A stretch of DNA of 64,000 nucleotides. Origin: Beroe forskalii. Taxonomy: Eukaryota; Ctenophora; Nuda; Beroida; Beroidae. The position numbers and the translations under genes are program-made. The notes below the pieces were generated by a model, which saw only the letters and a program-made list of their open reading frames with translations, made no database searches and had not been told where the DNA came from. The DNA is taken from NCBI GenBank assembly GCA_011033025.1, contig WFMF01000431.1:7232-71231 (forward strand). Reading direction: 5' to 3'. Positions 1-64,000 of the stretch are shown piece by piece; position 1 is the first letter of the stretch; every line of letters starts with the position of its first letter.

Positions 1-492
1 GGAATCAACTGTTAAGTCCACATCATAGTACCTAATACCTATTTCAATCATTAAGATGGGTATATAATTGCTTGCAAAGTAAATTGTCAAATTCACACAG
101 TACACAATATGGATAATCACAAATTATCGTTAATTAGATATTTTTGGCTGTCAGGCAGTCAAAGGACTGAAGGTAAAAAACCAAATAAGCCGCAATATAG
201 CAATGCGGATTGCGGCCCTTTGCTCCTTTGGTAATGTATGAATGAGGTTTACCCGCCGAGAATCAGTTATCAAATCATTAGAAGTAATTTATGTAAGTGT
301 TGTATGGAGTTCCAGGCGCAGCCATTGGGAAATATATAATTTCTAAATTTTTGAGGGGGTTGAGGTCAAATTATTGGGGGGTTTATAAACCCCTAACCCC
401 CCGTCTTCGGCACCCCTGCCTACCTACATCAAATAAAAACGATTTGGTTCCAAATTTAGGTATGTCATAGACATACTATGTCTATGATTTTG

Positions 493-851
493 CGTTTTGC
501 GACATCAATAGTTCAATAAGTCAATAGTTTTCCGTGGTCAAAAAAGCAGAATCGATGGTGAACGATCTCAAGCTCGGGTGTAGAGTGTTGAATGTAAACA
601 ATTATCTCATTTACACACAAGTTTCCCCGGGTACATGAGTACATGTCAAAATTCAATTAAGCCTATGTCTCAATCAGATTGTAACCTAAGAGTGTGCTCT
701 TAAAAGCAAGATCTGCATGGGTGATTTAAGTCAACTTAACGGAGAATTACAGTTTAGAATAAATCAGCATACTCTCAGTTTAAAGTCTGCTAAATAAGTG
801 AGTCACGTATGTTTAGGTAGTTTCGTCGTTGATTCTGCTTCAATTAGTTAC
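493..851. repeat. Dispersed repeat, inverted mate at 45128-45479
   Basis: This 359-bp stretch runs from CGTTTTGCGACATC to GATTCTGCTTCAATTAGTTA. It is present again, inverted and nearly identical, at 45128-45479. It carries words such as AGTCTGCTAA and GCATACTCTCA that recur at 1345-1640 and 44120-44400. It is probably part of a transposable element. No coding capacity is visible, and no target duplication was found. Confidence 0.8.
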
Positions 852-1344
852 TTAGTAGTTTTTAATTTAATTTTAAGTATTAGCACCTAAGTCCTAAATG
901 CTTAAATGCGCCGTTATAGATTATCATATAAGCACATAGAAAATGTACACTATGCTATTATGATATTACAATATTATTATATAAGTCACAATAGTAGGTA
1001 CGAGTAACGAGCAGCTATTGCGTCATATGTTTACATAATTACATATAAACATATAAGTATAGGTATTCTAAAGCTATTGTCTTATTTGTTTGAGTAAAAG
1101 TTAAGGATAATATATGTATAATATAGATATAAGTAGGTATAAGTTAATTAGGTACTCGATGAGTATTTCAAGATTATCTAAGTATAATAAGTAACTTACT
1201 TGAGTGTACTTAGTAGGTACTTAGTTATTCTGCCTGTTCTATCCATCTATACTTCTATAAGTCTATGGGAAGTAGGTACCTACTTGCTGCTGCTCTGCTG
1301 CAGAGTCTTGGTATGTAAATATACCTTGAAGTTTGCAATTTTGC

Positions 1345-1640
1345 AGAGTCTGCTGACTGCAACCAAAGAGTATGCTATTTAAAGCAAGTTCTGCACGGTT
1401 AGTTTGAGTGAGAGAAATTGCAGTTCGAATAATTAAGCATACTCTCAATCGAAAGTCTGCTAAATAAGTGAGTCACGTAGTTTTGACGTAGACTCTGCTT
1501 TAATTTAGCAGATTCACCTTAATCTAAAGTCTGCTTATATAACTGTGGAATCAGCGTATAATTTAATCAATCTGACGGCCCGAAAAACTGAAAAAATGAC
1601 TCAATATAATTTAGCAGACTCAAACTATATATAAGCATAT
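1345..1640. repeat. Diverged relative of the 493-851 repeat
   Basis: The segment repeats the words AGAGTATGCTATT, AAAGTCTGCTAAATAAGTG and AGTCACGTAG, in the same order as 690-815, but with many differences. TCTGCT or AGCAGA occurs about eight times. It looks like an old partial copy of the same element. Confidence 0.6.
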
Positions 1641-2386
1641 TTAATGTGTCCAGTAGCAGACGCAACCTCTGGCAGGGGCCTTAATATGTGTTGTGTTGTA
1701 AGTTTAAACACTATTTTCTTTTACTATAATCATTATCTATTATTTGTGAATACTTAGTAGTTAAAGGTCTGCTTACCGCAAATGTTGACTAACTATCATA
1801 TATTTACACTTTACCTTGAAATATTAGCCTTTTAATCTCATTCCAATAAGACACCTGGATTAATTTTTCACGTATTATAATCATGTTAAAGGCCAACTGA
1901 TCATTACAAAAATTTTTGAGATAATTATGCTAAACCACGCCCGACACTATATTAATAACATGTATCAATGTCCGGGCATTATATATTGTAGACAGCGCTC
2001 AGTATAGGAAGCTGAAATATCACTGCTTACGTATGATGTGGGAATCGATGGGATATCAATACAAACTACTGTAAAAGGGCCGCATTCCAGAGCCTGTAGC
2101 TGGTGCATGTTAAGACGTAATTAATTTCTGATGACGCGATGCGGTAATTCAATCCTTTATCCAAACAAATTTTCGGATCAATAAACATAAATATTACGAT
2201 TTCTAATTACTATCATTTTTCAGTACTTAAGCCAACATTTAATAGCTAAATTATTTTTACCTGTAATTTCAGGCTATAAACTCCCACCTGCTACGTCACA
2301 ACATGTTCTTAAATGTGTCATTTTCAGCAATTCTGTCCAGATATGCAAACTAAAAATATGCGGAATCTTAATGGTTCATATGAACG
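1641..2386. other. Intergenic, upstream of the ZP gene
   Basis: AT-rich sequence with no convincing exon. The 5' exons of the ZP gene, including any signal peptide, should lie here or left of the window, but I could not identify one. A good 3' splice site (TTTCCCAG) ends at 2454. Confidence 0.5.
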
Positions 2387-3883
2387 ATGTTATTCCAAGC
2401 ATTTGTAGAAAAACTTGAAATGATCAGTTGGCCTTTAATAATAACATTTCCCAGGAACTACTACTCTGATTCTAGAAGTCTGTCTATCGGAACATGGATA
2501 AAGTCCGAACAACATCAGGACAGTGTCGTGCAGTACATCTTGGAGCTTGAGCAACTCTACCAGGTTGTTCTTGTCAATGGAACCCTGGGTTACAACCAAT
2601 GGAATAGGGAAAGTGGGAACGCAACAAGCTATGTCTGTTTTGGGGACTATGATGTCACAGATTGGACACTCCTTCTTATACAGATATCTTATCAGAGATA
2701 TTCATACGATCCTAAGAACATGTCACTGTCTGTTAGACCTCTTGATAGGACAACCCCGTTCCAGACCCTTGAGTGCAAGGATGCTGACTTCAAGACCGAA
2801 ATATCCCCACATAGAGTCGGAGAGATTTGGCTTGGTAGCGGCTATGTTGGTCAAATGACGCCTGTTTTTGTAGACTTTTTCGAATATTCACATGAATGTC
2901 AAGAAACCAAGGCGTGTTTAGTTACCAATGACATTACTAACTGCAGGAGAAGTTTAAACAGAGACAGAAGCACCTACCTCCAAAAGATACAATTCAATTT
3001 AGACCCTGCTTCGTCCATAAGAAGGGAAATAGACACAGAGATACGAGTACTGTTCAACAGCGCCTTTACATGCAAGGATGGGAAAGTGGACATATCACTG
3101 CATGCCTCCCAGTTCAACATCACAACTCCCACATACATAGGAAAACATAGATACTATAGTGATGATAGTGGATATCACAGCTATATGTACAGGAAGGTGT
3201 ACAGTTATCCAGCAAATGTGACTTTGGGGGCAGGAGAGTCTGCATGTAATCTCACATGGGACATCGGAGCAGGAAAATTATTCCTGGAGGACCCAATGCC
3301 TCTGACCTCGTGTGGATTCACTGCTACAAAGATGAACAAATCCTCCACTCTCTACTCCAACACCGTCTACATACACCAAGTAGAGAGCAGGACCCAGCTA
3401 ATGGATGTGGAGTGCTGGTACACGCCACCCACACAGCTAGTTGAGGAGATCTCGCTAGCAGCATACGCCGTCCAGCACCTCCAACTTTCTGCCTCTCACA
3501 CCATCACTCCCTGGAACATGTCCCTACAGCTGTACAATGATAGGAACTTCACTCAGAGATTGCAGAACCCTGTCATCTTGCTTAAGGAGCAGGAGGTATT
3601 CGTGGAGGGGAATGTGACATACAGTGACGTGATCAGTGTCGCTTTGGTAATGGATTCCTGCAAAACACGTGTTTCTCTCAACCATCACATGACTTTGGAG
3701 AAGGTCCTGATAGAAGGAGCACTCCCAGTGGCCCCAGATGTGAGGTTTCTCAACTCTACCTCAACCTCTAGCAAAAGATTTGTTTTCAAGTCTACAGTCT
3801 TCGAGGAGTTCCCCAATGCTATGGTCTACCTCAGCTGTGTGATGACGGCTAAAGAGATCTATGTAGAAGATACTATGGCCTGA
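2387..3883 (+). CDS. ZP-domain extracellular protein with LamG-like N-terminal region
   Basis: The open frame is 498 codons. The ATG at 2387 is probably not the true start: a 3' splice site, TTTCCCAG, ends at 2454, so the exon most likely begins at 2455 and upstream exons are missing. Residues about 25-170 look like a concanavalin/LamG-type jelly roll (patterns GTWIKSE, WTLLLIQ, GEIWLGSGYVG). Residues about 225-490 match the ZP domain. The ZP-N half has CKDGKVDISL, then SACNLTWD, LTSCGFTATK, SNTVYIHQVE and ECWYTPP. The ZP-C half starts at MSLQLYND, continues through VALVMDSC and ends at FVFKSTVFEEF and VYLSC. About ten NxS/T sites fit a secreted glycoprotein. ZP domains polymerise extracellular filaments. 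The frame stops soon after the ZP-C core; the usual final cysteines, cleavage site and transmembrane anchor are absent, so a further exon or a truncation is possible. Codon use and length make this a real gene. Confidence 0.78.
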   Translation: MLFQAFVEKLEMISWPLIITFPRNYYSDSRSLSIGTWIKSEQHQDSVVQYILELEQLYQVVLVNGTLGYNQWNRESGNATSYVCFGDYDVTDWTLLLIQISYQRYSYDPKNMSLSVRPLDRTTPFQTLECKDADFKTEISPHRVGEIWLGSGYVGQMTPVFVDFFEYSHECQETKACLVTNDITNCRRSLNRDRSTYLQKIQFNLDPASSIRREIDTEIRVLFNSAFTCKDGKVDISLHASQFNITTPTYIGKHRYYSDDSGYHSYMYRKVYSYPANVTLGAGESACNLTWDIGAGKLFLEDPMPLTSCGFTATKMNKSSTLYSNTVYIHQVESRTQLMDVECWYTPPTQLVEEISLAAYAVQHLQLSASHTITPWNMSLQLYNDRNFTQRLQNPVILLKEQEVFVEGNVTYSDVISVALVMDSCKTRVSLNHHMTLEKVLIEGALPVAPDVRFLNSTSTSSKRFVFKSTVFEEFPNAMVYLSCVMTAKEIYVEDTMA

Positions 3884-5041
3884 TTAAACATGTGTGATTG
3901 TAAATTATATGAAGATCACATAACATTGACCAAGACTTTATGATAAAGCAATTTAAGCAGGTAAAAATGTGATAAAAAATGGACAAATTTATCATCAATA
4001 TACTTTCAAATGAATTAATTCTTTAACCTTACTGTAAAACTAATTATTTTTCTTTAATGCATGACTTGTTAATGCTTTTAATACCTAGTTTATAGATACT
4101 AAGAGCTTCTTCATATGGGTCCTATCAGGCATTTAGTGTCTATGTATTGCATAGATAAAAATTTCTACAAGGTTCCATAAGGTAATCTATACCTAACAAA
4201 GAGACTAAGTTCTGGTTATCACTGGAACAATCAAAATATTTATCAACTCACCAGTGAGGCATGGAGACTGTTCCAATGTGGTGTGATGGAAAGGGACCAT
4301 ATCCATTATGGCTGTTGTGCATCTCTTCTTCTAAAGAGGTGTAGTGAGAGACATCTGCAACATCCTGCTGAAAATGAAGGTTATATCCTAATGAATACAG
4401 TCGTAGAACTGATCTAGTTGTTGTATCAGAATTAAATTGAGTTGGAGACAATAATTGACTACTCTTTCATAAGATGTTTGTATATCCACAACAATACATT
4501 CAATCAGTATAAGACCAAATTTTTTACAGACAAAAATCAATATCAAAATATGAGAATCAATATCCTTCTGGATCAGCCAGTCAATATAATAATGCAATTA
4601 ATTTTCAACTCAAGTTGGTATTAAGACTTCAGGAAGGACTCCTAGAACATTATCTCTCATTAGTGCTATTCAGATTAAATCTAAATTTTGTGAATAAGCA
4701 TGATAGTTGCAGACACCAACCACTAAGAATATTTAGCCACACATATGGTCGTACACACATGGGTAAGGCAGTATCCAAGTTGCCCCACACACTTAGTGGA
4801 ATTCCACTATCGAGTTAGTGGAATTGCACTATCGAGTTAGTGGAATTCCACTGCACTATCGACTTAGTAGACTGCCATTTACTGATTTTAAAACAACAAA
4901 AGAAACTTAATTTTCAAATAGTTATGTTCTGTGTGCACACAAAAATAAAATAAACATGGTTGTCCACTGTTGACAGAGCTAAACAATAATTTCTAATATC
5001 ACTGCATAATATCACCAAAAATTCATCACATACATATAAAT
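3884..5041. other. Intergenic, AT-rich
   Basis: No gene recognised. It contains a small tandem repeat at about 4794-4865: a 25-bp unit with TAGTGGAATTCCACTATCGA, three to four copies, itself partly palindromic (GTGGAATTCCAC). Confidence 0.55.
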
Positions 5042-5310
5042 TTCCCCTAACCAGGGGTGTCAATACATTGAGCTGTGCGCGCGAAACCAGGGCACTGGTT
5101 AGGGTTCCCCTTCCTAAGCCCGCATAGTTGCCCTAACCAGGGCCCTGGTTACGGTGAACCCGCATAGGTATGTGTACGCGCGCCGCGCGCAACCCACAGT
5201 CCACACAGGGCCAGGGATATACGTGTTTAGCAAGGGTTCCCCTAACCAGGGGCGTTGCTTACCGCGCCGCGCGCACTCGGTGCGCGTAACTAGGGTCCAG
5301 GCTAGGGCAA
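5042..5310. mobile_element. Two family-B elements side by side, split by an A element that itself carries a B
   Basis: The outer B copies are 5042-5104 (starts TTCCCCTAACCAGG) and 5237-5310 (ends GGCTAGGGCAA). A family-A element at 5111-5233 sits between them, flanked by the 9-bp duplication GGGTTCCCC (5102-5110 and 5234-5242). Inside that A element, a 31-bp B element (5128-5158) is flanked by the 9-bp duplication CCCGCATAG (5119-5127 and 5159-5167). Family B has inverted ends TTSCCCTAACCAG; family A has inverted ends TTSCTAARCMCG. Both end TT...AA. No coding capacity, so non-autonomous. Confidence 0.85.
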
Positions 5311-5378
5311 GTTAATCACTTGATCCAATATGTTGATTTTGAGTACCATGTCAAGGTACATAATCAAATGATTTAAAG

Positions 5379-5438
5379 TTCCCCTAACCAGGGGTGCCGC
5401 GCACTCCGTGCGCGAAACCAGGGCGCTGGTTAGGGCAA
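5379..5438. mobile_element. Family-B GC-rich mini-element, 60 bp
   Basis: Starts TTCCCCTAACCAGGGG and ends CTGGTTAGGGCAA, with a GC-rich hairpin core (GCGCACTCCGTGCGC). It is flanked by GATTTAAAG (5370-5378) and GATTTATAG (5439-5447), a 9-bp target duplication with one mismatch. Confidence 0.85.
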
Positions 5439-5526
5439 GATTTATAGTTATAAAGTTTATAGTTATAGTTATATAGTTTAGTGTTTTGAATCCAATGTCT
5501 TATCTATAGAGGTGTATAGGTATACT

Positions 5527-5680
5527 TTGCCAAAGACGTATATCCATATGTGGCTCGCGCGGCGCGCTTAACTTCCCCAGGGAAGTGCGCGGCGCGTACA
5601 CACACCTATGCGGGCGTAGGAAAGGTATACTTCCCCTAACCGCGCATAAAACTAGGGATCTGGTATTCTGGTTAGAGCAA
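5527..5680. mobile_element. Family-A and family-B elements sharing one target duplication
   Basis: The A element 5527-5622 (minus orientation, TTGCCAAAGACGTATATCC to GGGCGTAGGAA) is directly followed by a B element at 5632-5680. AGGTATACT occurs three times: 5518-5526, 5623-5631 and 5681-5689, that is, before A, between A and B, and after B. Each element is therefore bounded by perfect 9-bp repeats, and one site received both. Confidence 0.87.
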
Positions 5681-5740
5681 AGGTATACTGCAAACATAAC
5701 AAAATACTGCATATCGATTTTCTAATTCATGGATTGACAT

Positions 5741-5810
5741 TTGCTAAACACGTATAATATCCCTGTGTGGCTAGCGCGTACACACACCTATGCGGGCTTA
5801 GCTTTAGGAA
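5741..5810 (-). mobile_element. Family-A GC-rich mini-element, 70 bp
   Basis: In plus orientation it reads TTGCTAAACACGTATAATATC to GGGCTTAGCTTTAGGAA. It is flanked by perfect 9-bp duplications GATTGACAT (5732-5740 and 5811-5819). The internal GC hairpin is largely deleted compared with the 8816 copy. Confidence 0.9.
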
Positions 5811-5819
5811 GATTGACAT

Positions 5820-8726
5820 GAGAGGCAGAAGAAACTAAACTGTGAATCATCAGCGGTTACCCTACAGTTGCATTGGCAAACTTATTCACTCACGATTTAA
5901 ATATTTTATTGAATAAAACAATGTTTTCTTTCTATTGTTCAGTATGTTGTTTCTTTGTCGCATGCCATATTTTCGAGAAGTCTATCAGTACCTAATCTTT
6001 GGTAAATTCAAATTTGGAACCTTCGATTGTATTTTCCATTGCACTGATTAACTTTAAGGTGGTTACTTGGTAAATGTTAAAAAAATATGTTTATTTTTCT
6101 CTGAGAGTAAATGACTTTCGAAAATCAGGCGCATGCATAAAACAGTGGTCGATCGTATGGAATTGGTCAATTGATTAACTTCATTTGATTGACTGATGTG
6201 TTTCAAATAGAAAATCTTTAAGCTAGTGGGGAAACAACTAAATATTGCTCATCTAAACTCGATTCAAGTCATTGGGGACCAAAACACATATTAGTTCATA
6301 AGTTACGATCCACCCTTTTTAACCCTAAAGTTTGGGGCCCAAAAATTCATCAATTCAAATTTTTTTTTAAAAAAAGGCATTTTATTTAATGTCTGAATAC
6401 TCCAAGCTTTCTGCTTTTTGAAATATAATAGAACAATATTTATCTTTGGAAAAAGTCATCTTTGTAAACAAGCCCAAAAAATTTCCCAAAGTCTTTTTTT
6501 AGTCTTTTAAGGATCCAATGGGAAACCTTTAAGACTAGGGAGACCAAACAACTTAAAAACACCAAAAAAGATATGGTGTAATGGAAAACTGGACAGATTT
6601 TTGTGGGGGTTTAATGATTTGCCGGCCCCCCCCCAAACTAATGGGTTGTTGTGTCATTAGTTCATTTAGGGAATTTAAATTCATTTATCTTTTTCCGGTA
6701 GAAAAAGATTTGGGCAAAAGATCAAAAAAATCGTCAACTGCACAAGGAAGACATTTGAAGGCAACCGAACAATATTTGAAATTGTAATTTTTTTTTATCT
6801 TCATTATTATAGTTTTTCAAAAAACTATCTAGTTATTTATTTATATTTATCTATTATATCTGAAATATCAGAAAATTTTTAAACAAAAGGCAAATGCTGG
6901 GTTGGCCCATTTTCCAATTTTTTTTTGTTTTTTTTTAGCTCAAATTTAATGAAATTTTACTTTTTTTTTTGATTTTTATGGAACTGAAAAAGGTTTTTTA
7001 AATACTTAAAACAAATGGGGGTGTAGCATCTCCAAGTCTTATATTCCAATCCTTAAAAGCAAAGTTTTAATCACCCAAAATATTAAGAAAAATTTTTGGA
7101 TACTTTGGATGTGCGGGCGCACATTTTAAATTTGAGCTTGCCAAGTAAATATCAAGAAAGCGAAGGCGAAGTGGTGCATATTGGTGCTGTTGCTATGGGG
7201 ACAATTTTGTGCACGTGCAGATTGCAATCAGTTCTATGCGAGAGCTTTCTAATACGCTACTACTGTTTAATGCTGTGCTGTAGCTTTTTGAGATTTTTAC
7301 GCGTTCCTTCAAATTTAAGATCTCGAGGTGGGAATGGGTATAACTTGAATAACGGAGGATATTGCAGTTGGATTGCTTTCAGTGTGGCAGAGGTTGGTCG
7401 ATAATCAAAGTTTAGTTGGTGAAAACAGTAGTAACTGCAATTGTAAAATTAACCGTTAAGGTTACAAGGTGTGTACAATTCAATCGAGCCGAATGTAGGT
7501 GAAGCAGATTACGAGGACAGTTCCTGGCCTGTGAAAAAAACAAAATTATCCAATGTCAGTGTCAGTATGATGGAGTATGATAATCAGTTGTCAAAATTAA
7601 CATCATCTTACAATCAAAACGGAACGCTGGAACAAAACTCACATGGTTTAGCACGTCTAAGAATAACCAACGAATTCGATCTATTTTCCACTCTGCTCCT
7701 TCATAAAAATTTTTTTGAAAATTTTATTTTTGCGCATAACTTTTGACCAAATTGGAAGCTTTTGATGCGGTAAAAAGTATCCAATCAATTCGAATGGCAG
7801 TGTTTAAAAACTTTAACGAGGTGCTGCGTAGCAGCATGAGTGAATAGTTTGCAGGCCCAACGGGCCTGCTAGTAAACAATAATAAGTTATTCAATGTGAT
7901 GAAATTAATTTTAACTTCCACAATGATAAAATATCAAAATTGATAAAAACACTGAAAAAGCCAGTAAAAATAGTCAGTCAAATAAACATGGTCAATTAAT
8001 ACAAATTATGCAATGTGATTTATCAAGTATAAATATTGATACCTTTCTTCTTGGCTACAAAAGGATTACTTAAGAATTCATTGAACTTTAGTTTGTTTCT
8101 TAAATAGTTATCGCCTTCAATTTTCTCAAGCACAACTGATGATATATACCAGAAATTACAAGGAGAGTGCATTTCAGTATTGTTCTTATAAAATAAAATA
8201 AAATAAATGGTTTTGATAAGCACATCAACACTGTTTTCATAAAAACTATCTTCAAACTTCCACTTTTAACTGGATCTTCCAGCCACTATTTAGATATTGA
8301 ATATTAAAATTATATCTAGATAACGAAACCTGCAATAATAAAAAGGAGTGTTAACCAGAGCATTAATTATCAACTTAAAATATGCTAATTAAAAACTGGG
8401 AAACATGAATTTCGAATGCTTCAAATAATTTAAATAAATTAAAAAAGTACATTGAATATAATAACTTAGATTTAATTACATTCAAGTAATTAGTCAGCTG
8501 AGGCTGATTACAAATTAGCTTCCCATATATAAAGAGATAGATCATAAAAATGACGAAATGTAATATTGTCTTGACACTGGCAGTCAAACTTTCAGTGTAA
8601 ATCAGTTTTAATTTCAAGTCAATTTTTGCAATAAGGGATCATTCACATATTGAATGATCCCTATGGGTGTTTACCTCAATGTATGTGTGTAGAATGCCCA
8701 ATCACAGGGGTAAAAATATTTTACTC
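5820..8726. other. Intergenic, no gene recognised
   Basis: AT-rich sequence with homopolymer runs (6780-7010) and scattered short open frames. None has a recognisable domain or codon bias. A small hairpin (GTGCTGCGTAGCAGC) lies near 7820 and AGGCCCAACGGGCCT near 7855. Confidence 0.5.
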
Positions 8727-8993
8727 CTGTGTGTGTCCCAAAAGGATAAGTTATTTTTATTTTCGAAAAAGAAAAAATAACTTATCCTTCTGGTACACAT
8801 GTGAGTCCCAAAAGGTTCCTAAGCCCGCATAGGTGTGTGTACGCGCCGCGCGCTTCCCTACGGGAAGCGCGCCGCGCAACGCAGACAGGGATATACGTGT
8901 TTAGCAACCCAAAAGGATAAGTTATTTTTTATTTTTTAGAAGAAAAAATAACTTATCCCTCTGGTACACGAGTGTCCCAAAAAGATAAGTTAT
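8727..8993. repeat. Hairpin repeat family, AAGGATAAGTTATTTTT
   Basis: The block CCCAAAAGGATAAGTTATT followed by the inverted AAAATAACTTATCC and then CTGGTACAC occurs at 8727-8800 and 8908-8975, and starts again at 8976. The family-A element at 8816-8907 is inserted in the CCCAAAAGG word of this repeat, so the uninterrupted neighbour acts as an empty-site reference. Confidence 0.75.
8816..8907 (+). mobile_element. Family-A GC-rich mini-element, 92 bp (best copy)
   Basis: Starts TTCCTAAGCCCGCATAGG and ends GGATATACGTGTTTAGCAA. The core is a strong hairpin, CGCCGCGCGCTTCCC against GGGAAGCGCGCCGCG. Flanked by perfect 9-bp duplications CCCAAAAGG (8807-8815 and 8908-8916). Confidence 0.92.
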
Positions 8994-8995
8994 TT

Positions 8996-9387
8996 TTCCT
9001 GAGCCCGCATGGGTGTGTGTACGCGCCTTGCCCTAACCAGGACCCTGGTTACGCGCACGGAGTGCGCGGCGCGGCAAGCGCTAAAATCGTTTCGCGACGC
9101 CCCTGGTTAGGGGAAGTACGCGCCGCGCTTACCACATGTTACGTGTCCCTGTTTGTTCGCGCTTGCGTGCGCAAAATAAGGCTCCGTAACATGGAGTAAC
9201 GCCGCGCGCTTCCCTGAGGAATTGCGCCGCGCGACGATAACAGGGGTATACGTGTTTAGCTCGGCGGACGCGCGCGCTTCGCGCGCGCGCCCACCGAAGG
9301 CGAAGGGGTCAGACAACGTCTGACAATGTTTAGCAACACCCCTGGTTAGGGGGAGCGCGCGCGGAACAGGGCGCTGGTTAGGGCAAG
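8996..9387 (+). mobile_element. Composite: A element carrying nested B, C and D insertions
   Basis: The A element starts at 8996 (TTCCTGAGCCCGCATGGG) and its end, GTTTAGCAA, is reached only at 9336. Three insertions lie inside. B at 9028-9115 has perfect 9-bp duplications GTACGCGCC (9019-9027, 9116-9124). C at 9130-9199 has inverted ends around CATGTTACG and duplications CGCCGCGCT/CGCCGCGCG. D at 9261-9325 (TCGGCGGACGCGCG to GTCTGACA) has duplications GTGTTTAGC/ATGTTTAGC. A B-like remnant follows at 9337-9387. No target duplication was found for the outer A copy. Confidence 0.82.
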
Positions 9388-9904
9388 CATATATGTAGTT
9401 AAACATGGCGTCACCGAGTCGGACAAAAATGTTGAAAATTGAAATCATGAATTGTAATCAAAGGCGACTGCAAAATCTGATCGGATCACACATTCATAAT
9501 CTTATAATTTTTCAATAATATATGAATTTCAATTTCACCAAAATACGGAGGGTCAGTGCACATGTCAATTGAGTAAATGCCAAACAATAAAATGAGAATT
9601 GAAATTAATGCTGCAGCTGTCCTATTGCAGCATTCTGTCGTTAGTTTAAAACATGAACATATATAATTGATTGATATGAAATTCGAGACAATTTTAAGAT
9701 ACTGGTTTAATAAATGAATTCAATATTAAAGAACACTGAACATCGTTCATTCCATTAGTTTTAAATCAATTTTGAGTTAAAAAAAAAAAATTGATTTTTT
9801 AAATGATATTGTTAATAGCAATTATAATATTGATCGCACCAGTTAGCTCATCAACACATAAGATGATATGACTATTGTCTTGCACCGAATTCAGCATCGT
9901 GTTT
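9388..9904. other. Intergenic, downstream of PRPS
   Basis: AT-rich. Nothing recognised apart from what may be the 3' untranslated region of the distal PRPS last exon. Confidence 0.5.
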
Positions 9905-27317
<17,413 letters not shown>

Positions 27318-27403
27318 ACTGAACCTCAGTTGACAACAATTCAAAGAACTATATATGAATCATTCAAAAACATGATTTAGGAAATGGTTTTGACTTTTAC
27401 AAA

Positions 27404-28100
27404 ATGAGCAGTCTTATTGAATATGGTTGCAAAGTCAATACAGAAATGGCTATTGGATTTCTTACAGAGACCATAGCAAATGCTGATGACCAACAAGTTT
27501 ATAAATCTTTTGTCCCTTGTGATCAGGCAGAAACACTTAACACCTGGCTAGTTAATTGTTTCAAGACAATTCAAAATTGGATGGTTGAATTTTGCTTGCA
27601 ACTTAACCCTGGAAAGCCCCAGGTTATGGTGATTGGAACTCCCAATATACCTAATCAGGTAGACATTGGAGGGATAATTGGAGTTAGTAAGACCTAAGAA
27701 GCCTTTTTCAAAATACGGAAATCACATTAAAATGAATGAACAAAAGAATTTTGCCAACTGGGCAATACAATTCAGTGGATATCATTTCAAAACACTTAAA
27801 CATTTGATTATGTACCTTGACATAATCTTATCTGAATGAATCAACTGTCATTTCAGGCCATGGCAACGACTAAGGCTATTTCTTAAATAACCAATAATAA
27901 GAACATTACTAATATTATGGTAATGGTACTTTACCATCAAGGTACTTTACTGCTTTGAAAACTCACTTATTCAAACAAGCTTTTAATATTATTTAAAATT
28001 ATCTGTTAATTTATTTTCTGTATATATTGCTTTGATTATTCTGACAGTGCGCATGGTGAAATTTATTTAATTTTGAGCTTGAAAGTTAAAGTTAAGCTTA
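27404..28100 (+). pseudogene. LINE (CR1/Jockey-like) reverse transcriptase fragment
   Basis: The frame 27404-27697 contains the palm region of a non-LTR reverse transcriptase: NADDQQVYKSF (family motif YADD, here with N for Y), then CFKTIQNWMVEFCLQLNPGK and VMVIGT. A detached tail, ALKTHLFKQAF, follows near 27965 in a broken frame. The catalytic-box change and the breaks mark it as dead. It sits just upstream of the PRPS start, transcribed away from it. Confidence 0.85.
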
Positions 28101-28910
28101 AATTGTATTCATCTTGAATTATTCATTATCAGTTTTTAAATTATGTTGGTGCACTGTCATTGCACTCCTTGATAGTATTGTTTTCGTGGCACAACTGTGC
28201 AATTAATTAAGTTGATGTGCCACTATAATTAATAAGTTTAAATTATTATTATTATCAAGGTACTTTACCATCAAGGTGCTTTACCATCAAGGTCTTATCT
28301 ATAAAGGTGTCTGGGTATATCACAAACATAACTATGTACTGCAAACCGATTTTATATTTCAAGGATTGAAACAGGAGGGGGAAACAGGAGGTGGAAGAAT
28401 TAAAGAGTGTAATATCTTGACAACTAAAAAGAGGTATAATAAGATTGGTAACATTTTTATTTTTTGAAAAATCTCCGAAGAGAATGAAATAGTATAAATA
28501 TATTCTGAGAAAGCACTAGAGGTGCATCACCAATAGTGTATCACAATTTCACAAAGCATCATAAATATAATTTAAGTTTAAAAAGTAAAATAACAATATA
28601 TTGTCCTGAACATTACAAATTGACCAAGTGTTAAAAAAACAATCCCTGACATTAAAAATGCCCCAAAAAGGAAAGAAAAGGCCAAAAACGGTCAGATTCA
28701 CATGAAAATATGAACAAGAAAAATGTTACCATTGGTGAATCATGCAGAAAAATAGCTGTGTCTACAGCCCACTGTATGAAAAGAAAAAACAATATGTATG
28801 AACTTTCGTTAAAAGAACAGCTGGCACCATTAAACTTGAAAGTTCAAAAGATATTCATAGTTCCATAATGACCAATGATTCTTGTTGGCTGACACTAGAT
28901 CCAAGTTCAG
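28101..28910. other. Intergenic, AT-rich
   Basis: Only a small repeat AAGGTACTTTACCATC / AAGGTGCTTTACCATC around 28256-28292 is visible, echoing 27920-27955. No gene recognised. Confidence 0.5.
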
Positions 28911-29440
28911 CTAATACTCTGCTTTTGGTATGAGATTGAGGTCCAGTGTCTCCATTTCTGCTGCTGTGGCTCTTGGTTTACCCCTATAACCTCGAAGTGA
29001 AATGACACATGTCTTAAGAAGGTCAAATCTTAAGCGGCGTCTCACAAAGGCAACCGTATCACTGTATGATTGACCTGATTTATTACTGAGTTTCACAGCC
29101 AGGTGCTTCAGAAACCTTGCTGCCTCGTTGCCCATCCCACCAGTTGTGCTGAAAACTAGTGGTGAATGTAGCCTTTTCAACCTGAATCACTCTATCATTG
29201 TATTTGTTCTTCTTCTCAGCCTCATGTCTCCTATACATCTGGAATAGGCTTGTGTTGGCATTGGATTGAGCTTGTGGGTGTAATACCCTTATATCTGTAA
29301 ATGCTCTATCCAATGGCGTCCAGAAGCCTCTAGTACTCACGTCAAGCCTTGCCCCATCACTAACATCTGTCCCTCTTTGCAGCTGTACCATTTCATTCTG
29401 GTGCCCACTGCCCCTTAAACCGAACCGAAAAGAGATTGAA
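28911..29440 (-). pseudogene. Retroelement-associated ORF fragment (PD-(D/E)XK-like), frameshifted
   Basis: Two overlapping minus frames (29440-29083 and 29180-28911) together give one protein. Pieces include GARLDVSTRGFWTPLDRAFT, DIRVLHPQAQS, HEAEKKNKYNDRVIQVEKATF, then PLVFSTTGGMGNEAARFLKHL and RRRLRFDLLKTCVISLRGYRG. I recall similar tails downstream of reverse transcriptases in retroelements of cnidarians and other invertebrates. The pattern D-x(15)-DIRV suggests a PD-(D/E)XK nuclease fold. A frameshift near 29170 breaks it. The upstream reverse transcriptase is not visible. Confidence 0.6.
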
Positions 29441-29498
29441 AGAGAATTAAAAGTAATAAGTATATCTACTACAAAATAAATTGATTTAGATCCATTAA

Positions 29499-29597
29499 TA
29501 CCACATGTTACGTGTCCCTGTTTTTTCGCGCTTGCGCGCCTCTTCTCTGAAAAGGCGCGCTTGCGCGTACAAAATAAGGCTCCGTAACATGGAGTAA
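29499..29597. mobile_element. Family-C GC-rich mini-element, 99 bp
   Basis: Starts TACCACATGTTACGTGTCCC and ends GGCTCCGTAACATGGAGTAA, with CATGTTACG/CGTAACATG as inverted ends and a GCGCGCCT hairpin core. Flanks ATCCATTAA (29490-29498) and ATCCATTAT (29598-29606) form a 9-bp duplication with one mismatch. The 9130-9199 copy is shorter. Confidence 0.85.
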
Positions 29598-29636
29598 ATC
29601 CATTATTTTCTTTTTGCTTTTTCGAATGCAAACTGC

Positions 29637-29730
29637 TTGCTAAACACGTATATCCCTGTCTGCGTTGCGCGGCGCGCTTCCTCAGGGTAGCGCGGCGGCG
29701 CGCGTACGCACACCTATGCGGGCTTAGGAA
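29637..29730 (-). mobile_element. Family-A GC-rich mini-element, 94 bp
   Basis: In plus orientation it reads TTGCTAAACACGTATATCCC to TATGCGGGCTTAGGAA. Flanked by perfect 9-bp duplications GCAAACTGC (29628-29636 and 29731-29739). Confidence 0.92.
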
Positions 29731-29868
29731 GCAAACTGCAAGAATCAGCGCGCGGCGTGGAATTATCGCGCAGTTTACTAGACAGCAGACAACTTTTTGC
29801 CAAACAACTTTGTTTGGTACTACATTTCATTCGCCATGACCTTGCCTGGCATGGTGATACTAGGCCCG

Positions 29869-29897
29869 CTGACGCAGCCGCGAAGCGGCTGCGTCAG
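29869..29897. repeat. 29-bp GC palindrome
   Basis: CTGACGCAGCCG, a short CGAAG loop, then CGGCTGCGTCAG. A perfect stem of about 12 bp in otherwise AT-rich surroundings, between two family-A elements. Confidence 0.8.
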
Positions 29898-29951
29898 CGC
29901 GTTGCTCGGTGCGCGCCGCACGTCGCTCGACTCGGAAGGTGCGTTTTTTGT

Positions 29952-30054
29952 TTCCTAAGCCCGCATAGGTGTGTGTACGCGCCGCGCGCTTCCCTACGGG
30001 ACACGCTGGAGAAGCGCGCCGCGCGAGCCACACAGGGATATACGTGTTTAGCAA
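29952..30054 (+). mobile_element. Family-A GC-rich mini-element, 103 bp
   Basis: TTCCTAAGCCCGCATAGG to GATATACGTGTTTAGCAA, flanked by perfect 9-bp duplications GTTTTTTGT (29943-29951 and 30055-30063). Compared with the 8816 copy, the hairpin loop has about 10 extra bases (ACACGCTGGA). Confidence 0.92.
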
Positions 30055-30063
30055 GTTTTTTGT

Positions 30064-31488
30064 GGAAGCTATTGTTTTGATATATATGAAATGAATTGAA
30101 AGTCTTGCAGATTGATGTCTTGAAGAAAGTTTTCTTTTTAATTCAAAAATGAAATGAATTGTGATGGTTTAATACCATAAATTATTCTATTTCTATTTCC
30201 ATTCCTATTCTAAATTTCAATATGTGATAAGAAGAATAATATGTGATCAGAAGTTGAATTCAAATCTTAGATAATTGAGTTCTGTGAACAGTGTTGATTT
30301 ATTCAATGTTTATCATAGTGCATCATAAAATCCTTTATGTTGTCCAGTTTTATCTTGTTTGATCTTATCTTATCTCATACAAGTTGTCAAGTTGTGCCAG
30401 TGTGTAAGGGCAATAGGACTAGATATCCAAGTCATTGAGGCTAACATGTATGTGTGCTCATCAGTATAAGTAAATTAATTAATTAATATATCTAATACGC
30501 TCCTAATTGCGAGCCCAATGCACAAATATACTTTAACAAAACGTCATCAAGCTGAATAAATGAACAATAAAATAAAAATAGATGGCCCATTTGTAACGAA
30601 ACAAGATTCAACCTTAGGAACTTCCATGGAAATTGAAGAGCTAAGCATATTAACTGTTTAAGCTAACGCATCATTGAGAAACCCTAATTAATAAATAAAT
30701 AAATTAGTAAAAAAAGTTATCTAAATACATGATCTTAAATCATTTATCATAAAACATGCTTCACTATTCCTGAATGCATAGAAAATTGTCATCAAATATT
30801 GATTGTGAACATATTTGCTGCACTAGTGAATTGAACAAATATTTAATTTCAGTGTCTTTACTGAAAATAAGTTTCAAATGGAAGTTTACACCCCATGATT
30901 GCAGTTCAATGAGTATAAGTAAAAAGCACCTCATCAAAAGGGTTGTTAAAAGGTCTTATTTTATTTTATTGAGGCATAACCTTGTACAGTTTTTTACTCT
31001 AGTAAAACTGTTTTACTTCTATTTTGAGCATTGGGACAACTGCAAATCCAAGTAAGGGTTTTTGATCATTATTTGGTTTAACTCCCCCTTTAACTTCTCA
31101 TTTATCACCCGTTTTCCTACCCTACCTTGTCAAAATGGTAGCTGAAAGGGGTAGTGAAAGGGTTCTGAAGCCAAAGCTTAGACAGTTTTTCATCTCAGGA
31201 AAAATCATTTTATACCCTGTATATTTAATTACTGGAACAACTACAGCAGTTCAATATATTTTCTTAATTTTGTGACTTCCCGACAGTCTTCTCCTTTATT
31301 CTTCCTAGGTTAAGCTCTCTTTCAAGTGAATTTCCTCATGAAGAAAAAGATTAAAATGCTTCAGTGGCATTTAAATTTTTAGATGCAGATACTATTTCCT
31401 TAAATAATGCTTTTTCTTGATTCATAGCTTGGGTTTTTTAATCAAAGTTCCATTACGGAATGCAATCAATCACAAATTGATACTTTTT
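30064..31488. other. Intergenic, AT-rich
   Basis: No gene, RNA or repeat recognised. Confidence 0.5.
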
Positions 31489-32357
31489 GGTAAAAGTGTC
31501 ACAAGAGTTGTGATTTTTGTCCAATGGATCCATTGGATCCATCATGTCCAATGGACATGTCCAATGGACGTCCATTGGACATCCAATGGACATCCATTGA
31601 ACATGATGTCCATTGGTAAAAATGTCCAATGGTGTTCAATGGATCCAATGGATCCATTGGATCCATTTTTGATGTTCAATGGACATGTTCGATGGATCCA
31701 ATGGATGTTCAATGGATCCATCTGAGTGGATCCAATGGACACAATCACCAAACATGGTTTGGTAGATGGACATCAGACTGGTATTTTTGTTCATTGGATC
31801 CATTGTGTCCATTGGATCCAATGGATCCATTGTGTCCATTGAACACCATTGGACATGTCCATTGGATCCATTGGATCCATTGCACATTGTGTCCATTGGA
31901 TCCAATGGATCTATTTTGTCCATTGGACAAAATGGATCCATTGGACGCAATGGATCCAATAGACACAATGTACAATGGATCCAATGGATCCAATGGACAT
32001 GTTCAATGGTGTTCAATGGACACAATGGATCCATTGGATCCAATGGACACAATGGATCCAATGAACAAAAATACCAGTCTGATGTCCATCTACCAAACCA
32101 TGTTTGGTGATTGTGTCCATTGGATCCACTCAGATGGATCCATTGAACATCCATTGAACATGTCCATTGAACATCAAAAATGGATCCAATGGATCCATTG
32201 GATCCATTGAACACCATTGGACATTTTTACCGATGGACATCATGTTCAATGGATGTCCATTGGATGTCCAATGGACGTCCATTGGACATGTCCATTGGAC
32301 ATGATGGATCCAATGGATCCATTGGACAAAAATCACAACTCTTGTGACACTTTTACC
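31489..32357. repeat. 869-bp near-perfect palindrome made of CCATTGGATC words
   Basis: The left end GGTAAAAGTGTCACAAGAGT is the exact inverse of the right end ACTCTTGTGACACTTTTACC; the centre is near 31923. Nearly the whole interior is built from CCATTGGATCCAATGGACA words, themselves palindromic (GGATCC, CCATTGG). As a result two 193-codon frames on opposite strands (31629-32210 and 32217-31636) translate almost identically. These frames are by-products, not genes. No clear target duplication was found. Confidence 0.92.
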
Positions 32358-32541
32358 GCCTTAATCAATGTAACTAAGAATTCTTGCAAACTGTATGATC
32401 AATTCCTCATCAGTGCAGTTTCATTTTTACAGGTTGATCCTATGCATTCATGCCTGGTTCTGCATAATGTGTATATCTAGGCCAGGTTACTCATCTTAAC
32501 TCTCACAGAGGGACATAATCTACTTCAAATTTGAGGTGATT

Positions 32542-35500
32542 ATGTATGGTTCTGATGCTCAAGATATCTACACAGCTTGCAAAGAGGGTGATGAAAGTTT
32601 TGTGAGGCAGTGGCTATCTAGAGCTGAAAATGATGTAAACAGAGGGTAATTGTTTATTTTCATTACTTCAATAAAACTTTCCACACAAGAAAGTATCATC
32701 AATATATTTATTAAAGATATGGAGTTTCACTGAGCCAAGATCAGAGTTTATATTTCTATGTATGCATCAAAAATACTTTGTTAGACAACACTTGTTTATA
32801 TTACAGAAAATAAAATCAAGAACAATTGCCAGAGTGATCAATTATGAAAACAGATGATTGATAGCATAATAGTATTAGATTAAGCATTAGGCAGTATTTT
32901 TGCAGGGGGAGTGCTCACTGTAAACTTCTTGTCCCTGGAGGCCTGAATTACTATCTTACACAAAAGCAACTATAGATTATTATATTTTCCTTTGATTCAC
33001 TGTACACACAATTTATTAATTTGCCATAAAACTTTTTCTTTCTATCCACAAGGCATAATAGGGGACTGCAGCTACTATAACGTTACAGTTACTTTGTTGT
33101 ACATTGTGGCATTTACTGTTGCAATCATAATTATTATTGATTGAGGATTCTGAAGTATAAAGTTATAAGTAGACTACAGTTTTTGTGATTGTTGGTACTT
33201 AAATTCAAAATTTCCAGGTATACATCCACTATTCCAAACAATCAAAATGAGTGCTCTGTGTTCAAATCAGACTTTAAAACTTCCCAAACTTTTAGCAAAT
33301 TTAAGCTATATCTTGCAACTCTATGGAGATTCATTACCTTAGTATACAGTAAACTATGCAATAATTTTATTCATGATGGCTCAAAGTATTCAACATATTG
33401 ATGAAATAACTCAATTTGCCATGAAAATGTCGCATATATACTGTTAATTATGATACTGTGCTGATACGAATGTACAAGCCTGTTGTTGTATTACAACTTC
33501 TGCGTAGTTGTATGGGTTTACCATGTCATCTGTACAGCGTGTCACTGACTTCCTACATCACGTGACTTGTATATATAGTCACATGACACTGCACATAGTG
33601 ATAACGTGACTGCTAAGAAATGTCTGCTAAATATAGGAGCACAACACATCAACAGCTATCGCTCTGGCTGTGTATGTGTACAGCATGTGTTGTAGTGAGT
33701 GCAACAGTGGTGCTATAACATACCAAATGCTTAGCATTTTACTATTGCAATGTGCTACACCGAAGGTATAGTGTTACACATGAAACATTTCTGATTTTGA
33801 TGATCTGACATGACACTATTTCCTAAGGTTTTGCTCACAATTTTTGTTGTGACCTATCATATAACGGAAAATGGAACAAAAGCTATGTGAATAACGTAAC
33901 CTACAGCAGTATTCCATCAATACCGTATTCACTAAATTTGAAATAAGTCTCGATTAACAATTGAGTTAACAGACTAACAGTACATATACGTTTTACATTC
34001 TAAATGTTCATATCGAACTATTAAATTCTTCCCACCTAACACCTAGCTCTGTCAACCCTCAGAGATGGTCACGGTTTCACCCCACTCCACTGGGCTACCC
34101 GTTATGGACGGGCTAAGATCGTGGACATGCTTTGCACCCGGGCTGCTAAAGTTAACGCCAGCAACATGGGAGGAGATGCACCCCTGCATATTGCTGTGTC
34201 TTTCGGACAACAGGAGATTCTCTACAAGGTAGGAGTGAATCTGGTGATGAAGTGTCATTTCATTGCTATTATCTGAGGAGTTTATCTTATTTTATAGTTG
34301 GTATATTTCAATTTTCACTGTTTCAATAACATATTACATTGATGTAATATCAACTATACAGGTTAAATTTTCCACAGTTGATAGCCCAGAAAGCCAATGT
34401 CAATGCTACAAACGAACACGGAAATACTCCTCTACACTATGCCTGTTTTTGGTGCTACGATCAAATTGCTATCGTGAGTAGTACGAAACATTTCCATGGG
34501 GAAATTATTTAATTGGAGATGATAATGTTTAGTTTACATATGCGCATAAACAGTACCTAGGTACTCAATATTGGGAGACGGGAGTACGATAGTTTTTCCC
34601 TAAGTGACAAGAGTAGTACTTATTAAACAGGAATCGCTTGGTATTAGGAGCTTAATTATTTACGGTAGAATTAGTTCATGATTTGAATACTACCATTCCG
34701 AATAGTAATCTGAGTCTAGTGCGTCATTCAGTTTTCCTCTCCAGGACCTAGTATCAGCAGGGGCATTGGTTGCCATGGCAAACAAGTACGGAGAAACGCC
34801 CCTTCATCGGGCCAAGACAGCTCTCAAACAGAAACTATCGGAGAAAGCCATCAAACTCGGACAAAACCTTGACATCATCCCCTTCAAGGAGGACTCAAAG
34901 AAGAAGAAACGAGCAAATCTGGATCTTGCTATGTTCTATGGGGAGGGTGTTGGTTTCGTTATTTCAGAACGACTTTATCTTTTCTGATGTATTAAAGATA
35001 GCTCTCACAGTCCTATTTCACGGTTTGTTGTAATTCTAAATTTAGGCAGTGCTGCCGCAAGAATGCCACAATTTTGTGGTAACTGGTAAGGCACACTAAT
35101 GAAGCAAGGAAAAAGGAATTTTATACGTGATTTATGACTATTCAGTGTTCAAACAACTAATTTGTTCGTGTTAAACCTCACAATTCAGCCATCCACATTC
35201 TCCTTATTTAATCCTTATCTAATCCTCATTTCAAATCTGGATCTGTACTGCAGACAGCCGGAGATTGACTTCAGGACTATCACGATGGGAGAACAGATCG
35301 GTAGTGGGAGCGTAGGGGAGGTGAGTTAGTGGGGGTTGCACTGGGTGAACTATAATTGACAGTTCTGCACTGGGCCACTGGGGGATGTCCTTAATCCTTA
35401 TCTTGAGACATTGTTTAAAATTTGAGATACGAAACCGGCTATTTGTTCAGCGCGACAAAATTTTTGGGAATGATGAATGATGATTATATATTCGGGAAGT

Positions 35501-38274
35501 TTTTTTTGGGTTGGTTCGGGGTGGTTTCGGGTTGTTCCTCTTGTTTCGGCTTGATTCGGCTAGTTCCTGCTTGTAGTATCGACGCCAATCGACGTTCAAT
35601 TAAAGAGAAAACCCAACGGGTTTTCTCGTATCCCTATATAATACAGCGGCTTTTGACTGAATTTTCGAAAGCCTGCTAATGTCGTAATTCAATGTGCTCC
35701 GGTACAAAAGTGCAGCGTTTATCAACTTTTACATTATTTTTCGTGGTCACTGAAAAATATGATCACATAGCTGTTAACTAACAGTTTTTAAACAATGTCG
35801 TATATTACACGTATCCCAGAAATATGATAATGTATGTAGGCGTGTGAGGTGAGGATGCCTTACAAATGATACTTGTCCAAATCATCAAGTATCATGGGAG
35901 GCTTGACAAAGACGAGTTATTGTCAAAATGCATATTAGATCATGTAGATTAATAACATGGTGTATTTTATTTTTATTACATCTCAAAATGAAGTAAAATA
36001 CTACTGTAAAATACTACTGTAGAATATTTTGGCAATGATATTTTCATAGCATTGCAACATATTTTATTCGGTTAAAGCTATGAGATGTTCTAATCTAGGT
36101 GGCTCTTAAGGTTTGAGAGTTTAAATTAATATTCCATTGCAGGGGCGTCGCCATGAGAAGGCTTCAGAGGTGGTCGCCTCCTCCTTTTTGAATAATAATT
36201 GTAAATTGAGAAGATGAGATCTTGGATGAAAGCTAAATATGAACTCTTTTAGCTTTTCCTTTTTAAAAGTTTAGACCTAGCTACGCAATTGTAGTGTAAT
36301 TATGCCCCGAATTTCGTTGGACAACGAATTTTGTACCTCTTCCAGGCAGAATAGCAATGATCCCAAGACGAAGTCAGGATAATTTAAAACTAACAAATTA
36401 TTCACTTTCAGACTGACGATCCGTTCTGATCATTATAATCCATTATAAGTATGTTTATTCTCGTACCTGTTTCTTTAAGGTACTGCCACCATCCCCCCCC
36501 CCAATATTTGTGAACTATGTATGATATTTTATACGCTTTGTCCTATGGCAAAAAAGAGTTTATGTAGTATGTATGTGTTTTTGAAAATAGATAGTAGCGT
36601 CATCACATGTAGCAAATAGGAATGCAAGTGATGGGCGATGGCTATGACCACTTATTTCGTTATTTATATCACCAAGCGATGACAGACTTTGGGGTTGCTA
36701 CTAGGGCTGCAGTTTGAAATGGAGTGAAAGGTTTTGAACTGCACTCAGCACACGTGCAAGTCCCCAAATGATGTCTTCACTTACTACAATTTGTGACATC
36801 ATATCTCAATTCTGTAAGTCCAAACATATTCAATAACGTTCCTCTCTCACATCTCAGATTTACCAAGGCACCTGGGGTCGGTATCAGGTGTGTGTTAAGA
36901 AGCTTAGGAATCAGAACCTCTCCACACAGCAACTCAAACAGTTCAACGAGGAGGTACCCAAACTGAGGTAGGAGAATTAACCTAAAATTAACCTAAAATT
37001 AACCTAAAATTAACCTAAAATCATGAACTCTAAATACTTTTAGTGGTTGATAGAACCTTCTAGACTGAAGTTAGGTTTCAATTTTTGGAGAATGACTAAT
37101 GAGTATAAGCTTCAAACTGACAATCGAAAAATATCAATGTCAGACGGATATTATTAATGCATTCGATCATCTATAAGGTTCCTAGAATTTGCATGAAATG
37201 CATTACATAATCCTTAAATGCTACTCTGACTTGATGAATTATTTAAAGCATTATTAGAAATAGATGCAATTTCTGTCTGTCATCATTCATTGATGAAGAT
37301 GGTGGATTGATCATTTAATTTAAATTTCAAACCGTTCCAAGACCTCATACTTGGCACCAGTCGACTGTTGATCGGATTTTATATTTTCCAAGTCAAGCTA
37401 TCTTGCTGTACGTCAATGTAAGGAACCGGAATTTAATGGTATTACTATGATCCATCATCCTAACTGGGAAACCTGAAAATGGCTCTGGGAAAATAAACAT
37501 CGGCTATCTTGCTGTACTTAAATGTTTTGGAAGGAACCGGAATTTAATGAGATAACTATGATCCGTCATCCTAACTTGGAAACTAGAATATGGCTTTGGG
37601 AAAATAAACATCGGCTAAATATTGAGGTGGGATATTTTATCATCCCTGCCCCTGAGTAATATCTCGTGGGAGAATATTTTGTGACTTTGAAATGCTGCAA
37701 TTTTTAAATTAGATTATAATATATCAGTTCCAGCAGCTTATCATTACTGCAGATTTCTTACCCTCCGCAACTCACACTTGCTCATTCATCCCTCCTTGGA
37801 TTTTGCACTCACCTCATCCCTTCCTCAGATTTTCAACCAACTCTGCTTGTAAAACCCACCACGTTCCCTAACTCAGATCCCCCCACTTTGCTTACTCACC
37901 TGTTTTCAGATTGTCCACCCACTTTGCTTACCCACCTGTTTTCATGTTGTTCACCCACTTACTCACCTGTTTTTAGATTGTTCACCCACTTTGCTTACCC
38001 ACCTGTTTTCAGGTTGTTCACCCACTTACTCACCTGTTTTTAGATTGTTCACCCACTTTGCTTACCCACCTGTTTTCAGATTGTTCACCCACTTTGCTTA
38101 CCCACATGTGTTTTCAGATTGTTCACCCAATTACCCATCTCTCTTCAGATTGTTCACCCACCTGAACATCCTGCCCGTTATTGGAATGTGCTCGCACCCT
38201 CCCAACATTGCTGTTATCAGCGAATACATTCCCCTGGGGACCCTGCACAACGTGCTCCACCCCAAGGACGATAC
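32542..38274 (+). CDS. ILK: Integrin-linked kinase, exons 1-7 (C-lobe not found)
   Basis: ILK is the integrin-tail adaptor that binds PINCH through its ankyrin repeats and parvin through its kinase-like domain. Exons: 32542-32645, 34063-34228, 34378-34473, 34745-34948, 35258-35320, 36858-36967, 38149-38274. The exon 4 donor and exon 5 acceptor are the least certain. About 289 residues: [20 protein letters not shown], then ankyrin repeats [45 protein letters not shown] and [12 protein letters not shown], the linker [14 protein letters not shown], and the N-lobe. The N-lobe has [29 protein letters not shown] and [14 protein letters not shown], through [13 protein letters not shown]. The order matches ILK throughout. 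Here the glycine loop looks canonical, unlike the degenerate human one. After the donor AC|GTATAG at 38275 I find no exon for the C-lobe (about 170 residues) before the opposite-strand gene at 39.6 kb. Either the last intron is very long, or the gene is truncated. Confidence 0.9.
32646..34062. other. ILK intron 1
   Basis: AT-rich; nothing recognised inside. Confidence 0.5.
35321..36857. other. ILK intron 5
   Basis: No exon or RNA recognised. At 35505-35575 there is a short low-complexity run of GGTTGGTTCGGGGTGG-like words. Confidence 0.5.
36972..37021. repeat. TTAACCTAAAA tandem repeat
   Basis: About four perfect copies of an 11-bp unit, starting five bases after the donor of ILK exon 6. 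Confidence 0.9.
37395..37615. repeat. Tandem duplication of about 105 bp in ILK intron 6
   Basis: Two diverged copies of a block from CTATCTTGCTGTAC through AAGGAACCGGAATTTAATG to GGGAAAATAAACATCGGCTA. Confidence 0.8.
37895..38148. repeat. Minisatellite built from the ILK exon 7 acceptor
   Basis: Seven to eight copies of ACCTGTTTTCAG|ATTGTTCACCCACTTTGCTT-like units (29-39 bp) lead up to the true exon 7, which starts ATTGTTCACCCACC at 38149. Most units contain a pyrimidine-AG followed by the first bases of the exon. Confidence 0.88.
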
Positions 38275-39630
38275 GTATAGTGTATACTCAATAATGTGTA
38301 TATCTCCTGTAAATGTATATTTTGTGAATGTACAGTGTTTTGTTAACATTGTTTGCATTTTGGTTTCACAGTGGATATTGACTAATGACCATTGCTCAGT
38401 CAGCCTGTTTACAGCGTCGCATTTTCAGAGCAATGTTCAGTGAACCTGAAATTCTCAGTCTGTTCAGACAACATGTACTGTATTTCATTAATTAATGTAC
38501 TGTATACGACCTGTACAGTGTACTGTACAGAGGTTGTAGGCATTGTTTAATGTGCAGGTAGGTACAGAACAACTGAACAAAGCTAGTAATTGTAAGAAAA
38601 TGTAGTTATTCATGTTCAAATGAGGTAGGTAGGTAGGTACATGGGTCATGGTTTATTAGTTAGAAATTTTTGATATTTTTGATATTTTTGATATACATCC
38701 GGATATATAAGCTATTTTAAGCTTGGTTTAAATACTGAAATACATTGCACTTCTATTAGACCCATGTCCCCTATTATACTCCCAATAATAGCCAATTATA
38801 TCCCCATTACTCCTCAATTATATCCCTGGAGGGTGGATCATTGAAACGAGCAGTACTAAATTGTATTGTATGGTTGGATGGTTCAACATTGGTTGATATT
38901 CTTTATATCCATTGCTTTTGTCACACAAGTTCTATGATTGATTGATCAGGTACCACATGCCAACAGATGTTGGTATTACATGCCACCCTTTTGTATATTC
39001 CTGAATAATTCAAGTAATCCAACATGTAAAAGAATAGCTGTAATGCTGAACAACAGACCATTCAAACGAGTTGAAGTATAAAGTACATTTCAACACATTT
39101 CAGCCTATTTTCTCCGAGAAATATCATGCCATAAAGTGCATCTGTGTATAGTGTGTACAGTGCATAAGCTTCTGTGTATAATGTGTACAGTACATCGTTA
39201 CGTGCCAACATTAGCGTTCCCAAGTGACGTCAGCACCCATTCTCCATGTTATGTAATGTCAGCTTGATGACGATTTCCTCACAATATTACCAAGACAAGT
39301 TCAAGGTGTCAGGTAACCTGACTCAGGTTGCAGGAAATTCCTGTTAAAGCACCATGTTTCTACATTTATACTAGGCAATGTATATACTAGACAATTTATA
39401 TAGCAGTTTAGACCCTGTAAACAGAACTTCGTATTAGTGTACAGGTACACCTTTTTAAAAACTCAACCCACATTTCAACACCCTTAAGTTGTATTCTCTG
39501 TCTTCCATTCCCTTTCAGGTACAAACAATGACAACATTTTCAATTAAATAAGCAAAATCACATAACTACATCTTACATCAAGGGTTAAAATAAATAATTA
39601 ATTACACAAACGGCGAGCAACAGCGCTACA
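38275..39630. other. Gap between ILK exon 7 and the peptide gene
   Basis: I looked for ILK C-lobe exons here and saw none. A repeated TGTGTATAATGTGTACAGT-like phrase occurs near 39145-39195. Confidence 0.5.
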
Positions 39631-40796
39631 TCAAATCTTTGTTTTTCCAAATGTGGCGTATTCGTTATTCCTGAAAAGTAAAATTTTTATTCAGAATAGA
39701 AATATAGTCATGAATCATGATTTGCATGAATGTAAAATGAGGCACCACCGAGATTCGAACTCGGGATCTCCTGTTTACTAGACAGGCGCTTTAACCAACT
39801 AAGCCATGGCGCCGATGGGAACAGTAATGAAATTGTGACTAAATTCTCATTATCAACATTGAAATTTGCAGCACTGGAAATGTTCTTCTCGTTTCGTTCG
39901 AGAAATGAGGAACAATCTGGTGGCTCAAAAATCGCAGTTTAATGGTAGAATTTTTGCAAAAGTGGGAACAATTGTTTATTAACAAGTGTCTAGATTGCAT
40001 GAAATGGTTTTGTCTCAAAATTCTGACCTAGCAAAAAATTTCATTACTGTTGGCATGTAAGTGAATGTTAAAACATCCAAAAGTAAGGCACCACCGAGAT
40101 TCGAACTCGGGATCTCCTGTTTACTAGACAGGCGCTTTAACCAACTAAGCCATGGCGCCGATATGTGAAGAAAAATTCGATAGATTATGAATCAAACTTA
40201 CAAGGTCGGCTCGTGTAGTGAAGGCATCGGGCTTCTCCCCCGTACTGTACACATAGGGAGCAACTCTGAAATTGAAGATATCAGTACCACCTCATTTTTT
40301 TCTGCAATTTGGGGAGGTGGGGATTGCCAGGTTAAATCGAATCAATTGAGGAATTAGACTTATCACGATTCAGGAATGCGGCGGTATTATCATTTTTGCT
40401 AAATTCATCAATCGGTGATTAAACTTCATTAATTTTTTCGTATACTGTTTGATTGAAAATCTGTATCAACTTACACCGCACTGGTTGAAGACTTTCCTTC
40501 TCGATCTGATTATTACTGCATCTTCTGGTAGCGTTTCCATCAACTCCTTGATAGACAACCCTTCGTCGTTATCTGACTCTGCTTCGAGATCTATGCTCAT
40601 CGCTTGTATCACTGCTGTGGGAATTTTCAAGATCAGCATTGGGGAGTTGGGAATTAATAGATTGGGATCTTCACCTCATTTGATACTTTGATACAACTGA
40701 ACAATAATCAATATCATGATAAGAAAACTCTTCCATTCACATTAGCTGCTTACCTATTAGACCGAGGAGAATGCTAAGCTTGGTTATCAGAGACAT
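39631..40796 (-). CDS. Small secreted peptide precursor, 94 residues, 4 exons
   Basis: Exons (minus): 40796-40754, 40614-40475, 40263-40202, 39670-39631. All junctions are GT-AG and give one continuous frame. Exon 1 and the start of exon 2 encode a clear signal peptide, MSLITKLSILLGLIAVIQA. An acidic spacer of about 33 residues follows (SIDLEAESDNDEG through LPEDAVI), then a furin-type site RSRR. The rest reads KVFNQCGLLPMCTVRGR, SPMPSLHEPTL and NNEYATFGKTKI, then TGA. The two cysteines are five residues apart (C-x5-C) and an F-G-K near the end could yield an F-amide. This layout recalls calcitonin/CGRP-type peptides, but the amidation site lacks a dibasic pair and the likeness is inference. 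Exon 3 has two possible AG sites; 40263 is the one that keeps the frame open. I do not recognise the gene. Confidence 0.62.
39740..39813 (-). tRNA. tRNA-Thr (AGT)
   Basis: 74-nt tRNA on the minus strand starting GGCGCCATGGCTTAGTTGG. Anticodon stem CCTGT/ACAGG encloses loop CTAGTAA (anticodon AGT). The T arm is CCGAGTTCGAATCTCGG. The acceptor stem GGCGCCA pairs with TGGTGCC. TTTT follows within about seven bases, as for Pol III. Identical to the copy at 40086. Confidence 0.97.
40086..40159 (-). tRNA. tRNA-Thr (AGT), second copy
   Basis: Identical 74-nt gene with the same anticodon AGT, followed by a TTTT run. Both copies lie in the last intron of the peptide-precursor gene, same strand, with 272 bp between them. 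The A and B boxes are intact. Confidence 0.97.
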
Positions 40797-41338
40797 TTCT
40801 GAGTGCTACTGGGGATATTATCGATGAATTGGTTTGAAGATTGAAATAACTGGATTTTAAATAACGATCATATGAACAAAAGTTATGAATTCGTAAAAAA
40901 TAAGGGCTGGAAAGGCAAACTTCATGTAATGCGCGAAGCTACATATAATCACTTAGTCGCGCGCCCAGCTGAATTTGGAAATTTAATTTATTGAACTTAA
41001 CGCGCGCGTATGGCAGGTAAAACCCAATAATCATCATCCCGCGTCTTAACTGCAGACTCAAGCGACTTAAAAGTTAAAAATTAACAGCTGCTGGTCACTG
41101 GATGAATCATTTATTCAAAAAATCAACGGGCAATATCTAAAAATGGATGATTATCCATCTTTAAGATCGTCCCGGATCTTAAATGATATTTATCTCAACG
41201 ACAAAACTGCTCAGGAATTAATCGGCGAATATAAAATGGCTGATAACCGCATAATCTATTTTCATTGAACAACTTGAACAGGGGAACTGAGAAATTTAAG
41301 AGCCTCGCGTTCCGTAGAACTTTTCAGGGATGAATTTT

Positions 41339-43829
41339 TAGTAAGGGCTATACCAAACATGGGTGTGAAATAAATCTTAATCTAGGTTTGAGGGCTGGAT
41401 CCGATAGCAAATACGTCAAATATATACCAGAAAAAAGTCTCAAAAATTTTCGATGCGGAAACCCATTTTTTGGCCACGCCCTTTTTGGGCAGTGCCCAAA
41501 AAATGAATGAACGATATCTCAGCTTCTATTTGAGAAAGAGTTAGAAATGACCACTCTAACTGACGTAGAATTGTCAGTTTTGATAGGGTAGAACATGGTT
41601 TTAAGGTTCTATCTCAACCCGTTCTCAAGATAATCCCAAATTTGGCCATTTTGGCTGTCCATGAGACCCAATTTGGGCATTTGGGCAGCTTATGAGGTAG
41701 AGAACATCAGAACCATGTAACTCGACTGGAAATGATCGGTTTATGAGGGTAGAGCATGGTTTCAAGGCTCTATCTCAACCCGTTCCCAAGATAATCCCCA
41801 ATTTGGCCATTTTGGCTGTCCATGAAGCCCAATTTGGGTACTTGGACAGCTTATTAGATGGAGAACATCAGAACCATGTAACTCGACCAGAAATGATCGG
41901 TTTATGAGGGTAGAGCATGTTTTCAAGGCTCTATCTCAACCCGTTCCCGAGATAATCCCTGGCCCTAATTTGGTCATTTTGGCTGTCCATTAGGCCCAAT
42001 TTGGACATTTGGACAGCTTATGAGATGGAAACCATTGGAACCATGTAACTCGACTGGAACTCTAAGACTTTGAAATCTAAGACTTATTGACGAGACTTGA
42101 TATCATCATTTATAATTGATGAATCAACAGATTTATAATTTAAGTACGAGTTGAATTCGAGGATAGCAAAATTCGAGGATAGCAAAATTCGAGGATAGCA
42201 AGAAGCAAGGTCAATGAAATCGTACCAAGTAATGAGCTACGTAGAAAACTGGTCATGACGATATTACCTAACTATTTAAAACTCATTGTACGAATCTATG
42301 ACCGACGTCTTCCTATGCTAGTATGAAACGTTTCTAGAACTTGTTACAAAAGCTGATTCGGTTGTTTTGAGATAAAAATGCGCAGAAAATGTTGAGATGA
42401 TCTGAAATTGAGAAACTTATTAGTTATTATATACTCACATCGATTGCTCGTGTTAAAATGTCGACGTTCATAGGGTCATGAGTCTTGGTGCTACCATTAA
42501 CCACTATTTAAGCAATAACCGCAGTGCAGGAGAGACCTTCCTCAATTGCATTCAAGATGGCGATAGGTTGATTTATACCGTGAAAGCGAATAGAACTTGG
42601 GATCAAGACTCTTCTACACCCAAACCAATTATTACTTGATGACTAAGCTAGTCATCACATTGAGAACATCGGCTGGATCCCTCAATTGAATCAAGGGCGA
42701 CCGATATGTCCAACTTAGGCATTATCTCGGAAAGGGTTAGGATATAGCCTTAAAACAATGCTCTACTCTCTTAAGCCGATCATTTCAAGTCGAGTTACAT
42801 GGTTCTGACTCTCATAAGCTGTCCAAATGCCCAAATTGGGTCTCATGGACAGCCAAAATGACCAAATTGGGGATTATCTCGGGAACGGGTTGAGATAGAG
42901 CCTTGAAAACATGCTCTACTTACATAAAGTCAAACCGACCATTTCTAGTCGAGTTACATGGTTCTGATGTTCTCTACCTCATAAGCTGCCCAAGTGCCCA
43001 AAGTGGGCCTCATGGACAGCCAAAATGGCCACATAGTGGTTTATCACGAGAACAGGTTGAGATAGAACCTTAAAAAAATGTTCTACCCACATAAACCGAC
43101 CATTTCCAGTCGAGTTACATGGTTCCAATGGTTTCCATCTCATAAGCTGTCCAATTGTCCAAATTGGGCCTAATGGACAGCCAAAATGACCAAATTGGGG
43201 ATTATCTCGGGAACGGGTTGAGATAGAGCCTTGAAAACATGCTCTACCCTCATAAACCGATCATTTCTGGTCGAGTTACATGGTCCTGATGTTCTCCATC
43301 TAATAAGCTGTCCAAGTGCCCAAATTGGGCTTCATGGACAGCCAAAATGCCCAAATTGGGGATTATCTTGGGAACGGGTTGAAATAGGGCCTTGAAACCA
43401 TGCTCTACCCTCAAAAACCGATCATTTCCAGTCGAGTTACATGGTTCTGATGTTCTCTACCTCATAAGCTGCCCAAATGCCCAAATTGGGCCTCATGGAC
43501 AGCCAAAATGGCCAAATTTGGGATTATCTTGAGAAAGGGTTGAGATAGAACCTTAAAACCATGTTCTACCCTACCAAAACTGACAATTCTACGTCCGTTA
43601 GAGTGGTCATTTATAACTTTTTCTCAAATAGAAGCTGAGATATCGTTCATTCATTTTTTGGGCACTGCCCAAAAAGGGCGTGGCCAAAAAATAGGTTTCC
43701 GCATCGAAAATTTTTGAGACTTTTTTTCTGGTATATATTTGACCTATGTGCTATCGGATTGAACCCTCAAACCTAGATTAAGATTTATTTCACACCCATG
43801 TTCAGATATATCAAATATAGCCCTTACTA
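41339..43829. mobile_element. Foldback element, 2.5 kb, arms made of about 160-bp tandem repeats
   Basis: The outer ends TAGTAAGGGCTATA and TATAGCCCTTACTA are inverted. The next about 300 bp (CATGGGTGTGAAATAAATC, then GGCCACGCCCTTTTTGGGCA) are also inverted across the element. Inward, each arm has tandem copies of a unit with CTGTCCATGAGGCCCAATTTGG and CGAGTTACATGGTTCTGATG: about three on the left (41600-42060) and five on the right (42830-43550). The spacer 42061-42720 is unique. No transposase frame, so it resembles foldback-type DNA transposons. Confidence 0.85.
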
Positions 43830-45127
43830 TTTAACTGTTTGGCGATTTGGGCATTGCTGCGTAATCGAGGATCGGATGCTCTTATGGTTGAAAATATCGA
43901 CTATCGTTTAAATGGACTATAAAGTGGACGATAATGGTATTAAGGCTGAACAATGTTCGAGACGTTAGATCCGAGTTTTCAACAGTTTAAATCCAACAAT
44001 TCAAACCCAATCACCTAACCTAGTTTAAAGTGAACCATTTGACTTCTGTTTTGATGTTTTATAACTTCGCACTGATTGGACCCTTACTTATTATAACACT
44101 AGTCAAAGCTTCAAGGTAGTCAGCATTTTAGCAGACTCAGCTCTTTCTACTAATTAGCCATTATTCGAGAGTCTGCTAATTCAGAGGATCTGCAATAGGT
44201 CGTGATTGCATCATATGCTGACTTGCACATCTCAGCGGACTTAGTTATGTCTTAGTCTGCTATTTTGGATTGTAAGTATGGCAGACCCTACTATGATGAA
44301 AGTCAAATTATATGTGCATGCGGTACTTAATTTAGCATACTCTTGTGTACGCACTTGCAGACTCTATTAGTTAGCAGACTTAATAAGGATAGAAATCAAG
44401 TGAGCAATCGTGAGTAATTCGTGTTATATAATACGTTAATCTGACTCTTCTGGTGGTTTTGTTTCACTAATTGTGATAGGTGCTGTTATTAGCACTCGAC
44501 AATGCCTAGCGCAATTACAGCAACATTTTATGCGTAGATAATAAAATAATATACGCTTAGAGCACGGCTGGGAATGCGCTAATATACGCTAATTTAACGA
44601 TGCATAGTGGTATTATTGAACTTATTGCACGAGGCGAAGCCGAGTGCCAATAAGTGTACTAATCACACAAGGCGAAGCCGAGTGTTGATTACTACACTAA
44701 TGTACACGAGGAGTCAGCCGAGTGCATATTAGTGCAACAATATCACAAAATGGGCAAAATATAAACCACTCCACATAATATAGTAATTCCTAAGGAAAAT
44801 TATCATCTTATGGAGATATTGCACTCGTGCATAGTCAGATATCTGATATCTGAGAGTGCAATACGCCCTTATAATTGCACTGTGGTTATCAGTATCTGCA
44901 CTGGAGTGGTATGATAAAAATTATTGCATGAGGAGCTGCAGCCGAGACCAATAATTAATTGTATTAGCCAATTTTGAGGGTACTTTTTGGCGTGTAGGTA
45001 AATAAGTTGTAGTATTGCACTCCTCACATTGGCAAATGGTCATGACGCTAATGAAATTATTGCACTCGGCTTCCCCTCGTGCAATAATTTGGTATTAATA
45101 ATAGTTGTAATATTGCACTCCTCACAG
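43830..45127. repeat. Repeat-rich stretch with TCTGCT and GGCGAAGCCGAGTG words
   Basis: 44120-44400 has about eight AGCAGACT/AGTCTGCT words as at 1345-1640. 44630-44735 has three tandem CACGAGGCGAAGCCGAGTG-like blocks linked to TGCAATAA or TACTAAT words, with inverted forms at 45058-45080. No gene recognised. Confidence 0.65.
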
Positions 45128-45479
45128 TAACTAATTGAAGCAGAATCAACGACGAAACTACTTATACATACGTGACTCACTTATTTAGCAGACTTTAAAC
45201 TGAGAGTATGCTGATTTATTCTAACCTGCAATTCTCCGTTAAGTTGACTTAAATCACCCATGCAGATCTTGCTTTTAATAGCATACTCTTAGGTTACAAT
45301 CTGATTGAGAAATAGGCTTAATTGAATTTTGACATGTACCCGGGGAAACTTGTGTGTAAATGAGATAATTGATTACATTCAACACTCTACACCCGAGCTT
45401 GAGATCGTTCACCATCGATTCTGCTATTTTGACCAAGGAAAACTATTGACTTATTGAACTGTTGATGTCGCAAAACGCA
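45128..45479. repeat. Inverted copy of the 493-851 repeat
   Basis: Runs from TAACTAATTGAAGCAGAATC to GATGTCGCAAAACG, the inverse of 493-851, with a few differences only. It is directly followed by the inverted-repeat element at 45491. Confidence 0.85.
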
Positions 45480-45490
45480 TGGCTGATCTC

Positions 45491-47116
45491 TGATCAGCCA
45501 TGCCGCCATACCTCAAATATTTCTCACTTATGAGTACCTAGCTTGATTGAAGCCCCAAAGACCGCGAAAAAGGCCGTCGCCTATCAAGGTGGCCGGAAAA
45601 TTTTACATTTCGACGTTTTTATGGAAATAACCAAAAATTCAAAGTCATAATATCTTGATCCAACACTCGATTTCGTTAATTTTCCAAGACTTCTGATCCC
45701 AGTGGCATTGAAATTTTCAGTGGCTAGCCGACTGAATTTTATCGCAAAAGTGGCTGGTTAATTACGGTGTATTTGTGGCGTGATTTTTTTTGGTTAAGGG
45801 GTTCACACCTAATATTTTGGAAAACACGAATTTGAGATGGCCCTGGATGGCCAGGGCGTGTACGTGTACCAACAGTTTGACAGTAGTCTTGAGTCCATAG
45901 GTCCAACATTGCCCATGTGAGGCCTTGGAGCAAAAATGGCGTCCAAAAATCGAAATTTTACCTGATTGGGATAGAGTTGAGCTTTTGATTGCATTCGATT
46001 CGTCTCGATGAGCTGATCATTTTAGTGTAGGTACTTGTTTGTCAAAATCGGATGAAAGATGGCCAAGTTATGCCCATGCAAAGCGCGCGCGTCAAACTGG
46101 CAGTTGGCCTATTTTGGGCCTTAAGATGGCCATTTTGGCAACATTTTAGAGATATGAACTTCAAACTTGTTTTTACAATTGAAGTATTGTATAGTGATTT
46201 GGCAATCCGACAAAAAGATAGCGCAGAAGCCAGAGGGTCTAAGAAACATTATACCCCTCCCAAGATTGTTTTAGCGACCATGTAAGTTTGGTTATACGGT
46301 CTCCACTGAAATACAGTTCCAAAAAGCTCAAAATGAAATTGGATTTTATAAAGGAGCACTCAAAAATCTACTTGAGTGTTGAATCCGGACGAGGGTCGTC
46401 AGACCCGAGTAGGAAGAAATACTGTTGCTTGGTTAGAGAATAGTAGGTCCCAGCTGTTTCTGGTCGGGGTATAATCCGGTTCAATGATCTCAGCTGTGAC
46501 CATATACCTTCGATAATGAACTCGGCACGCCTCGTCCATTATCGAACTTACAGTCTCGGCTGTCGCCTCGACCATGTAAGTTGCGGTATACGGTCACCAC
46601 TTCGACATGTAACCGCTTATTGTTCCGTACCTAAGTGCTGATGGAGCTGTTCAGTTCATCCTGGTGCCTTCTGACATAAAACAACAACAATATAGCAGTC
46701 AGGGGACAATTGCTGGAAGAATTCTCGAATCCTACTCTATTGATAATGAGTGTGTATTTACCATCAGGCCCAGGAAGAAGGCAAGTGCACGGGATAACAC
46801 TCTTATCATTGATCCAAGCACAGGAGCTTTTCTTGTGTACCCAGGAGAACCGAACAATGGCAAGGTTTCTATATTTTCTAGAACATTTTTGGATCATATA
46901 TCAGAAGTCTTGGAAAATTAACGAAATCAAGTGCCGGATCAAGACATTATGACTTTTAAATTTTGGTTATTTCGATAAAAACGTCGAAATGCAAAATTTT
47001 CCGGCCACCTTGATAGGCGACGTCCCCCTTCGCAATCTTTAGGGGCTTCAATCGAGCTACTCTAGTTGTAATCATATGTGAGAAATACCCGTAAGGTATG
47101 GCGGCATGGCTGATCA
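45491..47116. mobile_element. DNA element with about 200-bp terminal inverted repeats
   Basis: Left arm 45491-45690 (TGATCAGCCATGCCGCCATA inward to CGTTAATTTTCCAAG) and right arm 46908-47116 are inverted copies, with small differences. The 1.2-kb interior has only short frames (for example 46664-46921) without known domains, so it looks non-autonomous. Confidence 0.82.
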
Positions 47117-47874
47117 CTCTTCGTGAAAATAAATCTATTCCTAATAATCGAACGAGCTAGTTCACTTTGGTTTGTATTGCCATATTGCCGAAATAATTAG
47201 CCATATTATTTAATAATTTCTGTTTATACCTACCTACAGCGGTGCCGAAGCCTCTTGAATATTGGGGGGTTCAATTTTGAAATTTTCAAAATATTTGGGC
47301 ATATTCTAAGGGGGGGGTTGTTATGAGAATCACGTTCTTCTAAGCTCTAATACTCTGATATAACAGATTTTGATGTGAATTAAACTCAATATACATGACC
47401 TCGCACATTAACATGCACAATATCCAATTTACCCTATTTTAATATTGAAACAATTGGCAGCCGGGATGTTAAATACGTGAAAAAAATCGCCAAAAGTACG
47501 ACGTATTGGCCTTTGAAGAAAAATACGCGTATTTTTCTCACAATACGTGACTTGAAAATAACAACACGGATTCTGAATAGGGGTTGTTAAATACGTGAAA
47601 AAAAAGTACGCGCGCATGCGCTACCGAATATAGTAAAACGATTGTATCGTTAACATTTCGAGTGCGCGCGACCAATACATTCAGACAATGCCGTTTATTC
47701 GAAGTTTGAGCAAAATTTCAAAATTGTAGCCGAAAAAGTACGGCAGTTTCTGCCAAAAAATACGTATTGTACTTTTTGACGTATTTTTTAAAAATACGTA
47801 TTCAACAACCTTGATTGGCAGTTCAAATCGAAAAGCAAAATTGTACAAATATTGACAAATGACGGCTAACAGAA
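47117..47874. other. Intergenic
   Basis: Holds a GGTGCCGAAGCC...GGGGGGTT block (47240-47320) whose inverse resembles 340-420. No gene. Confidence 0.45.
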
Positions 47875-48400
47875 GGCTTAAAACGAATCGCAATTGCCAT
47901 GTTTTTATACAATTGTTCATGAAGATATGCCCCTAAATGCACTGGAAAAAAGTTTGGGGCCAAAACTGTTTTCACCATAAGTTTGCGTTATTCATCAGCA
48001 AATTTTCATATCTTGGTCCACAAAGTCGTAGAGACTTCATTTTGGGCTCAAAAGAATCGCAATGGCCACATTTCTATACAACTTTCATAAAGATATGTTT
48101 AAAAATGCTCATATGAAAAAGTTTAGGCAAAACTGATTTTTCCACCATCCTTGTTATTATGATCAAGGCTTTATATCTCGGTCAGGAAAGTTGTAGAGAC
48201 TTCGTCTGGGGGTTCAAACAAATCTGAATGAGCACATTTTTATGCAATTTTTCCGCGAACCTTCGTCCTAAAATGCACAGGAAAAAAAGTTTTTGGGCTA
48301 AAAAACTGTTTTTCGCCATATATGAACCAGTATTACCAGTTGAAGTTACATATCTTGGTACAAAGCCTTGGAAGCTTCATCTAGGCAGGCGAAATTTTGC
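47875..48400. repeat. Tandem repeat of about 165 bp, three diverged copies
   Basis: Each unit has TACAA(T/C)TT(G/T)..., then GGAAAAAAGTTTGGGGC-CAAAACTG, CACCATA, then CATATCTTGGTCCACAAAGT and GTAGAGACTTCATTT. Copies start near 47890, 48055 and 48225. Confidence 0.75.
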
Positions 48401-48490
48401 ATGGCCTGGCCATTTTAAAATATATAATAAATATTAAAAATTGCCTCATTTACAGTAATAAAATGAAAACCCCAAAATTAATAACCCTTC

Positions 48491-51400
48491 TGTACTTCTG
48501 TTGTCGATTTAGATGATTGGAAACAGCCCAAGATAACGGTATGAAAGTTCCTCAGTTGTGAACCGTCGCTCAAATCTGGGCACCATGAAATTTTCTGATA
48601 CCAATCTACTAATCTACGATAGACGCAGATAACAGATGATTTTAGAATCAGCAAGTCTTGCCAGTGCCATTTTCAAGCTGATTATTGCGATTGGAAAATG
48701 GAAGCTTAAGTTTATACATTGAGAGCCAAGAAATACATTAGTACTATACAAGGTTAAAATTGTACATCCCAATCAGGAGTCAGTGTCCCCAGTCAGATCA
48801 CATGACAAAGCAAGGGACACTCTCCTCAACAATGATCGAGCAGAACAAGGTTCACGTGACTGATAGAGAAGGAGGAGGAAGCAAGCAGTATCTCTTTGAC
48901 CATGAAAAGATCACGGAACCGACATTTCATCTCGCGACACTTCATCTCACGACATTTCATCTCCGACACTTCTTCTCAAAGTACGAAATTTCATCTCGTA
49001 CTGTTTATCGGTATCTTAAAGTACGACGTTTGATCTCCAGGGTGTGACGTTCCATCTCAAAGGTACGACAATTCATCTTACTGTAACTTGATTGAACTCT
49101 AAGTGCGACATTTGATCTCAGAGTGCGACGTTTCATCTCAAAGGTACGCACTTCATCTCTGGGATGACACTTCATCTCAGTGTACGACCCTTCATCTCAG
49201 ACTGCGACATTTCATCGCTGGGTACAACACTTCATTCAATTCAGGGAGAAACTTGATCTCAGGGTAAGATGCTTCATCTCAACGTACGACACTTCATCTC
49301 AGTGTACGACCCTTCATCTCAGACTGCGACATTTCATCTCTGGGTACAACACTTCATCTCAGGGTACGACAATTCATCTTAGGGTACGACACTTCATCGT
49401 CTTTCTGGATACGACACTTCACCTCAGACTGCGACATTTCATCTCTCGGTAAGACACTTCATCTCAAGGAACGACACTTCATCAGCTCAGGGTACGACAC
49501 TTCACCTCAGACTGCGACATTTCATCTCTCGGTACGACAATTCATCTCAGGGTACGACACTTCATCTCAGACTTCGACACTACATATTTGGCGGGTACGT
49601 TATTTCATCTCAAGGTACGACACTTCATCTCAGACTGCGACATTTCATCTCTGGGTACAACACTTAATCTCAGAGTACGACACTTCATCTCCAAGGCTAC
49701 GACATTTCATCGCTGGGTACAACACTTCATCTCAGGGTAGGAAACTTGATCTCAGGGTACAACGCTTCATCTCGGGGTACGACACTTCATCTCAGATTGC
49801 GACACTTCATCTCTGGGAACGACACTTAATCTCAGGGTACGAAACTTCTTCTCGGGGAACGACACTTCATCTCAGACTGCGGCATTTCATCTCAGGCTGG
49901 GACGTTTCATCTCTAGATACGACACTTCATCTCAGACTGCGACATTCGAGAAGTGTTCAACCCTCTCTGTCAGTCAAAGATAAAGATCGTACCTTCATCT
50001 CTGAAGGAACGACACTTCATCAGTCTTCAGGGTACAGAACGAACTGGATCTCAGAGATGAAGACATTTCATCTCGGTCGTCGTCTGAATTCATCTGTCGT
50101 ACCCGACACTTCATGAGGGGTACGACACTTCAACTCAGACTTGACGAGATGAAGTGTCATACCGAAAGAAAATGTCGCAGTCTAAGATGAAGTGTCGTTC
50201 CATTCCATAAGATGAAGTGTCGTAACCTGAGTTGAAATGTCGACTTAGACGATTTTCGTCATCCTGAGATGACACTTCATCTACATTGAATGAAGGACAT
50301 TTGAGATCTCAGGCGGACACTATCTCAACGGATCTCAGGATAAACCACATTTCATCTGAAATCTTTGAAAACTATTTATCTCAGTTGAAGACTATTTTTA
50401 AAATCTTCTCCTCTATGAGTTTAATTCTGAGGATGAGACACCTCGATTCGGACTATGACAGCTAAATTGTATGATAACATTCGAAACTTCATCTCAGATG
50501 AACGGTCTAACAGAGATTTCATCTCTAGGCTTGGGAACTGAATCAATAGGTCAGGTAACTGAAATTACTTGGGATATCTGAGATAGAACCGGGATAAGGA
50601 GAAAGCTATTGAAGGTTGTATCAGCAAGTTCATCATTGCCAGCCCAGTCTTTTCAACTTCACTGACCAGACCCTCTCTAACGGGCAAGCAGTGGCAGCCA
50701 TCACACCAACCTCCGAGGACTTACTCTCCCCCACCTGTCAGAGATGAGAGACGTGTACTTCGTCGTACGAGGGCAAGACAGAAATAACTCTGAAGCATGA
50801 CTTGTCTTACATGAACTAAGATACTGAGTTAAACCTGAGAGATGAAAAGCTGAATCATTGAATGTGTTGATGCGCACTTGAAGTTTCAGATGCAGAGGAT
50901 TTACTTATCCAGAGATGAAATGTCGTAGTCTGAGACGAAGTGTCGTACCCTGCGATGAAATGTCGCAGTCTGAGATGAAGGGTCGTACACTGAGATGAAG
51001 TGTCATCCCCAGAGATGAAGTGTCGTACCCTTTGAGATGAAATGTCGCACTCTGGAGATCAAATGTCGCACTTATTAGAGTTCAATCAAGTTACAGTAAG
51101 AGATGAATTGTCGTACCCTTTGAGATGGAACGTCGCACCCTGGAGATCGAACGAGATGAAATTTCGTACTTTGAGAAGAAGTGTCGGAGATGAAATGTCG
51201 TGAGATGAAGTGTCGCGAGATGAAATGTCGGTTCCGAGATCTTTTCATGGTCAGGGAGATGCTGCTTGCTTCCTCCTCCTTCTCTATCAGTCACGTGAAC
51301 CTTGTTCTGCTCGATCATTGGTTGAGGGAGAGTGTCCCTTGCTTTGTCATGTGATCTGACTGGGGACACTCGACTCCTGATTGGGATGTACAATTTTAAC

Positions 51401-51693
51401 CTTGTATAGTACTAATGTATTTCTTGGCTCTCAATGTATAAACTTAAGCTTCCATTTTCCAAGTAATCACAATTATCAGCTTGAAAATGGCACTGGCAAG
51501 ACTTGCTGATTCTAAAATCATCTGTTATCTGCGTCTATCGTAGATTAGTAGATTGGTATCAGAAAATTTCATGGTGCCCAGATTTGAGCGACGGTTCACA
51601 ATCCTGAGGAACTTTCATACCGATATCTTGGCCGTTTCCCAATCATCTAAATCAGAAGAGTACGAATTCGCAATCTCGGACAACAGAAGTACA
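48491..51693. mobile_element. Foldback element, 3.2 kb, core of about 20-bp satellite
   Basis: Ends TGTACTTCTGTTGTC and GACAACAGAAGTACA are inverted, and about 550 bp at each side are inverted copies (48491-49100 against 51085-51693). The core consists of more than 40 copies of a TACGACACTTCATCTCAGGG-like unit. It is in plus orientation to about 50130 and mainly reversed (GATGAAGTGTCGTACCC) from about 50900, with a degenerate middle. Frames 48760-49047 and 51393-51091 are mirror images of one another, not genes. Confidence 0.87.
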
Positions 51694-52018
51694 GGTCTAA
51701 TCCCTGACTATGGGATTAGATCTCGATTCCCATGATTCCGAGCGACATTCCGTCGTTTTGAATCCGCTTTGTCCGACTTTATCAGACCCAGGGAGTCTGG
51801 CAACGCCAGACATAATCCCTTCAAGTTCATGACTGATACTTCCATACTCATGATTAAAAAAGAACAAAACAATAAAACGGATTTTTTAGTGTTTCACATT
51901 TCACAGATCTCGGGATCGGAATAAGCTTCAAGACTGCCGAACGATGAAATAGAATTAGGTAAAGGGCCTATTCGTTAAAATATAACAAACTATAGGTCAC
52001 TGTTGACTGGATTTTTTT

Positions 52019-52335
52019 CATGGTCAAAGAGATACTGCTTGCTTCCTCCTCTATCAGTCACGAGAACCTTGTTCTGCTCGGTCATTGGTTGAGGGAGAGT
52101 GTCCTCTGCTTTGTCATGTGATCTGACTGGGGACACTCAGCAGTCACATGCACCCTGATGTACAATTTTAACCCTGTATAGTACTAATGTACTTCCCAGC
52201 TCTCAATGTATAAACTTAAGCTTCCATTTTCCAAGTAATCGCAATTATCAGCTTGAAAATGGCAATGGCAAAACTTGCTGATTCTTAAATTATTTGCTAT
52301 CTGCGTCTATCATAGATTGGTTCAGAAAATTCCAT
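52019..52335. repeat. Solo arm of the 48.5-kb foldback element
   Basis: CATGGTCAAAGAGATACTGC to GATTGGTTCAGAAAATTCCA repeats 51245-51575 in the same orientation, with substitutions and small indels. It has no partner arm in the window. Confidence 0.85.
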
Positions 52336-53764
52336 TATTCAGTAAAGATAAGTCTTGCCAATGCCATAGATAGCACAGAATTGACACGGACAACGCAGAT
52401 CCGCGAACGCGCATAGAATTACAATTGCGCGCGCGGAATCCTGAGCGCGCACAAAGTACTAGCAGGCGGGTCACGTGACATGTCACGTGATGTGACGTCA
52501 CGAAACAGAAAAACGCCCAGAGGCAAAGGAAGACATTGTCCAATTTCAAAAAACTTGATATCCTCGTGATCAGCTCACTGAGATCTACAATCGAGTCAAA
52601 GTGCCTAAAAAACTTTGAAAAAGGGCGCACTCGCGCGCAGCGCTCATCAAGGTCTCTTTACAGCCACTGAGAGAACACACCTTATCCTAAACATCATGCT
52701 TCACTGTCATTATCTAATGAGTCCTCTCCTTGCGAATATAAGAATATAGATCTTATTAAAAGCGTTTTACGTCAGGAAAGCACAGCTTTTTTCATGTATA
52801 ATTGCCCAGGTTTTCCACCGAATTATTATTGTAGGTGCAGCTTCAAACTACCGCGACAGTTCATGCTTATTTCCGAGAAATGCATGGAAGCTGTAATTTC
52901 TTTCGAATTATGAGCGGTGGAAGAACAATTTATTGGGAAGATAGATTCATAACCAGTATCGAGGTAATGACTGAGGATCGTTCTAAGGAAATCTGGAAGA
53001 TGCCATTTGGGATAATGAATGAGACTGCTAATATATTAAAACTAAGTAACTTAAAGCTCATGCTAGAATCAAGTAGATTAGCACTCATGCTTTAGGATCG
53101 GGAAAATGCAGTGGGGTCGTGAATCATAGGTTGATAACTTTATAAGGAGCTAAGGAGTTAGGCAATTTCTGCGAATTTTCAGCAGTTGGGCCGTTTAACT
53201 TTAATAAGTGTCAATTCGTTAAAAACTACTTATATCGGCCAATAAAACCGCACGCCAAGAAAGAACTTATTCCTAGTCTACTAGCCAGCCGTAGAGTGGT
53301 GAATGTCAAATAAACACTAACGCTCTTCAGTAGAATATACCAATTGCACGAGTTTGTTTCGTCGCGTGGTTTTATATCGCATACACACGATTCCTGCCAA
53401 AAACTATTTCAGCGTAGTTTCACCAAAATAGAAGATACCACAGCAGAACTGAAAGTGAGTGGCTACTCTATTGCTACTGCAACTCACTACCCTTCGTGCC
53501 AACCTAACCTTGGGTCATTGCTCACTTTCCGATTTGCTCAGTGTATCCGATACTTTGTATCCTAGTGCATGGAACGAGTTCTACCGAATAAGCCCATAGA
53601 ACCCATATGAAAACGTGAATTCGATAAAATTTATGACCAAAATTTCGGCGCACAAGCAGTAAATTTGAGTTACTCAATATCGAGTTACTCACGATATTAT
53701 AGTTAATGGGGAACGAAACTTAGGGTTTTCATGTCCTAAATGAAAGTGTCTCACATATCCTAAC
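52336..53764. other. Intergenic or 3' part of the Ig gene, unresolved
   Basis: No exon recognised. The Ig gene should continue here, because its last visible exon ends at a donor (GAAG|GTTAGG at 53764). Confidence 0.45.
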
Positions 53765-56700
53765 CTTCGATGTTGAGGTAGGCTGGCTGTGAGATCTGGG
53801 TGCCCTGAGGGTACTCTGCTTTGCAGTAGTAATCTCCCATGTCCTCCTCAGTCACGCTGGACACGGCCAGGTAGTACTCCACCGTGAAGTCTTTGGTTAC
53901 GATAGTCATCTGCGGGAATGGGCCATATCAGGAATTTAGTGAGAAGATCAACATTAACTTTAGGGCATTTGTCATCAGTGAGTGAATGGAGGACTGGGGG
54001 GATTTAATGACGAGGCCAGTCCTTTGAGGACATTATAGGTCATCAGTGGGGACAATTGGGGAAGGGATCAAGTGAGAAGGTGAGTCATTAGAAAGTATTG
54101 ACTATGCTAAAATATAAGGGTAGAGTTGATAGAGAAAGTCAAGATTTTTCATAAGCTCAGTTGTCTTGAAGTCACGCTTTTTCATAAGCTCAGTCGCCTT
54201 AAATCTGGAAATTTGAGGGATATAGTGAGCCGCTGAGGCGGGTGAGAGGCCTGAAAAGCGGAAATCTTTAAGAATGCGGTATTTCCTATTCTTTCAAGCA
54301 GCATAATACGCCCGTTTATATCTAACTATCGTCCTCTACAACAAGCTATAGCAGCTTCCTTAAAAACTTAAAGTCTACCGTCTAATACTAAGGCAGACCC
54401 CACCGCCTGGTTGTACGTTTCTCTGGAAGACTACCTACCACATAACCATTTTAATATTACAATATTGACTAAAACATCTTTCATTGACATTCGGGCGGGC
54501 ATTTGTTAGTGTCTTGTGAGGTTGCAATTAGCTGAATGACGAATTTTGATTTCTATCCTTTGATCTCTGTGTAGCCACAAAACCGAAAGCTGTTTCATTA
54601 CACCACTTCAAAGCTGCTTCATTACAAAAAACATAATTCATCAGATGACTTTTTACGATTACGTCTTACTCTCTAGTACACAGCTTTGCGATAAGAACTG
54701 CAATTACCAGTCTCAACTCTTACGTCTATACCAGTCTATACCAGTCTACTATACCAGTTGCTTATTGCAACTATAAGATCTAAGCTGTGAAGTTGACAGG
54801 TTCATGTTATAACTCCTGAAATCACGCGTCATGGCTGACTGGTTAAGGGAGTATGCAGAGAAACTAGATCAACTCTCCGGTGAATTATATAAGCTGACTT
54901 TGACGATTTGATATTATGAACACAGCGCTAATATGGTCTGACACTTATTAACTGGGCTTTGTGTTCAGCCACTTCAGCAGAATAAGCGAGATATACACAC
55001 TTTCCTTTGAGTTGAATCCTAATAAGCTAATATAGTATCAACCTTAACAAACTTTCCTTTGAGGATCATGTTATACCAAATTTCCACTTTCGCTTGAGAA
55101 TATTATATACTCATCAAATCGCATCTTTGGTAATTTCTTGACTCTCAAGGTGTTCTTTTTTGCTGCGTATTAATCAAAAGTTGTTGATTGCACATAAAGT
55201 AAGGGCAGGTCTAACGAAGACCAAATATAATACGATTTCTTCGAGAAATCTGCAAGAATATCTATTGGAAATCAAAATTTGATATCACGATCACCAGTAT
55301 CGCACACTACTCAAGTCAAGTTTTAGACACTTCCTTTTCCTTTTTCATTATCATTCGTCGTGACTGGACAACTGTTGTTCCATTTCTATGATTTCACAAC
55401 TTACCTTCAACCAATAACTTGCCCCTTCTATAATGCAATATGGCTGAAACTTTCTCGTGTGTATGTAGTCGTGAGATCAGCTGTTAGACTGTTGCTCCCG
55501 GGCTCCCCATTTTAACCCGCCTGTACTGCATTGCTTTCGGTTTTGTGTGTTCTATGTTCGCATTTGATGATCACAGAGCAGAGCTCTGAATCCGTAGTAA
55601 GATAGTAATTAATTTCCCGCAGCTACAAAATCCCAATGTTTGAACATGATTCATCAGAATATTAACATTCCTCTCTAGTCTGTGAGATATTTCAAAACAT
55701 GATCCTAGTATTTGCTCAAATCACGATATTATTTCCTCATTAGACGTCTACTCATGTAATGTGACCCTGGATTCAAGTGTGAAATGATTGGTGAACTGAC
55801 AACTGTGTTCTCCGTTCTGGCTTTTATAACCAACTTTATTATTGTGGTAAGTTTATGCAGTTTAAATCATGTCTCATGCATCCAATCAACTGCTGATACA
55901 ATTCAATTTCAAAGAATTACTGAAACAGAAGAAACTTGAATTTCATGAAAAACCTAACTCGTATCTTGTTTTCGGAAAATTGAACCAGTCAGATTCCAAT
56001 GTACAATGTACAATGCGCTGAACCATAAGAAAATACCTTTTTTTTAAAATTATTGCCCCTTCATTTTCAGGGGACGTTATGCTGGAACTACGATAAGATG
56101 AACCCCATGCTGCTATGCATTGCTAATCTCCTCTTTCTGGACGGACTGTTTGCCTTGATTGGGGCTGCCTTCAGAGGACCTGGCATTATTAACCCCAACT
56201 TTTATGAGGTCGGTATTTTGGAAAATTGTCTAAAAAATTATGGGATCCTTTTACCATGAAATATAACGAAAACGAAGCAGATAGCAAGCTTCTGGTCCAG
56301 CATTTGTATCAATTTGCTTTCATATTTAGATATTTCTGTTGTGTTTCTTTGAATTTCCCAATTTTGCATTACGCTTAACCTCTTTCAGATGAATGCAATT
56401 ACTCGAACTCTGTGCCCTGCTATGCCCTTCTTTATCACATGGGTTCCTCCCCTCTGCTCCATAGCCATCCTCATCATTTCCATAGACAGGTGAGCAACTA
56501 TTTTGTGAATATAGTTTCACACTTGCAAGAAAACATCTACTTTTCAGAGTTCAGGACATGTTTATTTTCCGTCTGAGCGTTAAACACATATTTTAATCCG
56601 AATGAGACTTTAGAGACACTATCTCAGCTTTATCCGTGCATATTAAATTCGAGGAAGAAGAATCATTCTGAAATGTCCGGGTCGTGCGGCACCATATGCG

Positions 56701-59700
56701 TATTTGTTAAATTCAGTAACTCGCAAGTAAATGGCGGTCGTGTGGAAATTTCAGAACGCATTCTCGACACTAACTCTTAAACTCTACACTCAGCTTTCCA
56801 AGGCAAATTACCCCTATGACTATATTTATGCTCAGCATTCCAACCCTCTGCAGGTACCTAACACTAACCTGGCTCTAATTCTAACCCTCTGCAGGTACGT
56901 GGCAATAAAGTACCCTCTGAGCTACGCCAGTATCATCACCATGCCCCGGATTGTGGGGTTAATATCCCTGACTTGGGTCTTCCAACTCCTGAAATGTGTG
57001 GTTGAGGTGCTCCTGGACCTCTTCACCGAAACTCTCAGGTGGGTCGATAGCGTCACTTAAACTCTTGGGTGGGTTGATAACTTCACTTAAACTCTAAAGT
57101 GGGTTGATATTTTCACTGAAACTCTTAGATGGGTTGATATCTTCACTGAAACTCTCAGGTGGGTTGATATTATCACTGAAACTCTCAGGTGGGTCGATAT
57201 CTTCACTGAAACTCTTAGGTGGGTTGATATCTTCACTGAAACTCTCATGTGATTTGATATCTTCATTGAGACTGTTTTAAGCTGGGTTGATATCTTCTTT
57301 TTTAGCTTTCTGTACTACGCAGTATGTGAGCAATTGTAGAAAACTTGTACGAAAGTATCATGCTTGGAAGTGGTGGAACCTTAGGTCATCGATCCAAAAT
57401 AACTTCGCTGAACTTCACATTCTCTATTGCAGGATTGTGCACTAAGATTTAATAATTCCAATATCCACGGTCATGTTTAAATTCTGCATATGCGGATATT
57501 CATTCCCTAACAACTCTCTCTAGTCTCTCTGGTTGTGTGGTTATATAGTCCATAAACTTCATAGGCACGAGCCTATCGGGTCCATTTTGGGGTAATTCCT
57601 GAGGGATTTGAGCGAGGGTTTTAAAAACCAATATTGACCCGATCAGGCAAGTTTCTATGATTTAAATAGAAACCGATTTAAACGTCAGCGGGGGTTCCTT
57701 AACGTCTTTCAACCTCCAGCATTGGGTTCAACAGCACCCTCAACTCCTCAAGTGAATGCTACACTCAGATTCATAATATCCACAGTCATTTTCAACTTCA
57801 TATGAGTGGTCAAGTCTTCTATGATTATAACTCCTTCAAATGTATGGTTTCTAACTGGAGTTTCTAACTGTGATTTCTAACTGTGGTTTCTAACTGTGAT
57901 TTCTAACTGTGGTTTCTAACTGTGGCTTCTAACTGTGGTTTCCAACTGTGATTTCCAACTGTGATTTCTTATTCTGATTTCTAACTCCCTCCAACTCCCG
58001 CAGCGTTGATTTCGACAGCACGCTAAAGAGGTGTGAGTTCAGCAGCAAGTTGTACGTTTACCTCATCCAGGCGTGCTACTACTTCCTGCCTTTCCTCCTC
58101 ATGTGCGGGCTGTACGTGGGAATATTCAACGAGGTGTGGAGGAGTCTACAGAGCAATAGGAGCAGAATCGAACAACCAGGTAAGAGAAGTGTCCAGAGCA
58201 ATAGGAGCAGAATCGAACAACCAGGTAATTGGCCATTTTCACATATTATCTGTCGCATTAATTCGGTAGCCGAACTAATCAAGCTTTTCAAAAGATCAGG
58301 GATGAACCCTATGACTTTTAAACTTGTTTTCTGTATCCTCGCTCTAGCTGCATCCACCAATTATGACTGATCTGGTTATGTAAAATCTAGATTTGAGAAA
58401 TAATCCCATTTCAATCCTTTAATCACACCATCTCTCCCCAGTCATAACCCTGTCAACCAAAGACACCTCCCTCCGCAAGAAGATTAAGATCATCACGACG
58501 CTCTCCCTCGTGACAGTCGGTTTTTTCATCGCGTGGTTCCCCTACTTCTACAGTCTCACCGAGCTCGTTCTCTTCGGCATCTCCCGACCTGGCTTCAAGT
58601 GGACCATCGTCATGTTCTACTTCAACTTACTGTGGGATTCCGTGGTGTACGCTATCAGGATCCCGTCTATTTATAAACTCCTGCTAAGATCCCGGGTGTT
58701 TCGGTGGTGCTTTGGGAGGGTGATACGGGCTAAGTTGTATGTTACGAAGCGGTGATACGGGCTAAGTTGTATGTTACGAAGCGGCGATATGGACTTCCAG
58801 TGAATTTGATGGGAAGCTAAGTTGTATGTTACGAAGCGGTGATATGGACTTCCACTGAGTTTGGTAGGAAGGTTAAGTTGTATGTTACGAAGCGGTAATA
58901 TGGACTTCCAGTGAGTTGGATAGGAAGGTTGAAACAATGAAACGTGGAATGATACGACATAGTTTGATATCAGAAGCTTTCTAAAATCATGTGACTATCA
59001 TCCTCAACAGTTCAACAGTACCCCCTGTTCGGTTTCAATGAAACTTATACCGAGAGTAACACGTCTAGTATCCTCTATAGAGTTACTCTGAGTGTAACTT
59101 TAGGGATCCTCAGTTAATCTACATCGAGTGTAAGTATCCCCAGTTCTGTTACACTGAGTGTAACTTCAAGTATGCCCTGTTCCGTTACACCGAGCTTAAC
59201 GTAAAGTATCCTTTGTTAAGTTACATCGAGTGTAACGTCAACTTTCCCAATGCTCAGTTATACTGCGTGTAACGGCCAGTATCCCCGTTTGGTTACAGTG
59301 TAACCTAAACCGAATGTAACGTCAAATGACTCTATTTCGGTTATACTTCAGTTTGCGTCAATAGATGCTCAAAATCACCATTTCAATGAATATACGGGAC
59401 GTTTGATATTTTAATTTCGCTGTGTCAACCAGACCCTTTTGATGATTTGAGACGTCAGTCAGACCCTTTTTGATTTTTATTTGAATATTAATGTTGATTT
59501 GTGTGGCCCTTGATTCTTTAACTGCTGCAAGAGACATGAAAGCCAATCACGTGACCTATAAGCGTTAGTTAAAAAGTTAATCTTGGTTAACGTCCATTTC
59601 AGATCTTACATCATTCTTAGGTCTGCTGTCAGATTATTTCTTTCATTGCTGCATTTTGAGCTGACATATGAACATTGAACAAGTCTTACCGCGGTATATT

Positions 59701-62700
59701 TCTAGCTGTCAATTTTGCTCATACTTTATAACTTGCTAAATTCATGACATAATTCTTTGATTTTGTTAACGCACACGTAGCTGTAGCTTATAACTTTCTA
59801 ATGACAGTGGTCGATCACACACAATGGTCTATCACGCGCCACGCCACAGCATTACAACTTCTAATTCTGTGACCATTGACCAACCGTTCATAAAATGAAG
59901 AGCATAGGTGCTATATAGAATGTATAGTGTATAGTGTATACTTTATAGTTTGCACTGTAAAATGTACTTAAGTACAATGTACAATCTGGATTTGTGTTGA
60001 GAAACACACCTTGTATAAACCAAGATTTTGGCACAATGTATAATGTATATAGTCATATTTTTCCTGTTCTCGTACTCCTGAATGGGGCTGTCCCCCTTGT
60101 ACCAAGTGACTGTGTTGAGAGGGTACCTGTCCACTATACAGGTGAACTGTACGCTCAGTCCCCGCTGGGAAAGCGTCACGCTCTGTGGCTCGGATACGAT
60201 ACCTGGGGGTGCGGGAAATGAGAATTATCATGAAATTTCCAGGCCGTGCGGCGTTATCATAGCTCGCGACATCCACGTTATTTGCAACTCATCTAAAAAT
60301 AACGCTAGCCCGAGATTCGAGAATCAGAAAAATTGGGGAAGCCTTGCTTCTCCGGCTTCAATCCCCATTGGTTTCTCATCACTCACCCACGACAGTGAGC
60401 GTTGCTTTCTCCGACTCTATCTCCCCCTCATCGTACACAGCCACACACCAAATCTTGCCCTGGTCCGCCTCTGTCACGTTGCCGATAATGAGCGTGGCGT
60501 GCATTGCCTCCTCACCCTCCCGGTCAAGGATTCCTGCGGAGAACAGGGTAATGATACACACCTTCCCGGTCAAGGATTCCTGCGGAGAACCGCCGGTAAT
60601 TACACAGATAATAACACGAATAATACGTAGACACGCACATTCTCACTTGAAGAAATGATCAGAGTTGTGCATGTAATGGACGAAACGAAGTCGAGAAGGT
60701 TGCACTGCTCATAGGTGTAATAACACATAGGTACGATAACAGATAACCGTAGTTATACTTCTGCAACAATTCGCTCGTATGACCGAATGAAATATTATGT
60801 CGTCATACAGATTAATCAGCGAAGTCAATTAACAAAACTTTCGTCGTTCCAGTTATTTTTGTGCACCGCACAGCATTTTTCCCCTTTAGCTTCTTTGTCG
60901 ATAGTATCGGATAGCAAAAGCGCATCATATTCCTCAACGCACATTTATCATTTTAAAAAGATTGCAATGATTTTCACCGATATAAAATGCTCTCAAATGT
61001 AACAGAATCCGTGGCTCAAGTCTTAACCATCCCCAATTATTATTCGAGTCATTATGTGACAATTTTCCAGCCGTTCAAGGAGACATGGGTTAGAGTTCGG
61101 TTGCATCTAATTGGTCTGGTCCTTTTCGCGTATCTTATAAATTGGAGCTGCTCATTTAATGTTTCCTGACATTAGAAATCAGGCATAACAAGTAAGGGAC
61201 TACTAATTGAGGTTTTTAAATTAATGAGATCGTGCATTGGCAAGTTCAACTAGTTCTACAGACTTAACTATCGTCTTCCTCAATATGATTAATTCAGTTA
61301 TTTCATTAAATAAGTATTTCATTAAATAAGTTAACATCAGGTATTTCATTAAGTTAAATCCCACTGACCTACACCGTAGGTTCTCCCTGATCTGTCCCAT
61401 CTGATGAGCGGGAGCCCTGTAGCAGAGCACTCCAGATCTACTCTGGTGTAGCGGACAGCTATAGTGTTCTCAGGAGACTCGTAAACATCTGAAGTGGGGA
61501 ATGTCAGTGACAACTGAAATTGAGGGGATACGCCCACAACATCTGAAATTAAGGGGAAATGTCCAAGACGTCGGAAATGAGAAATGTCCAAGACAACTGA
61601 AATTGGAGGGAAATCTTAATAACCAAGACATCTGAAATTGAAGAGAAATTCTAGCGTCGTTAACATCTAAAGTTTAAGGGAAATTCTAGCGTCAAAGACA
61701 TAATATTCTGAAGGTACGGACAGGGATATTATGTGGTACTGGTACCTTCAGAGGGTTATTAAGATATTGGGGCAAGAGAATCATCAGTAAAGGAGGCGCA
61801 CAAGGAAATTTAATTAAAGATGATTTGACGACTTTGACATATTATTATGAATTTTGTAGTATTTCAACTTGTTAGATGATTAGATGGCTTTGACATATTT
61901 TCATGAAATTTGTAGTATTGCAACGTTATAGCAGGGGAGGGACAGCCAATCACCAGAGGGAGTATTTTACGTTGATTAAGATTTGAGGATGTTAAGGTAA
62001 CATGAGTTTAAAGAGCATTACCAGGAATGGTTGGAGGGGCCGAGGAAGTTTATTTAGATGAGTTATTCTTGTCATCATATCATCGGGGTGAAGAGATTTC
62101 ATTTACGATTCCTATAATTACTCACGAAGCGGGTTGAAATTGACAGTTTTACTGTCCACGGTGGAAGACTTCCCGTTAGAAACCCACGTGGCTTTGCAAG
62201 TGATCTCCAAGTAGGACAACTCCATGGTTATCTCGGAAACTTTCAAAATGGTTCTGGTGTCAATTAAATCCTGCTCTTTCGATGCGTCACTGATGAATTG
62301 GGGCGGATTGAGTCGCTTTACGATGACGCGAATTTTGATGAAATCTTGCGGTATAATTTTTAGCGTTAATGAATATTAAACCTGAATATTTAACCTGGCC
62401 GTTAAATACATCAGTTTTGAACTGAATATTTGAACTTTAATTAAAGGTATTAATAAAATATTGGATTTTCGTCGAGCAAAACGTCTGTGAAATCCAGTAA
62501 ATTTCCTCTTACAAGTTAGAAGCGGAAATGATGTCGAAGACGTCAGAGGTAACGATCTCGGTGCCGTTAGCGAACCATTTCATCTCTGCCTCGGCTTCGC
62601 CTCGCGCTGTACAATTCATCTGACTGGGATAGCCGAGGATGGCGTCCGTTACTATGGGCTGCACTTCAATACCTCTGAACTTGAGGTTTTATAGGAAGGG

Positions 62701-63721
62701 AGTGACGAAAGAATGGGTACCATTCAAACCTCATTGATTACTGTTGGATTTATTGGATGTTTGAACTTCAAACTTCATATTACCCGAGTCCCGAATTTTG
62801 CTTGGGGATAATCTACAGAAATTCATCGAAATAAGGAAATAGAGAAAAATAGGAAACTAAATATTAATGGTACATAGATTTTCAATAATAAGAGAAAAAT
62901 AATCCAATCAAGTCATGCAATTTTCAGCCGCTTAATTCAGCACCCACAGCTTTTTACCATCATTTTGGAAAGGTAATAATATTGAAACCAAGCTAAATAT
63001 AAAGCATGCGATAAGAGCGAACGGATAGGTATAGTTAATATTTTATTTGTAAGGCGTGAACATAATATTCAAGGCAAAATTATCTTTTCAACAATAAAAA
63101 ACATTGCAAATGAAGCCCATGCACATTGCACAAGATATCAAAGTGAGATAAAAATTAAGCATTGGGTTTCATGTGATATGGAATAATACGTCATGATCGT
63201 TCTATGATTTAAACTCCGTGAGTTCCCTCCTATTTTACTGCACCTGGTTCTGAAATCTAGGGGTTTAATGGAAAATATTAAACATTAAATATACAATCAA
63301 ATATTTCCAACCAAATTTATCAAGATACCCCCTCATAATTTAAACTAAGGTTCATTATCTACGATCGGTTCACCACTAGCAGTTGATACTCGATAGGCGC
63401 AAAAAACCGGTGGTTTACCCATCAAATATTGAAGCCATTTTGAGGACTATGTCTCTTATCACTACCAAGGCTAAAATTCCGAAATTGAAGTTATCACATT
63501 AACCAATCAGCATGTGAATTTACGGTCAACTCGAACGGTTATTGGTCTACTTCAATAATGATTACGTACCTCTGAACTTGAGGTCGGCATCCTCTGACAC
63601 GTGCTCCCCCAGGGAAGGGTAGGCGGCCTTACAGGTGTAGGATGCTACGTCATCCGCCCCAACGTTAGTGATGGTCAGGTAGGATACCCGCTCATCTGCC
63701 TCAGTCACAGGGGAGGAAACA
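53765..63721 (-). CDS. Multi-Ig-domain cell-surface protein, partial
   Basis: Exons (minus): 63721-63570, 62672-62513, 62289-62126, 61488-61369, 60533-60387, about 60202-60080 (donor unresolved), 53909-53765. Junction phases agree through the first six. Each Ig domain is split between its two sheets. The strand-B/C half carries C...W: QMNCTARGEAEAEMKWFANG, DLECSATGLPLIRWDRSG and VQFTCIVDRYPLNTVTWYKG. The strand-F half carries the D-x-G/A-x-Y/W-x-C box or its relic: NVGADDVASYTCKA, ELSYLEITCKATW, EADQGKIWCVAVYDEG and EEDMGDYYCKAEYP. That makes about three and a half I-set/V-like domains. It probably acts in adhesion or recognition at the cell surface. The 5' end lies beyond 64000; no transmembrane exon was found, so the 3' end is also open. 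Several introns carry tandem copies of their own splice sites. Specific ortholog not recognised. Confidence 0.85.
55784..58755 (+). CDS. Class A (rhodopsin-like) G-protein-coupled receptor
   Basis: Exons: 55784-55846, 56071-56208, 56389-56489, 56895-57038, 58004-58179, 58442-58755; all GT-AG and in phase, 311 residues. Hallmarks in order: TM1 FITNFIIV (N1.50); TM2 LLFLDGLFAL (D2.50); TM3 cysteine RTLCP; the junction-split SIDRYVAIKYPLSYA (DRY); TM4 tryptophan TWVFQLL; second-loop cysteine LKRCEF; TM5 proline YYFLPFLLM; TM6 FIAWFPYF (WxP); TM7 WDSVVYAIR, where DSxxY stands for NPxxY. Basic residues flank TM6 (DTSLRKKIKI) and form the tail. The N-terminus before TM1 is only about seven residues, so an extra 5' exon is possible. 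The ligand cannot be inferred. The gene sits on the opposite strand inside an intron of the Ig gene. Confidence 0.93.
57026..57290. repeat. 30-bp minisatellite built from the GPCR exon 4 donor
   Basis: Eight to nine copies of ACTGAAACTCTCAG|GTGGGTTGATATCTTC. The first copy is the exon end and donor itself (57026-57055), the rest are intronic. At least three intronic copies keep an intact CTCAG|GTGGGT. Confidence 0.92.
57845..57985. repeat. TTTCTAACTGTGG tandem repeat before GPCR exon 5
   Basis: About nine copies of a 13-bp TTTCTAACTGTGG/A unit. They end in the polypyrimidine tract of the exon 5 acceptor (AACTCCCGCAG at 58003). Confidence 0.9.
58180..58224 (+). repeat. 45-bp duplication of the GPCR exon 5 donor region
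   Basis: The block AGAGCAATAGGAGCAGAATCG AACAACCAG|GTAA is duplicated directly after exon 5. The second donor (58225) would add exactly 45 nt, 15 in-frame codons GKRSVQSNRSRIEQP, to the third intracellular loop, repeating SNRSRIEQP. Confidence 0.9.
58736..58928. repeat. Tandem copies of the GPCR stop-codon region
   Basis: The last codons and stop (GCTAAGTTGTATGTTACGAAGCGGTGA) recur about four times, with period 31 bp at first and then about 60 bp with added GGACTTCCAGTGAGTTTG. Copies after the stop lie in the 3' untranslated region. Confidence 0.88.
59030..59345. repeat. GTTACACTGAGTGTAAC palindromic tandem repeat
   Basis: About seven copies, period near 45 bp, of a unit combining GTTACACCGAGTGTAAC (an inverted repeat itself) with a CAGTATCCCCTGTTC-like spacer, downstream of the GPCR. 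Confidence 0.85.
60541..60600. repeat. 46-bp duplication of an Ig-gene acceptor
   Basis: On the minus strand, TTCTCCGCAG|GAATCCTTGACCGGGA occurs twice. The copy at 60533 is the exon start; the upstream copy would add 46 nt and break the frame. Confidence 0.88.
61489..61700. repeat. Minisatellite built from an Ig-gene acceptor
   Basis: In minus orientation, units of TTTC/TTTCAG followed by ATGT (plus strand ACATCTGAAATTGAGGGGAAAT) occur about six times upstream of the true acceptor CACTTCAG|ATGTTTACG at 61488. Confidence 0.82.
63501..63546. repeat. Short inverted repeat, ACCAATCAG...family, copy 3
   Basis: AACCAATCAGCATGTGAATTTA and CGAACGGTTATTGGTC, diverged relative of 20013-20059; close to the Ig exon at 63570. 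Confidence 0.55.
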
Positions 63722-63737
63722 CTGAGGAGAGAAGGGG

Positions 63738-63970
63738 AGAGTTAGTTAGGTGGGGGGGGGGTTAGTTACAGGGGGGGTTAGTTACAGAGGGGGAGGGTAG
63801 TTACAGGGGGGGTAGTTAGTGATAGTCAGGTAGGATACCCGCTCATCTGCCTCAGTTACAGGGGACGATACTCTGAGTAGAGAAGGGGTCAGTTACAAGG
63901 GGGATTAGCTACAGGGGGGGGGGGGCGGGGTAGTTGCAGGGGGGCGGGGGTAGTTGCAGGGGGATGGAGT
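63738..63970. repeat. G-rich repeat with a partial duplicate of the adjacent Ig exon
   Basis: GTTAGTTACAGGGGGGG words alternate with a 75-bp near copy (63814-63888) of the exon start and acceptor at 63664-63737 (GTCAGGTAGGATACCCGCTC and CATCTGCCTCAG). Confidence 0.88.
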
Positions 63971-64000
63971 AGTGGGTGCAGATTATGATAATGAGAATCA

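Follow-up and report, generated by a model that had tools for sequence, protein, structure and literature searches.

What are the short GC-rich sequences that lie beside and inside one another in this DNA of Beroe forskalii, and what moves them? In the window, the whole stretch of 64,000 nucleotides that was analysed, the first-pass annotation had noticed them at 5042-9387 and had read them as MITE-like. We found that A, B and their relatives are MITE families, that is, miniature, non-autonomous, non-coding DNA transposons. They have a short non-coding body with terminal inverted repeats, a target-site duplication of fixed length (9 bp) and thousands of dispersed copies.

Family A has the ends TTCCTAAGCCCGC…GTGTTTAGCAA and family B the ends TTCCCCTAACCAG…GGTTAGGGCAA. 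In both families the terminal repeats are short (TTC at one end, TTG at the other). The match between the two ends is about 9 of 13 bases in A and 10-12 of 13 in B. Among the 53 end pairs tested, copies without an obvious insert measure 43-103 bp in A and 50-98 bp in B. A genome-wide search with these ends, as had been proposed, gave 2,462 exact matches to A left ends and 1,377 to B ends, with none for the reversed-pattern controls. The copies had also been described as GC-rich hairpins in AT-rich DNA, and this agrees with the folding: six of nine copies folded better than their shuffles (z -2.8 to -4.0), namely a 30-bp B and, in the range of 60-103 bp, three B and two A copies. The other three, a 70-bp B variant (z -1.2), a 31-bp B (z -1.0) and a 43-bp A (z 0.1), did not. 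Of the 14 candidate rows for family C, several of which are alternative pairings, 4 have a 9-bp repeat at one mismatch or less, all with the outer T or A shared. The copies in the window are as follows.

5042-5104, plus strand: B copy, cut short on the right at GGTTAGGG; own 9-bp repeat not seen
5111-5233, plus strand: A copy, duplication GGGTTCCCC at 5102-5110 and 5234-5242; hosts a nested 31-bp B
5128-5158, plus strand: the 31-bp B nested in the A at 5111, duplication CCCGCATAG; its empty site is given by other A copies of the window
5237-5310, plus strand: B copy adjoining the A at 5111; flanks do not match
5379-5438, plus strand: B copy, duplication GATTTAAAG / GATTTATAG with one mismatch
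5527-5622, minus strand: A copy, duplication AGGTATACT
5632-5680, plus strand: B copy, duplication AGGTATACT, which reaches 9 bp with the outer T counted as shared; its left repeat doubles as the right repeat of the A at 5527
5741-5810, minus strand: A copy, duplication GATTGACAT
8730-8758, plus strand: paralogous empty site for the A at 8816; the 29 bp spanning the joint are 96.6% identical
8816-8907, plus strand: A copy, duplication CCCAAAAGG
8996-9336, plus strand: A composite, interrupted by the B at 9028-9115, by a C-like element and by further sequence; no flanking repeat seen
9028-9115, minus strand: B copy nested in an A, duplication GTACGCGCC
9256-9326, minus strand: C-like element in the A right end, with its GACAA end at 9307-9326 and the other end uncertain; flanks share TGTTTAGC
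9337-9386, minus strand: B remnant
29637-29730, minus strand: A copy, duplication GCAAACTGC, outside 5042-9387
29952-30054, plus strand: A copy, duplication GTTTTTTGT, outside 5042-9387

All nine 9-bp repeats quoted in the first-pass annotation are present and flank elements as claimed; most of them lie within 5042-9387, where the annotation had placed them all, but GCAAACTGC and GTTTTTTGT are found at 29637-29730 and 29952-30054. Across A and B, in the window and the sampled genomic loci, 30 of 53 end pairs have flush exact 9-bp direct repeats, and 36 of 53 have them at one mismatch or less. Flush exact repeats of 3, 4, 5, 6, 7 and 8 bp occur at 1, 1, 0, 0, 0 and 1 of the 53 pairs, and those of 10, 11, 12 and 13 bp at none. 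Since the other lengths give 0 or 1, chance is ruled out for the 9-bp flanks. Moving one flank by a base in either direction reduces the 36 matches at one mismatch or less to 3 and 0. The 53 rows came from 64 candidates, and where several partners were possible the one with a repeat was preferred; one left end is included twice (L004 2815 is L005 2576), and the window copies at 5042-5104, 5128-5158 and 5741-5810, which fail the end filter, are outside the set. In 17 pairs no flush 9-bp repeat is seen at one mismatch or less. Of these pairs, the B at 5632 in the window shows its repeat once the outer T is shared, L073 1787 regains it after the nested B is taken out, and others, such as the window B at 5237-5310, are without any matching flanks.

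Self-nesting of the A and B families is strongly supported. Targets lie within an A, B or C element at 8 of the 41 short copies with repeats (described below), against 71 of 20,000 random 27-mers (0.4%) at the transposase loci and 439 of 20,000 (2.2%) in the window, by an 11-mer match that misses diverged host elements. The window itself provides empty sites for two insertions, the A at 8816 and the 31-bp B inside an A. In L073, removal of the inner copy and one repeat restores the outer repeats GTACTATGT. A-in-A nesting with outer repeats is found at L171, L172 and L173. Nesting to three levels had been claimed for the window; it is clear in L172, where another element was read by eye inside an A inside an A, but can be made out only in part in the window, where 8996-9387 is a broken composite. 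The 9-bp targets are 56% G+C (53 repeats), compared with 38% for the window. Nesting may thus result from a preference for targets of higher G+C than the surrounding DNA, by which copies would land in one another.

We consider it probable that A and B are moved in trans by a DDE transposase, most likely of the MULE group, and have later shrunk at microhomologies. The transposase would recognise the short TTC/TTG terminal repeats and join the ends to the target with a 9-bp stagger, presumably by cut-and-paste chemistry, and fill-in by the host would yield the 9-bp duplication. The palindromic, repeat-rich interiors would then shed their middles through microhomology-mediated deletion, giving copies down to 22 bp, and many deletion products would remain between intact duplications.

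A MULE transposase is our best guess. The genome has 46 matches to the MULE domain PF10551 and 35 to Merlin transposases, and it holds MULE reading frames that we take to be FLYWCH-like; a search for KDZ transposase gave no match, with its control silent too. MULE target duplications are given as 8-11 bp in one report (PMC6446971), and the 9 bp of A and B falls within this range. For each locus the outer repeat was taken at the GG/GA boundary lying furthest out, chosen by eye. Seven MULE loci have repeats of 9 bp (L009, L010, L016, L017, L025, L032 and L036) and six have 8 bp (L013, L014, L021, L022, L024 and L034), so 9 bp is no MULE rule here and the argument for MULEs is limited. L012 (one mismatch, weak ends) was left uncounted, and L038, outside this count, has a 9-bp repeat with a CGTT/GATT end pair. 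MULEs of this genome mostly start with GGT or GAT, unlike the TTC/TTG of A and B.

That Merlin or another non-MULE transposase moves A and B is possible, though we hold it the less likely choice. Merlin transposases are present, Merlin elements are known to make duplications of 8-9 bp, the transposase groups examined in detail are two, and the MULEs here are divided between 8 and 9 bp. The first-pass annotation had taken 9-bp duplications as a sign of Mutator-like or some Merlin elements. The Mutator-like part fits, but at all 10 Merlin loci whose outer ends could be read the repeats are 8 bp and the ends GG, and none has 9 bp (L047, L048, L058 and L064, with palindromic inner matches only, were uncounted). 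Merlin therefore fits worse than a Mutator-like source, as A and B have 9 bp and TT ends.

The annotation's proposal that one transposase moves all families gained no support: an A or B end pair surrounds the transposase at 0 of 30 MULE loci (of the 46 matches; sequence up to 1.5 kb from the match was covered, with 2 kb more on each side at five loci) and at 0 of 30 Merlin loci (of 35). Near the matches, L053 has a solitary B-like word, L063 has whole, ordinary A and B copies next to its Merlin match, and the MULE loci L012 and L018 have unpaired single A-like words; none of these pairs around a transposase. The extended MULE locus L031 has the inverted repeat CGACAACTGCTCCCC in place of A or B ends. 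The autonomous element with the same ends that had been envisaged was likewise not found at the loci inspected: no transposase-coding element was seen at the divergent ends inspected, which were 8 of the 10 A left ends that diverge most, 15 of 71 divergent B left ends and 5 of 133 divergent A right ends. L169 shows a lone A end beside sequence that looks coding-like by eye. Of seven sampled copies of the divergent-end class TTCCCCTAACCAGCA, five have an upstream flank in common and are part of another repeat.

The smallest copies raise a separate question. Copies of 22-48 bp are common. Of the 56 that were examined, 41 have a 9-bp repeat at one mismatch or less, 33 of them exact, allowing a shared outer T or A. 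These 56 sites were hand-picked rather than random (20 from the shortest range of B, 20 short A and 16 with recurring junctions), out of 100 of the 129 B copies listed and 60 A copies. They remain after L151 was dropped as the same site as L150; L084/L097 and L139/L141, apparently duplicated copies of one insertion, were counted separately, and L092/L093 have right flanks in common. The annotation had regarded such copies, down to 31 bp, as among the smallest MITEs imaginable. Their existence and duplications are borne out, but the junctions favour deletion over mobility. Of the 69 B junctions that could be mapped, 62 have microhomology of at least 2 bp, where 6% is expected if every deletion product is equally likely, a figure computed with fewer parents than the mapping and for copies that may share descent; another 31 of the 100 short B copies listed fitted none of the assumed parents and were left out. 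Moreover, three right-end subtypes share one 42-bp junction (TCC three times, CCC once and CGC three times), as recurrent deletion predicts.

Recurrent deletion thus explains the 22-48 bp copies better than tiny transposons do, and the better reading of them is as microhomology deletions of longer elements. That the tiny copies are themselves mobile, with ends of 11-15 bp each, and arrived at their present size is improbable. The share with their own 9-bp repeat is no smaller than in longer copies (36 of 53), and identical 30-mers and 42-mers recur at different sites, mostly each with its own repeat. Against this stand the B junctions, the 42-bp junction in three subtypes and the 22-mers, of which just one of three has a matching repeat. 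If elements of 22-48 bp did move, one molecule could not accommodate two ordinary end complexes, the GC-rich middle would not be needed, and to our knowledge they would be the smallest eukaryotic transposons.

It is scarcely credible that A and B are not transposons and that hairpin-prone sequence was spread by repair or template switching with the repeats as filler synthesis: most folded copies are strong hairpins and 17 of 53 pairs lack repeats, but the nearly invariant repeat length of 9 bp speaks strongly against it, as do the fixed TTC/TTG ends, the thousands of dispersed copies and the empty sites.

As transposons, A, B and their relatives add several MITE families for a non-bilaterian animal. 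Judged from sequence, the host is non-bilaterian and probably a ctenophore; an ascidian was rejected as host, since AGA/AGG codons in COX1 line up mostly with arginine. The record of these families is unusually clean. It offers copies by the thousand, exact 9-bp duplications, nested insertions that supply empty sites of their own, and many deletion products, each with a junction that can be read individually. Two questions thereby become directly testable: how small a transposable element can be, and what part palindromes and microhomology play when MITEs shrink.

Literature searches on 9-bp MITEs, GC-rich hairpin MITEs, ctenophore MITEs and MITE microhomology deletion gave no title on the A/B families among those listed, and matching the element sequence words found no paper. 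Among known systems, A and B resemble MULE-driven MITEs in their short non-coding body, terminal inverted repeats, 9-bp duplications and high copy number. They differ in their TTC/TTG ends (the MULEs of this genome being mostly GGT/GAT), in that no coding partner was found, and in the strongly GC-rich central palindrome and very short derivatives. Merlin elements share this genome with A and B and also make short duplications, but of 8 bp and with GG ends at the 10 readable loci. The Mutator/Foldback family Tm1 of root-knot nematodes has duplications of 8-10 bp, mostly 9 bp, at 45 of 53 complete copies, MITE-like members and a Phantom-type transposase (FLYWCH plus MULE) (PMC3169594). The likeness to A and B lies in the mostly 9-bp duplications, the MITE-like members and the FLYWCH-like MULE frames of this genome, whereas Tm1 has structurally complex composite terminal repeats and A and B have short simple ends with no coding member seen. 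Finally, a study of chromatin loops places Mutator terminal repeats at loop anchors in placozoans and describes a GC-rich CTEP motif in Mnemiopsis, whose genome is roughly 200 Mb (PMC12221973). The likeness is one of description: GC-rich, CpG-bearing sequence and DNA transposons, tied there to loop anchors, in non-bilaterian genomes. CpG-rich elements in a ctenophore host warrant a comparison with the GC-rich loop-anchor motif described in Mnemiopsis (PMC12221973).

Elements of the A family are composed of TTCCTAAGCCCGCATAGGTGTGTGTACGCG, a GC-rich palindrome and ACAGGGATATACGTGTTTAGCAA, and those of the B family of TTCCCCTAACCAGGGG, a GC-rich palindrome and AACCAGGG(TCC/CCC/CGC)TGGTTAGGGCAA; TTC at one terminus and TTG at the other are common to both. 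In the 216-Mb assembly, where the window occupies contig positions 7232-71231, exact matches numbered 2,462 for the 18-base A left end and 1,377 for the 16-base B end, and the reversed-pattern controls for both had none genome-wide. All nine of the 9-bp repeats named in the first-pass annotation were found in the sequence. Flanking 9-mers, whose tabulation it had proposed, were examined at 53 end pairs with a spacing of 26-260 bp, taken from the window and a first set of other loci. The 9-bp length dominated: a flush repeat was exact in 30 pairs and had at most one mismatch in 36, other lengths occurred in 0 or 1 case each, and 17 of the 53 pairs had no flush 9-bp repeat at that threshold. Occasionally (window position 5632, L083, L085 and L095) the repeat overlaps the element by its outermost T or A. 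The C family (TTGTC...GACAA) had a repeat in 4 of 14 candidate rows. At least two more small families with a similar signature are present in L172 and L173; among the further GC-rich families inserted in A copies of these loci, one begins with TTGTAGGATGTTACCC and another with TCGTAGGATGTTACCC, and inspection by eye gave a repeat length of about 9 bp.

Two insertions in the window can be compared with unoccupied sites.
8816-8907: A copy inserted in repeated host sequence; an unoccupied copy of the site lies at 8730-8758
5128-5158: B copy breaking an A at CCCGCATAG; the site is intact in other A copies of the window

The nesting claimed at first reading was borne out at other loci, since A lies inside A in L171, L172 and L173 (outer repeats by script, inner by eye) and another element inside the inner A of L172 makes a third level. 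When the inner copy and one repeat were taken out of L073, the outer copy's repeats were restored. At 5518-5689, three occurrences of AGGTATACT flank an A followed by a B; the second insertion reused the exact 9-mer that the first had duplicated. A repeated palindrome around GTCCCAAAAGGATAAGTTATTTTT and AAAAAATAACTTATCC at 8735-8990, which hosts an A insertion, is probably a transposon family itself.

Copies with a core of 30 bases or less numbered 129 in B (down to 23 bp) and 60 in A (down to 22 bp). At 56 sites selected from the shortest and recurrent ones, the 9-bp repeat was exact in 33 and had at most one mismatch in 41; the 22-bp copies had it in only 1 of 3. Among 100 listed of the 129 B copies, 69 were mapped to parents; microhomology of at least 2 bp was found at 62 of these junctions, against 6.1% of all possible products, and of at least 3 bp at 46, against 2.6%. 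The 30-mer is a deletion product between two copies of TAACCAGGG, and one 42-bp junction occurs at 7 sites with 7 different target repeats and 3 right-end subtypes. The pattern is accounted for by deletions that recur in hairpin-prone elements. The tiny forms may instead be mobile themselves, given that their repeats are preserved as well as in longer copies, but we regard this as rather unlikely. The suggestion that these are among the smallest MITEs agrees with tiny copies having their own repeats, but recurrent deletion, seen at the B junctions, is the better explanation.

Target repeats (n = 53, read in element orientation) have 56% G+C, versus 38% in the window. By an 11-mer match, 8 of the 41 short-copy sites with a repeat fall within an A, B or C element, which indicates strong nesting: of 20,000 27-mers drawn at random, 71 did so when sampled at transposase loci and 439 when sampled in the window, itself chosen for such elements. 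A G+C preference would be sufficient to cause nesting, though not necessarily as the only cause.

Transposase matches in the genome numbered 46 for MULE and 35 for Merlin, and 30 loci of each were inspected. Outer repeats were readable at 13 MULE loci, with 9 bp in 7, 8 bp in 6 and ends mostly GGT/GAT.
L009, L010, L016, L017, L025, L032, L036: MULE copies with 9-bp outer repeats; repeat-rich ends, the two termini differing (mostly GGT and GAT)

All 10 readable Merlin loci had 8-bp repeats and GG ends. Because 9-bp repeats occur at MULE loci and those readable at Merlin loci are all 8 bp, a MULE-type enzyme is, by repeat length alone, the more likely driver of A and B. An autonomous element with the same ends, the search for which had been proposed, was not recovered: no A or B end pair flanked a transposase at the 60 loci, and searches starting from divergent A/B ends found no transposase-coding element among the copies inspected. 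In five divergent-end loci (L109, L110, L111, L113 and L115), a B-like word that arose by chance is flanked on either side by conserved sequence of a dispersed repeat, which is about 200 bp long or longer. Tandem TTAGTGGAATTCCACTATCGA units at 4790-4870 resemble, by eye, the long terminal repeats of a Merlin copy in L051 and are probably a Merlin-derived non-autonomous piece.

Other features of the window are as follows; its kinase-like stretches score under curated cut-offs, and together with the zona pellucida and GPCR matches they mark the DNA as that of an animal.
2387-3883: zona pellucida ZP-C domain in a reading frame of 498 aa
56731-58370: two rhodopsin-like GPCR family matches, under the curated cut-off
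39739-40159, minus strand: a pair of tRNA-Thr (AGT) genes with a spacing of about 270 bp

Mitochondrial COX1 is divergent and sits on a small contig of 13,339 bases. In alignment, its TGA codons read as tryptophan, and 5 of 7 AGA/AGG codons align, by eye, with arginines of mammalian COX1. The code with TGA as tryptophan and AGA/AGG as arginine is used by cnidarians, sponges, placozoans and ctenophores. A ctenophore host is suggested by the divergence of COX1, its small contig and the 216-Mb genome.

In conclusion, A, B and their companions are several real MITE families, ordinary in kind but rich in detail, and a MULE is their probable driver. The record that they keep of how copies inserted, nested and shrank is strikingly clean. 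They were not found in the literature searched. According to a 2025 study of non-bilaterian genomes (PMC12221973), loop anchors of Mnemiopsis are tied to a motif that is GC-rich and contains two CpGs, DNA transposons are present in >90% of the promoter regions that take part in distal contacts, and placozoan loops are tied to Mutator terminal repeats.
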